Positions 1 through 64,000 of a stretch of DNA of 64,000 bases are shown one piece after another. The stretch's first letter is position 1. Each line of letters opens with the position of its first letter. This DNA is from Rhodothermales bacterium (GTDB lineage: Bacteria; Bacteroidota; Rhodothermia; Rhodothermales; JANQRZ01), in assembly GCA_028284265.1 (NCBI GenBank), contig JANQRZ010000011.1:1-64000 (forward strand), written 5' to 3'. A program made the translations under genes and the position numbers. The notes beneath the pieces are model-generated. The model saw nothing but the letters and a program-made list of their open reading frames with translations. It did not search any database and was not told the DNA's origin.

Positions 1-39
1 CACAAAAAGACCCCGTCTCGGTACCTTCCTCAGCTTGGT

Positions 40-137
40 TCTGCCCTCTGCCCTCTGCCCTCTGCCCTCTGCCCTCTGCCCTCTGCCCTCTGCCCTCTGC
101 CCTCTGCCCTCTGCCCTCTGCCCTCTGCCCTCTGCCC
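40..137. repeat. Perfect 14-copy heptanucleotide array (TCTGCCC) abutting tsaB
   Basis: Fourteen uninterrupted copies of TCTGCCC fill 98 bases and end at the base before the tsaB ATG. The array occupies the whole translation-initiation leader, so no Shine-Dalgarno sequence is present. Perfect identity of all units suggests recent expansion by slippage, and copy number could vary between cells. On the opposite strand the array reads as an artefactual open frame with a seven-residue repeat. Similar but degenerate 7- or 8-nt arrays occur elsewhere in the window. Confidence 0.95.
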
Positions 138-842
138 ATGCTCCTCGCGCTCGAAACGGCTACTGACGTGTGCAGCGTCGCCCTGCTTGATGGCGAGCGA
201 GTCGTCGGCGTGACCGAGACGTTGGAGCCGCGCTCGCACGCTGCTCGTCTCGTTCCGCTTGTCCACGATCTCCTTGCGGAGCACGGCCTCGCCCCTTCCG
301 ATCTTGACGCCATCGCGGTGTCAGCAGGACCAGGATCGTACACCGGGCTGCGGATCGGCGCGAGCACGGCGAAGGGGCTGGCGTGGGTGTCTGGAGCCGA
401 CCTCATCGCGGTGCCCTCACTGGAGGCGCTGGCGTTGGGGGCGCGCGACCTCCTCATGGAAGGCGACCTTCTCGTTGCCGCATTCCGATCTCGCCGGGGC
501 GAGGTCTACGCTGTCGCCTTCGCACGCGACGCCGATGGACTGACGACCGTCGCCGCTGCCGAGGCCATTCTGATCGACGACCTCAACGACTGGCTACCCA
601 TGACCAAAGGCACACTCTGGGTTGCAGGCGAGGCTGGAGCGCTCGTAGCCGACGCCCTCACCGCTGAAACTCGCGTGCTCTCCCCTGCCGAAGTACGTCC
701 GTCGGCGGCATCCGTCGGCGTGCTGGGCGTGCGCCGCCTCACAGCGGGTGAGACGGTGGATGTGGCCGCGTTTGAGCCGGACTATCTCAAAGCCTTCGTC
801 GCCAAGCGCGGAAGCTCTATCTTTGACCGGCTGCCGAAGTAG
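138..842 (+). CDS. tsaB: tRNA threonylcarbamoyladenosine biosynthesis protein TsaB
   Basis: TsaB (YeaZ) is the inactive ASKHA-fold partner of TsaD in the complex that makes t6A37 on ANN-decoding tRNAs. The 234-residue protein opens with [19 protein letters not shown], the usual TsaB start, and has the conserved [11 protein letters not shown] segment at about residues 65-75. Length fits the family (about 220-240). The ATG is fixed by the family N terminus, since the sequence upstream is only the heptamer array. The C-terminal lobe is less conserved, as is normal for TsaB. accD follows 62 bases later on the same strand. The unusual feature is a leader made entirely of tandem repeats, which could make expression sensitive to repeat number. 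Confidence 0.93.
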
Positions 843-904
843 TCGAACACACCCGCCGGTTCAGGCGTTCGATCTTCCTCTCTACTCGCCCTCTTCCTTC
901 CGCT

Positions 905-1801
905 ATGTCCTGGTTTCAGCGCAAGACCGCCGGTATCCAAACCACCCGCACCGAGCAGAACGAGACGCCCGAGGGCTACTGGCGCAAAGACCCGAACACG
1001 GGTGAAATGGTCAGCCAGCGCGTCCTCGAAGAGAACCACATGGTGACGGACTCCGGCCATCACTTCCCGCTCAGCGGCCTCGGCTACTGCCGGATGCTCT
1101 TCGACGACAGCCAGTTCACCCGCTTCGACGCCGACCTCTCGGCGACGAACCCGCTCGACTTCCACGACCGGAAGCCCTACGATGTGCGGATCAAGGCAGC
1201 ACAGGAAAAGACCGGCCTCAACGACGCGGCGGTCGGCGCGTTCGGGACCGTCGGTGGGCACAAGCTGTCGCTGGCGGCGATGGACTTCTCGTTCATCGGC
1301 GGCTCGATGGGATCGGTGGTCGGCGAAATTGTAACGCGGGCGGTCCGGCGGGCGGTTGAGGAGCGGGCCGCACTGATGGTGATCTCGCAGAGTGGCGGGG
1401 CGCGGATGATGGAAGGTGCCCTCAGCCTGATGCAAATGGCGAAGACGAGCGCCAACCTCGCCGTGCTCGACGAAATGGGCTTGCCCTACATCTCGCTGAT
1501 GACCTACCCGACGACGGGTGGCGTCACGGCCTCGTTCGCCATGCTGGGCGACTTCAACATCGCCGAGCCGGGCGCGCTCATCGGCTTCGCCGGGCCGCGC
1601 GTGATCCGCGAGACGATTGGTCGCGACCTCCCCAAAGGCTTTCAGAGCGCCGAATTTCTCCTTGACCAAGGCTTCCTCGACGACATCGTCCCCCGCCCTA
1701 AGCTGCGCCGGTCGCTGATCCACATGCTGAACCTCCTGTTCGAGACCAAAGAGGCAACGTCCGAAGCACCTACGTCTGCTCCTGCAGAAACAGCGGCGTG
1801 A
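905..1801 (+). CDS. accD: Acetyl-CoA carboxylase carboxyltransferase subunit beta
   Basis: The beta subunit of the carboxyltransferase that transfers CO2 from biotin to acetyl-CoA, the committed step of fatty acid synthesis; it works with AccA, which is not in the window. The 298-residue length is typical. The crotonase-like core is clear: MDFSFIGGSMGSVVGEI near residue 122, QSGGARMMEG near 160 and TYPTTGGVTASFAMLGD near 200. The N-terminal zinc ribbon that normally carries two CxxC pairs keeps its framework (YWRKDPNTGE, LEENHMVTDSGHHF, residues 25-54) but has lost all four cysteines. The only nearby cysteine, C62, is outside the motif. The enzyme call is secure; loss of zinc binding is read from the sequence. 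Confidence 0.93.
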   Translation: MSWFQRKTAGIQTTRTEQNETPEGYWRKDPNTGEMVSQRVLEENHMVTDSGHHFPLSGLGYCRMLFDDSQFTRFDADLSATNPLDFHDRKPYDVRIKAAQEKTGLNDAAVGAFGTVGGHKLSLAAMDFSFIGGSMGSVVGEIVTRAVRRAVEERAALMVISQSGGARMMEGALSLMQMAKTSANLAVLDEMGLPYISLMTYPTTGGVTASFAMLGDFNIAEPGALIGFAGPRVIRETIGRDLPKGFQSAEFLLDQGFLDDIVPRPKLRRSLIHMLNLLFETKEATSEAPTSAPAETAA

Positions 1802-1822
1802 CGGCAGCGAGGAGAACCTCGT

Positions 1823-2359
1823 ATGACCGAAACCCAACACCTGCTCCGCCACTTCCTAGCTTCGCTCGCCTACCGTACGCAGAAGGCGCTCCGAGGCGCG
1901 CCGGATGGCTTTGCTGATTTCCAAGCCGGTGCCGGAACCCGCTCTCCCCGCGAACTCGTCCGCCACATGGCGAGCCTCCTCGGATATACCCGGACGTTCT
2001 TCATCGGCGGGGTCTACCGAGCAGAGCCACTACCCGACATGGAGGCCGAAGTGGAACGTTTCCATGCCTTGCTCGCGGACGTAGCCGCCCATCTCGCCGC
2101 CGGAACCCCGCTCCGGGAGATCACACCTGAACAGCTACTACAGGGGCCATTTTCAGATGCGATGACCCACGCAGGCCAGCTTGCCATGCTCCGGCGACTG
2201 GCAGGCGATCCCGTTCCGTCAGAGAATTTCATCTTCGCTGAAGTCTCTGCCGACCGGCTCGGCTCCGATCAGCCTACTCCTGCGGCTCCGTCCTCGAAGT
2301 GGATGGGTAAACTCATCCACTTCGGATGGCGAGTCTCACGATGGATGAACCGAACGTGA
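1823..2359 (+). CDS. DinB-like four-helix protein
   Basis: A 178-residue protein resembling the DinB/YfiT fold, a metal-binding four-helix bundle often found in thiol-dependent transferases or of unknown role. The recognisable part is SDAMTHAGQLAMLRRLAGD near residue 111, the family's C-terminal histidine helix; H116 and H48 (LVRHMAS) sit where two of the three metal ligands are expected. The third histidine is not obvious, so metal binding is uncertain. It starts 21 bases after accD and is followed after 2 bases by the DUF1772 gene, suggesting one transcript. Substrate unknown. A second, more canonical DinB protein lies at 55019. Confidence 0.7.
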   Translation: MTETQHLLRHFLASLAYRTQKALRGAPDGFADFQAGAGTRSPRELVRHMASLLGYTRTFFIGGVYRAEPLPDMEAEVERFHALLADVAAHLAAGTPLREITPEQLLQGPFSDAMTHAGQLAMLRRLAGDPVPSENFIFAEVSADRLGSDQPTPAAPSSKWMGKLIHFGWRVSRWMNRT

Positions 2360-2361
2360 CT

Positions 2362-2865
2362 ATGCCAACCTCCATGGACCTTCCAACTGCTGTTGTGCTC
2401 TTTGCCGCCCTCGGGTGCGGAGTGAACGCCGGCCTGTTTTTCATCTTCTCGAACACGGTGATGCGCGCCCTCGGTCGGCTCCCGGCGCGGTATGGCACCG
2501 AGGCAATGCAGGCGATCAACGAGGTCATCCAGAACCCGCTCTTCTTCGTCGTCTTCCTCGGTACCGCCGTAGCATGTCTAGGCCTCGTGGTTGCTTCGCT
2601 CATGCAGTGGTCGGAGCCAGGATCGGCATTGCTGCTGGCTGGGGCAGCGCTCTATCTCGTTGGCTGCTTCGGTGTGACGGCGGCCTTCAACGTGCCGATG
2701 AACAACGCACTGGACCGTGTCGATGCGTCTGATGCCGCCGCCGAACCCGTCTGGCGCGACTACCTCGTACGATGGACGCAGTGGAACCATGTGCGGACGG
2801 TGGCCTGCATCGGCGCGATGGCGTTCCTGATGCTCTGGCTGTACGGTCAGGGCGCAGCGGCGTAG
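2362..2865 (+). CDS. DUF1772 (anthrone oxygenase-like) membrane protein
   Basis: A 167-residue protein with four predicted membrane helices and the DUF1772 pattern: a GVNAGLFFIFSNTVMRAL segment near residue 20, QAINEVIQNPLFF near 48, and a polar NVPMNNALD stretch before the last helix. Some fungal relatives act in anthrone oxidation; bacterial members are mostly uncharacterised. ATG 2362 is chosen because it lies 2 bases after the upstream stop; ATGs at 2326 and 2341 (overlapping the upstream gene) and 2374 are also possible. It is probably cotranscribed with the preceding DinB-like gene. Function not inferred. Confidence 0.78.
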   Translation: MPTSMDLPTAVVLFAALGCGVNAGLFFIFSNTVMRALGRLPARYGTEAMQAINEVIQNPLFFVVFLGTAVACLGLVVASLMQWSEPGSALLLAGAALYLVGCFGVTAAFNVPMNNALDRVDASDAAAEPVWRDYLVRWTQWNHVRTVACIGAMAFLMLWLYGQGAAA

Positions 2866-2940
2866 CCCATTTGCAACGGAGGCAAGCCCGACCGCATCTT
2901 TAGGGATCGCACCCTCTGGGTAGCAGCGTATGCTATCCTC

Positions 2941-4101
2941 ATGCTGCCTCCCGACCTCTCTATGCCGACCTCAACTGCCTATCAAGCCAAGCAGCCGAGC
3001 CGATCGCGGTTGCTGATTATTTTCGCCGTCTGGAATGGCGTATGGCTCGTCTCGGTGGCGCTCCATTTGTTCGCTGTTGCGCTGGACCAGGCTCCGCTGG
3101 ACCTAGAGCGCGTAGGTTGGAACCTGATCATCCTCAACCTCTGGGCCTGCGCTACGCCGGGCATCATTTGGATCGTCAAGCGGTATCCCGTCAGCGGTCG
3201 CAAGGCGGTGCCACACGCGCTCGTTCACCTCGGCACCGCACTCGCAGTTAGTGTCTTCACGACCTCCGTGTATTTCGGTCTGCGCGGAGTCTATGAGACG
3301 ATGGCAGGCAACCCCTACGACGTGATCGAGGGATTCAAGTCGCTCCAAGTGCGCACGCTCTTTTTGGACTTTGTGTTCTACACCGCTGTCGCTGCGGTAC
3401 TGCACGCACTGACCTTCCGGCGGCAATCCCAGGAGCGCGAGCTTCGCGCTGCCCAGCTCGAAAGCCAACTCGCGCAGGCCCAAGTGCAAGCCCTTCGGAT
3501 GCAGCTCAATCCGCACTTCCTATTCAACACGCTCCACGCCATTTCGTCGCTGATGGACGACGACGTGCGGCGTTCCCGGCGGATGCTCGTGGACCTCTCC
3601 GACCTGCTCCGCCTCTCGCTCGACAGCGTCGGCCAGCAGGAGGTGACGCTGGAGCAAGAACTGGCATTTCTGGAGCGCTACCTCCAAATCGAGCGCGTCC
3701 GCTTCGGCGACCGGCTGACGGTCGAGATGGACGTAGACGAGGCCGTTCTCGACGCGCTCGTGCCGAACCTGATCCTCCAACCGCTCGTCGAGAACGCCCT
3801 CAAGCACGCCGTCGCCCCATTCGCTGGGTCGGCGCACATTGCGATCCGGGCGCGGCGCGAGGACGACACGGTCCACCTCACAGTCGCCGACGACGGGCCG
3901 GGGCTGCCGATCACGTCGGGCGACGGTGCCCCGACCAAGGGCGGCGGCCTCGGGCTTCGCAACACGCGCGAGCGCCTCGCCCGGCTCTACGGCGAGGACC
4001 ACCGCTTCATGCTCCGCAGCCGACCCGGCGAGGGCCTAGCGATCCACCTCTCGTTCCCCTTCCATACTGCCTCGACCTTTGTCTACCGCCCCCATGCCTG
4101 A
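2941..4101 (+). CDS. LytS/YehU-type sensor histidine kinase
   Basis: A 386-residue membrane histidine kinase of the LytS (His_kinase family PF06580) class. Four hydrophobic segments lie at about residues 23-48, 60-79, 93-115 and 139-158, followed by a coiled region (165-187). The phosphoacceptor box QLNPHFLFNTLHAISSL places the histidine at H192. The ATPase domain has the N box LVENALKHAV (residues 282-291) and glycine-rich ADDGPGL and GGGLGLRN motifs. Its stop overlaps the start of the LytTR regulator by 8 bases, so the two form a translationally coupled two-component system. No periplasmic sensor domain is apparent; the signal is probably read in the membrane. Ligand unknown. Confidence 0.92.
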   Translation: MLPPDLSMPTSTAYQAKQPSRSRLLIIFAVWNGVWLVSVALHLFAVALDQAPLDLERVGWNLIILNLWACATPGIIWIVKRYPVSGRKAVPHALVHLGTALAVSVFTTSVYFGLRGVYETMAGNPYDVIEGFKSLQVRTLFLDFVFYTAVAAVLHALTFRRQSQERELRAAQLESQLAQAQVQALRMQLNPHFLFNTLHAISSLMDDDVRRSRRMLVDLSDLLRLSLDSVGQQEVTLEQELAFLERYLQIERVRFGDRLTVEMDVDEAVLDALVPNLILQPLVENALKHAVAPFAGSAHIAIRARREDDTVHLTVADDGPGLPITSGDGAPTKGGGLGLRNTRERLARLYGEDHRFMLRSRPGEGLAIHLSFPFHTASTFVYRPHA

Positions 4102-4936
4102 GCAGGCCGACCCGACCCTCGACCGTCCCGTCCGCGTCCTGATCGTGGACGACGAGCCACCTGCCCGCAAGCGCCTCGCCCGCCTGCTGAACGCGCAGGA
4201 CGGCTTCGAGACCATCGGCCAGTGTACCAACGGAAAAGAGGCGCTTGAAACTATCGAAGCCGAGCAGCCAGACCTCGTGCTGCTCGATGTGCAGATGCCG
4301 GAGCTGAGCGGGCTGGAAGTGCTCGAAGCGCTCGACCCCGAGACGATGCCGGTCGTGGTGTTCGTGACGGCCTACGACCAGCACGCGCTCCGGGCCTTCG
4401 AGCTACACGCGGTAGACTACCTCCTCAAGCCATTCGACGATGAGCGGTTCGAGGTGGCCGTCACGCGGGCGAAAGCGCGGATCGAGCGCGGGCACCTCGC
4501 GGGCCTCAGCCGCCGCCTGCTCACACTGCTGCGCTCGGTCGAGGGCGGTCAGCAGGGCGAACCGAAGGAACTCGTAGAACATACCGAGACGGAGCAGGCT
4601 CCCACCGACCGCCTCGCCATCCGCTCCGGTGATCGGCTACTGATTGTCAAGGTCGAAGAGATCGACTGGATCGAGGGGGCCGGCGTCTATGCCCGCCTGC
4701 ACGTCGGCACCAAGACGCACCTTATCCGCGAGACCCTGACCAATCTTGCCGAGCAACTCGACCCCGAGCGGTTCGTCCGCATCCACCGCTCCACCATCGT
4801 CAACCGCGATCGGGTGCGCGAGCTGCGGAGCTACTTCCACGGCGAGTACATCGTGATTCTGGAGGACGCCACGCAGCTCAAGCTGAGCCGGACCTACCGC
4901 GACAGCCTCGACCAGATCGCCGGTAGACTCGGGTGA
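4094..4936 (+). CDS. LytTR-family response regulator
   Basis: The partner of the upstream LytS-like kinase. The receiver domain (residues 13-130) has the acidic pocket VDDEPPAR, phosphoacceptor D65 in LLDVQMPEL, and K112 in YLLKPFDD. The LytTR DNA-binding domain fills residues 165-275, with typical FVRIHRSTIVNRD and LKLSRTYRDSL segments. ATG 4094, overlapping the kinase end by 8 bases, gives 280 residues; a TTG at 4079 would add five and is less likely. LytTR regulators bind short direct repeats with ten beta strands and often control envelope or extracellular functions. The last 56 bases of this gene recur in decayed form at 6532-6586, beyond the next gene. Confidence 0.93.
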   Translation: MPEQADPTLDRPVRVLIVDDEPPARKRLARLLNAQDGFETIGQCTNGKEALETIEAEQPDLVLLDVQMPELSGLEVLEALDPETMPVVVFVTAYDQHALRAFELHAVDYLLKPFDDERFEVAVTRAKARIERGHLAGLSRRLLTLLRSVEGGQQGEPKELVEHTETEQAPTDRLAIRSGDRLLIVKVEEIDWIEGAGVYARLHVGTKTHLIRETLTNLAEQLDPERFVRIHRSTIVNRDRVRELRSYFHGEYIVILEDATQLKLSRTYRDSLDQIAGRLG

Positions 4937-4950
4937 CAGAGTGCCATTAT

Positions 4951-6525
4951 ATGAAACGCCTTGTCTATCTCCTCGGCGCTACAGCCTTCTGCGTGTCACT
5001 CGCCCCAAGTCTTCTTGCGCAGGACTGTCGCAGCCTACCCACGTCTGCCGGACCCCTGCCCGTCGAGTGCGTGCACGCTCACGAGCCATCTCCGCTATTC
5101 AACACCGAGCGTTCCGGCCCGATGGACAGAGTTTTCGGGTATGACGCCCTCGGCGACTTCCTCGGCTCTGAGTACGTCCGATTCACTCAAAACGCCCCGG
5201 AAGACGCTGTTTTCGTTGGACCATCTGTGAGCAATAGATTTATCAACGCAGGAGATTTCAAAGGCGACGACACCTCGACTTGGTACGGCGTTGACTTCGA
5301 CGGCAATGCCTATGAGGTCGATCCGACGACGGGCCAAGAGATCCCGATGGGCACCATATCCGGCCCTACACAATGGAGCGACCTATCCTATGACCGGGAT
5401 TCTCGACAGTTCTATGCCATCGTGTCGGACTGCCCAGGCCCTACGGATCTCTACACCATAGACTTCGACGCCCGGACGTCCACGTTGATCGGGAGCACGA
5501 CAGCCGCTACCTGCGGCATTGGCTTGGCTATCAGTCCAGACGGTGACGGCTATCTCCACGACGCCATAACAGACTCGATCTACGAGGTAGACCTCGCTGA
5601 TGGCTCGGCTGTGCTGCTCGGCCCGACCGGCTTCGACGCCAACTTCGCCCAGTCGATGGACTTCGACCAGAGTGACGGCACGCTGTATCTCTATGCATTC
5701 AACGCTGACGAGTTCGACGCTTCGCGTCCACCGGCAGAGCTCCGCACAGTCAACCTGATAACAGGCGCAACGACGTTCATTGGAAAGATCACGGGCGCCG
5801 CTACGAGTCGCGAGATCACAGCAGGCTCTAGCGAAACTTTCGGGGGAGTCATCGACCCACCCGTTATCCTCGATGCAAACCCCGAGAGCCAGTCGGTTGA
5901 CGCCGGTGAGATCGCGAGCTTTACGTACCAGATAGCCTGTTTTTTTGGCGGTGGCGGCTCTTTTCCTGGCGTCGTGTTCTACGAGGTCTTCTCCAACGGT
6001 ACCCGTATCGTTGGACCTGTCCAAGTGGCCAGCGGCACGCTCCAATGCGATACAATACCGACGCTCGCCTTCTCAGTCAGCGTGCCGAATGCTACCTCGC
6101 CGGGAGAGTACCGTGTCGATATCAGCGCGGGACCCAGCCTGGGCGATCCTGACTTTACTGACGCCGTCACGGTTACAGTAACATCTAGCGTTGCTGCCGG
6201 CGGAGAATCCAACGATTGGCTCACATTTTCCGCTGACGTATGGCCAGCAGCCGAGGCACCACCGCGCAGGCCTGCAGTTGGAGCATACCCCAATCCGGTT
6301 GCATATAGCACCACCCTCTCGTTTGAGCTTGAGCAACCCACCGACGTGCACCTAGTCGTTCACGACGTACTCGGGCGTGCTGTCGCTACGCTCGTGAATG
6401 GCGAGTTGGACACAGGACAGCATGCAGTAGAGTTCGATGCCTCCGATCTACCAAGCGGGATCTACCTCGTGCACATGGTCGCAGGAGGCACCAGCCAGAC
6501 CCAGCGTCTTATGGTCGTGCGGTGA
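4951..6525 (+). CDS. Secreted beta-propeller-like protein with T9SS type A sorting domain
   Basis: A 524-residue exported protein. ATG 4951 is preferred over GTG 4933 because it opens a signal peptide (MKRLVYLLGATAFCVSLAP, cleavage after LLAQ). Residues about 45-270 contain repeated D-G-YEVD and LYTIDFD-type blades, resembling delta-60 or DUF4394-like propellers. A beta-sandwich segment follows (about 290-395). The C terminus (about 440-524) is a type A sorting domain: YPNPVAYSTTLSFEL, HDVLGRAVATL, and SGIYLVHM before a basic end. Such domains send proteins through the type IX system and are then cleaved or anchored. Base composition is visibly less GC-rich than its neighbours. The gene is bracketed by copies of the LytTR 3' end, suggesting that it was inserted or moved in. 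Confidence 0.82.
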   Translation: MKRLVYLLGATAFCVSLAPSLLAQDCRSLPTSAGPLPVECVHAHEPSPLFNTERSGPMDRVFGYDALGDFLGSEYVRFTQNAPEDAVFVGPSVSNRFINAGDFKGDDTSTWYGVDFDGNAYEVDPTTGQEIPMGTISGPTQWSDLSYDRDSRQFYAIVSDCPGPTDLYTIDFDARTSTLIGSTTAATCGIGLAISPDGDGYLHDAITDSIYEVDLADGSAVLLGPTGFDANFAQSMDFDQSDGTLYLYAFNADEFDASRPPAELRTVNLITGATTFIGKITGAATSREITAGSSETFGGVIDPPVILDANPESQSVDAGEIASFTYQIACFFGGGGSFPGVVFYEVFSNGTRIVGPVQVASGTLQCDTIPTLAFSVSVPNATSPGEYRVDISAGPSLGDPDFTDAVTVTVTSSVAAGGESNDWLTFSADVWPAAEAPPRRPAVGAYPNPVAYSTTLSFELEQPTDVHLVVHDVLGRAVATLVNGELDTGQHAVEFDASDLPSGIYLVHMVAGGTSQTQRLMVVR

Positions 6526-6834
6526 CCTTCTAGCTGAACCTGACCTACCGCGAAGCCTCGACCAGATCGCGGGCAGGTTGGGATGATGGAAACCGGGCGG
6601 AGACACCGCCGTGCCCTAGGTTGACCCGCCTCGCGCAGTGGCCCGGCCCGTTCGTATCAGCGCGCGGCGGATTCGTCACAACCGTGCATCCCGCCCCGAA
6701 ATCGCTCCGTAGTCTACCCATGCGCCTCTCACCAAGGGGCCGGTCCGGATGGGGAGCTGAGCAGGACTCCTCGGCGTGCCGCCCTGGGTGGGGGCGCTTT
6801 TTTGTTTGCCCTTCGCCATATACCCCTTGTCGCC
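6526..6834. other. Intergenic region of 309 bases
   Basis: This gap holds the decayed LytTR fragment (6532-6586). It also has a short hairpin CGCCC/GGGCG followed by six T residues near 6784-6806, which could end transcription weakly but lies only about 30 bases before the next start codon. No open frame with family-like content was seen on either strand. Confidence 0.6.
6532..6586 (+). pseudogene. Remnant of a LytTR response-regulator 3' end
   Basis: The 55 bases align with 4881-4936, the last 56 bases of the LytTR gene, with one single-base gap and about 47 matching positions by eye. They include the shared words GACCTACCGCGA and AGCCTCGACCAGATCGC, and both copies end in TGA. The one-base deletion breaks the reading frame. 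It is either the tail of a second LytTR gene whose body was replaced by the 4951-6525 gene, or a duplicated target left by an insertion. Confidence 0.8.
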
Positions 6835-7377
6835 ATGCGCCTCTTCCCCGCTCTCCTCGCGCTGCTCTTCCTCGCCATGCCCCTCGCCGCCCAGCCTGAC
6901 TTCTCGGCTATCCCCGATGCTGATGCCGAAGACGTGGCCTCGGTGGACGCGATCATCGAAGCGCTCTACGGGGTGATCTCCGGCGGCAAGGACGAGGCGC
7001 GCGACTGGGACCGGATGCGATCGCTGTTCTACCCCGGTGCCCGCCTCATCCCGACCGTCCAGCGTCAGGAAGGCGGTAGCGCGGCTATCGTGTGGACCGT
7101 GGACGAATACATTGAGCGAGCTGGGCCGTTTCTTCTGCGCGACGGGTTCTGGGAAGACGAGATCGGGCGCACCACCGAGCGGTTCGGCGCAGTGACGCAC
7201 GTCTTCAGCACCTATGAGAGCCGGATCAACACGCCCGACTCGGACCCGATGATGCGAGGCATCAACTCGATCCAACTGCTCCACGATGGCTCGCGCTGGT
7301 GGATTGTCTCGGTGTTCTGGGACAGCGAGCGCCCCGACCAGCCGATCCCGGATGCCTACCTCGGGGCCATCGACTGA
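6835..7377 (+). CDS. Exported NTF2-like (SnoaL/DUF4440-type) protein
   Basis: A 180-residue protein with a clear signal peptide (MRLFPALLALLFLAMPLAAQ), so ATG 6835 is chosen over an upstream TTG at 6802. The mature part reads like a cone-shaped NTF2-like domain: an initial helix (VASVDAIIEALYGVISG), RDWDRMRSLFYPGARLIP, and a terminal beta pair ending SIQLLHDGSRWWIVSVFWD. These domains bind small molecules or act as small hydrolases or isomerases. No catalytic residue set can be assigned. It is probably periplasmic. A second, cytoplasmic NTF2-like protein is encoded after thiC (39082). No functional link to the neighbouring T9SS cargo genes is visible. Confidence 0.75.
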   Translation: MRLFPALLALLFLAMPLAAQPDFSAIPDADAEDVASVDAIIEALYGVISGGKDEARDWDRMRSLFYPGARLIPTVQRQEGGSAAIVWTVDEYIERAGPFLLRDGFWEDEIGRTTERFGAVTHVFSTYESRINTPDSDPMMRGINSIQLLHDGSRWWIVSVFWDSERPDQPIPDAYLGAID

Positions 7378-7538
7378 GCCTTCCGAGAGAGGGGAATAGC
7401 CCGTTCACGTCCCTCGGCGGTGTAGTCGCAACTCCGCTGTCTTTGTGGGTCCGCGTGTGCCGTACCCTCTGTATGCGCCCTCACGAGATTATCTCGGTTG
7501 AGACGCACCCTGCCGTCGGATCTCTTTCCTCTCCCACT

Positions 7539-9044
7539 ATGGCTCTCCTCCGTTCCGGTCTCCTCGTCGCTGTCTATCTCTCGACAATTCCCGTCCTTGC
7601 CCAGCCCGTCTTCGTCGATGCGACAGATAGGCTTCCGACTTGGACCTTCCCATCGAATAGCATGGACGTCGAGGCTGCTGACCTCGACGGGGACGGCACG
7701 CTCGATCTCGTCGTGGCGAACGAGTTCTACCCGAACGTGCTCCTCCTCAACGACGGTACCGGCACGTTCACAAACGCGGCCTCGCAACTCCCCGACCCGC
7801 CCGGCATCATCCCCGGCAACTTCCCGTCGCGGGACACCGAGGACATCGCGGTTGCCGACCTCGATGGGAACGGTACCCTCGACCTCGTGCTCGTGAGCGA
7901 GGACGACATCAACTTCGGCGGCAGCGGCGTCCACGAGGTCTACGTCCGCAACACCGATGGCACCTATTCCGCCGTTCCCGATGCACTCCCGGACAGCGAA
8001 GCCAACGCCGTCGCCCACGCCGATCTGACGGGCGACGGTCGCCCCGACCTCCTCCTCGGCAACGATGGTCAAGACCTTCTGCTCATCAACGACGGCACCG
8101 GAGCTTTCGTCGATGAAACCGACACCCGCCTCCCCGCCGAGAGTCGGACGAACCAAGATGTCGAGTTCGCCCTCCTCAACGACGACGCTTTCCTCGATAT
8201 CGTCGTCGGCAACGAGAACGGCAACCGCCTCCTCATCAACGACGGCACCGGCGTCTTCACCGATGAAACAGATACGCGCTTTCCGACAGCGCCCCCGATG
8301 GAAACGCGCAAGGTGACGCCCGGCGACGTGGACGGCGACGGTGACCTCGATCTGTTCTTCGCCAACGTTGGGTGGAGCGGCCTCAGCCCGCGAGACCGCC
8401 TTTTTATTAGTGACGGCGATGGCACCTTCACCGATGGCACCGACCGCCTCCCCGCCTCGACCCTGACCAGCCTCGACGGCAAGCTCGCCGACCTCGACGG
8501 TGACGATGACCTCGACCTGATCGTCGTCGGGGTGACCGTGACCAGCGGCCTCGAACCCGCGCCCGTCGAGGTCTACCGCAACGACGGCACCGGCACCTTC
8601 GAGCGGGCCGACGACCTCTTGGCCGACGCGCCGGTCCTCGTCAGCGGCCTCGGCATCGAGGTCGCCGATTTCAACGACGACGGCTTCCCCGACGTCTACT
8701 TCGCCGACCGAGGCGCGCAAGACCGGCTGTTCCTTCACACCGGCATGTCCACGACGACGGGCGAAGCGGCACAACCCGTGACCCTACCGTCGCTCGACCC
8801 CGTGGCCCCGAACCCCGTGCGTGGCACCGCGCAGTTCCGCTATCACTTGGCCCGCGCCGAGACAGCTACGCTTGCCGTCTTCGACACGCTGGGCCGCCGG
8901 GTGGCGACCCTCGCCTCGGGCCTCCACCCCACCGGGACGCATACCGCACGGTGGGACGGAAACAAGGCTCCGGCGGGATTTTACCTCGTCCGGCTCGATA
9001 CGGCACAGGGTAGCTCGACGCGAGCGTTCACATCGCTCCATTGA
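7539..9044 (+). CDS. FG-GAP/VCBS repeat protein with T9SS type A sorting domain
   Basis: A 501-residue secreted protein. ATG 7539 starts a signal peptide (MALLRSGLLVAVYLSTIPVLAQ). About seven FG-GAP/VCBS repeats follow, each with a DLDGDGTLDLVV- or DVDGDGDLDLFF-type loop, the EF-hand-like calcium site of integrin-type beta-propellers, separated by RLLINDGTGVFTDET-like strands. The last 80 residues form a type A sorting domain (DPVAPNPVRGTAQFRY, VFDTLGRRVATL, GFYLVRLDT). The expected product is a calcium-stabilised propeller on the cell surface or in the medium, perhaps for adhesion or polymer binding. An ATG-less extension upstream to 7299 overlaps the preceding gene and is rejected. Confidence 0.87.
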   Translation: MALLRSGLLVAVYLSTIPVLAQPVFVDATDRLPTWTFPSNSMDVEAADLDGDGTLDLVVANEFYPNVLLLNDGTGTFTNAASQLPDPPGIIPGNFPSRDTEDIAVADLDGNGTLDLVLVSEDDINFGGSGVHEVYVRNTDGTYSAVPDALPDSEANAVAHADLTGDGRPDLLLGNDGQDLLLINDGTGAFVDETDTRLPAESRTNQDVEFALLNDDAFLDIVVGNENGNRLLINDGTGVFTDETDTRFPTAPPMETRKVTPGDVDGDGDLDLFFANVGWSGLSPRDRLFISDGDGTFTDGTDRLPASTLTSLDGKLADLDGDDDLDLIVVGVTVTSGLEPAPVEVYRNDGTGTFERADDLLADAPVLVSGLGIEVADFNDDGFPDVYFADRGAQDRLFLHTGMSTTTGEAAQPVTLPSLDPVAPNPVRGTAQFRYHLARAETATLAVFDTLGRRVATLASGLHPTGTHTARWDGNKAPAGFYLVRLDTAQGSSTRAFTSLH

Positions 9045-9083
9045 TCGAGGGACCGACGGACCGACGCGGCGCAGAACCAACCG

Positions 9084-9113
9084 TTGCTCTGTAGAGTTAG
9101 CAGCGTATCCTGC
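9084..9113 (+). promoter_or_regulatory. Candidate Bacteroidota-type promoter
   Basis: TTG (9084-9086), a 19-base spacer and TATCCTGC (9106-9113) approximate the Bacteroidota -33/-7 consensus TTG-N19-TAnnTTTG. The element is 13 bases before ATG 9126, giving a short leader. The same arrangement with TATCTTGG precedes the thiC riboswitch. Confidence 0.4.
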
Positions 9114-9125
9114 CCGACGCGCCCT

Positions 9126-11510
9126 ATGGAACGTCCCGTCAACCCGTTTCCCTTTGCCACAGCCTTCAGCCTAGACCGACTGATCGCCTTCTGGGAGAGC
9201 GCCACAGACGCACCGTGGGCCACCCTCGGCGAGCCGATTCAGGATAGGCTCGCTGACGCGCTTGACCTCCGTACCCCATCGCTTAAGAAGGAGGTACTTC
9301 AGGCTCACGCCAACCTCGTAGACCTGATGTTGAGCGCGGTCTTTCCCCGCGTTCAATGGGACGAGAGCATCGCCGCCCTGCTGCCGCCCTTCGGCACCGG
9401 AGCCGTCCACGCGACCCCGACCTGCGAGCGCCTCGGCCTTTTCGACGCGGACACGCTCCACCGCCAGATGGACCTCGACCTCCACGGGTTCGAGTTGGGC
9501 CGAACGATGATGGCCTACTACCTCGTGCTGGAGCGCTGCTACGGCATCACGGTCCCCTACGACTTCCCGCTTCTCCTCAACCTGACCGATGAGAACACGG
9601 GGCTGGAGCACTATTTCAAGCTGCTCATCGATACACGGTTTGTCTGGGTGGAGGTGAACGGCACGCTGCCGCCGCTGGATGAGGTCGACCGTGCCCGCCT
9701 CGCCGCTGAACCCACAAACCGGGCACTCTGGGAGCACTTGCTCCCACCGGAGCACTTCACCCTACACGGCTTCGGCATCGCGACAGCGCTCGATGTGACG
9801 GACCAGCAACTCCTCTCGTCGCTCAAAGACGACCTGCTGCACAAAGGAGCGATGACGTCGGAGGCAAGCGTATCCGTGCTGGAGCACCGCCTCCGCTCGC
9901 TTCTCCGCTCCCCGGACCTCCACTTCGGGCTGATTTGCCTCGACAATCCGGCGGAGAACGACCTCAACGAAGCGCGTCGCGTCCGAGCCGTCGGGCGAAG
10001 CCTGCTGCTCTCGACGGGCACGGCTCCGTTCTGCCCCAACCGGGGCCAGTCCATCTACGCCCAAGTGATGGATACGAAGCGGCCTATCGTGGTGAGCGAC
10101 CTCGCCGCGCACGAGCCGCAGACGGGCTACGAGACGCACCTGCTCGGCGAAGGCTTCGGCAGCATCCTCGTTGCTCCACTGTGCATGGGCGATCAGATGG
10201 TGGGATTGCTGGAACTGGCAGCCCCGCAGCCGGGCGCACTCAACGCCTTCAACACGATGAAGGTTGATGAGGTGGTAGACGTTTTTGCCACCGCCCTACA
10301 GCGGACCTTAGACGAGCGCGAGGACCACATTCAGGCCGTCATCAAGAGCCAGTGTACCGCCATCCACCCAGTCGTTGAGTGGCGCTTCCGTGAGGCGGCC
10401 ATGCGCTACATCGAAACCTCGTCGGACAGTGAGGCAGCGGGCGACCGGCGGCAGATGGAGCCTATAGTCTTCCCCGGCGTGCTCCCGCTCTACGGGGCAT
10501 CCGACATCCGCGACTCCTCGACCCATCGCAACGCTTCGATTGCGGCAGACCTCGTCGAGCAACTCAGCCTCGCCTTCGCCGTCGTGGTCGAAGCCTCGGC
10601 GCACCGGTCGCTGCCGGGGCTGGACGAACTCGGCTTTCGGCTCCAGCGTACTATCGATGAAGTAGGGGCCGGGCTGCGAACCGCACACGAGGCCCATGTC
10701 GTCGAGTTCCTGCGGCGCGATGTGGAGAGCCTCTTCGACCACCTCGCACCCTATGGACCGGGCGTCAGCGAACGCATCGCGGCGTACCACACGGCGCTCG
10801 ACCAGGACCTCGGAATGCTGTACCACGCCCGACAGCAGTACGAAGCTTCCGTCACGCGGATCAACGAGACCATCGCCTGTCACCTCGAACGGCAGGACGA
10901 CTACGCCCAGCGCCTGGCCCCACACTACTTCGAGAAGTACAAGACCGACGGCGTCGAGCACAATCTCTACGTCGGCGATGCGCTACTCGAAGACGGGATG
11001 GTAGACCCGCTCGCGCTCCGCAACCTCCGCCTCTGGCAGCTCATGTCGATGTGCAGCACCGCGTGGGCGCTCGACCGGATTGCGCCCGACCTTCCGATGC
11101 CACTGGAAGTCGCGCACCTGATCCTCGTCCAGACCACCCCGCTTGCCATCCGCTTCCGCTATGACGAAAAGCAGTTCGACGTGGACGGGGCCTACAACAC
11201 GCGCTACGAGATCGTAAAGAAGCGGATCGACAAAGCCTACGTGGCCGGGACCGAGGAGCGGCTGACGCAACCGGGCCACCTTGCCATCGTCTTCACCCCC
11301 GGTCAGACTGCTGAAGAGTACCGGACCTACCTCGACTACCTCCGTGCGGCAGGTTACCTCGGCTCGCCGGTCGAAGAGGTCGCCTTGGAGCCGATGCCGG
11401 GCGTCCACGGCCTCCGCGCCTTCCGCGTCCCCATCGCCGAGCAACCGCCGGGCATGGAACTCGACGTGACGCCTGAACGCACCCGCGCTGCTGCATTGGA
11501 GACCGGCTAG
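9126..11510 (+). CDS. Large GAF-domain protein, conserved in Bacteroidota
   Basis: A 794-residue soluble protein with one recognisable module: a GAF domain at about residues 240-400 (LHFGLICLDN, LLSTGTAPFCPNRGQSIY, RPIVVSDLAAHEP, LGEGFGSILVAPLCMGDQM, VGLLELAAPQPG). The rest is mostly helical and matches no domain that I can name, although I recall long GAF proteins of this type in Flavobacteria and relatives. There is no kinase, cyclase or DNA-binding output domain, so it may be a ligand-responsive scaffold or phosphatase-like regulator. ATG 9126 is taken over TTG 9084. A candidate promoter lies just upstream, and the gene seems to stand alone. Function unknown. Confidence 0.75.
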   Translation: MERPVNPFPFATAFSLDRLIAFWESATDAPWATLGEPIQDRLADALDLRTPSLKKEVLQAHANLVDLMLSAVFPRVQWDESIAALLPPFGTGAVHATPTCERLGLFDADTLHRQMDLDLHGFELGRTMMAYYLVLERCYGITVPYDFPLLLNLTDENTGLEHYFKLLIDTRFVWVEVNGTLPPLDEVDRARLAAEPTNRALWEHLLPPEHFTLHGFGIATALDVTDQQLLSSLKDDLLHKGAMTSEASVSVLEHRLRSLLRSPDLHFGLICLDNPAENDLNEARRVRAVGRSLLLSTGTAPFCPNRGQSIYAQVMDTKRPIVVSDLAAHEPQTGYETHLLGEGFGSILVAPLCMGDQMVGLLELAAPQPGALNAFNTMKVDEVVDVFATALQRTLDEREDHIQAVIKSQCTAIHPVVEWRFREAAMRYIETSSDSEAAGDRRQMEPIVFPGVLPLYGASDIRDSSTHRNASIAADLVEQLSLAFAVVVEASAHRSLPGLDELGFRLQRTIDEVGAGLRTAHEAHVVEFLRRDVESLFDHLAPYGPGVSERIAAYHTALDQDLGMLYHARQQYEASVTRINETIACHLERQDDYAQRLAPHYFEKYKTDGVEHNLYVGDALLEDGMVDPLALRNLRLWQLMSMCSTAWALDRIAPDLPMPLEVAHLILVQTTPLAIRFRYDEKQFDVDGAYNTRYEIVKKRIDKAYVAGTEERLTQPGHLAIVFTPGQTAEEYRTYLDYLRAAGYLGSPVEEVALEPMPGVHGLRAFRVPIAEQPPGMELDVTPERTRAAALETG

Positions 11511-11609
11511 GCATCGCCAGACAGGGACCCGGCATCTTCCTTTTCCCTCTTGGCCTGCTTTGCCGTAGCTTGCGACCCATTCGCGTCTCCTTCATGAAGC
11601 ACTGACAAC

Positions 11610-13172
11610 GTGTCGAACGGTTCATCGCAGGTCGCCTCCGCTGATCGCGGTGCGTGGAAATCCAAGCTCGGGTTCATCCTCGCCGCCAGCGGGTCCGCCA
11701 TCGGGCTGGGCAACATCGTCTTCTTCGCCTCCAACGCCTACCAGTACGGCGGCGGCGCATTCTACCTGCCCTACTTCGTGGCGCTCTTCGTGATCGGGAT
11801 TCCGGTGATGATCATGGAGTTCTCGCTCGGGACAATGACCGGGCAGTCGTTTCCGATGGCGCTCAACCGGCTCGTCGGGAAGAAGGGCGAGGTGATGGGC
11901 TGGTTCACGATGGCGAGCGCGCTCTTCATCACGATGTACTACATCACCATCCTCGGCTGGGCGCTCTCGATGATGTTCGGCGCGATGGGCGGCCTGCTGA
12001 CCGACCCCGCGGTGGCCCCGTTCACCCCGTTTGAAACACCGAGCGGCGGACCGAGCGCGACGGCCTACTTCTTCGGCCTGATCGCCACATGGAAGCCCAT
12101 GCTGGCCGTCGTGACAATCTGGGTGCTGACGGTGCTCATCCTCTGGCGCGGCACGTCTACCATCGAGGCGGCGGTTCGGGTGTTTGTCCCGTTGATGTGG
12201 GTGTTCATGATCGTCCTCATTGTACGCGGCCTCACGCTTGACGGCGGGACCGACGGCGTGCTCTACCTCTTCACTCCCAACCTCGACGGCGTCAGCGATA
12301 TCAATGTATGGCAGGGCGCGTTCGCCCAGATGTTCTTCTCGCTCTCACTCGGCCTCGGGACAATGACGGCCTACGCGAGCTACCTTCCGAAAGACGCCGA
12401 CCAGATCAACAACTCGCTCCTCGTGAGCTTCCTCAACTGCGGGTTCGAGTACATCGCAGGCGTCGCCATCTTCGCGATGCTGTTCGTCTTCGCCCTCAAC
12501 CCGGCGGGGTCCACGCTCTCGCTCTCGTTCTTCGTCATCCCGCAGGGCATCGCCGCCTTCCCGGTCGGGGTGAAGCTCTTCGGGACGCTGTTCTTCTTCC
12601 TCGTCGTGATCGCGGGGTTGACGAGTGCGGTCTCACTCGTCGAAGGGTTCGCCGCTTCGATCATCGACAAGCTCCAAATCTCGCGCACCACGGCCCTCAC
12701 GATGGTCCTCGTGCCCGGCATCGTCGGCTCGCTCGCCTTCGCGCTGCCGCAGATTATCGACCCCGGCCTATCCGGCAACGGGACGCTTGGACTGACCCTG
12801 CTCGACATCCTCGACCACTGGGCGTTCCGCTACGCGCTGATCTTCTCGGGCTTCATGCAGTGCATCCTGATCGGCTGGGTGTTCGGCGCGGACCGGCTCC
12901 GGCAGGCCGCGAACAAGTATTCCAAGTTCCACCTCGGGCCATGGTTCAACTGGCTCATCAAGCTCGTCATCCCGATCATGCTCGGCTACGTCCTCGTCGG
13001 GACGCTGATTGAGGACCTGACGCAAGACGGCGGGCTGTACGGCTCGCTCTACGACCTGAACGCCTTCGAGTGGCTGCCGACGGTTATCCCGCTCGTGTGG
13101 TTCGTCGGCTCGATTGCCCTCGCTGTCTATCTCACCTTCGGTCGTCCCACCGAGCAAGCCCCCGTTGCCTGA
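11610..13172 (+). CDS. Sodium-dependent transporter, NSS/SNF family
   Basis: A 520-residue neurotransmitter:sodium symporter (LeuT fold) with about 12 membrane helices. The N terminus has the family signature WKSKLGFILAASGSAIGLGN, with helix 1 unwound around the sodium and substrate site. Further family hallmarks are FYLPYFVALFVIGIPVMIMEF and FFSLSLGLGTMTAYASYLPK (helix 6). Bacterial members import amino acids or related amines with Na+; the substrate cannot be read from sequence. The start is GTG 11610. The stop codon shares one base with the next ATG (TGATG at 13170-13174), so a small membrane-anchored protein is translationally coupled to it. Confidence 0.92.
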   Translation: MSNGSSQVASADRGAWKSKLGFILAASGSAIGLGNIVFFASNAYQYGGGAFYLPYFVALFVIGIPVMIMEFSLGTMTGQSFPMALNRLVGKKGEVMGWFTMASALFITMYYITILGWALSMMFGAMGGLLTDPAVAPFTPFETPSGGPSATAYFFGLIATWKPMLAVVTIWVLTVLILWRGTSTIEAAVRVFVPLMWVFMIVLIVRGLTLDGGTDGVLYLFTPNLDGVSDINVWQGAFAQMFFSLSLGLGTMTAYASYLPKDADQINNSLLVSFLNCGFEYIAGVAIFAMLFVFALNPAGSTLSLSFFVIPQGIAAFPVGVKLFGTLFFFLVVIAGLTSAVSLVEGFAASIIDKLQISRTTALTMVLVPGIVGSLAFALPQIIDPGLSGNGTLGLTLLDILDHWAFRYALIFSGFMQCILIGWVFGADRLRQAANKYSKFHLGPWFNWLIKLVIPIMLGYVLVGTLIEDLTQDGGLYGSLYDLNAFEWLPTVIPLVWFVGSIALAVYLTFGRPTEQAPVA

Positions 13173-13594
13173 TGCGTGCTCTCTTCTTCCTCGCGCTTCT
13201 TGTGCTTGCCGTCCCTGTGGCAGCGCAGCCGATCACCCTGACCCCGGAGATTCCGGTGGTCGGTCAGGAGATGACACTCCAATTCCAGGCTCCCGTCGAT
13301 ACGGTGTTCGTAACGTACCGCCCGAACAGTGCCGTCGCCCGGCGCGACACGATCCGCGTCGGCGAAGCCCAGTCGATGCGCTGGACGCCAAAGCGGGCAG
13401 GCGTGGTACGCATCGGCCTGCCAGACGGGACGACGCAGAACGTGTCGGTCCGCTTCACCGAGACACCCCTCGCCGGGGTCTTCGTGCTCCTCATTGCCGG
13501 GTTGATTCTGTTCGGCGGCGCGAGTTGGGCGATGATGAAGCTGTTCTCGGACGGCGCGACGACGTTCGACCCGGAAGACCTACCGGATACCTAG
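13172..13594 (+). CDS. Small exported membrane-anchored beta-domain protein
   Basis: A 140-residue protein with a signal peptide (MRALFFLALLVLAVPVAAQ), a beta-rich middle (about 20-100) resembling an Ig-like fold (EIPVVGQEMTLQFQAP, GVVRIGLPDG), a membrane helix at about 104-127 (GVFVLLIAGLILFGGASWAMM) and a short acidic tail. It is coupled to the NSS transporter by a one-base overlap and lies one base before the YfiM-like gene, so the three probably form one operon. It may be an accessory subunit of the transporter, but nothing in the sequence proves this. I do not recognise a named family. Confidence 0.7.
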   Translation: MRALFFLALLVLAVPVAAQPITLTPEIPVVGQEMTLQFQAPVDTVFVTYRPNSAVARRDTIRVGEAQSMRWTPKRAGVVRIGLPDGTTQNVSVRFTETPLAGVFVLLIAGLILFGGASWAMMKLFSDGATTFDPEDLPDT

Positions 13595-13595
13595 G

Positions 13596-14150
13596 ATGCG
13601 TCCAGGGTCGAGTGTCGGGGGTTTTGTGGTTCTCACGGTGCTGCTCGCCGGATCAGTAGCCGCGCAGGATGTCCCATCGCTGCGGATAGCGATGCTTTAC
13701 GGTACCGAGACTGGTGCGAGTTTGATCTCTGTCATTCCGAACGAACGTGAGGAATCTCCTATTTTGAGGTCTAGCTTGACCTTGGACAAGGAGATTTCTC
13801 CTCGCTGCGCTCGTCGAAATGACAGAACGTTGATAGGATTCAACCCCGCCCCCTCTCACCCTCTCACCCTCTCGGATACGACGCTCGTCGACCCTTGGTT
13901 CGGGCGCGACAAGGTGCTGCACGCAGCGGGCAGCTTTCTCTTGACGCTCAGCGCGCAGTACGTCCTCACGGCTAAGCTCAACACGGACGAGAATACGGCT
14001 ATCCCCATAGCCGCGGGCACCGCATTCTCCTTCGGCCTCGCCAAAGAAGTCGCCGACAGTCAGCGGCCCGTCCGCCCCCTCTTCAGCACCCGCGACCTCG
14101 TGGCTGATGCCGTTGGCGTAGCCCTCGCCGTGGGGTTGATTTTGTTGTGA
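13596..14150 (+). CDS. YfiM-like DUF2279 protein interrupted by translated repeats
   Basis: A 184-residue exported protein. Residues 1-23 are a signal peptide. Residues about 97-184 match the YfiM/DUF2279 pattern: DPWFGRDKVLHAAGSF, AFSFGLAKEVADSQ and STRDLVADAVGVALAVG, the same order of motifs as the small E. coli lipoprotein YfiM. Residues about 45-77 (from ISVIPNEREESP to RCARRNDR) are not protein-like; they translate a 97-base palindromic repeat. Residues 82-94 (NPAPSHPLTLSD) translate an octamer repeat. The frame remains open through both, so the gene may still be functional with a long insert between signal peptide and domain. There is no lipobox cysteine. Function of the family is unknown. 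Confidence 0.75.
   Translation: MRPGSSVGGFVVLTVLLAGSVAAQDVPSLRIAMLYGTETGASLISVIPNEREESPILRSSLTLDKEISPRCARRNDRTLIGFNPAPSHPLTLSDTTLVDPWFGRDKVLHAAGSFLLTLSAQYVLTAKLNTDENTAIPIAAGTAFSFGLAKEVADSQRPVRPLFSTRDLVADAVGVALAVGLILL
13729..13825. repeat. Palindromic repeat inside a coding sequence
   Basis: The ends are inverted copies, CTGTCATTCCGA and TCGAAATGACAG, and inner parts also pair (GAGGAATCTCC with GGAGATTTCTC). Length is 97 bases. It belongs to the same family as 16335-16424, 16774-16891 and 25945-26028, all of which are intergenic. Here it is read through in frame within the DUF2279 gene. Confidence 0.88.
13851..13874. repeat. Three-copy octamer repeat inside a coding sequence
   Basis: CCCTCTCA occurs twice, followed by CCCTCTCG, in the DUF2279 gene. 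On the opposite strand the unit is TGAGAGGG, close to the octamers found at 21185-21292 and 27553-27647. Confidence 0.8.
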
Positions 14151-14243
14151 GGTCCCCCCTGCCTCGTTCGTTGACACTCACTCGGCTGTCCCCCTTGAAG
14201 GGGGACAACGCGACGAGCAGCAGCGAAAAGTGTAGGGGGTCCC
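14151..14243. repeat. Intergenic palindrome upstream of purF
   Basis: The core GTCCCCCTTGAAGGGGGAC (14188-14206) is a perfect 9+1+9 palindrome. Outer CCCCCCT and AGGGGG segments can also pair. It starts at the DUF2279 stop codon and ends about 85 bases before purF, so it could stop transcription, although it has no T tract. Confidence 0.7.
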
Positions 14244-14328
14244 ACAGGAATTCATACGCCGCGCCCGAACCTCCGGGCCGAGGTCGGGTTCACGCCGCCT
14301 AGCCTCTCCTTTCAGACTGCCTGCCCTC

Positions 14329-15846
14329 ATGAGCGTCCGTGACCACTGCGGGATCGTCGGCATCTTCAACCACCCCGAGGCCGCGCGCCTGACCTATTTC
14401 GGGCTACACGCGCTCCAGCACCGGGGCCAAGAATCCGCCGGGATTGTGACGGCGACCTACGACGAGGCCCGCGACCGCCGCGTGATGCCGACGCACCGCG
14501 ACTTCGGCCTCGTGCTCGACGTGTTCAGCGACCACGACCTGTTCCGGTCGAAGCTGCTCGGCGAGGCCGCCATCGGACACACGCGCTACTCGACGAGCGG
14601 GGCCACCGACAACCCGGCCAACATCCAGCCGTTCGTCGTTCACTACCAAGAAGGCAACCTCGCGCTCGCCCACAACGGCAACCTCTCGAACGGGCGTTCG
14701 ATCCGCGAGGACTTGGTAGCGAAGGGTACGCTCTTCAACTCGTCGTCCGACTCTGAGTTGATCCTGCACCTCGTCGCCCAGAGCCGTGAGCAAGGGGCGA
14801 TCCCCCGTATCATCGACGCGCTCCACCAGTGCCGAGGCGCGTTCTCGCTTGTGATGCTCACTGATGACGCCCTCATCGCTGTGCGCGACTCCAATGGATT
14901 CCGCCCCCTCGCCCTCGGTCGGCTGGAGCGCGAGGACGGCGGTGTGGCCTACTGCGTGGCGAGCGAGACCTGCGCCTTCGACATCATCGGGGCTACCTAC
15001 GTCCGCGACGTGGCCCCCGGCGAGATTCTGGTGATCGACCGCGAGGGCCTCGACCGCGTGGAACGCGCCGGAGACCGGACCGCTGAGGGGTTCCACGGCG
15101 TCTGCCTCCCGCGCGACCACGGCGTCAACCAGTGCGTGTTCGAGTACGTCTACTTCTCGCGGCCCGACTCCAAGATTTTCGGCGCGATGGTGGACAAGGT
15201 CCGCCGCAAGATCGGCAAGGCACTCGCCCACGACGCCCCGCCGCCGGTGCCGGATGAGGGCGAGAAGCGCCCCATCGTCATCGCCGTCCCGGACTCCTCC
15301 AACACGGCGACGCTCGGCTACGTCACCGAATGCCGCAAGCTGGGTCACGACGTGCGCTACGAGATCGGGCTGATCCGCAACCACTACGTCGGGCGCACCT
15401 TCATCTCTCCAGGCCAAGACGCCCGCGAGATGAAGGTCCGAACCAAGTTCAACCCGGTCGAGGGCCTGCTCAAGGACCGCATCGTGGTGATGGTGGACGA
15501 CTCCATCGTGCGCGGCACGACGGCCAAGCAACTCGTCAAGATGGTCCGCGCTGCCGGGGCGAAGGAGGTCCACTTCCGCAGCGCTGCCCCGCCCGTGATC
15601 TCGCCGTGCTTCTACGGGATGGACTTTCCCACCGAGACCGAGCTATTGGCGAACCAGTACGACCGCGACGTGGAGAAGATGGGCGCGTGGCTCGGGGTGA
15701 ACTCGCTCGCCTACGTGTCGGTGGACGGGATGATGGCCGCCGTCCGCGAGGCCAGCGGCAGCGACGGCTTCTGCAACGCTTGCTTCACCTCGAACTACCC
15801 GGTCCCCGTGGAGCGCGGCGTGGAGAAGGAAGAGAACGAGTGGTGA
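14329..15846 (+). CDS. purF: Amidophosphoribosyltransferase
   Basis: PurF converts PRPP and glutamine to 5-phosphoribosylamine, the first committed step of purine synthesis. The 505-residue precursor has a six-residue propeptide before nucleophile C7 (MSVRDHCGIVGIF), as in the Bacillus subtilis type. The N-terminal glutaminase domain shows HNGNLSNG and NSSSDSELILHL; the PRTase domain has the PRPP loop VVMVDDSIVRGTT. Four cysteines are in the positions of the B. subtilis [4Fe-4S] cluster: QCVFEYVYF, SPCFYGMD, and FCNACFTSN near the C terminus. The enzyme is therefore likely to be an oxygen-sensitive iron-sulfur form. The gene follows a palindromic intergenic region and seems to be transcribed alone. 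Confidence 0.97.
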   Translation: MSVRDHCGIVGIFNHPEAARLTYFGLHALQHRGQESAGIVTATYDEARDRRVMPTHRDFGLVLDVFSDHDLFRSKLLGEAAIGHTRYSTSGATDNPANIQPFVVHYQEGNLALAHNGNLSNGRSIREDLVAKGTLFNSSSDSELILHLVAQSREQGAIPRIIDALHQCRGAFSLVMLTDDALIAVRDSNGFRPLALGRLEREDGGVAYCVASETCAFDIIGATYVRDVAPGEILVIDREGLDRVERAGDRTAEGFHGVCLPRDHGVNQCVFEYVYFSRPDSKIFGAMVDKVRRKIGKALAHDAPPPVPDEGEKRPIVIAVPDSSNTATLGYVTECRKLGHDVRYEIGLIRNHYVGRTFISPGQDAREMKVRTKFNPVEGLLKDRIVVMVDDSIVRGTTAKQLVKMVRAAGAKEVHFRSAAPPVISPCFYGMDFPTETELLANQYDRDVEKMGAWLGVNSLAYVSVDGMMAAVREASGSDGFCNACFTSNYPVPVERGVEKEENEW

Positions 15847-15886
15847 GGAGCAGAAGCCTGAGGTATTGTGCAGCACGGTGCTGAAC

Positions 15887-16315
15887 ATGGGACGCGAACA
15901 CTATATCGGTCTCTCGAAGAAGCGTCGCCGCTGGCATCGACTTCACTCGGTAATTGAGCACGAGGCTGCAAGAGAAACGGGCGTACTGGCCCCTTGCCTT
16001 ACCGAGCGAGAGCGGCGTGCGCTTCAACCGACGCCCTATAAGCTGTCCTGTGATCTCGACGCTGACACACGCCATCTTCGCAATTCCAAGACGCTACTCT
16101 CTGCCGCCCACAAGCTCTGGGCCGTCGTAGAAAGTCCCGACCGACCTGTGCTGAATCGGAAACACTGGTTTGGCAGGGAGCCGGAGGTGCTTTCTCCAGA
16201 AGATGAGCAGAAGCTGCTCTACTCTCATCTCAAAGATGATCTCCAGACTATCATTGAGATGTGCGAGAAAGCGGAGCGGCAGGGTCAAGCGGCATATTGG
16301 ATTGTGAGCGACTGA
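15887..16315 (+). CDS. Hypothetical protein
   Basis: A 142-residue, charged, mostly helical soluble protein without signal peptide or membrane segment. ATG 15887 (MGREHYIGLSKKRRRWHRL) is chosen; a TTG at 15866 would add seven residues. It has a basic N terminus and an EDEQKLLYSHLKDDLQTII helical segment near the C terminus. Composition is less GC-rich than purF. It lies 40 bases after purF and 19 bases before a palindromic repeat, a position typical of recently acquired small genes. I recognise no family, so whether it is a functional gene rests on the uninterrupted frame and its place in an otherwise empty interval. Confidence 0.55.
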   Translation: MGREHYIGLSKKRRRWHRLHSVIEHEAARETGVLAPCLTERERRALQPTPYKLSCDLDADTRHLRNSKTLLSAAHKLWAVVESPDRPVLNRKHWFGREPEVLSPEDEQKLLYSHLKDDLQTIIEMCEKAERQGQAAYWIVSD

Positions 16316-16334
16316 ACGCCAACCTACTCGGCTT

Positions 16335-16424
16335 GTCATCCCGAGCGCAGTCGAGGGATCTCTCTGGGCATTTACCGTTGTCCCACTAGAGATCTCTCCA
16401 CTCGCTCCGCTCGGTCGAGATGAC
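16335..16424. repeat. Palindromic repeat (GTCATCCCGAG type)
   Basis: Starts GTCATCCCGAGCGCAGTCGA and ends with CTCGGTCGAGATGAC as the inverted counterpart; the inner GAGGGATCTCT and AGAGATCTCTCC segments also pair. It lies between the hypothetical gene and infA and is a member of the same family as 13729, 16774 and 25945. Confidence 0.85.
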
Positions 16425-16540
16425 GGGACTCGGGCTTGGCAACAGAACCAGAGGTTCTCTGTTGAGAGGACCTTCAGCCTCACACCCGCGTAGGGTATAT
16501 TCTGTATCTGAGTCTCACCAACGCACCCCCTGCACACCCT

Positions 16541-16759
16541 ATGGCCAAACAGCCACCCATCAAGCAAGAAGGCGTCGTCACCGAAGCCCTGCCCAACGCC
16601 CAGTTCCGCGTCCAACTCGACAACGGGCACGAAATCCTCGGCCTCCTCTCCGGCAAGATGCGGAAGTTCTTCATCCGCATCCTCCCCGGCGACCGCGTCG
16701 ATGTCGAGATGTCGCCCTACGATCTGACGAAAGGCCGCATCGTCTACCGCTACAAGTAG
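16541..16759 (+). CDS. infA: Translation initiation factor IF-1
   Basis: A 72-residue single OB-fold protein that binds the 30S A site during initiation. [40 protein letters not shown] and [20 protein letters not shown] follow the family over its full length, and the protein ends RIVYRYK as usual. In many bacteria infA lies in the ribosomal protein alpha or spc operon; here it stands alone between two palindromic repeats. The leader (CACCCTATG) has no Shine-Dalgarno sequence. Confidence 0.96.
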
Positions 16760-16773
16760 GCTGTAGAAACGGC

Positions 16774-16891
16774 CTGTCATTGCGAGCGACCAAAGGGAGC
16801 GCGGCAACCCGAAGGCTCGGCGAAGCCAATCTCCCGATGACGACTCAACCGTCAGAAGATTGCTTCGTCGCTACGCTCCTCGCAATGACAG
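16774..16891. repeat. Palindromic repeat (GTCATTGCGAG type)
   Basis: Inverted ends CTGTCATTGCGAG and CTCGCAATGACAG enclose 118 bases, with inner AGCCAATCTCC and AGATTGCTTCG arms. It starts 14 bases after the infA stop and ends 18 bases before the end of the minus-strand acyl-CoA oxidase gene, between convergent genes. Confidence 0.88.
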
Positions 16892-16909
16892 CACAGGGGG
16901 TCCTTTGCC

Positions 16910-19237
16910 CTAGACGAGGTCCGAGGCGAGCACTTCCTCCGGAATACCCCACGCCGCGACGAGATCGACGGCGAGGGGACGGAGCCGGTGTAGCAGGGCG
17001 TTGACCTCGGTGCGGATCGCCTTGGCGACGGTGCCTTCAAATAGGCCCTGCTCTAGGAACCAGCCTCGGTCCTGCTCGATGTGCCAGAGCGCGTAGAGCG
17101 TGCAGACGAGGTCGAGGACGGAGCGCAGGTGCTCGTCCTCGGTGGCGTTCACAGCCGCGCGGAACCGGTCGTAGACGAGTCGTTCGGCGTGGGCTGAGGC
17201 GAGTGTCAGCAGATGGTCCTGCACCTCGACGAAGGCGTCGAACGAGTCCATCCCCTGATCCATCCGATGCTTCAACCGGCGAGCTGCCGTGACGAGAAGT
17301 TGGCGCTCGCGGCGCTCGAAGAGGGCTGCGTGCCACCCGGCATCGTGGAGCCGACCCGAATCGCGGCGGGCAAGCGGGTTGATTTCGCCGAAGCGCACGT
17401 CGGCAAGGTCGCGCACGTAGCGGAGCATCCCCCACGCGTTGAGGTTTTCGAACTCCTCCCGGTAGCCCGCGAGCAAACCCTTCGCCACCTGAAGCTGGAG
17501 GACCGTGTTGTCGCCCTCGAAGGTGGTGAAGATGTCCGAGTCGGCCTTGCGCGAGGCGATGCGACTGGTCCAGCGAAACCCTTCGCCGCCACACGCTTCG
17601 CGGGCCTCTTGCAGTGAGCGCGTGCCGTGCCACGAGGCCATCGCTTTCAGCGCCGCCGCCTCGGCCTCGATCTCGCGCGTGTCGGCACCGGGCGGCATCG
17701 CGGCGAATTTTTCTGCGAGGTCGTGGAGCGCGAATGTCAGCCCGTAGCTCGTGGCGACGAGCGGGAGCAGGCGACGCTGGTGGCTGAGGTAGTCGAGGAT
17801 CGCGACCTCGTCCCCGCCCGCCGGACCGAACTGCTTGCGGCGGTCGCCGTAGCGGACGGCGACTTCCAGCCCACACTTGGCCGCCGAGTTCGCCCCCGAC
17901 GCCACCGCAATCCGCCCCCCAACGAGCGTGCCGAGCATCACGAAAAACCGCTTCGATGCGCTCGGAATCGGGCTGACGTAGGTGCCATCGGCTTCGACCT
18001 GAGCAAACCGACTGAGGAGATTCTCGCGTGGGATACGCACGTCGGTGAACCACAGACGCCCGTTGTCGACGCCATTGAGACCCATCTTGTGACCGGAGTC
18101 GGCGATGCGGACGCCGGGCATCGGCTCGTCGCGTTCGTCGCGAATCGGGACGAGAAAGGCGTGGACACCGAACCCTTCGCCGTCGATCACGAGTTGAGCG
18201 AAGACTGTCGCCATGCGTCCGTGCTGCGCGGCGTTGCCGATCCACTCCTTGTGGTCGAGTTTGTGCGGCGTCTCGATCACCCATTCGTCGGTGTCGCGGT
18301 CAAGCGTAGCCGTCGTCCGTAGCTCGCGGACGTTCGAGCCGTGCCGCCGCTCCGTCATCGCAAAGCAACCGGGCAGATCGAGCGTGCCGACGGCAGGCAG
18401 ATATTCCCGCTTCTGCGCCTCGCTGCCGAGTTGGTTGATGCTCCCACCGAACAGGCCGAACTGGACGCCGAATTTGATGGCGAGGTCGAGGTCGTGGAAC
18501 GAGATCGTCTCGAAGGCGGCGATGAACGCGCCGATGTCGCCCGTGCCGCCTGCGTAGTCGGGAAAGGCGAGCGCCCCAATCCCCTGCTCGGCGAGGTGCT
18601 TGGTCCAGCCGAGCACCATGTTACGGTAGGCCGGATCGCCGATGTGCGGGTCGGGGCGACGGAACGCATCGTCACGGAGCAATCGGAAGACCCGGCGACG
18701 AAGCTCGGCGCGGGGCCCGTCGATGATCCGCTGCATCCCGTCAACGTCGAACGCAGGCGGAATAGCAACAACAGCCTCGACAGCCGCCCCATCACCCGAC
18801 GGCGGAAGCGTCCGCTCGACGAGGTCACGCACGACCTCGTGCCCGACGATCCCGAGCGCCGCCTCCATCTCTTCGAGCGCCCGGTGCGCCTCGGGCGTTG
18901 AAAACGTAATGCCTTCCTCTTCCCCGGCGAGGGTAGCCAACTCTACACCCAATTCAGCTAGCGTTTTCTGGTCGGCGTCAGGGATGTGCGCGGACGCCTG
19001 GCGGATGGCACGCACCCAGCGAAAGTAGGTCGTCGCATCGGGCGGGCGCTGCGGATCGAGCCACGCCGTAAGCTGCTCGCGGTCGGCGTTAGAGAGCCAT
19101 GCTTGGGCTTCGATACGTTCGCGTAGCGCGTCGATCTCGGACGGCACGAGGAGGCCATCGGCCCACGCGACGTAGAGAAACGGGAGGACGGACGCGGTGC
19201 CGCGTGAAAGATTGGCGACGGAAGTGGAATCAGACAT
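16910..19237 (-). CDS. Acyl-CoA oxidase/dehydrogenase with N-terminal TerB-like domain
   Basis: A 775-residue flavoenzyme for the first step of fatty acid beta-oxidation. The C-terminal part (about 170-775) follows the acyl-CoA oxidase branch: FAMTERRHGSNVRELRTTA (flavin site), GVDNGRLWFTDVRIPRENLL, and ACGGEGFRW followed by ADSDIFTTFEGDNTVL, which is diagnostic for oxidases over ordinary dehydrogenases. Residues about 8-80 (VLPFLYVAWADGLLVPSEID and following helices) resemble a TerB-like helical domain, an unusual addition. ATG 19237 begins MSDSTSVANL; the frame continues upstream, but only through a tandem repeat. It lies downstream of nadA on the minus strand, separated by 97 bases of repeats. 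Whether oxygen or an electron-transfer flavoprotein accepts electrons is not decided by the sequence. Confidence 0.88.
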   Translation of the reverse strand: MSDSTSVANLSRGTASVLPFLYVAWADGLLVPSEIDALRERIEAQAWLSNADREQLTAWLDPQRPPDATTYFRWVRAIRQASAHIPDADQKTLAELGVELATLAGEEEGITFSTPEAHRALEEMEAALGIVGHEVVRDLVERTLPPSGDGAAVEAVVAIPPAFDVDGMQRIIDGPRAELRRRVFRLLRDDAFRRPDPHIGDPAYRNMVLGWTKHLAEQGIGALAFPDYAGGTGDIGAFIAAFETISFHDLDLAIKFGVQFGLFGGSINQLGSEAQKREYLPAVGTLDLPGCFAMTERRHGSNVRELRTTATLDRDTDEWVIETPHKLDHKEWIGNAAQHGRMATVFAQLVIDGEGFGVHAFLVPIRDERDEPMPGVRIADSGHKMGLNGVDNGRLWFTDVRIPRENLLSRFAQVEADGTYVSPIPSASKRFFVMLGTLVGGRIAVASGANSAAKCGLEVAVRYGDRRKQFGPAGGDEVAILDYLSHQRRLLPLVATSYGLTFALHDLAEKFAAMPPGADTREIEAEAAALKAMASWHGTRSLQEAREACGGEGFRWTSRIASRKADSDIFTTFEGDNTVLQLQVAKGLLAGYREEFENLNAWGMLRYVRDLADVRFGEINPLARRDSGRLHDAGWHAALFERRERQLLVTAARRLKHRMDQGMDSFDAFVEVQDHLLTLASAHAERLVYDRFRAAVNATEDEHLRSVLDLVCTLYALWHIEQDRGWFLEQGLFEGTVAKAIRTEVNALLHRLRPLAVDLVAAWGIPEEVLASDLV

Positions 19238-19238
19238 G

Positions 19239-19324
19239 GCGGAAGAGATTTGCGCGGAAGAGATTTGCGCTGTTGGCTTTTGGCTCTTAGCTCGCTGCCT
19301 GAAAGCCAACAGCCAACAGCTAAC
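19239..19324. repeat. Composite repeat: 15-mer tandem plus inverted heptamer arms
   Basis: Two perfect copies of GCGGAAGAGATTTGC (19239-19253, 19254-19268) are followed by four heptamers GCTGTTG, GCTTTTG, GCTCTTA, GCTCGCT (19269-19296). After a short spacer come AGCCAAC, AGCCAAC, AGCTAAC (19304-19324), the reverse complement of the first arm. The arms can form a hairpin in the nadA-acyl-CoA oxidase interval and may end nadA transcripts. Confidence 0.88.
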
Positions 19325-19334
19325 AGCCGCTCCC

Positions 19335-20348
19335 TCAACTCACCCCCTCGCTCATCGCTAGCATCCGCTCGATGGGCTGGAGTGCGCGGAGACGAATCGC
19401 CTCGTCCATCTCGATCTCCGGGGCCTCGTGCTTGAGACAGAGATACAGCTTCTCCAGCGTGTTGAGCTTCATGTGCGGGCAGTCATTACACGCGCAGCCG
19501 TTCGAGGGCGGGGCCGGGATGAATGTCTTGCCGGGATTGTCCTTCTGCATCTGGTGCAGAATCCCCGACTCCGTCGCCACGATGAATGTATCGGCGTCGT
19601 TCTCGGTCGCAAACCGGCGGATCGAGGAGGTCGAGCCAATGTGGTCGGCGTGACGCAAGACGTTCTCCTCGCACTCCGGGTGAGCCAGAACAGGCGCATC
19701 CGGGTGGCGCGCTTTGAGTCGAACGATCTCCTGCTCGGAAAACACTTCGTGGACAATGCAGCTTCCGTCCCACAGCACCATGTCGCGCCCGGTCTCTTTG
19801 ATGAGCCAGCGCCCAAGGTTGCGGTCCGGTGCGAAGATAATCGGCTGGTCGTCGGGAATCTGGCGGACGAGGTGCTCGGCGTTGGAGGACGTGCAGATGA
19901 TGTCGGTCTGCGCCTTGATCGCCGCCGTGCAGTTGATGTACGAGATGACGATGTGGTCCGGGTGCTGCGCCCGAAACGCCGCGAACTCGTCGGGCGGACA
20001 GCTATCGGCGAGCGAGCAGCCCGCGTTGAGGTCGGGGAGGATGACCTTCTTCGCGGGATTCAGAATCTTCGCTGTCTCGGCCATGAAATGCACCCCAGCG
20101 AAGACAATGATGTCGGCATCCGTCCGGGCCGCCTCGCGGGCGAGGCCGAGCGAGTCGCCGATGTAGTCGGCGATGTCCTGGATGTCCGGCTCCTGGTAGT
20201 AATGTGCGAGGAGGACGGCGTTCTTCTCCTCTTTCAGCCGCTCGATCTCGTCGAACAGGTCAAGCGTCGGATCAATCGGCTCGCGGACGTAGCCGACCGT
20301 GGCGAGGGTTTCGGGAGCGAGGATATCGAGCGTGTCGGGCATCGGCAT
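19335..20348 (-). CDS. nadA: Quinolinate synthase A
   Basis: NadA condenses iminoaspartate with dihydroxyacetone phosphate to give quinolinate for NAD synthesis, using a [4Fe-4S] cluster. The 337-residue protein has the family motifs [35 protein letters not shown] and [14 protein letters not shown], with later CEENVL and [14 protein letters not shown], supplying the three cluster cysteines at the expected places. Two in-frame ATGs (20348 and 20342) are possible; the longer is given. No nadB or nadC is present in the window. The gene precedes the acyl-CoA oxidase on the same strand but is separated from it by a repeat hairpin, so cotranscription is doubtful. Confidence 0.96.
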
Positions 20349-20415
20349 CGGGAGTTAGCGGGAGGCCCCCAGTAAACGGGCGATGCGGGTGCGGGTTCTG
20401 CCTCAACACGGATGA

Positions 20416-20485
20416 GGGCAGCCACACAGGGCTGCCCCTACGCCTGCCATCGTCTAACGTAGGGGCGGACCCGTGTGTCCGCCCT
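20416..20485. repeat. Two-hairpin palindrome upstream of nadA
   Basis: GGGCAGCC-ACACAG-GGCTGCCC and GGGCGGAC-CCGTGT-GTCCGCCC are two hairpins joined through CCCCTACG and CGTAGGGG, so the whole unit is an imperfect palindrome. It lies between nadA and the LolD-type gene. A simpler single-hairpin relative lies at 24710-24738. Confidence 0.8.
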
Positions 20486-20505
20486 GGCCCGCGTGTCAGC
20501 CCACC

Positions 20506-21279
20506 TTATCCTTCGTCCGTCAGCCGTCCCTCGCGGAGGTGCAGCACGCGGTCGGCGCGGTCGGCGAGGGCGGGATTGTGGGTGACGATCACGAACGCCT
20601 GCGTGCGCTCGCGGGCGAGGCGGACAATCTCGTCATGCAATAGCTCGGCGGTGTGGGTGTCGAGGTTGCCCGTCGGCTCGTCGGCCAGGACGAGCTTCGG
20701 CTCGTTCATCAGGGCACGCGCGACGGCCACACGCTGCTGCTCGCCGCCGGAAAGTTGCGCAGGCCGGTGGTCGGCGCGGTCGGCGAGGCCGAGCATCGCG
20801 AGCAGTTCCTTTGCCCGAGGCTCCGACTGCGACACCGACCGCCCCTGAATTAGTGACGGCATCGCCACGTTTTCGAGCGCTGAGAACTCGGGCAACAGGT
20901 GGTGAAACTGAAAGACAAACCCGACCGAGCGGTTGCGGAAGTCGGCCAGCGCCTCGTCGTCTTTGGCGAAGATGTCCATGCCGTCGTAGCAGACGGTGCC
21001 CGTCGTGGGCCGGTCGAGCGCCCCGAGGAGGTGGAGCAGCGTGCTCTTCCCCGTCCCACTCTCGCCAACGATGGCAACCACCTCGCCCGCACGTACACTC
21101 ATCGACACGTCGCGGAGCACATCAAGCGTGCCTGCCGCTGTCGGATAGCTCTTGCTGAGACCCTCGGCTTGGAGGAGAGTATCAGAGGGTGAGAGCGCAA
21201 GAGGATGAGGAGATATACGCTCGGCAAGAGGAATAGCCTCTTCTCCCTTTCCCTCATACTCCCTTTCCCCCACACTCAT
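20506..21279 (-). CDS. lolD: LolD-type ABC transporter ATP-binding protein
   Basis: A 257-residue ATPase of the LolD/MacB group, which drives lipoprotein release or related envelope export with FtsX-like permeases. Walker A is GESGTGKST, the Q loop is [15 protein letters not shown], the signature is [15 protein letters not shown] and Walker B is [12 protein letters not shown]. About 30 N-terminal residues before the usual start (near [12 protein letters not shown]) are encoded by an octamer-type repeat and include [14 protein letters not shown] 21279 overlaps the stop of the NtrC-type gene as ATGA, supporting this start. No LolC/E permease lies nearby, so the partner must be encoded elsewhere. 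The gene name reflects family, not proof of Lol function. Confidence 0.85.
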
Positions 21280-21292
21280 CCTCCCTCCTCCC
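21185..21292. repeat. Octamer-based inverted array across the lolD start
   Basis: The left arm has GAGGGTGA, GAGCGCAA, GAGGATGA (21185-21208). The right arm is pyrimidine-rich with TCCCTTTC and CCTCATAC alternating (about 21241-21292); read on the minus strand it gives GAAAGGGA and GTATGAGG units. It spans the overlap of the NtrC-type and LolD-type genes and so encodes the ends of both proteins. Confidence 0.65.
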
Positions 21293-22661
21293 GCTCGATG
21301 CCGTACTTGTTGAGCTTGTTGTAGAGATGCGACCGCTGGATGCCGATCTCCTCGGCCGTCTTGGAGACATTCCAGTCGAACTCCTCCAGCTTGCGCTCGA
21401 TGAACAGCTTCTCGGCCATGTCGCGGAAGTCGGCGAACTGGTCGTACTGGTTCATCAGCCCGACAAACGGGTCTTGCCCTGCCCCGCCGGGCCGGACATA
21501 CTGCTCGACATCGCGCTCCGTCACCTCATCGCCTTCGGAGAGGATGAGCAAGCGCTCGACGACGTTGTAGAGTTCGCGGACATTGCCGCGCCACTCATAC
21601 CCCTGAAGTCGGTCGAGTGCCGCATCGCTGAACGTCTTGGCCGGAAGGCCGTTGCGGCTGGTGACATGACCGAGGATGAACTGGGCAATGAGCGGCACGT
21701 CGCCCCGACGTTCACGGAGCGGCGGGACGTGGACGAGGATCACAGAGAGCCGGTGGTAGAGGTCTTCGCGGAACCGCTTGGCCTCGACCTCTTCGAGCAG
21801 GTCTTTGTTCGTCGCCGCGAGGATGCGAACGTTCACGTCGATGGCCCGGTCGCCACCGACACGGGTGATCTTGCTTTCCTGCAGCGCGCGGAGGACTTTC
21901 GCCTGCGCGGAGAGCGACATGTCGCCGATTTCGTCGAGGAACAGCGTCCCCCCGTCGGCCTGCTCGAACTTGCCGATGCGCTGCTTGGTGGCTCCCGTGA
22001 AACTGCCTTTCTCGTGACCGAACAGTTCGCTCTCGATCAGTTCGCTCGGAATCGCGGCGCAGTTGACCTCGACCAGTGGACCATCGGAGCGATGGGAGCG
22101 ATGGTGGACCCAGCGGGCGACGAGTTCTTTTCCGGTGCCCGGCTCGCCGGTGATGAGCACGCGGGCTTCGGTCGGCGCGATGCGTTCGACGGTCGATTTA
22201 ATCTTACCGATGGCGACGCTCTCCCCGATGATCGGCGTCAGGTCCGACTGCTCGACATCGACGATCACCTGCCGCATCCGGCGGTTCTCGGTCTGGAGCG
22301 AGCCGCGCTCCAGCGCACCCCGGACGGAGACGAGAAGCCGGTTTAGGTCCGGCGGCTTCTCGATGAAGTCTGCCGCTCCGAGTCGCGTGGCCTCCACCGC
22401 CGTCTCGACCGTCCCATGACCGGAGATCATAATGATCGGAATGCCGACCTCTGCCTCGCCGAGTGCTTCGAGGACTTCCAGCCCATCGCGCTTCGGCATC
22501 TTGATGTCGAGGAGGACGAGGTCGTACTTGCCGCTCTTCGCCTGCTCGAAGGCATCGTCGCCGTCTACCGCTTCGCCGATCTCGTGGCCTTCGTATTCGA
22601 GGATGTCGCGCAGGGTGCGCCGGATGCTCGGCTCATCGTCGGCGATCAGAATAGCGGGCAT
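21276..22661 (-). CDS. NtrC-family sigma-54-dependent response regulator
   Basis: A 461-residue regulator. The receiver domain (1-120) has acidic ADDEPS and phosphoacceptor D52 in [11 protein letters not shown]. The AAA+ domain (about 140-380) has Walker A GEPGTGKE, the sigma-54 contact loop GSFTGATK, Walker [12 protein letters not shown] and the arginine-finger region [10 protein letters not shown]. The C terminus has a Fis-type helix-turn-helix ([21 protein letters not shown]). It would activate sigma-54 promoters after phosphorylation. No partner kinase is adjacent. The gene lies 74 bases downstream of a TPR membrane protein on the same strand and overlaps lolD by ATGA, so envelope-related targets are plausible but unproven. 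Confidence 0.94.
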
Positions 22662-22672
22662 GGGAGCGATGT

Positions 22673-22750
22673 CGAGTTACGAGTGCCGAAAGTCCAACGG
22701 GTGCTGAATGATAACCATTCGACACTCGCCATTCGTCACTCACCACTCGA
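22673..22750. repeat. Heptamer-based inverted array
   Basis: The left arm has CGAGTTA, CGAGTGC (22673-22686). The right arm has CATTCGA, CACTCGC, CATTCGT, CACTCAC, CACTCGA (22716-22750), roughly the reverse complement. It fills the interval between the NtrC-type gene and the TPR gene and covers the TPR gene's last codons. Confidence 0.8.
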
Positions 22751-23446
22751 AAGTGCATCGAGGCGGGCCGTGTAGACCGAGATATTAGCCGCCTCGGGTG
22801 CATCCTCGTAGTCCTCGGTGATGGCTTCGTAGGCCTCGCGGGCCGCGTCGTAGTTGCCAGCCGCCTCGAAGTTGCGGGCCGCGTCAAGGTAGTAGGCCGG
22901 AGCCGTGGCAGCGCTCTCGTAAGCGCGGGCGGCACGGCGATAGAGCGTCGCCGCCCCGTCGTGGTCGCCGTTAATCTCGGTGATGGCAGCCTGTCCGGCG
23001 AGGGCGCTCGCGCCGAGGAGGTCTTCGCCGCCGTCGTAGTCCTCGTACATCTCGGCGGCTTCCTCGTAGCGCTCTAGCTCGAACAGAGCCGCCGCCGCAT
23101 AGAACTTGGCGAGGTTGCCCGCTTCGGTCGAGCCATAGTCGTCCGCGATGTCGAGCAGGCCGATGGCATCCGCGTTACCGTCGAGAGCCTCTTGGTAGGA
23201 GCCGCTCTCGTAGGTCGGTAGAATGGCCCCGAGGACATCGTCCGCCCGGTCGCTCTGGTTAGCCTGGTAGAACATATAGCCGACAACGCCGAGGAAGAGA
23301 ATGACGATTCCGGCGGCAGCGGCGATCAGCAGGCCCTTGTTCTCCTCCGCCATCGTCATCGTCCGCGCATAGGCGGTGATGACTTTGTCTTCACGAAGCT
23401 CCTGACGACGGCTGACAGGCTTCGGGGGTTTGAGCATCGAGGACAT
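22736..23446 (-). CDS. Membrane-anchored tetratricopeptide protein (YfgM-like)
   Basis: A 236-residue protein with one membrane helix at about residues 35-58 (GLLIAAAAGIVILFLGVVGYMF) and TPR-like repeats afterwards (AKFYAAAALFELERYEEAAEMYED, YLDAARNFEAAGNYDAAREAYE). The topology, short cytoplasmic N terminus with a periplasmic TPR domain, matches YfgM, an accessory of the SecYEG translocon and chaperones; the family link is by architecture. ATG 23446 (MSSMLKPPKPVSRRQ) is chosen; the frame runs further upstream without family support. Its 3' end runs into a heptamer repeat array that encodes the last few residues. It is transcribed toward the NtrC-type regulator. Confidence 0.75.
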   Translation of the reverse strand: MSSMLKPPKPVSRRQELREDKVITAYARTMTMAEENKGLLIAAAAGIVILFLGVVGYMFYQANQSDRADDVLGAILPTYESGSYQEALDGNADAIGLLDIADDYGSTEAGNLAKFYAAAALFELERYEEAAEMYEDYDGGEDLLGASALAGQAAITEINGDHDGAATLYRRAARAYESAATAPAYYLDAARNFEAAGNYDAAREAYEAITEDYEDAPEAANISVYTARLDALSSGE

Positions 23447-23521
23447 AGGGAGAGCAGTCTGGAAGCGGACGGGCCGCGAGGGTGCGAAAAAGGTAGGAGA
23501 GGCTCCGGGCTGGAGCGGGCG

Positions 23522-23529
23522 CAAAGATA
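23522..23529 (-). promoter_or_regulatory. Candidate -7 element TATCTTTG
   Basis: On the minus strand the sequence TATCTTTG matches the Bacteroidota -7 consensus TAnnTTTG exactly, about 75 bases before the TPR gene start. No TTG lies at the expected -33 spacing, so this is only a candidate. Confidence 0.3.
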
Positions 23530-23631
23530 GGGTGTGCCTCCCCCGTTTGCCGCTGCGCCTAGCGCCTTTTTGCGGCGTTTTCACTACGCCTCTCAGACCC
23601 CGATGCTAGGTTGCTGGACACGTCCTTCTGA

Positions 23632-24687
<1,056 letters not shown>

Positions 24688-24709
24688 GTCGCCTCGCCTA
24701 CTGCTCAAT

Positions 24710-24738
24710 CGTAGGGGCGGCGATACGTCGCCCCTACC
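24710..24738. repeat. GTAGGGGCG hairpin between gap and pgk
   Basis: GTAGGGGCG (24711-24719) pairs perfectly with CGCCCCTAC (24729-24737) around a 9-base loop. The same GTAGGGGCGG word occurs in the palindrome at 20416-20485. It has no T tract. Confidence 0.85.
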
Positions 24739-24752
24739 CATTTCCTCTCGCC

Positions 24753-25934
24753 ATGCCTAAGCTCACCCTCGACGACCTCACCCTCGCTGGGCGTCGCGTC
24801 CTCGTCCGCGTTGACTTCAACGTCCCGCTTGACGGCACGACCATCACCGACGACACCCGCATCCGCGCCGCGCTCCCAACGATCCGCAAGATCACGGGCG
24901 ACGGCGGCACGGCGATCCTGATGAGTCACCTCGGTCGACCCAAAGGCTCGCCCGATCCGGCCTACTCGCTTCGACCCGTCGCCGAGTACCTCGGCGGGCT
25001 GATCACCGCACCGGTCGTGTTCTCCGACGCAACGTTCGGCGACGAGGCCGAGCAGGTAATCACGGACGCGCCGAGCGGGTCGGTGGTGCTGCTCGAAAAC
25101 ACGCGCTTCCACGCGGGCGAGACGAGCAACGATGCAGAACTCTCTAAGCAGCTAGCCGCCCTCGGCGAGGTTTACGTCAACGACGCCTTCGGCGCAGCGC
25201 ACCGGGCACACGCCTCGACGGTCGGCGTGACGGAGCACATCGGCCAGTCGGCAATGGGATACTTGCTCCAGCGCGAGGTCGAATATCTCGGCGCGGCACT
25301 CGACGCGCCATCGCGTCCGTTCGTCGCTGTCCTCGGCGGGGCGAAGGTGTCGGACAAGATCGGCGTGATCCGGGCGCTGCTCGACAAGGTGGACCGCCTG
25401 CTGGTCGGCGGGGCGATGAGCTACACCTTCCTCAAGAGCCTCGGCCACAACGTCGGCGACTCGAAGGTTGAGGACGACCGGCTCGACGAGGCGTTCAAGA
25501 TGTACGATGGTGCGCGCAGCCAGATCGTCCTCCCCTCCGACCACATCGTCGCCGATGCCTTCGACAACGACGCCCGACTCCGGGTGACGAGCGGCGAGAT
25601 CGAGAGCGGCATGGCCCTCGACATCGGGCCGCACACGCGGGCGCAGTACCGCAGCATCCTGCGGGGCGCGAAGACGATCATCTGGAACGGCCCGATGGGC
25701 GTCTTCGAGATGTCCAACTTCGCCGCCGGGACGCTCTCCGTCGCCGAGGCGATTGTCGAGGCGACCCGCGACAACGACGCCCTCTCCCTCGTCGGCGGCG
25801 GCGACTCCGTGGCGGCCATCACCCAGGCCGGTCTCGCCGACGCCGTCTCCCACGTCTCCACCGGCGGCGGCGCGATGCTGGAGTTCATCGAAGGCGACGA
25901 GTTGCCAGGTATCGCCGCGCTGTCGGATCGATAA
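24753..25934 (+). CDS. pgk: Phosphoglycerate kinase
   Basis: Pgk makes ATP from 1,3-bisphosphoglycerate in glycolysis. The 393-residue protein has the usual start (LAGRRVLVRVDFNVPLDG), LMSHLGRPKG, VLLENTRFHAGE, and the nucleotide-binding FVAVLGGAKVSDKIGVI. Near the end are WNGPMGVFEMSNFAAGT and VGGGDSVAAI, and the tail HVSTGGGAMLEFIEGDELPG is typical. ATG 24753 is fixed by homology; the open frame continues upstream into gap and is not used. It is downstream of gap in a likely glycolytic operon. A GTCATTGCGAG-type palindromic repeat begins 11 bases after the stop. Confidence 0.97.
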   Translation: MPKLTLDDLTLAGRRVLVRVDFNVPLDGTTITDDTRIRAALPTIRKITGDGGTAILMSHLGRPKGSPDPAYSLRPVAEYLGGLITAPVVFSDATFGDEAEQVITDAPSGSVVLLENTRFHAGETSNDAELSKQLAALGEVYVNDAFGAAHRAHASTVGVTEHIGQSAMGYLLQREVEYLGAALDAPSRPFVAVLGGAKVSDKIGVIRALLDKVDRLLVGGAMSYTFLKSLGHNVGDSKVEDDRLDEAFKMYDGARSQIVLPSDHIVADAFDNDARLRVTSGEIESGMALDIGPHTRAQYRSILRGAKTIIWNGPMGVFEMSNFAAGTLSVAEAIVEATRDNDALSLVGGGDSVAAITQAGLADAVSHVSTGGGAMLEFIEGDELPGIAALSDR

Positions 25935-25944
25935 AGTCTGATTT

Positions 25945-26028
25945 GTCATTGCGAGCGGAGCGAAGCAATCTCCAAAGGAATGAGGCCACATCGGGAGATT
26001 GCCACGTCGCTTCGCTCCTCGCAATGAC
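25945..26028. repeat. Palindromic repeat (GTCATTGCGAG type)
   Basis: GTCATTGCGAGCGGAGCGAA at the left and TTCGCTCCTCGCAATGAC at the right are inverted copies, with inner GCAATCTCC and GGAGATTGC arms. Length 84 bases. It separates pgk from a short AT-richer orphan gene. Confidence 0.92.
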
Positions 26029-26066
26029 ATTGTTTCCATTTGACAATCGGCTATACCGGACGTTAG

Positions 26067-26513
26067 ATGACCACGATTCGAGATGCGGAGCAAATACTCA
26101 AGGAGCGTCTTATTGGGCGAGCCTATACCTGCGTCAGCCTTTGCGATTCATGGTCGCTCCAGTTTTATGATGGTATTTGGCTTGTTGCCCAAAGGATAGA
26201 AACTCCAGATGATATACCTCTCACTAAGCTTCTTTCGAAACAAGACACACCGTTTCTAGATGGCGTTGATGCTAGTGAAATACCCGTCGCCATCTCCATA
26301 CTCCGTTACCGCAGGCAACTCATCCGTGAAGTCGTTTTGGAAGAAGATGGTAGCCTCACCTTAGCATTCGAGGGAAGTGGAAAACTGCAGTGTTCAGTAG
26401 ACTCACCCGAAGTGGACTGGCAATGGGTCGTGAACACATCGGGAGCAGATCCCTACATAGACTTCACCGTGGCGTGCTTTTCTCAAGGCGAAATCGAAGT
26501 CGCACCCAAATAA
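26067..26513 (+). CDS. AT-richer orphan protein
   Basis: A 148-residue soluble protein with no signal peptide or membrane helix, mainly beta-strand in appearance (SLCDSWSLQFYDGIWLVAQ, AISILRYRRQLIREVVLEE, DGSLTLAFEGSGKLQCSV). The final part WVVNTSGADPYIDFTVACF is acidic. Codon and base use is clearly less GC-rich than the flanking pgk and MscS genes, and the gene sits 38 bases after a palindromic repeat, both of which suggest recent acquisition. The size and acidic beta-rich character recall small orphan immunity-type proteins, but no toxin gene is adjacent and this is only an impression. No family recognised. Confidence 0.6.
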   Translation: MTTIRDAEQILKERLIGRAYTCVSLCDSWSLQFYDGIWLVAQRIETPDDIPLTKLLSKQDTPFLDGVDASEIPVAISILRYRRQLIREVVLEEDGSLTLAFEGSGKLQCSVDSPEVDWQWVVNTSGADPYIDFTVACFSQGEIEVAPK

Positions 26514-26561
26514 GCAGGCATCTTCGCTGTCTGCTGACTCTCTCACTCTAGAAAAAGCTAC

Positions 26562-27515
26562 ATGCAAGACACCACTGCTGTCGCCACCAAAGACCCCGGC
26601 GCATTCAACCCCGCTGACCTGATGGGCCTCGAGTTCTGGCTCGGGATCGGAGCCGTCGCGCTCCGCGTCATCATCATCATCGCGGTCGCCCTGTTCATTA
26701 TCGGGCTGGTGCGGAAGCTGATGCTGCGGTGGCGCGCCGAGACGGAAGACCTCCCAGCCATCGACCCACGCCGCCAGCGGGCGTTCACGGTCTCCAACCT
26801 CATCATGTCGGCGACGCGCTACGTCGTCTGGACGATGGCGGCGATCACCGTCCTCTCCGAAATCGGTCTCGACATCGGGCCGCTGCTGGCTGGCGCGGGT
26901 ATCGCAGGCCTCGCCATCGGCTTCGGCGCGCAGACGCTCGTCAAGGACGTCATCTCGGGCGTCTTCCTCCTCTTCGACGACATCATCCACGTCGGCGACC
27001 TCGTCACCATCGGCTCGCACACGGGCACGGTCGAGGGCATCAGCCTCCGGCTCGTCAAGGTCCGCAAGTTCGACGGCGAGTTGGTGATGATCCCGGCGGG
27101 GGACCTCCGGGCGTTCGGCAACAAGAGCATGGGCTTCGCGCGCGTGATCGTGCCCATCGGCGTCTCTTACGAGCAGGACCTCGATGAAATCCTAGAGGTG
27201 CTGAACGAGATCGCCAGCGAGTGGGCGGCGGTGCCCGAGAATAAGGAGGTGATGCTGGAGGAAGCCCCAACGGTGCAGGCCGTCACGAACCTCGGCGACT
27301 CGTCGGTGGAGGCGCGGATCGTCGTGCAGGTCATCCCCGGCGAGCAGTTCCCTTCGGAGCGGGAGCTTCGAGCGATGATCAAGCGCCGCTTCGACGCGGA
27401 CGGCATCGAGATTCCGTTCCCGCGCCGGACGGTCTATATGCGCCAAGAGCCGGACCCACCGGCGCGGTCGATCAAGCAGTCGCTGCCCCCTGCTGAGGAC
27501 GGCGATACGGAGTAG
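26562..27515 (+). CDS. Small-conductance mechanosensitive channel (MscS family)
   Basis: A 317-residue MscS-family channel that opens under membrane tension to release solutes after osmotic downshock. There is an N-terminal helix at about residues 28-50, two further helices near 83-130, and the pore-lining helix with glycine and alanine packing (LLAGAGIAGLAIGFGAQTLV) followed by VKDVISGVFLLFDDIIHVGD. The beta domain (residues about 140-200) reads GTVEGISLRLVKVRKFDGEL, VMIPAGDLRAFGN. The C-terminal domain has the usual PFPRRTVYM segment and a short acidic tail. The gene has its own upstream gap and is followed by an ABC-2 exporter operon. Confidence 0.93.
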   Translation: MQDTTAVATKDPGAFNPADLMGLEFWLGIGAVALRVIIIIAVALFIIGLVRKLMLRWRAETEDLPAIDPRRQRAFTVSNLIMSATRYVVWTMAAITVLSEIGLDIGPLLAGAGIAGLAIGFGAQTLVKDVISGVFLLFDDIIHVGDLVTIGSHTGTVEGISLRLVKVRKFDGELVMIPAGDLRAFGNKSMGFARVIVPIGVSYEQDLDEILEVLNEIASEWAAVPENKEVMLEEAPTVQAVTNLGDSSVEARIVVQVIPGEQFPSERELRAMIKRRFDADGIEIPFPRRTVYMRQEPDPPARSIKQSLPPAEDGDTE

Positions 27516-27552
27516 GCTGTAACCTGAGCGCGGCCTTGTCCGTCTTCTGTGC

Positions 27553-27647
27553 GTGTGGGGGTCTGGGAGGGTGAGTGTGTGGGAGGTCTCAGCATCAAGC
27601 GGGGCGCTCCTCCCTCTCACACCCCCATCCCCCAAACCCTCACACCC
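27553..27647. repeat. Octamer-based inverted array upstream of an ABC gene
   Basis: The left arm is GTGTGGGG, GTCTGGGA, GGGTGAGT, GTGTGGGA (27553-27584). The right arm (about 27608-27647), read on the minus strand, is GGGTGTGA, GGGTTTGG, GGGATGGG, GGTGTGAG. The right arm ends about 6 bases before ATG 27654 and replaces a Shine-Dalgarno site. Confidence 0.78.
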
Positions 27648-27653
27648 AAGCGA

Positions 27654-28610
27654 ATGCCTGCGCTCTCGACCCTCGGCCTCCACAAAACCTACCGCAGCAC
27701 CTTCGGCGCGAGCGTCGAGGCGCTGAAACCACTCGACCTCGATGTGGCTGAGGGCGAAATCTTCGGCCTCCTCGGCCCGAACGGCGCAGGCAAGACGACG
27801 CTTGTGAAGCTGCTTCTCGGGATCGTCCGACCGTCAGGCGGCGAGGGGCGGCTGTTCGGTCGGGACATCCTCGATCCCGCGGCGCGGCAAGCCATCGGCT
27901 TCCTGCCAGAGAGCCACCGCTTCCCATCCTATCTCACCGCCGCGCAGACGCTCGACCACTACGCCCGCGTGGCCGGGGTAGACACGGCAAATCGTGAGCA
28001 GCGCATCCCTGAGTTGCTGGAGCGCGTCCGCATGGCGAAGTGGGCGGACACCCGCGTCCGCAAGTTCTCGAAGGGCATGATGCAGCGCCTCGGCCTCGCC
28101 CAAGCCCTCATGAACGATCCCAACCTCCTCTTCCTCGATGAGCCGACCGACGGCGTGGACCCGGTCGGTCGCCGCGAAATCCGCGACCTGCTGCTGGAGA
28201 TCAGCGCCGACGGCACGACGATCTTCCTCAACTCGCACCTCCTGAGCGAAGTCGAGCAGGTCTGCACCCGCGTGGCGATTCTGAAAGAGGGCAACCTCGC
28301 CCGGATCGGATCGGTGGACGAGTTGACCGCGCAGGACCGGACCTACGAACTCCGCTGCACGCCGCTCCCCGATACGCTCGACGCGGACCTCCACGCTCTT
28401 TTTCACGAGGCAGCAGCCGCCAACGGAGCCAGCGATGAGGCACTCGTCCGATACCGACTTGCCGTGCAGGACCGCGCCCACCTCAACGCCGTGCTCGATG
28501 CGCTCCGAGTGGCGGCGGTCGAGATCGAATCGGTCCAACCGCTCCGGCAAAGCCTCGAAGACTTCTTCGTCGAGGTCGTCACTCCCAACACCGCCTCTCA
28601 CCCGGCCTAG
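27654..28610 (+). CDS. ABC-2 type exporter ATP-binding protein
   Basis: A 318-residue ATPase of the CcmA/NodI-like group. Walker A GLLGPNGAGKTT, signature RKFSKGMMQRLGLAQAL, Walker B LLFLDEPTDGVDP, and H loop LNSHLLSEVEQV are all intact. The C-terminal 100 residues after the ATPase core are the usual accessory domain. ATG 27654 (MPALSTLGLHKTYRS) is chosen; the open frame extends upstream only through the octamer array. The permease gene starts 7 bases after the stop, so the two form a transporter. The substrate is unknown; similar pairs in Bacteroidota serve copper-enzyme maturation, gliding or drug efflux. Confidence 0.9.
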   Translation: MPALSTLGLHKTYRSTFGASVEALKPLDLDVAEGEIFGLLGPNGAGKTTLVKLLLGIVRPSGGEGRLFGRDILDPAARQAIGFLPESHRFPSYLTAAQTLDHYARVAGVDTANREQRIPELLERVRMAKWADTRVRKFSKGMMQRLGLAQALMNDPNLLFLDEPTDGVDPVGRREIRDLLLEISADGTTIFLNSHLLSEVEQVCTRVAILKEGNLARIGSVDELTAQDRTYELRCTPLPDTLDADLHALFHEAAAANGASDEALVRYRLAVQDRAHLNAVLDALRVAAVEIESVQPLRQSLEDFFVEVVTPNTASHPA

Positions 28611-28616
28611 AACGCT

Positions 28617-29507
28617 ATGCTCGGCATCGTCTTGCTGACCCTCCGCGAGCTGCGGTCCAAGTTCATCATCGTCGGTCTCTTCGGCGTGGCGACGTTCGTA
28701 TGGCTGATGCTGACGTTCGCGCTCAACCTCGACATCGTGGACGGCACGCTGGCCGGGTTGAAGATTTTTGGGCAGGAGGCTTCGCTGGAGCACGAGGTTC
28801 AGGTCGAGAACCCAGAGACAGGCGAGGTAGAGACCCAGCAGCGCTTGCCATTCGGCGAAAACCCACTGGAGAACATCGTCGTGACCGTTGGACAGGTGGT
28901 GTCAGCGATCACGTTCTGGGTCGTCCTCCTGCTCGGGCTGTTCGCCACCGGCTCGCTCGTGACGAGCCTTATGGAGCGCGGACAGGTCGACCTGCTGCTC
29001 TCAAAACCGGTCTCGCGGACGACGCTGCTTGGCGGTCGACTCCTCGGCGTGCTGGCGGTGGTCTCGGCGTTGGTAGTCTACGTGCTCGGCGCGGTGTGGC
29101 TCGTGATGTCGATCAAAAGCGGCATCTGGAACGGCGGGTTCCTCTTGGGTGTCGGGACGGTCCTCGCGTTTTTCGCTGTGCTCTACGGCATCGTAACCTT
29201 CGTCAGCGTCTGGACCGAGAGCAATGCGCTCGCCCTCATCGTCGCGCTCGGCGTCATCGTGGCGTCGCTCGTCCTGATGACGGCGGGCGTAAGCCCCGAA
29301 GCAACCAACCAGATCCGGCAGCCTTGGCGCGAGGTCTACGTCGCTCTCTACCACGTTTTCCCGAAGTTCCCCGGTGGAACGGCGATGACATGGCGGCTCA
29401 CGGGTGGCGAACCCGTCGGATCGTGGTGGCCGCTCGCCTCGTCGGTTCTCTTCGGCGCGGCATGCTATGCCGGGGCCTTCGCACTTTTCCGGCGGAAGGA
29501 TTTTTAG
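28617..29507 (+). CDS. ABC-2 type transporter permease
   Basis: A 296-residue membrane protein with six predicted helices, the partner of the ATPase at 27654. It starts MLGIVLLTLRELRSKFIIVG, then has a periplasmic insert of about 50 residues (HEVQVENPETGEVETQQ) after helix 1, and further helices from about residue 85. The segment GSLVTSLMERGQVDLLLSKPVSRTTL is typical of NosY-like ABC-2 permeases, where a short cytoplasmic loop contacts the ATPase. The C terminus is basic (FRRKDF). A lipoprotein gene follows after 95 bases. No substrate can be assigned. Confidence 0.88.
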   Translation: MLGIVLLTLRELRSKFIIVGLFGVATFVWLMLTFALNLDIVDGTLAGLKIFGQEASLEHEVQVENPETGEVETQQRLPFGENPLENIVVTVGQVVSAITFWVVLLLGLFATGSLVTSLMERGQVDLLLSKPVSRTTLLGGRLLGVLAVVSALVVYVLGAVWLVMSIKSGIWNGGFLLGVGTVLAFFAVLYGIVTFVSVWTESNALALIVALGVIVASLVLMTAGVSPEATNQIRQPWREVYVALYHVFPKFPGGTAMTWRLTGGEPVGSWWPLASSVLFGAACYAGAFALFRRKDF

Positions 29508-29602
29508 CAGCGGCGCAACCTCACACGCACGCTACACGAACAAACCCGGAAGGCATCCGGCTCAGCACAGGCTGCCATCCTCTGAATTCGACCCGATCTT
29601 CC

Positions 29603-30574
29603 ATGAAACGCTCCTTTGCCTTCCTGACCCTGTTCGCGCTTCTCGCCGTAGGCTGCGAGAACGTGCAGTCGCCCGGCGAACTCACGCTCCAGACCCGCGA
29701 CGCCCTTGACGTACTTCCAGCAGGCGTAAAGACCGCGGGTATGATCAACCTTCAAGAGGCCCGCGACTCAGACGCCTTCGAGCTTGTCGGCGGCTCTGAG
29801 TTCTCGCTCGATAAGATCCAAGGCGAGCACGGGGCCCGCTTCGAGGACCTCATCACCGCCACCGGCTTCAACCCGGAAGAAGACCTCCACCGCATCTACT
29901 TTGGCTTCGCCGACTACAACGGTGAAGAGGGTGAGCCGTACTTCGTCGCCTATGCCGACTACGACCGCGCTCGCCTCGACGCCTACATCGACGACCAGCC
30001 GGACTTCGAGCTGACGCGCTCGACCTATGCCGATGTGCCCGTTTACCAAGCGCGCGACGAAGATAACGAGATGGCCTTCGCGCTCGTTAACGACGACATG
30101 ATGGTGGCTTCGTCGCTGCAAGGCGTCCACGAAATGCTCGACCGCATCGAAGCAGGCACGACCGGACTGAGTGGCGACGCCGAGATGATGCAACTCATCG
30201 GTCGCGCAGGTTATCCCGACGACATGTGGGTGGTCGTGCGCGGGTTTGAGCGACAGAGTCACCACGACGGTCACGATGACCCCTTCGGCCAAGCCGGACG
30301 CATGATGGAAGACGTCGTGATGTCCGTCGGATTCGAGAACAACGGCGTCGGCATCAAAGCCGTCGGCATGACGCAGACGGGGACCGACGCAGGCGATGTC
30401 GCCGATCTCGTGCGCGGGACGGTGGCGACGATGAAGATGTCGGTCAAGTCAGACCAAGCCATGCTCGACGCACTCGACCGCGTGGACGTGCGCGAGGTGC
30501 GCGGCGGCATCGAGGTGGATGCCTTTCTTAGCGAGGCCGCCCTTCGCTCGATGCGCGCTCAGGGCGATACCTGA
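29603..30574 (+). CDS. Putative lipoprotein, DUF3352-like
   Basis: A 323-residue lipoprotein. The signal peptide ends in the lipobox LLAVGC with C18 as the lipidated residue. The mature part has alternating alpha/beta content: residues 35-120 (DVLPAGVKTAGMINLQEARD, FGFADYNGEEGEPYFVAYADY), a second similar half (NEMAFALVNDDMMVASSLQG), and DMWVVVRGFERQ. This layout resembles DUF3352-type proteins, but the match is weak. A clear rho-independent terminator follows at 30598. It may be cotranscribed with the ABC-2 exporter upstream. Function unknown. Confidence 0.72.
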   Translation: MKRSFAFLTLFALLAVGCENVQSPGELTLQTRDALDVLPAGVKTAGMINLQEARDSDAFELVGGSEFSLDKIQGEHGARFEDLITATGFNPEEDLHRIYFGFADYNGEEGEPYFVAYADYDRARLDAYIDDQPDFELTRSTYADVPVYQARDEDNEMAFALVNDDMMVASSLQGVHEMLDRIEAGTTGLSGDAEMMQLIGRAGYPDDMWVVVRGFERQSHHDGHDDPFGQAGRMMEDVVMSVGFENNGVGIKAVGMTQTGTDAGDVADLVRGTVATMKMSVKSDQAMLDALDRVDVREVRGGIEVDAFLSEAALRSMRAQGDT

Positions 30575-30597
30575 TCCTGCATACGCTGGCTTTATGG

Positions 30598-30628
30598 CCC
30601 CTGTCGGCTCTGGTCGGCAGGGGTTTTT
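30598..30628 (+). terminator. Rho-independent terminator
   Basis: CCCCTGTC (30598-30605) pairs with GGCAGGGG (30616-30623), with one G-T pair, and five T residues follow directly. It lies 23 bases after the lipoprotein stop. Confidence 0.88.
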
Positions 30629-30694
30629 CATTGAGATCAGCGGCTCCGCCCTCCGCGTGCGTAGATTCCGCGCCGTCTCACTAGCCGCACTCGC

Positions 30695-31585
30695 ATGGTC
30701 TACACGCACGTCACCGGCGACCTTCCCCCGCTGGAAGCGCTTCCCGAAATCCCGCGCCCGAACCGCGTCCTGATGACGACGCCGAGCCATTTCCGCGTCG
30801 CCTACGTCATCAACCCCCACATGGCAGGCAATATTGGCTCGGTCGATACGGACAAGGCCCAGCAAGAGTGGGACGCCCTGCGCGATACCTACAGCGATCT
30901 CGGTGTTGAGGTCAGTGCGGTGGAGGGCGCGGCGGGCCTGCCAGACATGGTGTTCTGTGCCAATCAGACGCTCCCCTACCAGACGCCCGGCGGCGCGCGC
31001 GGCGTGATCCTCAGCCGGATGCATGCCCCTGAGCGCAAGCCCGAGGTCCAGCACTATGCCACGTTCTTCGAGGGTCAGAGCTACGAGGTTCACGCACTCG
31101 ACGCCGACTTGCCGGGCGATTTCGAGGGCATGGGCGACGCGCTCTGGCACCCCGGCCGCTATCTCCTCTGGGGTGGCTATGGCTACCGCACCGATGCCGA
31201 AGTCTACCACCGCCTCTCCACCGCTCTCGGCTTTCCGATTGCCGCGCTCGCACTCACAGACCCCGATTTCTACCACCTCGACACCTGCCTCTGCCCGCTG
31301 GACGAGCACACCGCGCTGATCTACCCCGGTGCATTCGACGACGACGGCCTCGGCCTCATCCACCACTACTTCTCCCGCGTGCTCGAAGCACCAGAGGACG
31401 AGGCCCGGAATCTCTTCGCCTGCAACGCCCACTCGCCCGATGGCGAGCACGTCATCATTCAGCGCGGCTGCGATGAGACGAACAAGCAACTCCGTGAGGC
31501 AGGCTACACCCCCGTCGAGGTAGACACCGACGAGTTTCTCAAGTCCGGCGGCTCTGTTTTCTGTATGAAGCTGATGTACTGGTAG
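30695..31585 (+). CDS. Arginine deiminase/DDAH-like amidinotransferase-fold hydrolase
   Basis: A 296-residue protein of the guanidino-group modifying superfamily, close to the dimethylarginine dimethylaminohydrolase branch. The substrate-side signature GLPDMVFCANQTLPY lies near residues 86-100. The catalytic histidine is in DFYHLDTCLCPLD near residue 192, and the nucleophile is C290 in SGGSVFCMKLMYW at the C terminus. These place it with hydrolases that convert methylated arginine or arginine to citrulline; the exact substrate is not decided. It is preceded by a terminator and followed by a glycosyltransferase whose start lies inside a heptamer array. Confidence 0.87.
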   Translation: MVYTHVTGDLPPLEALPEIPRPNRVLMTTPSHFRVAYVINPHMAGNIGSVDTDKAQQEWDALRDTYSDLGVEVSAVEGAAGLPDMVFCANQTLPYQTPGGARGVILSRMHAPERKPEVQHYATFFEGQSYEVHALDADLPGDFEGMGDALWHPGRYLLWGGYGYRTDAEVYHRLSTALGFPIAALALTDPDFYHLDTCLCPLDEHTALIYPGAFDDDGLGLIHHYFSRVLEAPEDEARNLFACNAHSPDGEHVIIQRGCDETNKQLREAGYTPVEVDTDEFLKSGGSVFCMKLMYW

Positions 31586-31616
31586 GCCAAGCTGCGAAGT
31601 CGAGGGCCGGGGGGCC

Positions 31617-31644
31617 GACTTCTGACTCTCGATCCTCGACCCTT
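31617..31644. repeat. Heptamer array running into a TTG start codon
   Basis: GACTTCT, GACTCTC, GATCCTC and GACCCTT follow each other exactly at 7-base spacing. The last unit includes the first two bases of the TTG start codon of the glycosyltransferase. A short inverted segment, AAGTCGAGGG, lies just upstream near 31598. Confidence 0.75.
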
Positions 31645-32401
31645 GACTATATCCATCATCATCCCGGCACTGGACGAAGAAGAGGCGCTTCCCGCGACGC
31701 TGGAACGTGCGCTCGGGCAGCCGGGGCCGAAGGAGATCATGGTGGCCGATGGTGGATCAGGCGATGCGACGCGGCAGATTGCAGAAGACGCTGGCGCGAC
31801 GGTCGTATGCTCACCGCGTGGCCGGGCGAGGCAGATGAACGCCGGAGCCGACGTGGCAACGGGTGACGCCCTCCTCTTCCTCCACGCCGACACCCTCCTG
31901 CCTGACGGCGCACTCGACCGCGTGCGCGAAGCTCTCACCGGCGGAGCCACCGCGGGCTGCTTCCGGCTTCGCTTCGACCGGGGCGGCTTCTGGCTCTGGC
32001 TCTGGACCCGCCCGATCTGGATGCACTGGCACCGCTGGGCCTTCGGCGACCGGGCCCTCTTCGTTCGGCGTGCCGACTTCGACGCGGTCGGCGGCTTCCC
32101 CGACCAGCCGATCTTCGAGGAGCTGGACTTGGTACAGTCGCTGCGAAGGCGAGGGAAGTTTGTGTTCCTGCCCGAGGCGGTCGTGACCAGTGCGCGGCGG
32201 TTCGCAGAGGTTGGGGCGCTGCGGCAGCAGCTTCGCAACTGGGCGTTGTGGGGCGCGTGGCTCATCGGCGTGGAGCCAGCACGGGTAGCGCGGTTCTATC
32301 CGCCGCACAAAGAAACGACGGGAGCGGGCACCCACCATGCCCGCCCCCGCCGCACCGGAGACTCTAGAGCCGTAGACTCAGAGGTCATCTCCCGAACCTA
32401 G
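31643..32401 (+). CDS. TIGR04283-type family 2 glycosyltransferase
   Basis: A 252-residue GT2-fold protein (SIIIPALDEEEALPATLE, MVADGGSGDATRQIAEDAG, LLFLHADTLLPDGALD) of the transferase family often linked to arsenosugar or selenium-domain loci. The conserved middle RLRFDRGGFWLWLW and FGDRALFVRRADFDAVGGFPD are clear. The start is taken as TTG 31643 because homology begins immediately and no ATG is available nearby. The natural end is near YPPHKET; the final 30 residues run through a hairpin and overlap the end of the convergent lipoprotein gene by 3 bases, so the tail is probably a chance extension. Donor and acceptor are unknown. Confidence 0.8.
   Translation: MTISIIIPALDEEEALPATLERALGQPGPKEIMVADGGSGDATRQIAEDAGATVVCSPRGRARQMNAGADVATGDALLFLHADTLLPDGALDRVREALTGGATAGCFRLRFDRGGFWLWLWTRPIWMHWHRWAFGDRALFVRRADFDAVGGFPDQPIFEELDLVQSLRRRGKFVFLPEAVVTSARRFAEVGALRQQLRNWALWGAWLIGVEPARVARFYPPHKETTGAGTHHARPRRTGDSRAVDSEVISRT
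32324..32344. terminator. Hairpin between convergent genes
   Basis: GCGGGCA pairs perfectly with TGCCCGC around a seven-base loop. It lies inside the 3' end of the glycosyltransferase frame, about 55 bases before the end of the convergent lipoprotein gene. It has no T tract on either strand; a bidirectional transcription barrier is possible. Confidence 0.45.
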
Positions 32402-33414
32402 AACTCAAGCTCACCGAGTTCGCTGATCGGGAAAGCCGCGGTGAAGCTTCCACCGGTGAAGATCGTATACATCGTGCCTTGGCGGTTGATGAGGTAGACA
32501 TCGCCGGTTTCTTCTTGGAAGAAAGCTGCACCCACCGACGAGATCGGGGCGGAGCCGTCGCCGAAGTCGGCTGGGAAGGAGAACACGTTCGTGAACCCAT
32601 CGGAGCCGGTGTACCATTCCTGCCACTCGGTCCCGTTCAGGTTGAAGATGACAACCCGTTCACCGTCAGAGCCATAGGCTGCGCCGACGCCGTTGAGATC
32701 GTAGCCAGCGTCGTCGAACTCTTCCTCGAACGAGGCCTCTGTGTCGAAGTCTGCCGTGTCACGCTCGTACTTGGTGTACGTGTCACCGTCGCGTGCAAAG
32801 AAGATGGTTTCCTCGTCGCCGAACACGCTCGCGGCAGCCCCCACGTCATCGAGCGGGATGTTGCCGTTCTCGACATCGTTCAGGTCGTCGGCATCGGATA
32901 CGGCACCGGTGACTGGGTTGAAGAGCAGGAAGCGGTCACCGTCCGTGTTGAAGAAGTTGATGCGGCTGTCGCCCGCATTCGGATAGGCCGCGCCGAGTTC
33001 CTGGCTGGCGCTGCCGCTTCCACCGCCAAAGGAGAACGTAGCTGACGTGCCATTGGCAACGTTGCCTGCCGCATCACGGACACCGTTGGCCGTGACGGTA
33101 TAGGTCTCGCGGTCATCGTCGTCGAGTTCAGCGGCCAGCACGAGTGTCACTTGGGCACCGTTGGCGTTGGCAGAGGCGACGGTCGCACCAGGCGTAACCG
33201 TAAACGCGCTGGCCGACACCGAGGTCGGATCGAGGGCTTCGTCGAAGGTCGCCGTGACGGTCATGCCGTCAGAGTTTGCCGAGACGAGGCGGGGTGCGGT
33301 GGTATCGCTGCCATCGCCATCGCCGTCGCTGCTGCTGTCGCAGGCGGCCAGGCTGAAGGCAAGGAAAAGCGCAGCAAAGACGCGGAGAAGCGAACGGGTT
33401 GTGGAGGTCGTCAT
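32398..33414 (-). CDS. Lipoprotein with SbsA/Big-like domain
   Basis: A 338-residue lipoprotein: signal peptide ending in FSLAAC, lipid at C25, followed by an acidic low-complexity linker (SSSDGDGDGSD). Residues about 38-130 form an SbsA Ig-like or Big domain (TAPRLVSANSDGMTVTATFD, TVTANGVRDAAGNVANG). The rest contains repeated strands ending in FLLFN, IFFARDGDTYTKYE, VVIFNLNGTEWQEWY, VYLINRQGTMYTIF, each preceded by GAAY or GAAF blocks, like a four-bladed hemopexin-type propeller. It is probably on the outer membrane. Its stop overlaps the convergent glycosyltransferase end. Function unknown. Confidence 0.8.
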   Translation of the reverse strand: MTTSTTRSLLRVFAALFLAFSLAACDSSSDGDGDGSDTTAPRLVSANSDGMTVTATFDEALDPTSVSASAFTVTPGATVASANANGAQVTLVLAAELDDDDRETYTVTANGVRDAAGNVANGTSATFSFGGGSGSASQELGAAYPNAGDSRINFFNTDGDRFLLFNPVTGAVSDADDLNDVENGNIPLDDVGAAASVFGDEETIFFARDGDTYTKYERDTADFDTEASFEEEFDDAGYDLNGVGAAYGSDGERVVIFNLNGTEWQEWYTGSDGFTNVFSFPADFGDGSAPISSVGAAFFQEETGDVYLINRQGTMYTIFTGGSFTAAFPISELGELEF

Positions 33415-33565
33415 GGTTTCAGTCGGTTGGATTGGGTTGCAAAGTCGGGGGCCAGTGATCGGCCTTCACTCCCTCACGCAAGGTTCCGACGGACAACCGA
33501 TCACGCCCCGCGATTTTCTCCGATTTCAGCCCGTAGTTTCTCCCCTCTTCCCACCACCTTGTTTC

Positions 33566-34138
33566 ATGGAGCACGACATCACGGCCCTGCTCGCAGACCT
33601 CAGCGACGGCGACGAGAACGCCGTCAATGTGATCCTGCCGCGCATCTACGACGAGCTTCAGGCGATGGCGCACGGTCAGCTTCGCCGCGAGCGGGCCGAC
33701 CATACGCTCAACACGACGGCCCTCGTCCATGAGGCATACCTCAAGCTCGTCAAGCAGGACCGCGTGACGTGGCAGAATCGCGCCCACTTCTTCGCCATTG
33801 CCTCGACCGCCATGCGGCGCATCCTCGTCAACTACGCCCACAAGCGCAACGCCGAGAAGCGCGGCGGCGGCGAGGCCCTCGCTACATTCGACGAGGGCAT
33901 GGGCAGCCCGGCACGGGAGACGAAGGCAGAGGAACTCATCGCCCTCGACACGGCCCTCGAACGACTCTCCGCGATGAATGAGCGGCAGGGCAAGGTCGTC
34001 GAGTACTGGTTTTTCGGCGGGCTTACACAGGAAGAGATCGCCGAAGTGCTTGGCATCTCAGTGCCGACCGTTCGGCGCGACTGGACGTTTGCCAAGGCGT
34101 GGCTCAGTCGTGAACTGGCCGATGAGCTACCCGAGTGA
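33566..34138 (+). CDS. ECF sigma factor (TIGR02999-type)
   Basis: A 190-residue ECF sigma factor of the type found next to Ser/Thr kinases. Region 2 has HDITALLADLSDGDENAVN, LVHEAYLKLVKQ and NRAHFFAIASTAMRRILVN; region 4 has LERLSAMNERQGKVVEYWFF, GLTQEEIAEVLGISVPTVRR. ATG 33566 is chosen by homology; the frame continues upstream without support. The kinase gene starts 58 bases downstream on the same strand. In this arrangement the kinase is thought to activate the sigma factor or its partners. No anti-sigma factor gene is present, which fits a phosphorylation-controlled type. Confidence 0.92.
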   Translation: MEHDITALLADLSDGDENAVNVILPRIYDELQAMAHGQLRRERADHTLNTTALVHEAYLKLVKQDRVTWQNRAHFFAIASTAMRRILVNYAHKRNAEKRGGGEALATFDEGMGSPARETKAEELIALDTALERLSAMNERQGKVVEYWFFGGLTQEEIAEVLGISVPTVRRDWTFAKAWLSRELADELPE

Positions 34139-34196
34139 TCGATGATGACAACATTTCCTGCGTATTGGTCTGAAGGCCCTCTCTCCACTGACTCCG

Positions 34197-36965
34197 ATGG
34201 ACCCTGCGCGTTGGACCACCATTCAGACGCTCTTCGAGGCCGCGCTCGACCGCGACCCCGCCGACCGCGACGCCTTCCTGCGTGAGGCGGCTGCCGAGGA
34301 TGCCGACCTCTACCGCGAGGTGGCCTCACTCCTCAACGTCGAAGTCCACACGCTCTTCCAGGGTTTCGCCGCCGACGCGGTGGACCTGCCCGGCCTGCTC
34401 TCACTGGACGGCGAGCGCGTCGGTCCGTACCGCATCGCGACGGAGATCGGGCGTGGCGGCATGGGAGCTGTCTACCGCGCCGAGCGTGACGACGGCACCT
34501 TCGAGCAGACGGTCGCGCTGAAGCTGGTCAAGCGCGGGATGGACTCCGAGGCCATCGTGCAGCGATTCCAGCAAGAGCGCCAGATCCTCGCCCGTCTTCA
34601 GCACCCGCACATCGCCCGCCTGCTCGACGGCGGTATCGCCGATGACGGGCGTCCCTACTTCGCGATGGAGTTCGTGCGCGGCGAGCCGATCACGGCCTAC
34701 TGCGACGCACGGGCGCTCGGCATCGACGCCCGGTTGGCACTCATCGAGCAGGTGTGCGCCGCCGTTGCCTTCGCCCACCGCAGCCTCGTCGTCCACCGCG
34801 ACCTCAAACCGTCGAACATCCTCGTCACGGAAGACGAGGACGGGCACCCACAGGTGAAGCTGCTCGACTTCGGGATCGCCCGCCTGATCGATGCGGAACA
34901 GGGTTCAAGCCTGACGTGGACGGGCCTGCGTCCGATGACGCCGGAGTACGCCGCCCCGGAGCAGATTCGCGGCGAGCCGGTGACGACGGCAGCAGACGTG
35001 TATGCTCTCGGTACGCTACTCTATGAGTTGCTTACGGGCCGACGCCCCCACGCGCTCTACCGGGATGACCCGAAACGGCTCGAACAAGCGATCCTCGAAG
35101 AAGCCCCCACGCCACCGAGCCTCGCCGTCTCACAGGCCGTCTCCGCCGATGCACCAAGCGACCGAGCGGTGACGCCAGAGGGCGTAGCCAACACACGCGG
35201 CACCTCACCCGAGCGCCTGTCCCGCCGCCTCGCAGGCGACCTCGACACGATCACACGTAAGGCACTGGGAAAAGAGATCGATGAGCGCTACTCCTCTGCC
35301 GAAGCCCTCGCCGAAGACATCGCTCGGCACCGGGCGGGCCTGCCGATTCGAGCGCGTCGGGCAACAGCGGGGTACCGCGTGCGGAAGTTCGTCTCACGCC
35401 ACCGCACGGGTATCGCGACCGCAGCAGGCGTGGTGGCGCTGCTAGCCGCCGTCATCGGGGTCTACACGGCCCGCCTCGCCACCGAGCGCGACCGGGCGCA
35501 GTTGGAAGCCGCCAAGTCCGCCGAGGTCGCTGAGTTCCTCACGGGCCTCTTCCAAGGGTCCGACCCGCTGGAGAATCTAGGCGATACGCTCTCGGTGCGC
35601 GGCCTCCTCGTAGCAGGCACAGAGCGGATCGACCGGGAGTTGGTCGGTCAGCCTCTTGTCCACGCCGACCTCCTCGTCGTTCTGGGCGATATCTACCTCA
35701 ACCTCGGCGACCCAGCCCGCGCCGAGCCGCTTCTACGCCGGGCTGTCACGCTCCGCCGGACACATGGCTCCGACGACGCAGCGCTGGCCTCCTCGCTCCG
35801 CACCCACGGCACGGCCCTTCGCCGCGCCGACCAACTCGATGAGGCAGAAGCGGCCCTCGCTGAGGCTCTGCGCCTCCAAGACGCAACGCTAGGCCGGTCC
35901 CACCGGGAGACGGCGAAAACGCTTCGGGACCTCGGCCAGCTTGCGCAACTCCAAGGAGACTACGAGACGGCAGAGACCCGACTTCGGGAGAGCCTTGCGA
36001 TACAACGCACTGTGTTGCCAGACACCACACCAGAGATCGCTGTAACCCTCAGCGACCTCGGCCAGTTGATGGAGCGGGTCGGGCGACTCGACGAAGCCGA
36101 AACGTTGATACTCGAAGCGCTCATCATCGACCAGCGAGTCTATGGAGACGAGCACCCACATGTGGCGACTGACCTGTCGAACTTAGGGATCATCCGGCGA
36201 GAGAAAGGTGATGCCGCGGCTGCCGAGAGCGCCTACCGTCAGGCTTTTGCCATTTCGCGGAACGTCTACGGCGACGACCACCCAGAGACGGCGACGGTGA
36301 TGCGTAACCTTGCCTCCGTGCTGCGCGATCAGGAAGCCTACGACGAAGCCCTCGACCTCTACGAGCGCGCTCTGGCGATCCGGCGCGACCGCCTTGGCCC
36401 GGACCACCCGCGCGTCGCCAACCTGCTCAACAGCCTCGGCAGGCTGCACGCCGAGCGCGGCGACCTCGATGCGGCCATTGCCATCCACGAAGAAGCCCTC
36501 GCCATCTATCGCCGGAGCGAGCACCCCGAGCCGGCCCTCGTAGCTCCCGCGCTGCACAACCTCGCTAGCCTGCGAGACGACCAAGGCCAGTCAGCCGAGG
36601 CCGAGGCTCTCTACCGCGCGTCACTCGCCACGCTCCGCGAGGCTTTGCCGCCGGGCAGCACCGACCTCGCTTTCCCGATCACCAGCCTCGGCACCTTTCT
36701 GATGAAGCAGGAAGCGTACCCGGAGGCCGTCTCGCTCCTCCGCGAAGCCGTCGCTATCCGCCGTGACAAACTCCCACCCGATCATCCACACACAGCCCTT
36801 TCGGAGCGACGGTTGAGTGACGCCCTCCTTGGACTGAACCAGTTCACCGAAGCCGAGGCCGTCCTCAACGAGAGCATCGCCCGGCTACACGAGGCGCAAG
36901 CCGACCTGTCGCTCATCGACCAAGCCGAGCAGCGTCTAGCCAGCCTACATGTGGACACTCGTTGA
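34197..36965 (+). CDS. Serine/threonine protein kinase with TPR repeats
   Basis: A 922-residue membrane kinase. The catalytic domain (about residues 76-390) has EIGRGGMGAVYRAE, ATP-binding K109 (VALKLV), HRDLKPSNIL with catalytic D202, DFG at D224 and APEQIRGE. A membrane helix lies at about 401-423 (GIATAAGVVALLAAVIGVYTA). The outer part (about 440-922) consists of many TPR units of the form LGDIYLNLGDPARAEPLLRRA and LYERALAIRRDRLGPDHPR, close to kinesin-light-chain-type TPR_12 repeats. It is paired with the ECF sigma factor gene upstream. The TPR domain is probably periplasmic and may sense a protein ligand. The target is inferred from context. Confidence 0.93.
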   Translation: MDPARWTTIQTLFEAALDRDPADRDAFLREAAAEDADLYREVASLLNVEVHTLFQGFAADAVDLPGLLSLDGERVGPYRIATEIGRGGMGAVYRAERDDGTFEQTVALKLVKRGMDSEAIVQRFQQERQILARLQHPHIARLLDGGIADDGRPYFAMEFVRGEPITAYCDARALGIDARLALIEQVCAAVAFAHRSLVVHRDLKPSNILVTEDEDGHPQVKLLDFGIARLIDAEQGSSLTWTGLRPMTPEYAAPEQIRGEPVTTAADVYALGTLLYELLTGRRPHALYRDDPKRLEQAILEEAPTPPSLAVSQAVSADAPSDRAVTPEGVANTRGTSPERLSRRLAGDLDTITRKALGKEIDERYSSAEALAEDIARHRAGLPIRARRATAGYRVRKFVSRHRTGIATAAGVVALLAAVIGVYTARLATERDRAQLEAAKSAEVAEFLTGLFQGSDPLENLGDTLSVRGLLVAGTERIDRELVGQPLVHADLLVVLGDIYLNLGDPARAEPLLRRAVTLRRTHGSDDAALASSLRTHGTALRRADQLDEAEAALAEALRLQDATLGRSHRETAKTLRDLGQLAQLQGDYETAETRLRESLAIQRTVLPDTTPEIAVTLSDLGQLMERVGRLDEAETLILEALIIDQRVYGDEHPHVATDLSNLGIIRREKGDAAAAESAYRQAFAISRNVYGDDHPETATVMRNLASVLRDQEAYDEALDLYERALAIRRDRLGPDHPRVANLLNSLGRLHAERGDLDAAIAIHEEALAIYRRSEHPEPALVAPALHNLASLRDDQGQSAEAEALYRASLATLREALPPGSTDLAFPITSLGTFLMKQEAYPEAVSLLREAVAIRRDKLPPDHPHTALSERRLSDALLGLNQFTEAEAVLNESIARLHEAQADLSLIDQAEQRLASLHVDTR

Positions 36966-36969
36966 AGGG

Positions 36970-36999
36970 TTGCGCGGCGCAAGCGCTGCCGTATCTTGG
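36970..36999 (+). promoter_or_regulatory. Candidate promoter for the thiC riboswitch transcript
   Basis: TTG (36970-36972), 19 bases, and TATCTTGG (36992-36999) approximate TTG-N19-TAnnTTTG. Transcription from it would begin close to 37005, where the riboswitch aptamer starts. The spacing and position support the call; it is otherwise untested. Confidence 0.45.
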
Positions 37000-37004
37000 A
37001 GGCA

Positions 37005-39078
<2,074 letters not shown>

Positions 39079-39081
39079 ACC

Positions 39082-39558
39082 ATGACGCCCGAAGCCACAC
39101 TCATCGACCGATTCTACTCGGCCTTCGCTGCCCGTGACCACGCGGGCATGGCGGCGTGCTACCACCCGGAGGTGCACTTCCGGGACGAGGTCTTCGACCT
39201 CCACGGGCCAGAAGCGTCCGCCATGTGGCACATGCTCTGCGAGCGCGGCACCGACCTCCGGCTCACGCACGAGACCATCCGGGCGGACGCGCAGGGCGGC
39301 TCGGCTCGTTGGATTGCCCGCTACGGATTCGGCCCGAAGAAACGCCCCGTCCACAACATCATCGACGCGGCGTTCACATTTGAGGATGGCCTCATCAAAA
39401 CGCACCACGACCGATTCGACTTCTGGCGGTGGTCCCGCCAAGCACTCGGACCGGTCGGCCTGCTGCTAGGCTGGTCGGGGTGGCTGCGTGCGAAGGCGGC
39501 GGCGCAAGCGAACCGGGCGCTGGCAAAGTTCATCGAGCAGCACCCAGAATATCAGTGA
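39082..39558 (+). CDS. NTF2-like (SnoaL-type) protein in the thiC operon
   Basis: A 158-residue cytoplasmic protein with the NTF2-like fold: LIDRFYSAFAARDHAGMAACYHPEVHFRDE at the start is the usual SnoaL_2 opening, followed by RADAQGGSARWIARYGFG and a basic helical tail. Such proteins bind or transform small molecules. It begins 3 bases after the thiC stop, so it is almost certainly cotranscribed with and regulated by the TPP riboswitch. A role in thiamine precursor metabolism is possible but not shown; small NTF2-like genes are common passengers. It ends 7 bases before the stop of a convergent T9SS cargo gene. Confidence 0.82.
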   Translation: MTPEATLIDRFYSAFAARDHAGMAACYHPEVHFRDEVFDLHGPEASAMWHMLCERGTDLRLTHETIRADAQGGSARWIARYGFGPKKRPVHNIIDAAFTFEDGLIKTHHDRFDFWRWSRQALGPVGLLLGWSGWLRAKAAAQANRALAKFIEQHPEYQ

Positions 39559-39573
39559 CGCCCGCTACGGGCG
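39559..39573. terminator. Short hairpin across convergent stop codons
   Basis: CGCCCG (39559-39564) and CGGGCG (39568-39573) pair around CTA, which is itself the stop of the minus-strand gene. A G+C-rich hairpin at the meeting point of two convergent genes suggests a bidirectional terminator, although no T tract follows. Confidence 0.45.
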
Positions 39574-40869
39574 CACACGCACCAGCGTCCTCGCCACATC
39601 CTGATCGCCCGAGGTGAGTCGGATGATGTAGATGCCCGGTGTCACAAGCTGCCCCTCGGTGTCGGCACCATCCCAGACGGCTGCGTACTCGCCAGCGGGC
39701 TGCGTTCCGTCGGCCAGTACCGCCAAGCGCCGACCGAGGACATCGAAGACCGCCAACTCAACGGCAGCGGACGCCCAAAGGCGGTAGGGGATCGTGACAG
39801 CCCCAGACGACGGATTGGGGTAACTGGTCCCGAGCGCGAGCACAGACAGCGGCACCGCGTCCTCCGCGATGCTCGTAGTCGGCGGCGGCGCGTATGCGTA
39901 GATGCGTTGACCCATCGCATAGCCGAGCGAATCGCCGAAGAACTCGAAGCGGTTGATGTTGCCGTCGAGCGCGATGGGTGCCCACGTCTCGCCGCCATCG
40001 GTCGTCACGGAGGTCGTGCCGCGCCCACTGGCCCAGCCCACGTCCTCCGTGATGAAGCCGAGACCCTGTAGGTCGTTGCTGCCGGGAATACTCAACTCGG
40101 TCCATGTCAGTCCCGCGTCTGTCGTCTTGAGCACCTTCGCCGGGAACGCCGCACTGCCTTCCACTGAAACGTAGCCTGTGGTCGGTGTCGGAAAGGTGAT
40201 CTTCCAGCCCCATTCCGGCGTACCGCTGCTGGTGTGGCGGACGGTCCACGTCTCACCACCATCCTCGGTCATGAGCACGATGGCGCGTGTGTTTGCGTCC
40301 AGCCCTTCGGAACCACCCACCGCAAGGCCGCGCTGCTCATCCCAGAAGTACACGTCCACGAGCGACCCGGCGTACTCGGACATTGAGCGCGAGGTCCACG
40401 TCTGCCCACCATCCGTTGTCTTGACAAAGTGCGCGGGGGCGGCGTACCACCCGGCCCCATAGATCACGTCCTCGTTGACGGCCCACATCCCGCAGATGCC
40501 CGTTGGCGGCGGCCCGCTGATCCGGTTCGTGATGTCGGTAAACGTCGCGCCCCCATCGTCCGTCGCGTAGAGCACGTTCGACTGGTTGAGCGTCCCGATG
40601 AACCCGACGTCCTCGTTGACGAAGGCCGTAGCCCGAAGGTAGGCGGGCAGCGTCGCCTGCAGGTTCCAACGTCCACCACCATTGACTGTCTGATATACCT
40701 CGCCCTGTCCATTCACGATCCAGCCGGTCTGTGGATCGAGGAAGCTAGCATCCTCAAACCGATAGCCGTCGGAGGGCGACTGGGGCAGGAGATCCCAAGT
40801 GCCCGCCTCCTGCCCGAGAGCAGGCAGCGCGACGAGGCAGAGACAAACAAGCAGATAACGAAGGTGCAT
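39565..40869 (-). CDS. Ycf48/BNR-like secreted protein with T9SS type A sorting domain
   Basis: A 434-residue exported protein. ATG 40869 opens a signal peptide (MHLRYLLVCLCLVALPALGQ); the open frame further upstream is not supported. Residues about 25-340 hold BNR/Asp-box blades of the Ycf48 or VPS10 type (TTDGGQTWTSRS, TEDGGETWTVRH, TTDAGLTWTELS, TTDGGETWAP). The end is a type A sorting domain (GTSYPNPSSGAVTIPYRL, VFDVLGRRLAVL, PGIYIIRLTSGD). Proteins of this kind are often surface or released propellers; the substrate is unknown. It lies downstream of a DUF3592 gene on the same strand and converges on the thiC operon. Confidence 0.88.
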   Translation of the reverse strand: MHLRYLLVCLCLVALPALGQEAGTWDLLPQSPSDGYRFEDASFLDPQTGWIVNGQGEVYQTVNGGGRWNLQATLPAYLRATAFVNEDVGFIGTLNQSNVLYATDDGGATFTDITNRISGPPPTGICGMWAVNEDVIYGAGWYAAPAHFVKTTDGGQTWTSRSMSEYAGSLVDVYFWDEQRGLAVGGSEGLDANTRAIVLMTEDGGETWTVRHTSSGTPEWGWKITFPTPTTGYVSVEGSAAFPAKVLKTTDAGLTWTELSIPGSNDLQGLGFITEDVGWASGRGTTSVTTDGGETWAPIALDGNINRFEFFGDSLGYAMGQRIYAYAPPPTTSIAEDAVPLSVLALGTSYPNPSSGAVTIPYRLWASAAVELAVFDVLGRRLAVLADGTQPAGEYAAVWDGADTEGQLVTPGIYIIRLTSGDQDVARTLVRVRP

Positions 40870-40949
40870 GAGACGCAGGGCGAAGGACTGGGAACACCCA
40901 AGACTACGGCGAAGCTGCGTCTCCGGCAACAAGGGCACTGCGCTGTGCC

Positions 40950-41432
40950 CTACGCGAGGTGCGCCTCCGACGGGTCGCCGTGCTCGCTGAGAAACCGATT
41001 CCAGCCGCGCACCATCACTGAGAGGCCGAGCGCGCCGATAAGCGCCATCGCGGCAAAGCTGAAGCTGAGAATCCACTGCGACCGTTTGTAGGGGTCGAGC
41101 ACGATCTGGTCCTGCCCCGGTACGGCGCGAATGGTCACGGTCTCCAGTTCGCGGGCCTCGATGCTTTTGAGGAGCGTGAGCGGAAGCTCGATGTTCCGCT
41201 CGATGGCCTCGGTTTCCCCCGGCGGCACGTAGCGCAGCACCACCTGCCCAATCGTGATCTCGGCCCGCTCGCGCGTTTCGATGCCAAGCACCTCGGCCTC
41301 GACCGGCACGCCGACCGTCGCCGCTTCGCGCTGCTCGGCCCCAGCCCAGAGCAAGTAGACAGCAATACCGAGAAGCAGCGCCGGGAGCACCCACAGCAGC
41401 CGAGCGACGATAGGGTTCGAGAGGAAGTTCAT
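40950..41432 (-). CDS. DUF3592-type membrane protein
   Basis: A 160-residue protein with two membrane helices (about residues 8-32 and 122-145) around a beta-rich extracytoplasmic domain of about 85 residues. It has AEVLGIETRERAEITIGQVVLRYVPPG and the characteristic ending before the second helix, VLDPYKRSQWILSFSF. The arrangement fits DUF3592, whose members are widespread and uncharacterised. ATG 41432 (MNFLSNPIVARLLWVL) is selected because the preceding 24 codons lack membrane or domain character. It is followed after 80 bases by the Ycf48-like cargo gene. Confidence 0.75.
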   Translation of the reverse strand: MNFLSNPIVARLLWVLPALLLGIAVYLLWAGAEQREAATVGVPVEAEVLGIETRERAEITIGQVVLRYVPPGETEAIERNIELPLTLLKSIEARELETVTIRAVPGQDQIVLDPYKRSQWILSFSFAAMALIGALGLSVMVRGWNRFLSEHGDPSEAHLA

Positions 41433-41523
41433 GGCGAGGACAGATTGATGGCTCCTTTCCCACGCCTTAGTATCCGCTCCGTTCGCATCGCTGCGGAACC
41501 TCACCTATTACTCACGCAGACCG

Positions 41524-42033
41524 CTAGGCCAAGAACAAGTACGGCTTCCACTGATCGTCGAGCCGCCCGATATAGTCGCGGATGAACATGACGTGGCTCG
41601 GCCGGAAGGGCTTGCGCTTGAGCGGCATCTCGGCCTCGGCAGGCGTCCGGTTGCCCTTGCGGTTGTTGCACGGGACGCAGGCAGCCACGAGGTTTTCCCA
41701 TGTATCCTTGCCGCCCCGCGATTTCGGCAGGACGTGATCCAGCGTGAGCCGGTCGTGGCTGCCGCAATACTGGCAGCGGTGGGCGTCGCGCCGGAGGATG
41801 TTCTTGCGCGAGAGCATGATCCGCTTGTACGGAACGTGTACGTAGGCCTTGAGCCGGACGATGCTCGGCCACGGGTGTTCGGCACGGGCGGAGCGAAGGG
41901 TCCGGTCGGCGCGGGCGTGGACCAGTTCTACCTTGTGCAGAAAGAGCAGCACTACGGCGCGTTCCACACTGCACACGCTCAGAGCGCGGTAGTCCTGATT
42001 CAGGACGAGGACGTGTCCGCTGAGGGCACTCAC
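41524..42033 (-). CDS. HNH endonuclease
   Basis: A 169-residue HNH nuclease family protein. The nuclease core lies at about residues 84-130: RDAHRCQYCGSHDRLTLDHVLPKSRGG, with paired CxxC motifs (CQYC and CVPC), the catalytic histidine in LDHV, and WENLVAACVPCNNRKGN. The N-terminal segment LVLNQDYRALSVCSVERAVVLLFLHKVELV is a known conserved part of this bacterial HNH family, which is chromosomal and widespread in Bacteroidota and cyanobacteria. Function is unknown; restriction or repair roles have been suggested for relatives. No methyltransferase or mobile-element gene is adjacent. Confidence 0.9.
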   Translation of the reverse strand: MSALSGHVLVLNQDYRALSVCSVERAVVLLFLHKVELVHARADRTLRSARAEHPWPSIVRLKAYVHVPYKRIMLSRKNILRRDAHRCQYCGSHDRLTLDHVLPKSRGGKDTWENLVAACVPCNNRKGNRTPAEAEMPLKRKPFRPSHVMFIRDYIGRLDDQWKPYLFLA

Positions 42034-42212
42034 GAGGCGACCCTCCCACCAACCGAAGTTGGGTGCTCGCAGGCGATGCCAGTGTCAGGGATCGGGACTG
42101 GGAAAGCGCGTCGGAGGTTTAGATCGAAGCACGACGGTGTAGCTAAAACACAGCCTGGCGCTTCGGGTTCGGAGCTTACGAAACGGTAATGCGGATGAGA
42201 CCGCGAGAGTAT

Positions 42213-42252
42213 ACAACAAAAGCGGCCCCTGCGCCGAGACACAAGGACCGCT
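42213..42252 (-). terminator. Rho-independent terminator of the DUF2147 gene
   Basis: Read on the minus strand, AGCGGTCC and GGGCCGCT form an 8-pair stem with one G-T pair, followed by TTTGTTGT. It lies 22 bases after the stop of the DUF2147 gene. Confidence 0.72.
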
Positions 42253-42273
42253 CCAAAAGAAAGCGTGCAACGT

Positions 42274-42735
42274 CTACAGCTCGTCCGTCGCCCGGTACCA
42301 TGTCTGGGTCCGGCCTAGCGCACTCCCCATGAGCGGCACCTTGATGAAGCCGCGCACTTCCAGCGTATTCGCATCGCTGAGCGACATCTTGGCGCTGTAG
42401 GTCTTGCCATTCTTCGGGTCGGTGATGCTGCCGCCCTCCCACTCGTCGCCGTCCTGTTCCATGCCCTTGATGATGACGACACCGACGAGCGGCTTGTTGG
42501 CATATTCGCCCTCACAGATCTCGCAGAGTTCGGGGACACTGCCGTCGTCGGGCAGGAGCTTGACGATCTTGCCGTAGAGTTCACCGTCTTGCTCGTAGAT
42601 CTCGACGATAGACTTCGGCTCGCCGGTCTCATCGTCGATGGTGCGCCACATGCCGATCGGGCTTTGGGCGAACGCAGTGGAGGCAAAGAACAAGCAGGCG
42701 ATGGCGAGCAAGCCGAAACGGGTCAGGAAGTTCAT
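42274..42735 (-). CDS. Exported DUF2147 protein
   Basis: A 153-residue secreted or periplasmic protein with a signal peptide (MNFLTRFGLLAIACLFFASTAFAQ) and a complete DUF2147 domain: SPIGMWRTIDDETGEPKSIV, LPDDG, VVIIKGMEQDGDEWEGGSI, and DPKNGKTYSAKMSL. The fold is lipocalin-like and may bind small hydrophobic ligands. Two cysteine-containing repeats (ELCEICEGEYANKPLVG) may form a disulfide. The gene has its own terminator. There is nothing in its surroundings that suggests a substrate. Confidence 0.92.
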   Translation of the reverse strand: MNFLTRFGLLAIACLFFASTAFAQSPIGMWRTIDDETGEPKSIVEIYEQDGELYGKIVKLLPDDGSVPELCEICEGEYANKPLVGVVIIKGMEQDGDEWEGGSITDPKNGKTYSAKMSLSDANTLEVRGFIKVPLMGSALGRTQTWYRATDEL

Positions 42736-42926
42736 GTCAGCAGAGGTTGGGTGTCGAGGATGGTGGTCAGCCTGTGTGCCGGTGCTGGCAGCGACAGGGT
42801 CGAATAAGCGAAATAACGTGAGGCGTACCGTAAAGATGGCACTTCAGGCTCTATAGATGCAAGCCTCATTCCATAGAACAACGCAGCATGGGGTGTTTCT
42901 AGCCTGTACCGATTCTTTGCATCCGC

Positions 42927-43556
42927 CTACTCTTCCTTGAGATGCCCGTTCGACTGGATACGGCGGTTGCGCTCGCGGGCTTTGCGGACTTCAGGGATGA
43001 GCTGTTCGAGGTGTGCCCCCAGATAGTCCAGCCGCTCATCTTCGGTCTGAAGCTCTAGCACCTCCTGCTTGCTCTCCAGATCGAGTCCAGCGTTTTGGGC
43101 CACGACGAACGAGATCCGCTTCGGCCCTTCGTAGATCACGGGCCGGATGTTCTCGCCCGCCAGTTCGAGCAGCTTCATGTGGAGCGTGATGACCCGCTCA
43201 CGGGCCGCCGGATTGGGGATACCTTCCATCGGCTCGTAGGAGGTGACGCGGGCGGTGAGGTAGAGCCGCTCTTGGTGCACCTCCTCGATCCGAAACCGCT
43301 CCTCCCCCATCGTGAGAATGTCCATCCGCCCGTCCTCGTAACGCTGAAGCACGCGGTCGATCCGGGCGGTACAGCCGACATGGGCGAGGTCTTCGTCCTG
43401 CGCCAGCACGATCCCGAACGGCTCCTCGGTTTCGAGACAGTAGCGGATCATCTCCCGGTAGCGCTCCTCGAAGATGTGGAGCGGCATCGGCTCGCCGGGA
43501 TAGAGGACGACCCCTAGCGGAAAGAGCGGGAGCGCATCGGGCGTGGGAATAGGCAT
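42927..43556 (-). CDS. LON peptidase substrate-binding domain protein
   Basis: A 209-residue protein with the N-terminal Lon substrate-binding (LON_substr_bdg/ASCH-like) domain but no protease or ATPase domain. LPLFPLGVVLYPGEPMPLHIFEERYREMI is the family signature; FGIVLAQDEDLAHVGCTARI and the later DILTMGEERFRIEE are in the right order. The C-terminal half is helical and charged. Stand-alone proteins of this type are common in bacteria, where they may deliver substrates or act in cereblon-like ligand binding. Function unproven. It is divergently placed from the sodium/solute symporter. Confidence 0.92.
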   Translation of the reverse strand: MPIPTPDALPLFPLGVVLYPGEPMPLHIFEERYREMIRYCLETEEPFGIVLAQDEDLAHVGCTARIDRVLQRYEDGRMDILTMGEERFRIEEVHQERLYLTARVTSYEPMEGIPNPAARERVITLHMKLLELAGENIRPVIYEGPKRISFVVAQNAGLDLESKQEVLELQTEDERLDYLGAHLEQLIPEVRKARERNRRIQSNGHLKEE

Positions 43557-43647
43557 GAACCGGGCGGTTTAAAGCGAGAAGCCCCGAATCTACCAGTCAC
43601 GGGAAGCCGATGTCCAGTAGATTCGAGCCGCCACCACCTGCGCCCTT

Positions 43648-45180
43648 ATGCATTTCGCTGATTGGATCGTTCTCGGCCTCTACGTTGCCGCTATCGTCGC
43701 CATCGGCGTCTGGGCGAATCGGCGGCAGACGGACACGGAAGCCTACTTCGTGGGCAACCGCAGTGTGGCGTGGTGGGCGGCGGGCCTGTCGATCATCGCC
43801 ACTTCGTTCTCAGCGGCCTCCATCCTCGGCGTCCCCGGCTATGCGTATTCGAGCGATATGTGGTACCTCCAGTACCAGCTCGGCGACATCTTGGCGGCGG
43901 TCATCGTGGTGGTGCTGTTCATCCCGTTCTTCCACAAGGTGCGCGGCCTGACGACGGCCTACGAGTACCTCGAAGCGCGCTTCGACCTCAAGAGCCGCCT
44001 CCTCGGCTCGTCACTCTTCGCGCTGACGGTGCTGCTGCGGGCCGGGACGCTCCTCTACGGAGCCGCCCTCCTCTTCGCCGCCGTCGTCCCAACCGACCTC
44101 GTGCCCGGCCTCACGGGCGTCGAGGAAGCCGTCGTGATCTTCGGCATCATCGCCATCGTCTATACCGTCATGGGCGGGATCTCGGCGGTGATCTGGACCG
44201 ACGTGATTCAGTTTGCCATCATGAGCCTCGGCGTCCTCGCCTCAATGGCGGTGGTCGTGAGCATGACGCCGGGCGGCTGGGGCACGGCCTTCGCCGACGC
44301 AGCGGCGGCGGGCAAGCTCGACATCCTCCACACCGAGGAGTTGATGGCGGGCACGGGCCTCCTCACGGCGGTCTTCGGCTATGGCCTTCTCGCCCTCTCC
44401 CTCTTCGGGACGAACCAGCAGCCGGTGCAGCGCTACATGACGGTCGCGGAGCCGCGTGAGGCCCAGCGCGCCCTCCTGCTCGGCGTCGGGGCGGGTGTCA
44501 TCGGCGTCACGCTCTCGCTCCTCCTCGGCGTCTTCCTGTTCCTCTTCTACCAGCACTTCCCCGACCTCCTGCCGGACGGCCTCACACCAGACCAAGTGAT
44601 GCCGCACTTCGTCAACACCGAGGTGCCACCCATCCTGACCGGCGCGCTCGTCGCTGCCGTCTTCGCCGCCGCGATGTCGAGCCTCGACTCGGCCCTGAAC
44701 TCGCTCGCCGCTGCGCTGACGGTTGACTTTCTCGCCCGGTTCCGCCCGGAGACGCCAGAAGCCACACGGCTCCGGTTCGCCAAGATCGTCGTGGTGACGG
44801 CAGGCATCTTGGGCATCGCTATCGGCATCTACGCCTCGCGCACCGAGGCTCCGCTGATCGACCTGATTCTGAGCTTCATGGGCTACTTCGCGGGCGGGCT
44901 ACTCGGGCTGTTCCTGCTCGGGATGCTAACGCGGCGGGCGAACGGGCACGGAGCCTTCGCCGGGGCCATCGTCGGCACCCTCGTCGTGCTGATGGTAACG
45001 GAAAACGACTTCGGCCTACCCCGCCTCTACGACCTCTTCGGCTTCGCACCGATTCCGTTCATCTGGTCCACGGCCGTCGGACTCGCCATAACGATGGTGG
45101 TCGGATATCTGGTCTCGATGCTCGGGCACCGGGTTCCGCCGGAGCGACTCGCACACACCACGATCCGGTCGTCAGCATGA
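43648..45180 (+). CDS. Sodium:solute symporter (SSS family)
   Basis: A 510-residue LeuT-fold symporter with about 13 helices. The family signature is visible in SIIATSFSAASILGVPGYAY and YTVMGGISAVIWTDVIQF (helix 5-6 region), and in LTGALVAAVFAAAMSSLDSALNS near residue 335. It probably imports sugars, proline-like compounds, sialic acid or carboxylates with Na+; the substrate is not specified. Its stop overlaps the ATG of the next gene (ATGA at 45177-45180), so an outer-membrane-type protein is translationally coupled to it. Confidence 0.93.
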   Translation: MHFADWIVLGLYVAAIVAIGVWANRRQTDTEAYFVGNRSVAWWAAGLSIIATSFSAASILGVPGYAYSSDMWYLQYQLGDILAAVIVVVLFIPFFHKVRGLTTAYEYLEARFDLKSRLLGSSLFALTVLLRAGTLLYGAALLFAAVVPTDLVPGLTGVEEAVVIFGIIAIVYTVMGGISAVIWTDVIQFAIMSLGVLASMAVVVSMTPGGWGTAFADAAAAGKLDILHTEELMAGTGLLTAVFGYGLLALSLFGTNQQPVQRYMTVAEPREAQRALLLGVGAGVIGVTLSLLLGVFLFLFYQHFPDLLPDGLTPDQVMPHFVNTEVPPILTGALVAAVFAAAMSSLDSALNSLAAALTVDFLARFRPETPEATRLRFAKIVVVTAGILGIAIGIYASRTEAPLIDLILSFMGYFAGGLLGLFLLGMLTRRANGHGAFAGAIVGTLVVLMVTENDFGLPRLYDLFGFAPIPFIWSTAVGLAITMVVGYLVSMLGHRVPPERLAHTTIRSSA

Positions 45181-46541
45181 GTAACGCGATGGCTCGGTTT
45201 CTCCCTCTCCTTGTCGCCTCGCTCCTCGCCACCGTGAGCGCCCAGCCCGCTGCCCTCCCACCGTTCGATTTTGGTGCAGCGGACAATCCGCTGGAAATGC
45301 CACCCCGCGATGTGCGCCCGAGGGCAGCGCGACTCACCGCCTTCGGAGGACCGTCCTACATCGGCGTATCGTGGCGCGGAGGTGTCGGCTTCGAAGCCGA
45401 CCTCGCAGGAGGACCGCTATCGCTCGGTCTGGAAGGACGCCTGCGTGTCAGCGATGCGCTGTACGATGAGGACTTCGACGACACCTACGACCTCCTCCGG
45501 CTCGTCCGCTATGCTCGGCTCGACCCGACGCCCCAGTTGCCGGTCTATGCGCGCGTCGGCCCGATCACGCGGCTCACGCTTGGCCCCGGTCATCTCGTCC
45601 GCGCCTTCCAGACGACCTCGGCGTGGGATGAGCGAACGGTCGGAGCCGAGGCGGCACTGAAGCTCCCCTTTGTCCGTGTGCTCGGCTTCGCCGACGATGT
45701 GCGGCTCGGCGGTCTCGTCGGCGGACGCACCGAAATCGCCCCCTTCGAGCGCGCCCTTAGCTCGATGCTGCAATCGGTCGAAGTGGGCGCGACGGCGGTG
45801 ACAGACCTCGGCCTTCCGGCGGACACGGCAACGACGGCCTTCGCGCTCGACGCTCGCTTTGCGCTGTGGCGAATCGGGGACTTCTCACTCTCGCCGTTCG
45901 CGAGCTACGCCCGGTTCACTGAGTATGGCGAGGGGTACGGCGGGGGCGTCGAGTTTGCGAGCCGCGACCTCGCCGGGTTCGGGCGCTTCGGTGCGACTGT
46001 CGGCCTCTTTCAGAGCGGCGAGCAGTTCATCCCCGGCCTCTTCAACGCCTTCTACTCGGTGCACAACCCCGAGGCGCGCATCTGGAACGCCGACGCTTTT
46101 TTCCGCGATCGGCAGACCTTCGTCGCGGCGGGTACCCCGCTCGCCGAAGCACAAGGTGGCCTGTCGCTCACGTTCGTGCTCCGGGCACTCATCTTCAACG
46201 CCTTCGAGTTCGCCACCTTCGTCCGGCGCGATTACAGCGACGACCCGCTCACCGAGAGCACCCTGCGCCTTGTCTTCGCGCCCGGCGGCGGCGACCCGTT
46301 CCGCTTCGTCTTCGAGGTCCAGCAGCAAGGCCGCACCTCGTTCTGGAGCCTGTTCGACGACTACGAAGACCAGAACGTCCTCCTCTTTCATCTCGACTAC
46401 GCCCTCACCGGCCCCGCGTGGCTGACGATCCGATCCCGCTATGGCTACGAGCGCCGCGCCAACGGTCCTGATGGCGAGCAGCGCTACCTCGTTGAGCGCC
46501 GGTTCGAGCCGTTCGTCGGCGTTCGTGTCGTGTTTCCCTGA
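45177..46541 (+). CDS. Putative outer-membrane beta-barrel protein
   Basis: A 454-residue exported protein: signal peptide (MARFLPLLVASLLATVSAQ after the first four residues), then alternating hydrophobic and polar strands for the full length, such as GVGFEADLAGGPLSLGLEGRL, FSLSPFASYARFTEY, and RFEPFVGVRVVFP at the end, which has the aromatic C terminus common in outer-membrane barrels. It is coupled to the sodium/solute symporter by a 4-base overlap, so it may help deliver the symporter substrate across the outer membrane. I do not recognise a named porin family. Start may be ATG 45177 or 45189. Confidence 0.72.
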   Translation: MSNAMARFLPLLVASLLATVSAQPAALPPFDFGAADNPLEMPPRDVRPRAARLTAFGGPSYIGVSWRGGVGFEADLAGGPLSLGLEGRLRVSDALYDEDFDDTYDLLRLVRYARLDPTPQLPVYARVGPITRLTLGPGHLVRAFQTTSAWDERTVGAEAALKLPFVRVLGFADDVRLGGLVGGRTEIAPFERALSSMLQSVEVGATAVTDLGLPADTATTAFALDARFALWRIGDFSLSPFASYARFTEYGEGYGGGVEFASRDLAGFGRFGATVGLFQSGEQFIPGLFNAFYSVHNPEARIWNADAFFRDRQTFVAAGTPLAEAQGGLSLTFVLRALIFNAFEFATFVRRDYSDDPLTESTLRLVFAPGGGDPFRFVFEVQQQGRTSFWSLFDDYEDQNVLLFHLDYALTGPAWLTIRSRYGYERRANGPDGEQRYLVERRFEPFVGVRVVFP

Positions 46542-46551
46542 CCTCCCTCCT

Positions 46552-47013
46552 ATGCAGATTCGTCCCATCACCGCTGCCGAGACGCGGCCGCTCCGCGGCC
46601 TCGTACTCCGCCCCGGCCAACCACCCGAATCGCTCGTCTATCCGGGTGACGACGCCCCCGACAGCTTCCACGCCGGAGCCGAGATCGACGGCGAGATCGT
46701 CGGCATCGCCAGCATCTTCCCGGAGCCTATGCCCCTTGCCCCGGACGCGGATATTAACCCTGCCAACGCTTTTCGACTACGCGGTATGGCAACGCGGCCC
46801 GACCTTCAAGGCAGCGGCTTGGGGAGCGGGGTTCTCCTCTACTGCATCGAGCACCTCCGCGACATCGGGACTCCGATTCTTTGGTGCAATGCCCGCACGT
46901 CCGCCATCGGCTTTTACCAGCGGCTCGGCTTCGAGACCGTCGGCGACGAGTTCGACATCGCGGGCATCGGGCCGCACTATGTGATGTGGACCGACGTGAG
47001 GCAAACCAACTAA
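46552..47013 (+). CDS. GNAT-family N-acetyltransferase
   Basis: A 153-residue acetyltransferase. ATG 46552 follows CCTCCCTCCT. The fold elements are IRPITAAETRPLRGLVLRPG at the start, RLRGMATRPDLQGSGLGSGVLLYCIEHL with the acetyl-CoA-binding Q/RxxGxG/A motif (QGSGLG), and LWCNARTSAIGFYQRLGFETV at the C-terminal strand. Bacteria use such enzymes on amines, antibiotics or proteins; the acceptor is unknown. It lies 10 bases after the outer-membrane-type gene on the same strand and may be part of its operon. It converges on the histidine kinase gene. Confidence 0.9.
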   Translation: MQIRPITAAETRPLRGLVLRPGQPPESLVYPGDDAPDSFHAGAEIDGEIVGIASIFPEPMPLAPDADINPANAFRLRGMATRPDLQGSGLGSGVLLYCIEHLRDIGTPILWCNARTSAIGFYQRLGFETVGDEFDIAGIGPHYVMWTDVRQTN

Positions 47014-47022
47014 GCGAGTGCC

Positions 47023-48564
47023 CTAGTGACGCTGTGCCAGCCGGTCTTTCGACCAGCCCCGCACCCGTCGGCTGACTGGCCGTGTTTCGGTCGCTGAGGC
47101 GGTCGGCAGGTCGAAGGCGAACGTGGAGCCTGCGCCCGGCGTACTCTCGACCTGAATCGTGCAACCGTGGAGGTCGAGGATCTTCTGGGTGATGGCAAGG
47201 CCTAGGCCCGCCCCGCTCGCGGCGGTCGAGGTCCGGGCCTCGTCGTTGCGGTAGAAGCGCTCGAAGATGCGGGCTTGGTCGGCCTCGCTGATGCCGCAGC
47301 CGGTGTCCGAGATGCGGACGATGACGCGCCGGTTCTCCTGCGACGTGGTAACCTTGACACAGCCGCCCTCCGGCGTGTGCCGGAGCGCGTTGTCCGTCAA
47401 GTTGGCGATCACTCGCTCGATCAGACCGATATCGGCGTGAACCATTGGGAGGTCGTCCGAGAGCGTGGCCGTGAGGGCGACGCCCTGCTCCTCGGCGCGC
47501 GGCTGGAACTGCGCCACGACATCCTGCACCAACTCGGCCACTACAAACGGCTCGATCTCAGGCTCGATCTGCTGAGCATCGAACTTCGAAAGCTCGAACA
47601 GTTCGCCGACGAGGTCGGAGAGGCGGTTGGAGTTGCGGAGGGCAATCGTGAGGTAGCGCTCCTTCTCTTCGGGCGAAAGTTCATCCTTTTTCATGAGGAC
47701 GGTTTCGAGGTAGCCTTGGATCGAAGCGAGCGGGCTGCGGAGGTCGTGCGACACGTTGGCGACGAGTTCGCGCCGGAGGCGGTCGTTGCGCTTCAGCTCG
47801 TCGAGGCTCGCCACGATTTTGTCGGCCATGTGGTTGAACGACACGGCGAGCTGCCCGACCTCATCCTCGGACGCCACCGGCACGCGGCGGTCGTAATGCC
47901 CGTGCTCGAACTCCTCGACCACCTCCGTCATGTGGCGGAGCCGTCGCGTGATAAACCCGAAGAGAATCAGCCCGGCGATGGCAGTCAGCAGGAGTGCGAG
48001 CGGCAACGCCCGCAGCGTCCCGCTGGCGATGAACGACTCGCGCATCATGGCGAGCGCCGAGTCATACGCTTCCGTGCCGAGCGTGATGTAGAGGTAACAC
48101 CCTTCCTCGCCCATGATCGAGACCGGCGCGACGGAGAACGGGCGCTGGCGGCCCGGCTGGAGCGGGTCGTCGCCGAGGATCGGAAAGTCGTCTGCGCCGG
48201 ACATCATCCGGTCGAGCGGGCCGACATCTACCGTCGGCATCGACACCTCCTCGCCCGGCTCGACGAACGCGCCCTTAATCATGCCATTGCCCCCGAGCAG
48301 ATAGACATCGATCCGGCGGTTGACGACGGTGAGGTCTTCGATGATGCCCGAGATGGCTTCTTGGTCGATGGCGGTGTGGAGGTGCGGCTGGAACTGCGGC
48401 GCGAGGGTGCGGGCGAGGTCGCGGTTGAGGCTCTGGTCTGCCGCCTCGGTCAACCGGATCGCCGACTGCGCCGTCCACACCGCGAGCACCACGCCGAGCA
48501 CGACGAGCAGCACGAGGAAAATGGCTGACAGGCGAGCGTAGAAGGAAAGTAGAAAACGTTTCAT
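47023..48564 (-). CDS. Sensor histidine kinase
   Basis: A 513-residue transmembrane kinase: helix 1 at about 11-30, a periplasmic sensor of about 155 residues, helix 2 at about 185-205, HAMP (about 205-260), HisKA with phosphoacceptor H273 (VANVSHDLRSPLASIQGYLE), and an ATPase domain with N box (NLTDNALRHTPEGG), DTGCGI and GAGLGLAI. ATG 48564 is preceded by GAGGG and is chosen over GTG 48588, which would overlap the response regulator by 4 bases. It is cotranscribed downstream of its OmpR-type partner. The stimulus is unknown. Confidence 0.93.
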   Translation of the reverse strand: MKRFLLSFYARLSAIFLVLLVVLGVVLAVWTAQSAIRLTEAADQSLNRDLARTLAPQFQPHLHTAIDQEAISGIIEDLTVVNRRIDVYLLGGNGMIKGAFVEPGEEVSMPTVDVGPLDRMMSGADDFPILGDDPLQPGRQRPFSVAPVSIMGEEGCYLYITLGTEAYDSALAMMRESFIASGTLRALPLALLLTAIAGLILFGFITRRLRHMTEVVEEFEHGHYDRRVPVASEDEVGQLAVSFNHMADKIVASLDELKRNDRLRRELVANVSHDLRSPLASIQGYLETVLMKKDELSPEEKERYLTIALRNSNRLSDLVGELFELSKFDAQQIEPEIEPFVVAELVQDVVAQFQPRAEEQGVALTATLSDDLPMVHADIGLIERVIANLTDNALRHTPEGGCVKVTTSQENRRVIVRISDTGCGISEADQARIFERFYRNDEARTSTAASGAGLGLAITQKILDLHGCTIQVESTPGAGSTFAFDLPTASATETRPVSRRVRGWSKDRLAQRH

Positions 48565-48584
48565 GATGCCCTCAGGGTTACGGA

Positions 48585-49304
48585 TCACTCGGTGCTAGCT
48601 AGCTCTTCTTCTTCGGCGAAGCGGTAGCCGACGCCCCACACCGTCTGCACGTAGCGCGGGTTTGCCGGGTCCGGCTCAATCTTGCTGCGGAGCCGGTTGA
48701 TGTGCGAGTTGACGGTGTGGCTGTAGCCCGCGTACTGGTAGCCCCACACCTTGTCCAATAGCTCCTGCCGACTGAAAGCGCGACCGGGATGCTGAGCGAA
48801 GAGGGCCAGCAAGTCGAACTCCTTGGCCGTCAGTTCGATGGCAGCCCCGTTCAGGCGCACCTTGCGCTTCGATGGCTCGATGACGAGATCGCCGAAGGCC
48901 AACTCACCGACCTCCTCCTCGGGCTGGTCCAGTTCGACCCGGCGTAGCAGAGCACGGACACGGGCGATCAGTTCGCGGATCGAGAACGGTTTGGTCACAT
49001 AGTCGTCCGCGCCGAGTTCGAGGCCGAGCACCTTGTCGACCTCCTCCGACTTCGAGGTCAGCATCAAAATCGGCGTCGTGCGCTGGCTTGCCCGAAGCTG
49101 CTTGCACACCTCCATCCCGTTCATCCCCGGCAGCATCAGGTCGAGGATGATGAGCGCGTAGGACTCGGCGAGGGCCTTCTGAAGCCCGAGGGCACCGTCG
49201 GCGACAGCGTCGATGCGGTAGCCGAGATCGCCGAGGTGAAGGGTCAGCAGATCAGCGATGTCCGGCTCGTCCTCAACGAGCAAGATGGCAGGGTCTCCGG
49301 TCAT
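48585..49304 (-). CDS. OmpR/PhoB-family response regulator
   Basis: A 239-residue regulator with receiver (LLVEDEPD, phosphoacceptor D55 in LDLMLPGMNG, lysine in YVTKPFSIREL) and winged-helix DNA-binding domain (about 140-235; NGAAIELTAKEFDLLALFAQ, GRAFSRQELLDKVWGYQYAG, VNSHINRLRSKIE, RYVQTVWGVGYRF). ATG 49304 is chosen because the sequence before it has no receiver homology. It precedes the kinase on the same strand with a short gap. The target genes are unknown. An upstream TATCTTG-like box exists without a good -33 element. Confidence 0.95.
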   Translation of the reverse strand: MTGDPAILLVEDEPDIADLLTLHLGDLGYRIDAVADGALGLQKALAESYALIILDLMLPGMNGMEVCKQLRASQRTTPILMLTSKSEEVDKVLGLELGADDYVTKPFSIRELIARVRALLRRVELDQPEEEVGELAFGDLVIEPSKRKVRLNGAAIELTAKEFDLLALFAQHPGRAFSRQELLDKVWGYQYAGYSHTVNSHINRLRSKIEPDPANPRYVQTVWGVGYRFAEEEELASTE

Positions 49305-49509
49305 AATCGAAAGCGGATAGTCAAGCGGTGGTGTGGAAGACGGCAACAAGATAGACTACGTCGAACCGGCAGCCGGGGATGTCACGGAAGCGTAAGATGC
49401 ACTTGCCATTAGAGTCACAACGCAAGCCGACGGGCGAGACAAGCCGCAGCCCGTCCCGCCCGTCGTGCGTCGCAGACCGGGTACCCACGAACCCGGCGAT
49501 GGCTCTCCA

Positions 49510-50844
49510 TTACTGCGACGTGATCGTGACCTGAATGATGTCAGCCGTTGCGGGGTAGTCAAATCCGTCGTCCGTGCCTTGCACGCGGGTGATGACGCCG
49601 TTCTCCTCGGTACCCGTGTCCGGCCCAGCCTGACGCGGCGCTTGGTTGAGGCCCACGCCCGGCTCCTCATCGACTTCGGTGCCCGCATCGTAGAGACGGA
49701 CCTGGGCGGTCACGTCGCCACTGACGGCGGTGCCGTTGTTGAAGAGCGCCAGCCCTTCGCCGGGGAATGTGTAGTAGAGGTCGTTCGACTGGATGAACAT
49801 CGTGGAGAACGAGAGGCGGTCGCCCGGCTCGGCGTCGAAGGTGAACGAGTAGCTCCCGCCGGGACCGATGGGTGCCGGGCCGCTCGCGCCGTCCGGCGTG
49901 TCGAACGCACCGAGGCTGTTGATCCCGGCGACGCCCGCCAGCTCACCCGCAGCGACGGAAGGATCGCCGTCTTCGGCGATGGCTTCGATCCCACCACTGG
50001 CTGCGGCGCCCGACTCGAAGAACGCGACCGCGTCGGTGTGGACCGCGTAGGCACCGGGCGAGAGCGGGACGGTCAGGCCGGTCGCGGGGGCCAACTCGGC
50101 AGCACTTGCGCTCGGGTCACCGTCTTCGGCGATGGCTTCGATGCCAGGGCTGGCCGCCGCGCCGCGCTCGAAGAACGTGATCATGTCCGAGTGGACAGCC
50201 CACGAACCGGGCGAGAGCGGGATTGCCTGCCCGTTGACCTCGCCCCCGATGCTCTCGATGCGGAACGTGAAGCCAGTATCACCGTCGTGCGCCAGCGTGA
50301 CGCGGATGACCTCGTTGATGCCGGGATACTTGAACCCGTCATCGAAGTCGACGACGCGGCGGATAACCTCGTTCTCCTCGCCGCCCATGTCCGGCCCGGT
50401 TTGGCGCGGGGCTTGGTTTGCGCCGACACCTGGCTCCTCGTTGACCTCAGTACCGGCGTCATAGAAGCCAAGCTCGGCGGTCACGTCGCCGGTGCGAGCG
50501 TTGCCGTTGCTGTCGTAGAGCGGAAGGCCTGCGCCGGGGAAGGCGTAGAACAGGTCGTTGGACTGAATGAACATCGTGGCGAACGAGAGGCGCTGGCCGG
50601 GGCCTGCGGTGAACTCGATCTCGTAGGCTTCACCGGGACCAATCGGGCTGGGCTCGGTCGCGCCGACGCGGGTGTTGAAGATGCCGCTTTTCAGCACCGG
50701 GTTCGCCGGGCCGACGTTGTTGATGGTGACGGTGAAGGTGCGCGTGCCGTCGATTGGATCGTCGCCGTCGTCGCTGTCACAGCCAGCGAGGAACGGGATA
50801 AAGAGGACGAGCGCACACGCAAGGGAGAGCTGCTTGAAAGGCAT
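49510..50844 (-). CDS. Lipoprotein with rearranged spondin-N domains
   Basis: A 444-residue lipoprotein: signal peptide ending FIPFLAGC with lipid at C22, then acidic residues and domains of the bacterial spondin_N type. The typical order of one domain is TVTI, PLSPGxWAVH, IEAIAEDGDPS, PIGPGE, FxxMFIQSNDLFY, DAGTEV, QAPRQ. Here the first copy (about 35-190) lacks the PLSPG to AEDGDPS block. The next (about 195-245) contains mainly that block, and it is repeated at once (about 246-300) before a complete second half. The DNA shows a duplication of about 150 bases (49970-50110 versus 50122-50260). Function unknown; it may bind surfaces. Confidence 0.85.
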   Translation of the reverse strand: MPFKQLSLACALVLFIPFLAGCDSDDGDDPIDGTRTFTVTINNVGPANPVLKSGIFNTRVGATEPSPIGPGEAYEIEFTAGPGQRLSFATMFIQSNDLFYAFPGAGLPLYDSNGNARTGDVTAELGFYDAGTEVNEEPGVGANQAPRQTGPDMGGEENEVIRRVVDFDDGFKYPGINEVIRVTLAHDGDTGFTFRIESIGGEVNGQAIPLSPGSWAVHSDMITFFERGAAASPGIEAIAEDGDPSASAAELAPATGLTVPLSPGAYAVHTDAVAFFESGAAASGGIEAIAEDGDPSVAAGELAGVAGINSLGAFDTPDGASGPAPIGPGGSYSFTFDAEPGDRLSFSTMFIQSNDLYYTFPGEGLALFNNGTAVSGDVTAQVRLYDAGTEVDEEPGVGLNQAPRQAGPDTGTEENGVITRVQGTDDGFDYPATADIIQVTITSQ

Positions 50845-51015
50845 AACGGGGTGGGGTAAGCGAGAGAGAGTACGAAGTGAGAGCGGGGCGCTAGCCCCGA
50901 CACTCGCAACCTATCCAGCCTTCCGAACCCGCCACCTCACGGAAGTCTCACGCAGTCGTGACGTTCGTATAGCATCGCTCCAGTGTCCTGTCACTCGGCA
51001 ATTCGGCTTGCCCGA

Positions 51016-51047
51016 TTGACAACAAGGGGATGACGCGATTATCCTGC
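51016..51047 (+). promoter_or_regulatory. Candidate promoter upstream of HMG-CoA reductase
   Basis: TTG (51016-51018), 21 bases, and TATCCTGC (51040-51047); the same TATCCTGC occurs again at 51056-51063. The box matches those at 9106 and 36992 in sequence but has a 2-base longer spacer. Confidence 0.3.
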
Positions 51048-51101
51048 ATCGGTTGTATCCTGCGCTGTGCGCCTCTCTCTTTTCTCTTGCCCCGCTTCGT
51101 T

Positions 51102-52646
51102 ATGGAAATCCCGTCGCTCGTCCTCCGCCAGCTCTACACCTTCGGCAGCCTCCAGAACCACAACGGCGGCGTCCGCTTCAGCCTCAAGAACCGACTCACG
51201 GATGTCGAACTGACAGGCCTCAAAGAGATCGTCATCGGCGACGAGCGCATCGCCGCCGAGAACATCACGCTCACTCTCGACGACGGCACCACCCTACGGC
51301 CCGGCGACATCTCCGAAACCCAGCCGCTCGCGTTCCCGCTCCGCCAGACCATGCACGTCGATGTCAACGGGATGAAGCTCGACGAGGGCAGCTACGATCT
51401 CACCATCGGCTACAAGGCGGCCGGGTTCGGCGACCTCTCGTTCGAGGTCCGCGACGCAATCCGGCAGAAGCAGAAGGACCGGATCCGCATCCCCCGTGAC
51501 CGCGAGGACGACTACTCGGAATCCGCCATCGCCGCACGGCAAGAGTTCATCAAGGAGTTCAGCGAGATGGACCTAGAGCACGTCCCGCACTACTCGTTCG
51601 ATCCGCACGCTCTACAAGGCAACATCGAGAGCTTCGTCGGGGTGGCGCAGATTCCGCTCGGCATCGCGGGGCCGCTCAAGGTCAACGGCGAGCACGCCAA
51701 GGGCGAGTTCCTCATCCCGATGGCAACGACCGAGGGCACGCTTGTCGCCTCCTACAACCGGGGCATGAAGGTGCTCAATCTCTCCGGCGGCGTCACCTGC
51801 ACTGTCTCGGACGACTGTATGCAGCGCGCCCCGGTCTTCATCTTCGAGTCCGCCCGCGAGGCCCGTGACTTCAAGCAGTGGCTCGCCGACAACATGGACC
51901 CGATCCGCGAAGCCGCCGAGGGTACCACCAGTGTCGGCAAGCTGCTCTACATCGACACGTACCTCTCCAACAAGTTCGCCTTCTGCCGCTTCAACTTCTC
52001 GACCGGCGACGCCGCTGGGCAGAACATGGTGGGCCGCGCCACCTTCGCCGCGTGCTCATGGATCCTCGACACCAACGACACCATCCGGCGGTTCTATCTG
52101 GAGAGCAACTTCGCCACTGACAAGAAGGCGAGCCAGGTCAACATCATGCGGACGCGCGGCAAGCGTGTCACCGCCGAATGCACCATCAAGGCTGAGGTGC
52201 TGCGCCAGCACATGCGCGTCGAGCCGCACAGCCTGTACTACCACTGGGGCATTGCGGCGGGTGTTGGCTCCATCCTCTCCGGGGCCAACAACAACGGCCT
52301 CCACTCGCCGAACGGCATCACCGCCATGTTCATCGCCACCGGCCAAGACGTGGCGAACGTCGCCGAGAGTTCCGCCGCGCTGCTCTACTGCGAGATGACG
52401 CCGGACGAGGACCTCCACATGTCGATCACTATCCCGTCGCTGATCATCGCCACCTACGGCGGCGGCACGGGCGGCGCGACGCAGCAGGAGTGCCTGAAGA
52501 TGCTCGGCTGCGTCGGCAAGGGCAAGGCGAAGAAGCTAGCCGAGATCATCGCGGGCGTCGTGCTCGCGGGCGAAATCTCCCTCGGCTCCGCGATCTCGTC
52601 GAATGACTGGGTGTCCAGCCACGAGCAGTACGGCCGCAACCGCTAG
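51102..52646 (+). CDS. Hydroxymethylglutaryl-CoA reductase with an extra N-terminal beta domain
   Basis: A 514-residue HMG-CoA reductase, which makes mevalonate for isoprenoids, of the class I (eukaryote/archaeal-like) type. Catalytic residues are preserved: glutamate in MATTEGTLVAS, lysine in ATDKKASQV (human K691 position), aspartate in ATGQDVANVAES and histidine in SSHEQ near the end. The NADPH motif reads GDAAGQN where most enzymes have GDAMGMN. The first 120 or so residues (KNRLTDVELTGLKEIVIGDE, SYDLTIGYKAAGFGDLSFEV) form an additional beta-sandwich-like domain absent from ordinary prokaryotic enzymes. ATG 51102 gives MEIPSLVLRQLYTFGSL. A membrane protein gene follows after 25 bases. Confidence 0.9.
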   Translation: MEIPSLVLRQLYTFGSLQNHNGGVRFSLKNRLTDVELTGLKEIVIGDERIAAENITLTLDDGTTLRPGDISETQPLAFPLRQTMHVDVNGMKLDEGSYDLTIGYKAAGFGDLSFEVRDAIRQKQKDRIRIPRDREDDYSESAIAARQEFIKEFSEMDLEHVPHYSFDPHALQGNIESFVGVAQIPLGIAGPLKVNGEHAKGEFLIPMATTEGTLVASYNRGMKVLNLSGGVTCTVSDDCMQRAPVFIFESAREARDFKQWLADNMDPIREAAEGTTSVGKLLYIDTYLSNKFAFCRFNFSTGDAAGQNMVGRATFAACSWILDTNDTIRRFYLESNFATDKKASQVNIMRTRGKRVTAECTIKAEVLRQHMRVEPHSLYYHWGIAAGVGSILSGANNNGLHSPNGITAMFIATGQDVANVAESSAALLYCEMTPDEDLHMSITIPSLIIATYGGGTGGATQQECLKMLGCVGKGKAKKLAEIIAGVVLAGEISLGSAISSNDWVSSHEQYGRNR

Positions 52647-52671
52647 CCGAGCGGGCTAACCCGTTGGAGGT

Positions 52672-52959
52672 ATGAACCCGACGACCATCAAACTGGTGAT
52701 CGTACTGGTCCTCTCGTGGGCTGTGCCGATCTACGGCGTGCTTGCCAACCAGTTCGCCCCCCGCTATGAAACCGCGCTCGGGGTTCCCTACGCCTTTTTC
52801 CTCGGCTGTCTGATTCACCTCGTGCTGCTCCTCGCATGGGTCGGCATCAGGCGCTCCACGCTCCAGCGAAAGGTGGTCGTGGCACTACTGGTGTCCTTCG
52901 GCCTGATGATCGGGCTGACCATCCTTAGCAACAGCGGAACTCTGAGCAGGATGGGATGA
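52672..52959 (+). CDS. Small three-helix membrane protein
   Basis: A 95-residue protein with three predicted membrane helices (about 6-26, 39-60 and 68-88) joined by short loops; MNPTTIKLVIVLVLSWAVPI begins it. A GGAGG sequence lies just before the ATG. It starts 25 bases after the HMG-CoA reductase gene on the same strand, so it is probably cotranscribed, but nothing indicates a joint function. No family recognised. The Crp/Fnr-type regulator begins 56 bases after its end. Confidence 0.65.
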   Translation: MNPTTIKLVIVLVLSWAVPIYGVLANQFAPRYETALGVPYAFFLGCLIHLVLLLAWVGIRRSTLQRKVVVALLVSFGLMIGLTILSNSGTLSRMG

Positions 52960-53015
52960 TCGATGACCATGAAATACGCCATCGTCCTCCGCGCTTACCC
53001 CGAGTGCAGCTAATC

Positions 53016-53612
53016 ATGTCTTCCGAGACACCCTACGACCTACTCCGCCGATCTGCTTCGCGCTGGGTGGAGGCTCCGGACACCGCGTGGGACGCCCTAT
53101 GTGCTGCGTTCTCCGAGCGGACGTATGCTACGGATGAGCACCTCATCTTTGCCGGTGATGCCCTCCCTAACGCATTCTTCGTTGCTGACGGGCTGCTTCG
53201 GTTCTACTACACTGATCGTGAGGGGCGTGAATGGAACAAGACGTTCGCTGCTGTGGGTAGCTTTGCCGGATCCATTGCCTCGGGACTCCTCGACGTGCCT
53301 GCACCGTTCGGCATTCAGGCGCTTGAAACGTCTACGGTCCTCGTCGTACCGTGGCGCGCGCTCGAAGCTCTCTACGTGGAGCACCCTGTCCTCGAACGCC
53401 TCGGCCGACGCATCGCCGAGCAGGTTGCCGTCAAAAAAGAACTTCGTGAGCGAGCCTTCCTCGAACTCACTGCGACGGAACGATATGAGGCCCTCATCCG
53501 CGACGAGCCGGATCTCCTGAACCGCCTCCCACTCTATCATATCGCATCGTACCTCGGCGTGACGGAGGTCTCGCTCTCGCGAATCCGCGGGCGGCTCGCC
53601 CGAACCACCTAG
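53016..53612 (+). CDS. Crp/Fnr-family transcriptional regulator
   Basis: A 198-residue regulator with a cyclic-nucleotide-binding fold (about 15-120; LIFAGDALPNAFFVADGLLRFYYTD, FAAVGSFAGSI) but no clear cAMP-contacting arginine-serine pair, and a C-terminal helix-turn-helix (LPLYHIASYLGVTEVSLSRIRGR). This is the Bacteroidota-typical branch without iron-sulfur cysteines. ATG 53016 begins MSSETPYDLLRRSA; the upstream extension lacks homology. It is followed on the same strand by a VTT-like membrane protein and a short-chain dehydrogenase, a pattern often seen around such regulators, so it may control them. Confidence 0.9.
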   Translation: MSSETPYDLLRRSASRWVEAPDTAWDALCAAFSERTYATDEHLIFAGDALPNAFFVADGLLRFYYTDREGREWNKTFAAVGSFAGSIASGLLDVPAPFGIQALETSTVLVVPWRALEALYVEHPVLERLGRRIAEQVAVKKELRERAFLELTATERYEALIRDEPDLLNRLPLYHIASYLGVTEVSLSRIRGRLARTT

Positions 53613-53672
53613 CGTTCTCGTTCTTATCCGTTGTTAAGGCGGGAGGCACATCGTTGAGGCGACCTTGGCCTT

Positions 53673-54218
53673 ATGCCTTCGCTCGCCCAACGCCTCATTC
53701 GCCTCGTCGAAAGATCCGCCGACCACCCGTCCTACCCTGCCGTGGTCGGGTCTGTCGCCGCCGTAGACTACCTCATTCCCGGTGCCCCGACAAACGCCGT
53801 GCTCATCGGCGCTGTCCTCCCTCGCCCAGCGCAGTGGCGGCGCATCGGCATTGCATTTGCGATTGGTGATGCGCTTGGAGCCATCGTATTAGCAGCAGCT
53901 GTGGCAATGGTGGGCGAACCCGTTGCGGCATGGATCCAAGGTGGCGACGGGGCCATGCTGTGGGGCCGCATCGCGGGCTACGTAGCCGCCTACGGTTTCG
54001 TCACGCTCGCGGCGCTGGCAGTGACGCCTCTCCCGACCCGGATCGCAACGGCTGTGCTCGCACTCACCGGGGCGGCTCCGCTGCTTATCGGCGCGGTCGT
54101 CTTGGCGGGGCGCCTCGTCGCGTACCCCTCAATGGCCTACCTCGCCGCCCGAACTCCAGCCCTCCTCCGCCGCTTCCGGCCTCTCACCCGCTTTCTCCCT
54201 GACAACGCTAAACCATGA
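53673..54218 (+). CDS. Small membrane protein, VTT/YqaA-like
   Basis: A 181-residue protein with about four membrane segments (39-55, 66-85, 101-121, 126-150). The pattern YPAVVGSVAAVDYLIPGAPTNAVLIGAVL and a glycine-rich helix pair suggest a divergent VTT/SNARE-associated (DedA or YqaA) membrane protein, although the critical arginine motif of DedA is not obvious. It ends by overlapping the SDR gene as ATGA, so the two are translationally coupled. The Crp/Fnr gene lies 61 bases upstream. Function not assigned. Confidence 0.65.
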   Translation: MPSLAQRLIRLVERSADHPSYPAVVGSVAAVDYLIPGAPTNAVLIGAVLPRPAQWRRIGIAFAIGDALGAIVLAAAVAMVGEPVAAWIQGGDGAMLWGRIAGYVAAYGFVTLAALAVTPLPTRIATAVLALTGAAPLLIGAVVLAGRLVAYPSMAYLAARTPALLRRFRPLTRFLPDNAKP

Positions 54219-54991
54219 TATTTCGCGACCGTGCAGTCCTCATCACCGGCGCTACATCCGGCGTTGGTCACGCGCTTGCGTGCGCCTTTGCCACCCGAGG
54301 TGCTCATGTAATCGTACATGGTCGCGACCCCGACCGGCTCGCTGCTGTCGCTGCTGAAGTGAACGGTACGCCACTCCGCGTCGACCTCATGGCACCGAAC
54401 GGCCCGGCCCGCCTCGCCAATGCGGTTCGCAGAGTACGGCCTGACCTTTCGATGCTCGTTAACAACGCTGCCGTCCAGTCGAATTACCTGTTCTCTAACC
54501 GCTCTGCCGCCGAGGCTGCCACTGACGCAGCTCGAGAGGTCGCTGTCGATCTCGCGGCACCGATCCAGCTAGCAGCCCTACTCCTCCCCACCCTCCAGGC
54601 AACAGCTGCGACGTCCGAGCGCCCCTCGATCATCATCAACGTCACGTCGGGCCTTGCGCTCGCTCCGAAGAAAACGGCGGCCGTCTACTGCGCCTCGAAG
54701 GCGGGCCTGCGGACGTTCTCAAAGGCGCTGCGCTACCAACTCGACGATGACGCCGAGGCAGGCGGTCCCGAGGTTCGCGTGGTCGAAGCGATGCTCCCGC
54801 TCGTAGACACGCCGATGACGGCCGAGCGCAGGACCCGGCTCGCCAAGCTCTCGCCCGCTCAAGTCGCCACCGAAATCGTAGCCGGGCTGGAGCAAGAGAA
54901 AAGCGAGATCCGGGTTGGCAAGGCACGCCTTTTCGCTCATCTCCACCGTTGGATTCCCAGACGCGCTGAACGTATGCTACGCGACGGATAA
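54215..54991 (+). CDS. Short-chain dehydrogenase/reductase
   Basis: A 258-residue classical SDR. The nucleotide-binding TGATSGVG motif starts at residue 11, NNAAVQ marks the N-N-A-G-type motif, and the catalytic residues are in INVTSGLALAPKK (serine) and VYCASKAG (tyrosine and lysine, YxxxK). The DltE or YbbO-like subfamily is possible because of VNGTPLRVDL and the C-terminal RVGKARLFAHLHRW. Coenzyme is probably NADP(H) from the basic residue after the first strand (VHGRD). It overlaps the VTT-like gene and is likely to be under the neighbouring Crp-type regulator. Confidence 0.9.
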   Translation: MIFRDRAVLITGATSGVGHALACAFATRGAHVIVHGRDPDRLAAVAAEVNGTPLRVDLMAPNGPARLANAVRRVRPDLSMLVNNAAVQSNYLFSNRSAAEAATDAAREVAVDLAAPIQLAALLLPTLQATAATSERPSIIINVTSGLALAPKKTAAVYCASKAGLRTFSKALRYQLDDDAEAGGPEVRVVEAMLPLVDTPMTAERRTRLAKLSPAQVATEIVAGLEQEKSEIRVGKARLFAHLHRWIPRRAERMLRDG

Positions 54992-55018
54992 CTTCTCGCC
55001 CTCCAGACCGTAGCTCTT

Positions 55019-55549
55019 ATGCCAGCTTTTGGCCTCGCCCACGCCCGCGACCTCCTCGCCCGCACGCCCGTCACACTCGATACGATGCTCCGCGACCTGC
55101 CCAAGCCGTTCGTCTACGCCGATGAAGGGCCGGAAACGTGGAGTCCGTTCGACGTGATGGGCCACCTGATCCACGGCGAGCAAACGGACTGGATCGTCCG
55201 GGCAAAGCTGATCCTCCGCGACGACGGGCCGCACACGTTCGAGCCGTTCGACCGCTTCGCGCAAGAGACGGCGAGCCAAGGCCAGACGCTCAACGACCTG
55301 CTCGACACCTTCGCCGCGCTCCGCACCCAGAACCTCCGCGAACTCGACGCACTCGCCCTCTCCCCTGCCGACCTCGACCGCGAGGGGCAGCACCCTGAAC
55401 TCGGAACAGCAACGCTGGGCCAGTTGCTGGCGACGTGGACGGTCCACGACCTCGGTCACATCGCACAGATCAGCCGAGCGATGGCGAAGGTCTACCGCGA
55501 CGAGGTCGGCCCGTGGCAGGCCTACTTGGGGGTGCTGAAGCGGCGCTGA
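55019..55549 (+). CDS. DinB/YfiT-family metal-binding protein
   Basis: A 176-residue four-helix protein with the full histidine set of the DinB/YfiT family: H49 (or H52) in DVMGHLIHGEQTDW, and H143 and H147 in ATWTVHDLGHIAQ. Relatives are metal-dependent hydrolases or thiol transferases acting in bacillithiol, mycothiol or glutathione chemistry; the partner thiol is not known here. It is 27 bases downstream of the SDR gene on the same strand. The ATG follows CTCTT without a Shine-Dalgarno sequence. A second, more degenerate DinB-like gene lies at 1823. Confidence 0.88.
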   Translation: MPAFGLAHARDLLARTPVTLDTMLRDLPKPFVYADEGPETWSPFDVMGHLIHGEQTDWIVRAKLILRDDGPHTFEPFDRFAQETASQGQTLNDLLDTFAALRTQNLRELDALALSPADLDREGQHPELGTATLGQLLATWTVHDLGHIAQISRAMAKVYRDEVGPWQAYLGVLKRR

Positions 55550-55665
55550 TTGCTGTGGGAGTAAGCAGCGGGTCGACCCTGAGCCGTTGTCTCTCGGTTT
55601 TCGGCTTACGCTACGAAGTTGTATTATCACGTATAGCGTAGAGACAACCCCGCACCCCAATCATC

Positions 55666-56466
55666 ATGGAACAGCAAGTGAAAGGCCAAGTCAGCAGCGA
55701 TGCGGCGGAGGTCTATGAGGAGTTCTTTCTTCCCGCCCTTTTTCAGCCGTGGGCCGAGCGGATGACCGAGGCCGCCCGCATTACGCCAGGTGACCGTGTG
55801 CTCGACGTGGCGTGCGGAACAGGCGTCGTCGCTCGGTTCGTCGTGGACCGCGTGCAGCCCGGCGGAGCGGTCGTCGGCCTTGATGTTAACGAGGGGATGC
55901 TCGCCGTAGCGCGACGCAAAGCTCCGGGCGTCGAGTGGATCGAGAGCGCGGCAGAAGCATTGCCCTTTGGCGATGCAGCATTCGACGCAGTCGTGAGCCA
56001 GTTCGGGATCATGTTTTTCGACGACCGGCGGCAGGCCATTCGGGAGATGGTGCGCGTCCTGCAGCCCGGCGGTCGCCTCGCGGTCGCCGCCTGGGATTCG
56101 CTCGATCGGACGCCGGGCTACGCGGCGATGGTAACGCTCCTCCAGCGTCTCTTCGGCGACGAGGCCGCCGAGAGCCTGCGCGCCCCCTTTTCGCTGGGCG
56201 ATCCCGACGCCTTCCTAGCCCTGTTCGCGGATAGCGACCTAGCCGACCTCCGCGTGACAACCCACAACGGCACAGCCCGCTTCCCGTCGATTGCGTCGTG
56301 GGTCTACACCGATATCAAAGGCTGGACCGCCGCTGACCTGATCGACGACGATGGCTTCGAGCGACTTGTCACCGCCGCCGAGGAGGAACTGCAGCGCTTC
56401 GTGACGCCGGACGGCACAGTCGTGTTCGACATCCCGGCGCACATCGTTACGGCGACGAAATTATAG
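55666..56466 (+). CDS. SAM-dependent methyltransferase
   Basis: A 266-residue class I methyltransferase of the UbiE/Methyltransf_11 type. Motif I is RVLDVACGTGVVAR near residue 45, the acidic ribose-binding residue follows in VVGLDVNEGM, and the post-I part IESAAEALPFGDAAFDAVVSQFG is typical. The remaining third resembles small-molecule methyltransferases; the substrate cannot be told. The gene lies between DinB and an SLC12-like transporter on the same strand, apparently alone. Confidence 0.9.
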   Translation: MEQQVKGQVSSDAAEVYEEFFLPALFQPWAERMTEAARITPGDRVLDVACGTGVVARFVVDRVQPGGAVVGLDVNEGMLAVARRKAPGVEWIESAAEALPFGDAAFDAVVSQFGIMFFDDRRQAIREMVRVLQPGGRLAVAAWDSLDRTPGYAAMVTLLQRLFGDEAAESLRAPFSLGDPDAFLALFADSDLADLRVTTHNGTARFPSIASWVYTDIKGWTAADLIDDDGFERLVTAAEEELQRFVTPDGTVVFDIPAHIVTATKL

Positions 56467-56541
56467 CCCTGCCCGGTCGGCACGAGTGCAGGCGGTCCGG
56501 CTATCTTCCGACACCGCCACCTCGCTCGTCGCCTGCCCCGC

Positions 56542-58734
56542 ATGGCCGATCCCGTTTCGTCTCCCGCCGCCGGTCGCTTCGGCACGTTCAAGGGCGTCTT
56601 CACGCCGAACGTGCTGACCATCCTCGGCATCATCCTCTTCCTGCGGACAGGATGGGTCGTCGGGCAGGCCGGGCTGTGGGGCGCACTCGCGATCATCCTG
56701 ATGGCGAACGCGATCTCGTTTATGACGGGCCTGTCGCTCTCGGCGATTGCGACGAGCATGGACGTTAAGGCGGGCGGCAACTACTACCTCATCTCGCGCT
56801 CGCTCGGGCTGGAGATCGGCGGGGCCATCGGGATTCCGCTGTACCTGTCGCAGGCGATCTCGGTGGCGTTCTACATCATCGGCTTCACCGAGGCGATGGG
56901 GAGCATTCCCTTTTTCGCCGCGCTCGATCCGCGCCTCGTGTCCTCGACGGTGGCGCTCGTGTTCGTGGTCATCGCCTACGTCGGGGCCGACTTCGCGCTG
57001 CGGATTCAGTACGGCATCCTCGCGATTCTCGTCGCGGCTTTGCTGTCGTTTTTCACGGGCGGCTGGGGCGACTTCGTCGAGCCGAACCTGACGCCGCAGT
57101 TCACCGACGGCATCAGCTTCTGGATCGTCTTCGCGGTCTTCTTCCCCGCCGTGACGGGCATCGAGGTCGGGATCAGCCTGTCGGGCGACCTGACGGACCC
57201 GAGCAAGAGCATCCCGCGCGGCACCATCGCCTCGATCATCGTGACGGCGCTGGTGTATGTCGCCGCCGCGGTATGGTTTGCGTTTCAGCTTACCGCCGAG
57301 GAACTGATCACGAACAACCTCGCGATGGAGCAGATCGCGAGCGTCCCGTTCCTGATCCTCGCGGGGGTCGCCGCCTCCACCCTGTCGTCGGCGCTCGGCA
57401 GCGTGCTCGCCGCGCCGCGCACGCTGCAAGCCATCGCCCGCGACCGCGTCACGCCGGGCTGGATGGCGGGCCAACTCGGTAGCCCGACCGAGCCGCGCGT
57501 GGCGGTCCTCCTCACCGGCCTCGTCGCCGTCGGGATCATCTGGCTCGGCGACCTCGACTTCGTCGCGCCGATCATCACGATGTTCTTCCTGAACACTTAC
57601 GGGATGGTCAACCTCGTCGCGGCCACCGAGCGGCTGGTCGGCAACCCGAGCTTTCGCCCGCGCTTCAAGGTGCCGATTGCGGTCTCGCTCGGCGGCGCGC
57701 TCGGGTGCTACGGGGCGATGTTCCTCATCAACGCGCCCGCCACCATCGGGGCCATCGTGATCTCCTACGGCATCTTCTTTCTCCTCAGCCGCCGCCATAT
57801 GGTGCGGACGTGGGGCGACGTGCGGAGCGGCATCTGGACCTCTATCGCCCGCTACGCCCTCCTCAACTTAGAGCGCCGCCCGCCGGACTCCGAGACCGGA
57901 CGCAACTGGCGACCCAACATCATGGTGTTCACCGGGCAGCCGCACAACCGCGAGCGGCTGGTCGCACTGGCCGAATGGCTCAGTCTCGGACGCGGCATCG
58001 TGACATTCGTGCAACTCATCACAGGGCAGGTCGAGGAGCAAAACAAGGTCAAGCTCCGCGAACTGGCCGAGCGGCGCATCCGGGAGTACATCAAGGACCG
58101 GCGGATGGCGGCCTTCGCCGAGGCCGAGGTCGTCCCCGATTTCGTCCAAGGCGCGGTGTCGGTCGCGCAGGCCCACGGCATCGGGACGCTGGAGCCGAAC
58201 ACGATGCTGATGGGCTGGAGCCGCGAGCCGGGGGGCCGCGTGACGCTGATGCGTCTGCTCCGCAACCTCGCCGACCTCGACAAGTCCGTCCTCTTCCTGA
58301 ACGTGGACGACGGCACCGGCTTCGGGCGGCGGCGCGTCATCAACGTCTGGTGGGGCGGGCGCGGCGGCAATGCCGACCTGATGCTACTGCTCGGCTACCT
58401 GATCTCCCGCAGCAACGACTGGCACGACGCCGAGCTTCGCCTCTCACGCATCGTCGAGCACGAGGAGGGCGTCGAGCAGACGCGCGCCCACATCAACGCG
58501 CTGCTCGACGAGGTCCGCGTGGACGCCACCCCGAACATCGTCCTACGCGGCGACCGCCCCATCGAGGACCTCTTCGCCGAGCACAGCCGCAACGTGGACC
58601 TCACCATCCTCGGGATGCAGGCTCCCGACGCCGACCAGTGCGAGACCTACGGCGAGCGGCTCGAAGCCTTCGCAGATGCCGTCGGGACGGTGCTCCTCGT
58701 CTACAATGCCCAGCCTGAAGAGGACTTGCTGTGA
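56542..58734 (+). CDS. SLC12-type cation-chloride cotransporter/amino acid permease
   Basis: A 730-residue transporter. Residues about 20-445 have 12 membrane helices with the APC-fold hallmarks of the SLC12 family: GVFTPNVLTILGIILFLRTGWVVGQAG at the start, MDVKAGGNYYLISRSLGLEIGGAIG, and FFPAVTGIEVGISLSGDLTDPSKSIPRG. A large soluble C-terminal domain (about 455-730; NIMVFTGQPHNRERLVALAE, LFLNVDDGTGFG, NIVLRGDRPIEDLFAEHS) matches the SLC12 regulatory domain with USP-like elements. Bacterial relatives transport chloride with potassium or sodium, or polyamines; the substrate is open. No regulator lies adjacent. Confidence 0.93.
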   Translation: MADPVSSPAAGRFGTFKGVFTPNVLTILGIILFLRTGWVVGQAGLWGALAIILMANAISFMTGLSLSAIATSMDVKAGGNYYLISRSLGLEIGGAIGIPLYLSQAISVAFYIIGFTEAMGSIPFFAALDPRLVSSTVALVFVVIAYVGADFALRIQYGILAILVAALLSFFTGGWGDFVEPNLTPQFTDGISFWIVFAVFFPAVTGIEVGISLSGDLTDPSKSIPRGTIASIIVTALVYVAAAVWFAFQLTAEELITNNLAMEQIASVPFLILAGVAASTLSSALGSVLAAPRTLQAIARDRVTPGWMAGQLGSPTEPRVAVLLTGLVAVGIIWLGDLDFVAPIITMFFLNTYGMVNLVAATERLVGNPSFRPRFKVPIAVSLGGALGCYGAMFLINAPATIGAIVISYGIFFLLSRRHMVRTWGDVRSGIWTSIARYALLNLERRPPDSETGRNWRPNIMVFTGQPHNRERLVALAEWLSLGRGIVTFVQLITGQVEEQNKVKLRELAERRIREYIKDRRMAAFAEAEVVPDFVQGAVSVAQAHGIGTLEPNTMLMGWSREPGGRVTLMRLLRNLADLDKSVLFLNVDDGTGFGRRRVINVWWGGRGGNADLMLLLGYLISRSNDWHDAELRLSRIVEHEEGVEQTRAHINALLDEVRVDATPNIVLRGDRPIEDLFAEHSRNVDLTILGMQAPDADQCETYGERLEAFADAVGTVLLVYNAQPEEDLL

Positions 58735-58841
58735 CCGTTGAGTGCTCAATGCTAGCGCGGATTACCATGTGTCAGGTAAAGGTGCTACATTGCCTCCCCC
58801 GACACTCAAGACTGGTTAGCCGTCAGGAGGCGCGCACTTAA

Positions 58842-59717
58842 ATGCATCGAATTGCCCTTGTTGTCCTCTACGCTGCCATGATCGGGACAACGTGCAAGGT
58901 ATCTGCCCAATCGGCGGACGATTCATACCCAAGTTTTGAGCCTTTCACTGCGTCTCGGATGTGGCCCTTAATGGGTGAGCCACAGGTGTCCGTACCTGTT
59001 GGAGAAGCGGCAACCGAGATTGACAATTTCTTGGATGAGATAGACAATCTTCTCAATGAAGCGAATATTTTCGACGAACAAGCTCCGGTCGGAGCTACTG
59101 AAGATCCGGAGACTCTCGACCCTAATCTGAGCACGAAAGAACGACTCTTGTGGCTCGAGATCCCGGTCACGTTCCTGCAACTGCAGCCGCTATGGCATAA
59201 GGACGAGTGGACTGAAGACGAGGTAAACTTCGCCCGCAGCTCAGCAAGGCTAGTAGCCGCTGTGAGCCCCCAGAGCCGTTTCGAGTTTCAGCAAAATCAC
59301 GACTTGGAGAATCGTGAGAATCTCAATCGGATGGTGGACTGGTTTCGGTTGCAAGCAAAGGAGCCTCATCGGTATGGATACATGATACACACGTTTGATG
59401 ACGGTCCTTGGTTGGCCCTAGACTATGACGCTGGTAGCGACCTCACCATAATCGACAAAGTAGCGATCAGCGACGGATTTGATTTAGAGTTGTGCAAGAC
59501 CACTACCGATCAGTGGTGTCTTCGAGGCGTTGCACACGGAGAGGTCACATGGACTAAGGTGTTGTCGAAAGTCCCGTCGGGAGATTTCGGATTTCTGCCT
59601 TCCGCTCTCACTCCATTGGGTCCCTATGGGTGGAAGATCAATATGTCGTTTGGGGAATACACGCATGTTTACCTCGATGCTCAGAACCAGTTACTGTTCT
59701 ACTTCACGTCTTGGTGA
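58842..59717 (+). CDS. AT-richer secreted orphan protein
   Basis: A 291-residue protein with a signal peptide (MHRIALVVLYAAMIGTTCKVSAQ). The mature part is acidic, with a DNFLDEIDNLLNEANIFDE segment and several aromatic residues near the C terminus (INMSFGEYTHVYLDAQNQLLFY). Two cysteines, CKTTTDQWC, may form a disulfide. The base composition is clearly lower in GC than the SLC12-like gene upstream and the glycosyltransferase downstream, suggesting transfer. No family is recognised and no sorting domain or lipobox is present. It ends 59 bases before the convergent GT87-methyltransferase gene. Confidence 0.68.
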   Translation: MHRIALVVLYAAMIGTTCKVSAQSADDSYPSFEPFTASRMWPLMGEPQVSVPVGEAATEIDNFLDEIDNLLNEANIFDEQAPVGATEDPETLDPNLSTKERLLWLEIPVTFLQLQPLWHKDEWTEDEVNFARSSARLVAAVSPQSRFEFQQNHDLENRENLNRMVDWFRLQAKEPHRYGYMIHTFDDGPWLALDYDAGSDLTIIDKVAISDGFDLELCKTTTDQWCLRGVAHGEVTWTKVLSKVPSGDFGFLPSALTPLGPYGWKINMSFGEYTHVYLDAQNQLLFYFTSW

Positions 59718-59776
59718 CCCCGAGTAGAACCAAGGCTTCCAGCTGGCAGATTCGCTGCCCGCAGTTGAAGACAACG

Positions 59777-61603
59777 TCACACCAGCACAAAGAGGTGCTG
59801 TTTGTGGAGCCAGCGCCCGCGCCGCTCCTCAGCCTGCACCTGAAACCCTGCCGCTGCGAAGCGCTCGCGCCACGACGCTGCCGAGCCGAAGTGTAACACC
59901 TCCTCCTCCATCTGCCCGCCGGAGCGGAGCCGGTTGGCGAGGCGGTCGGCGAAGGGCAGCCAGCGGCGGTCCCATGCGGTCTCGACGAGCGATTCGAGGA
60001 CGATGACGCGGCCTCGCGTCACGCGCAGAGCCTCGCGGAGCACGGCATCAGGATCATCGGCGTGGTGGAGGACGAAGGTGAGGAACGTCGCATCGAAGCT
60101 GTTGTCCTCGAATGGAAGCCTGTACCCATCGTAGAGCGTGAGCGGTAGATCGGTCTGGTTGAAGTCCACCACATCGGCCAGCACCACATCGGCGTCGAGG
60201 TCGCGGGCGATGGCTTCGCCAACGAACCCATCCCCAGCCCCGAGGTCGAGCACACGGGCGGGTGCGCCGAGATGCGGACGTATCCAAGCCCACTTGTCGC
60301 GGGCGCGCTTCCGCATGAGCGCGGGCAACACCGCCAGCGCTGCCGCCGCCCCGAGCAGCACCGCCCACCCCGTCCAGCCGAGGATGACAGCGGTCCAGTA
60401 CGGCGTCGGCCCGTGCGTGTAGAACAGGTAGGTAGCCATCGTACTGACCGAAAGCCACAGCCACGCGGCCGCGTGCAGTCGGGCCGGTGTATCCGACGCA
60501 TCGCCGAGAGTCAGCGGGAGTAGAGCGAGCACGCCGAGGAGGTACCACGGATGCACCGTCGTGGTGGTCGCCAGAAACAGGCCGAGCGCGGCGAGCCACG
60601 TCCATGCGAGCGGCCAGCGCTTGACGCCGTCGGCTAGATAGAACCCAGCAAGTCCAGCAAGGAACCCAATCTGCAAGAGCGGTCCCAGCGACTTGCTGGT
60701 GTCCTCGCCCGTCCACGCCCAGCCGACCTCTTTGAGGAGGTAGTACGGCCCCGCGTTGAACTCGAATAGCCCGGTGTAGAGGCCGAGCGACTCGGCGACG
60801 TGCGGCAGCACGTAGGACGCGGCGTAGGGCAGCGCTAGTACGAGCGAGACGGCACCCGCGACCCATACCCACCGCCAGCCGACGCGCCGCAGCAGGAACG
60901 GCACGAGCACGAACGGGATCAGCTTGAACCAGCCCGCGACGGTCAGCGCGGCCACCGACCACCCCGGCTTCTCACGACGGAAGGCCCACACCGCCAGCAG
61001 CAGCATCCCGACCATCCCGGCCTCGGTGTGCCCCTGCCCCGCGACCTCGATGACGGCGAGCGGATGCCATGCATAGAGCACGAGCGCCCGCGCAGATACG
61101 ACGCGGCTGATCGCCCAGACACCTGCTAGCTCGATCCCGACGAAGGCAGCCTTGAGCACGTACCACCCCACCGGCCACCCGAACAGCCCGCCGAGCGCGA
61201 ACACGAGTTGCGACGACGGCGGGTAGACCGAGTAGTAGTCCGCCGAGTTGAGCCGCTCGAATAGCTCCGGGTATTGGGAGGTGAGGTCCGACGGGCGGAA
61301 AGCGTAGGGGTTGATGCCGTCGAGTTGGAGCATCCCGTCCCAGAGGTAGCGGAAGCCATCGTCCGAGAGTCCCGGCAGGAGCGGGAACGCTGCGAAGCGG
61401 AAAAGCACCGCGAAGCCGAGCACCTCGCGCATCGTCACCTCGCCCCGATGCCACGCGAGCGCGACGAGGCCCGCCCCCAGGCACGACGCCGCGACAAAGC
61501 CGATCCGCGCCGCATCGCCACCCATCGCCGCGCACGCCACTGCACCCAGCATCGCCGCGACGAGCAGGCCGCGCTCGACCCATCGCCGGTTGCGCCCGAT
61601 CAC
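59777..61603 (-). CDS. GT87-like membrane glycosyltransferase fused to a methyltransferase
   Basis: A 608-residue two-domain protein. The N-terminal 430 residues have about ten membrane helices with the GT87/DUF2029-like pattern: SDDGFRYLWDGMLQLDGINPYAFRPSD, YPPSSQLVFALGG, and AGWFKLIPFVLVPFLLRRVGWRW. This suggests a polyprenyl-phosphate-sugar mannosyltransferase-like enzyme. Residues about 448-608 are a SAM methyltransferase (RVLDLGAGDGFVGEAIARDL, LADVV, YRLPFEDNSFDATFLTFVLHH). GTG 61603 overlaps the stop of the upstream RsbW-like gene as GTGA; longer starts back to 61657 are possible. The combination suggests synthesis of a methylated polysaccharide or lipid, or two independent enzymes expressed together. 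Confidence 0.82.
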   Translation of the reverse strand: MIGRNRRWVERGLLVAAMLGAVACAAMGGDAARIGFVAASCLGAGLVALAWHRGEVTMREVLGFAVLFRFAAFPLLPGLSDDGFRYLWDGMLQLDGINPYAFRPSDLTSQYPELFERLNSADYYSVYPPSSQLVFALGGLFGWPVGWYVLKAAFVGIELAGVWAISRVVSARALVLYAWHPLAVIEVAGQGHTEAGMVGMLLLAVWAFRREKPGWSVAALTVAGWFKLIPFVLVPFLLRRVGWRWVWVAGAVSLVLALPYAASYVLPHVAESLGLYTGLFEFNAGPYYLLKEVGWAWTGEDTSKSLGPLLQIGFLAGLAGFYLADGVKRWPLAWTWLAALGLFLATTTTVHPWYLLGVLALLPLTLGDASDTPARLHAAAWLWLSVSTMATYLFYTHGPTPYWTAVILGWTGWAVLLGAAAALAVLPALMRKRARDKWAWIRPHLGAPARVLDLGAGDGFVGEAIARDLDADVVLADVVDFNQTDLPLTLYDGYRLPFEDNSFDATFLTFVLHHADDPDAVLREALRVTRGRVIVLESLVETAWDRRWLPFADRLANRLRSGGQMEEEVLHFGSAASWRERFAAAGFQVQAEERRGRWLHKQHLFVLV

Positions 61604-62007
61604 GATGCGCTGTGGGGCCACGCGAGGCAGAGCCGCCGCCCATCGGCCTCCAGCCACACGCGGTCGGCGACGGTGGTCATGATGAACATGCCACGCCCGC
61701 TCGTCTGGAAGGGATCGTCAGGCAGCGTCGCACCGTCGAGTCGTTCTGGAGGCAGCCCTTCGCCCTCGTCCTCCACGCACAGCCGCGCCTCACCGCCTTC
61801 GACCGCGCACACGACCGTCACGTCTTTGGATGCGTCGTACCCGTTGCCGTGCCCGGCTGCGTTGGCGACAGCCTCTCCGACCACGAGCAGCATCGCCTCC
61901 CGAACCTCATCGGACAAACCGAGCGTCTCCGCTGCGTCCAGCACGAAGGTGGAGGCGTCCGTCACCGCGTCGCGGGTACTGGGGAACGTGCGAGTCTGCG
62001 AGTTCAT
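61600..62007 (-). CDS. RsbW/SpoIIAB-type ATP-binding anti-sigma kinase
   Basis: A 135-residue GHKL-fold protein of the anti-sigma or serine-protein kinase family. The N box is LVVGEAVANAAGHGNGYD, the G box is VEDEGEGLP, and RGMFIMTTVADRVWLEADGRR completes the ATP-lid and C-terminal motifs. In Bacillus-type systems RsbW inhibits a sigma factor and phosphorylates an STAS antagonist; no such partner is nearby. It overlaps genes at both ends (ATGA with the GT2 gene at 62004-62007, GTGA with the GT87-methyltransferase gene at 61600-61603), so it is translated as part of a glycosylation operon. Confidence 0.88.
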   Translation of the reverse strand: MNSQTRTFPSTRDAVTDASTFVLDAAETLGLSDEVREAMLLVVGEAVANAAGHGNGYDASKDVTVVCAVEGGEARLCVEDEGEGLPPERLDGATLPDDPFQTSGRGMFIMTTVADRVWLEADGRRLCLAWPHSAS

Positions 62008-62906
62008 CGGGAGGAGTAGGCGTCGGCGATGGTGGTGGCGATAAGGTAGCGCACGACGGCGTTACGGAGGGCGGGCGGAGCCAGCGGGATCAAACGCCGC
62101 AGCGCCGACGCCAGACCGGGGCGCAGCAACCACCGGACGGGCGATACGACGAAGTCGAGGTTGGCTTCCGACGCCATCGCTGGATGCTTTTCGAGGAGAA
62201 GTGGCAGGTTGTTGCGTCCGAACTCGCGCAGCTTCCGCAGTCGATCGTCGAGCGTACCGTGGGCGTAGTGATGTACGATGGCTCGGTCGGCATAGACCAG
62301 CCCGCCCGGCGCATAGCGGTGGAGCCGAATGGCGAGGTCGATGTCTTCGCCGTAGGTGAACCGCTCGTCCAGCCCCCCGACAGCCCGCATCGCCTCGACT
62401 TTGACCGAGGTATAGCCGATGATAAAATACTTGAAGTGGATAGGGGTACCCGCCTGCCTTGATAGAGTCTCGCGCCGGGCACCTAGGTAGCGATGGTACG
62501 GATCGGCAGAGTCCAACCCTTCGAGCACCGGATGGGAGATGGCACCAATCAAACTGGCGTCTCGATGCAGTAGCGCATGCTGCCGGACGAAGTCGGACGC
62601 TGGACGCATATCGCCGTCGAGAAACAGCAGCACCTCACCCGTCGCCTCGGCGATGCCCGTGTTGCGCGCCGCCGCCCGGCCTCGGTTGGTGCCGTGACTG
62701 AGGATGCGAACAGCGTCGTACCCGGCGGTCAAGTCGCGGAGCACATCGCCCGTCGCGTCCGTCGAGCCGTCATCTACCAGCAGAACCTCAGCGGGGTGGT
62801 CCTGACCGAGCAGCGCAGGCAGTGTCGTCGGCAGCGTGTCGGCTTGGTTGTAGATCGGGACGATGACCGAGACGCTCGGCAGGTCGTCGGTGTCTCGGGC
62901 CGCCAC
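62004..62906 (-). CDS. Family 2 glycosyltransferase
   Basis: A 300-residue GT-A glycosyltransferase: VSVIVPIYNQADTLPTTLPAL, LLVDDGSTDATGDVL, SHGTNRGRAAARNTGIAEAT, metal-binding FLDGDMRP (DxD-type), and KVEAMRAVGGLDERFTYGEDID, whose ED pair is the catalytic base. The start is GTG 62906, 2 bases after the peptidase stop. It probably adds sugar to a lipid or polysaccharide acceptor. It is followed by the RsbW-like gene with a 4-base overlap. No other polysaccharide assembly genes lie in the window. Confidence 0.91.
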   Translation of the reverse strand: MAARDTDDLPSVSVIVPIYNQADTLPTTLPALLGQDHPAEVLLVDDGSTDATGDVLRDLTAGYDAVRILSHGTNRGRAAARNTGIAEATGEVLLFLDGDMRPASDFVRQHALLHRDASLIGAISHPVLEGLDSADPYHRYLGARRETLSRQAGTPIHFKYFIIGYTSVKVEAMRAVGGLDERFTYGEDIDLAIRLHRYAPGGLVYADRAIVHHYAHGTLDDRLRKLREFGRNNLPLLLEKHPAMASEANLDFVVSPVRWLLRPGLASALRRLIPLAPPALRNAVVRYLIATTIADAYSSR

Positions 62907-62908
62907 AG

Positions 62909-63976
62909 CTACAGAACGAGAAGCGACTTCGTCGTGCGCGTCAGCACCTCCGGCCCGTCTTCCCGCGCCACCACGATGTCTTCGATGCGGATACCGAACC
63001 GCTCAGGCAGATAGACGCCCGGCTCAACCGTGATGGCGGCATTCACCGGCAGCATATCATCGATGTGGTACGACAGGCGCGGCCACTCGTGGACCTGCAA
63101 CCCGACCCCATGACCGAGACCGTGCGAGAAGTAGTCACCCAGTCCGGCGTCTTTGATGATCTCGCGCGCCACACCGTCCACCGCCTTGCCCGATGCTCCG
63201 GCATGGATGGCTTCGATAGCGCGCTCTTGCGCTTCCAGCACGACGCCGTAGGCTTTCCGCGCTTCGTCGTCCGGCTCGCCGACCACCACCGTCCGCGTCA
63301 TGTCCGAGGCGTAGCCGTCGAGCACACAGCCCATGTCGATCACGATGAGGTCGCCGGAGCGAAACGTGCGGCTCGACGCCCGTGCGTGCGGTAGCGCCCC
63401 GTTTGGGCCGGAACCGACAATCGGCTCGAAGGCCATCGCCGACGCACCGCGTTTGAGGTGCTGGTATACGATCTCAGCCGCGAGGTCTTGCTCACTCAGT
63501 CCCGGCTTGATGAACGGCAAGATGGTATCGAACACCTCCTCCGTCACCGCCTGCGCCCGACGAATCGCCTCGATCTCATCTTCCGTCTTCGACGCGATGG
63601 CTTCACGAAGCAGACCCGAGACCGGCTCAAAGGCCATCTCAGGAAAGCGCTCCTGCCAGTCGTTCCACTGGGCGACGGTCACATGGTCGCCCTGTACAAG
63701 CACCGTCGCTGAATCACCGAACAAGCCCTCGCGCTCGATGTGCTCGACGAGGTTGTAGCCCGGCACATGAATCTCTGCGCCCGTGACTTCGGCGGCAGCT
63801 TGTGTCGTGTAACGCCCGTCGGTGAGAAAGTGCGCCGCGTCTGGGGTGACGACGAGGAGTGCGTTGGAGCCGGAGAAACCGACGACCCACCGGATGTCTG
63901 GCAGAAACGTCAGCAGCGCGGCATCAGCCCCGTGCTCGGCAGTGAGGCGACGGATCGTGGCGAGGCGGTCGGACAT
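62909..63976 (-). CDS. M24 metallopeptidase (Xaa-Pro aminopeptidase-like)
   Basis: A 355-residue pita-bread-fold peptidase. The metal ligands are in place: D214 (VIDMG), D225 (SDMTRT), H289 (GLGHGVG), E318 (TVEPG) and E332 (RIEDIV). The N-terminal domain of about 120 residues starts MSDRLATIRRLTAEHGADAALLTFLPDIRWVVGFSGS, typical of short bacterial PepQ or YqhT-like enzymes. It would cleave Xaa-Pro dipeptides or N-terminal Xaa-Pro bonds using two Mn2+ or Co2+. It is the first gene of the minus-strand glycosyltransferase operon within the window; its promoter lies near or beyond the window end. Confidence 0.93.
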   Translation of the reverse strand: MSDRLATIRRLTAEHGADAALLTFLPDIRWVVGFSGSNALLVVTPDAAHFLTDGRYTTQAAAEVTGAEIHVPGYNLVEHIEREGLFGDSATVLVQGDHVTVAQWNDWQERFPEMAFEPVSGLLREAIASKTEDEIEAIRRAQAVTEEVFDTILPFIKPGLSEQDLAAEIVYQHLKRGASAMAFEPIVGSGPNGALPHARASSRTFRSGDLIVIDMGCVLDGYASDMTRTVVVGEPDDEARKAYGVVLEAQERAIEAIHAGASGKAVDGVAREIIKDAGLGDYFSHGLGHGVGLQVHEWPRLSYHIDDMLPVNAAITVEPGVYLPERFGIRIEDIVVAREDGPEVLTRTTKSLLVL

Positions 63977-64000
63977 CAGGAGCGCACCGAGTAGTTGGGC

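Follow-up and report, generated by a model that had tools for sequence, protein, structure and literature searches.

An in-frame REP-like palindrome in the linker of a YfiM-like gene of a Rhodothermales bacterium, and unrelated repeats in the same linker of three other genomes

The gene studied here (13596..14150, plus strand) lies in a stretch of 64,000 nucleotides, called the window below, from a Rhodothermales genome that is 97.9% complete (G000). It starts with ATG, comprises 184 codons and encodes a predicted exported, YfiM/DUF2279-like protein, with orthologues in 58 of the 114 genomes of the order. Gene order is conserved, with an NSS-type transporter on one side and purF on the other. 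A small membrane protein gene (13172-13594), kept in the congener G001 and in a further genome, G002, separates the sodium-dependent transporter from the YfiM-like gene; a longer ORF at 13070-13591 had no match in Pfam or NCBIfam. After the stop codon, a second palindromic stretch (CTGTCCCCCTTGAAGGGGGACA core, 14150-14240) is possibly a terminator-like repeat.

The protein is made of two conserved parts joined by a linker. Codons 1-44 (13596..13727, plus strand) encode a hydrophobic helix and a conserved SLRxAxLYG segment, which align in G001 and G002. From DPW onwards, 86 codons (13890..14147, plus strand; residues 99-184) form the conserved core, delimited by alignment, dN/dS and structural modelling, with three helices and residues H109, E151 and D167/D171. 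In the AlphaFold2 model of the 184-residue protein, a helix is found at residues 8-23, and residues 101-184 fold into three helices with a block-mean pLDDT of about 84-95. Residues 45-78 have no secondary structure and a pLDDT mostly below 50, a low value owed partly to the absence of aligned relatives covering this segment. Core dN/dS values were 0.049/0.696 against G001 and 0.055/0.820 against G002, about 0.07 in both cases, and the N-terminal part was relaxed (0.38/1.07 over 27 codons, about 0.36, against G001). With its core intact and under purifying selection, the protein seems to be functional.

Profile scores for the family assignment were weak, both lying below the curated cut-offs: Pfam DUF2279 reached 20.5 bits (E 7.8e-4; cut-off 28.6) and NCBIfam YfiM 28.3 (E 1.6e-6; cut-off 117). 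The assignment is nevertheless supported by conserved residues. H109, E151 and D167 are invariant across 16 aligned sequences, D171 being present in the window's protein, and the first three match the pattern given for the lipocone superfamily in PMC12419801, namely a His in H2, a Glu in H3 and an Asp in H4. The same source places YfiM-1 genes in the neighbourhood of an amidophosphoribosyltransferase gene, and purF is directly 3′ of the gene studied here. As the H1 helix of that paper is absent from the modelled core, the hydrophobic N-terminal helix may be H1 instead of, or besides, a signal peptide. Whichever it is, the insert described below sits in the linker ahead of the His-bearing helix, and its position between the N-terminal hydrophobic helix and the YfiM-like core is as the first-pass annotation had given it.

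That annotation, made by a model from the letters alone, had reported a 97-base palindrome read through in frame and adding about 33 residues. The palindrome is real, with slightly different limits. From TGTCAT to ATGACA, both included, it measures 95 nt (13730-13824), and with the paired TC/GA ends 99 nt (13728..13826, plus strand); BLAST, RNA folding and a covariance model support it. These 99 nt make up exactly 33 codons, residues 45 to 77, and the frame is open throughout, free of stops. Folded as RNA, the palindrome reached −49.9 kcal/mol (z −6.7), and none of 200 dinucleotide shuffles folded equally well. The hairpin is still strong in this copy, which is 85% identical to its nearest genomic relative. 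The insertion boundary is taken here as the repeat's own ends, since the linkers of relatives do not align and the exact empty site was seen in none of them.

The palindrome is one member of a dispersed family. A BLAST search of G000 with it gave 21 matches, namely itself and 19 other distinct places (two rows fall on one place). With a covariance model trained on 17 of the copies, at least 50 distinct places were found, the 17 training copies among them; the figure is a lower bound, as scoring covered 150 of 2896 first-look candidates. The 17 aligned copies, all of them inverted pairs, have the ends TGTCAT/ATGACA in common, together with an AATCTCC/GGAGATT stem further in, and three sub-types could be told apart by eye, the ATTYCGA, ATTGCGAG and ATCCCGAG forms. 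Over the order, 21 of 114 genomes had a match at E≤1e-5. Within the window, the covariance model placed three further copies on the plus strand, at 16332..16427, 16773..16892 (more divergent) and 25942..26031; all lie outside genes by our reading, in agreement with the intergenic location first ascribed to the family in the window. The flanks of the 50 copies were inspected by eye for extended conserved flanks and target duplications, and no shared boundary past TGTCAT/ATGACA was seen. A search of Rfam returned nothing relevant, with one chance match. No Y1 transposase (PF01797) was detected in G000 or in the draft genome G001; one weak match was found in G002, one weak in G023 and one strong in G030. 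The window's element has no obvious RAYT in its own genome.

Two observations on other G000 copies deserve mention. Small extra hairpins, such as GACACAGCGTGTC and GCCTGCGGCGAGGC, are present within one arm of L016 (C3:101182-101295), L018 (C8:52069-52188) and L159 (C3:15542-15652), which suggests nested insertions. At L019, L156, L153, L002 and L012, the element lies directly 5′ of the start of a lipoprotein or signal-peptide gene; this may reflect a leader or regulatory role, or be a coincidence.

Are other copies found inside genes? Among the 50 listed copies in G000, open frames and their translations were read, and only the copy in 13596-14150 was judged internal to a gene; the genome search thus gave no second coding insertion of the kind that the first-pass annotation had suggested looking for. 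In G000, 12 strand/locus cases in which a long frame runs through the element were examined in translation and rejected as coding insertions: in five of them (L019 rev, L156, L165 rev, L153 rev and L002 rev) a plausible start follows the element, accompanied in 4 of the 5 by a signal or lipoprotein sequence belonging to that start, and the remaining seven appear to be non-coding frames. These in-gene calls are readings, not proofs, as the codon score is a poor discriminator between frames at a length of 40 codons. No internal coding copy was found among 38 of the 39 listed G002 copies, 8 of the 10 G001 copies and the 32 G023 copies examined. In G002, the score favoured coding at L240 and L259, and both were discarded on the ground that Pfam puts real domains in another frame beside the element; L182 sits between two divergent gene starts. 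In the 50 copies, 107 of the 300 strand-frames are open and 22 of the 50 lengths are multiples of three, so that an element entering a tolerant linker at random would have a fair chance of leaving the frame intact.

We then compared the gene with its orthologues. Core matches were found in 58 genomes, and 56 of the 58 loci were read by eye, L102 and L103 being left out as they gave no alignment. A SLRxAxLYG-like motif recurs in many of the 56, and between this N-terminal motif and the DPW...DKxxH core the linker varies freely in length and sequence. When the covariance model was run over the 58 orthologous loci, the element was detected in this gene only at the window's own locus; one weak match (E 0.06) lay elsewhere in L057, not in the gene. 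The G001 core is 91% identical over 94 residues, yet its linker could not be aligned with the insert in the window. From these alignments, in which the orthologous linkers are devoid of the element, the palindrome is judged to be an insertion in the YfiM-like gene. Two other origins, an assembly artefact or ancestral protein sequence with a chance resemblance to the repeat, are hardly credible. A single isolate of the species has been seen, which leaves some room for an artefact, but the similarity to many dispersed copies is strong (107 bits, E 2.8e-24 for the best other copy in G000), no other orthologous locus has the element in this gene, and the gene order, with its transporter and purF, is conserved.

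A more serious objection concerns the start codon. If translation began after the palindrome, at the in-frame TTG of codon 79 (13830), the palindrome would be a hairpin in an untranslated leader, and the upstream frame would be open by chance. The upstream part has a low codon score (−0.27), five G000 loci have the element in frame just 5′ of a plausible true start, and PMC3733652 warns that many N-terminal REPs are in fact extragenic owing to wrong start calls. However, the N-terminal segment can be aligned with those of G001 and G002, and its hydrophobic helix and AxLYG motif recur across the order; a downstream start would lose an export signal kept by orthologues. Moreover, the repeats of G001, G002 and G030 presented below sit between the same two conserved parts. 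We consider such a downstream start very unlikely, and translation through the palindrome remains the preferred reading.

The linkers of three other genomes carry repeats of their own. The pattern CAGGGCGN6-14CGCCCCTACG occurs at 16 exact-pattern places in G001, two of them in the linker of the YfiM-like gene, at 11 places in G002, one of them in this linker, and at 2 places in G000, both outside the linker; the reversed pattern, used as a control, gave 0 in all three genomes. These GTAG-type copies of the linker (two in G001, one in G002) are stop-free, in frame and end in ..PLR. Over the 29 GTAG places, the three internal copies found are all in the YfiM-like gene; among the remaining flagged frames L182 and L193 were read, and in the others no more than one side scored clearly as coding. 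In G030, which belongs to another family, an unrelated hairpin repeat separates the signal peptide from the LYG motif. Searched against its own genome, this linker segment matched 9 other places at E≤0.1, including four at E≤1e-3, the best with 79% identity and E 1e-10. Four linkers of 56 should not be read as a rate, as G030 was chosen by eye and the own-genome searches took in four linkers, the other 52 having been compared with the collected loci. The number of independent insertion events is likewise uncertain, between two and four, for the GTAG repeats of G001 and G002 may descend from a single insertion in a common ancestor, with a later replacement in G000. With repeats present in the linker of four genomes, this position appears to take in such insertions repeatedly, and the recurrence at one site seems unusually clear.

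The linker of the window's gene also contains an octamer repeat (two CCCTCTCA units and CCCTCTC, 13851..13873, plus strand), rightly noticed in the first-pass annotation and counted there as a further addition. A pattern search found it at no other place in G000, and a related imperfect stretch is present at the same position of the G001 gene (SHPRTLTLSDTTL versus SHPLTLSDTTL). The array is a local tandem partly common to G001 and largely predating the G000/G001 split, not a second dispersed insertion. At L134 of G001, tandem GGTGAGAC octamers adjoin a GTAG-type hairpin, a combination echoed in the linker of the YfiM-like gene.

Could the insert have been recruited, the protein benefiting from its length, or from a stable mRNA hairpin ∼44 codons after the start, as a spacer or as a translational pause aiding export? 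The strength of the hairpin (z −6.7), despite 85% identity to the nearest relative, and the gain of repeats by the same linker in four genomes would fit. But repeat families, peptides and hairpin strengths all differ among the four: the z-score of the linker hairpin was −4.6 in the window, −2.8 in G001, −1.9 in G002 and +1.0 in G030. No insert peptide is conserved, and most of the 56 linkers have no such hairpin (mean z −0.4). Three linkers, those of L055, L054 and L087, had z below −2.8, and these are short. We regard recruitment as quite unlikely. A bolder proposal is that the linker is a true docking site, in which unrelated palindromes are preferentially inserted or selectively kept, the added length or mRNA hairpin after the export signal aiding targeting or domain spacing; this we hold to be unlikely as well.

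We favour, with a probability of about 0.85, a simpler reading, in which a dispersed REP-like palindrome entered in frame, neutrally or nearly so, a tolerant linker of an exported protein that receives such repeats recurrently. The element is presumably non-autonomous and would have entered the disordered linker of the YfiM-like protein probably after the split from the congener. It would be translated as about 33 added residues and retained because the linker tolerates extra sequence, the core staying under purifying selection. The linker would be a recurrently tolerated landing site, as suggested by the GTAG-type REPs of G001 and G002 and the other hairpin repeat of G030. Insertions that broke the frame, or that hit most other coding positions, presumably did not survive, selection keeping hits only where the added sequence is harmless.

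How does this compare with known systems? In PMC2229807 and PMC10969869, the Rickettsia palindromic elements (RPEs) are described as stem-loop repeats found between genes and in frame in genes, where they add tens of residues and the proteins stay functional; in-frame palindromes of Rickettsia also appear in PMC6649704. The analogy drawn at first with RPEs is apt, insofar as the window's element is also a stem-loop repeat of roughly 100 bp, found between genes and in frame in a gene. It does not extend to protein building on a genome-wide scale: one of these accounts finds RPEs in 19 reading frames, and the other has nearly half of the 44 RPE integrations in frame within genes, whereas here a gene contains 1 of the 50 listed copies. 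RPEs also measure 105-146 bp, against 99 bp for an element whose translation is predicted.

That the repeat represents a different family from RPEs, as first supposed, is doubtful. The CGTC-tagged REP superfamily, as described in PMC3733652, includes RPE-4, RPE-6 and dRS3. Like these repeats, the window's element has a tag of the TGTC type, opens its stem with A-T pairs, is built of inverted dimers, lacks a dedicated transposase and can lie inside a gene, and its half-element layout TGTC-ATTYC...GRAAT-CTCC, paired as inverted dimers, resembles that superfamily. Both ends of the window's element are TGTC, one of the tags listed there (CGTC, or TGTC/CCTC). The stem and loop depart from the definition, which is 8-9 bp with A-T at positions 1 and 2 and a loop of 4-5 nt: the left half has a 5-bp ATTCC/GGAAT stem with 12 nt between the strands, and the right half alone forms no comparable stem. 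The tail is CTCC, not an unpaired CCA-like one. Inverted-dimer pairing is found, the HH/TT orientation terms of that paper being impossible to match to the element. The GTAG-tagged class of the same source (GTAG tag, stem of 5-13 bp, loop of 2-20 nt, multicopy) describes the G001 and G002 inserts, not the window's repeat: in these inserts GTAG is directly followed by a GC-rich stem of 8-9 bp with a loop of 3-4 nt, and they are multicopy, mostly outside genes. RAYT genes, whose association with this class is a tendency, numbered 0 in the draft G001 and 1, weak, in G002.

PMC3733652 also reports GTAG and CGTC REPs in genes of several species, suggests a location in flexible linkers, and describes different REPs at about the same site in recB of two Xanthomonas species. 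The present case differs from the latter in that repeats of three unrelated families are involved, in four genomes belonging to two bacterial families, and in that the site is the linker of an exported protein. Among titles and abstract openings on DUF2279, YfiM, Rhodothermota palindromes and coding repeat insertions, no report of repeats in this gene was found. In-frame palindromes are an already known phenomenon; what the present case adds is the recurrence of repeats in one linker.

The gene offers an example, besides the well-known case of Rickettsia, of junk-like hairpin repeats turning into protein sequence. One linker with three repeat families, and their near-absence elsewhere in coding DNA, amounts to a natural experiment. 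The four genomes make it possible to ask whether repeats enter at random and survive in tolerant linkers, or whether certain linkers attract and use them.
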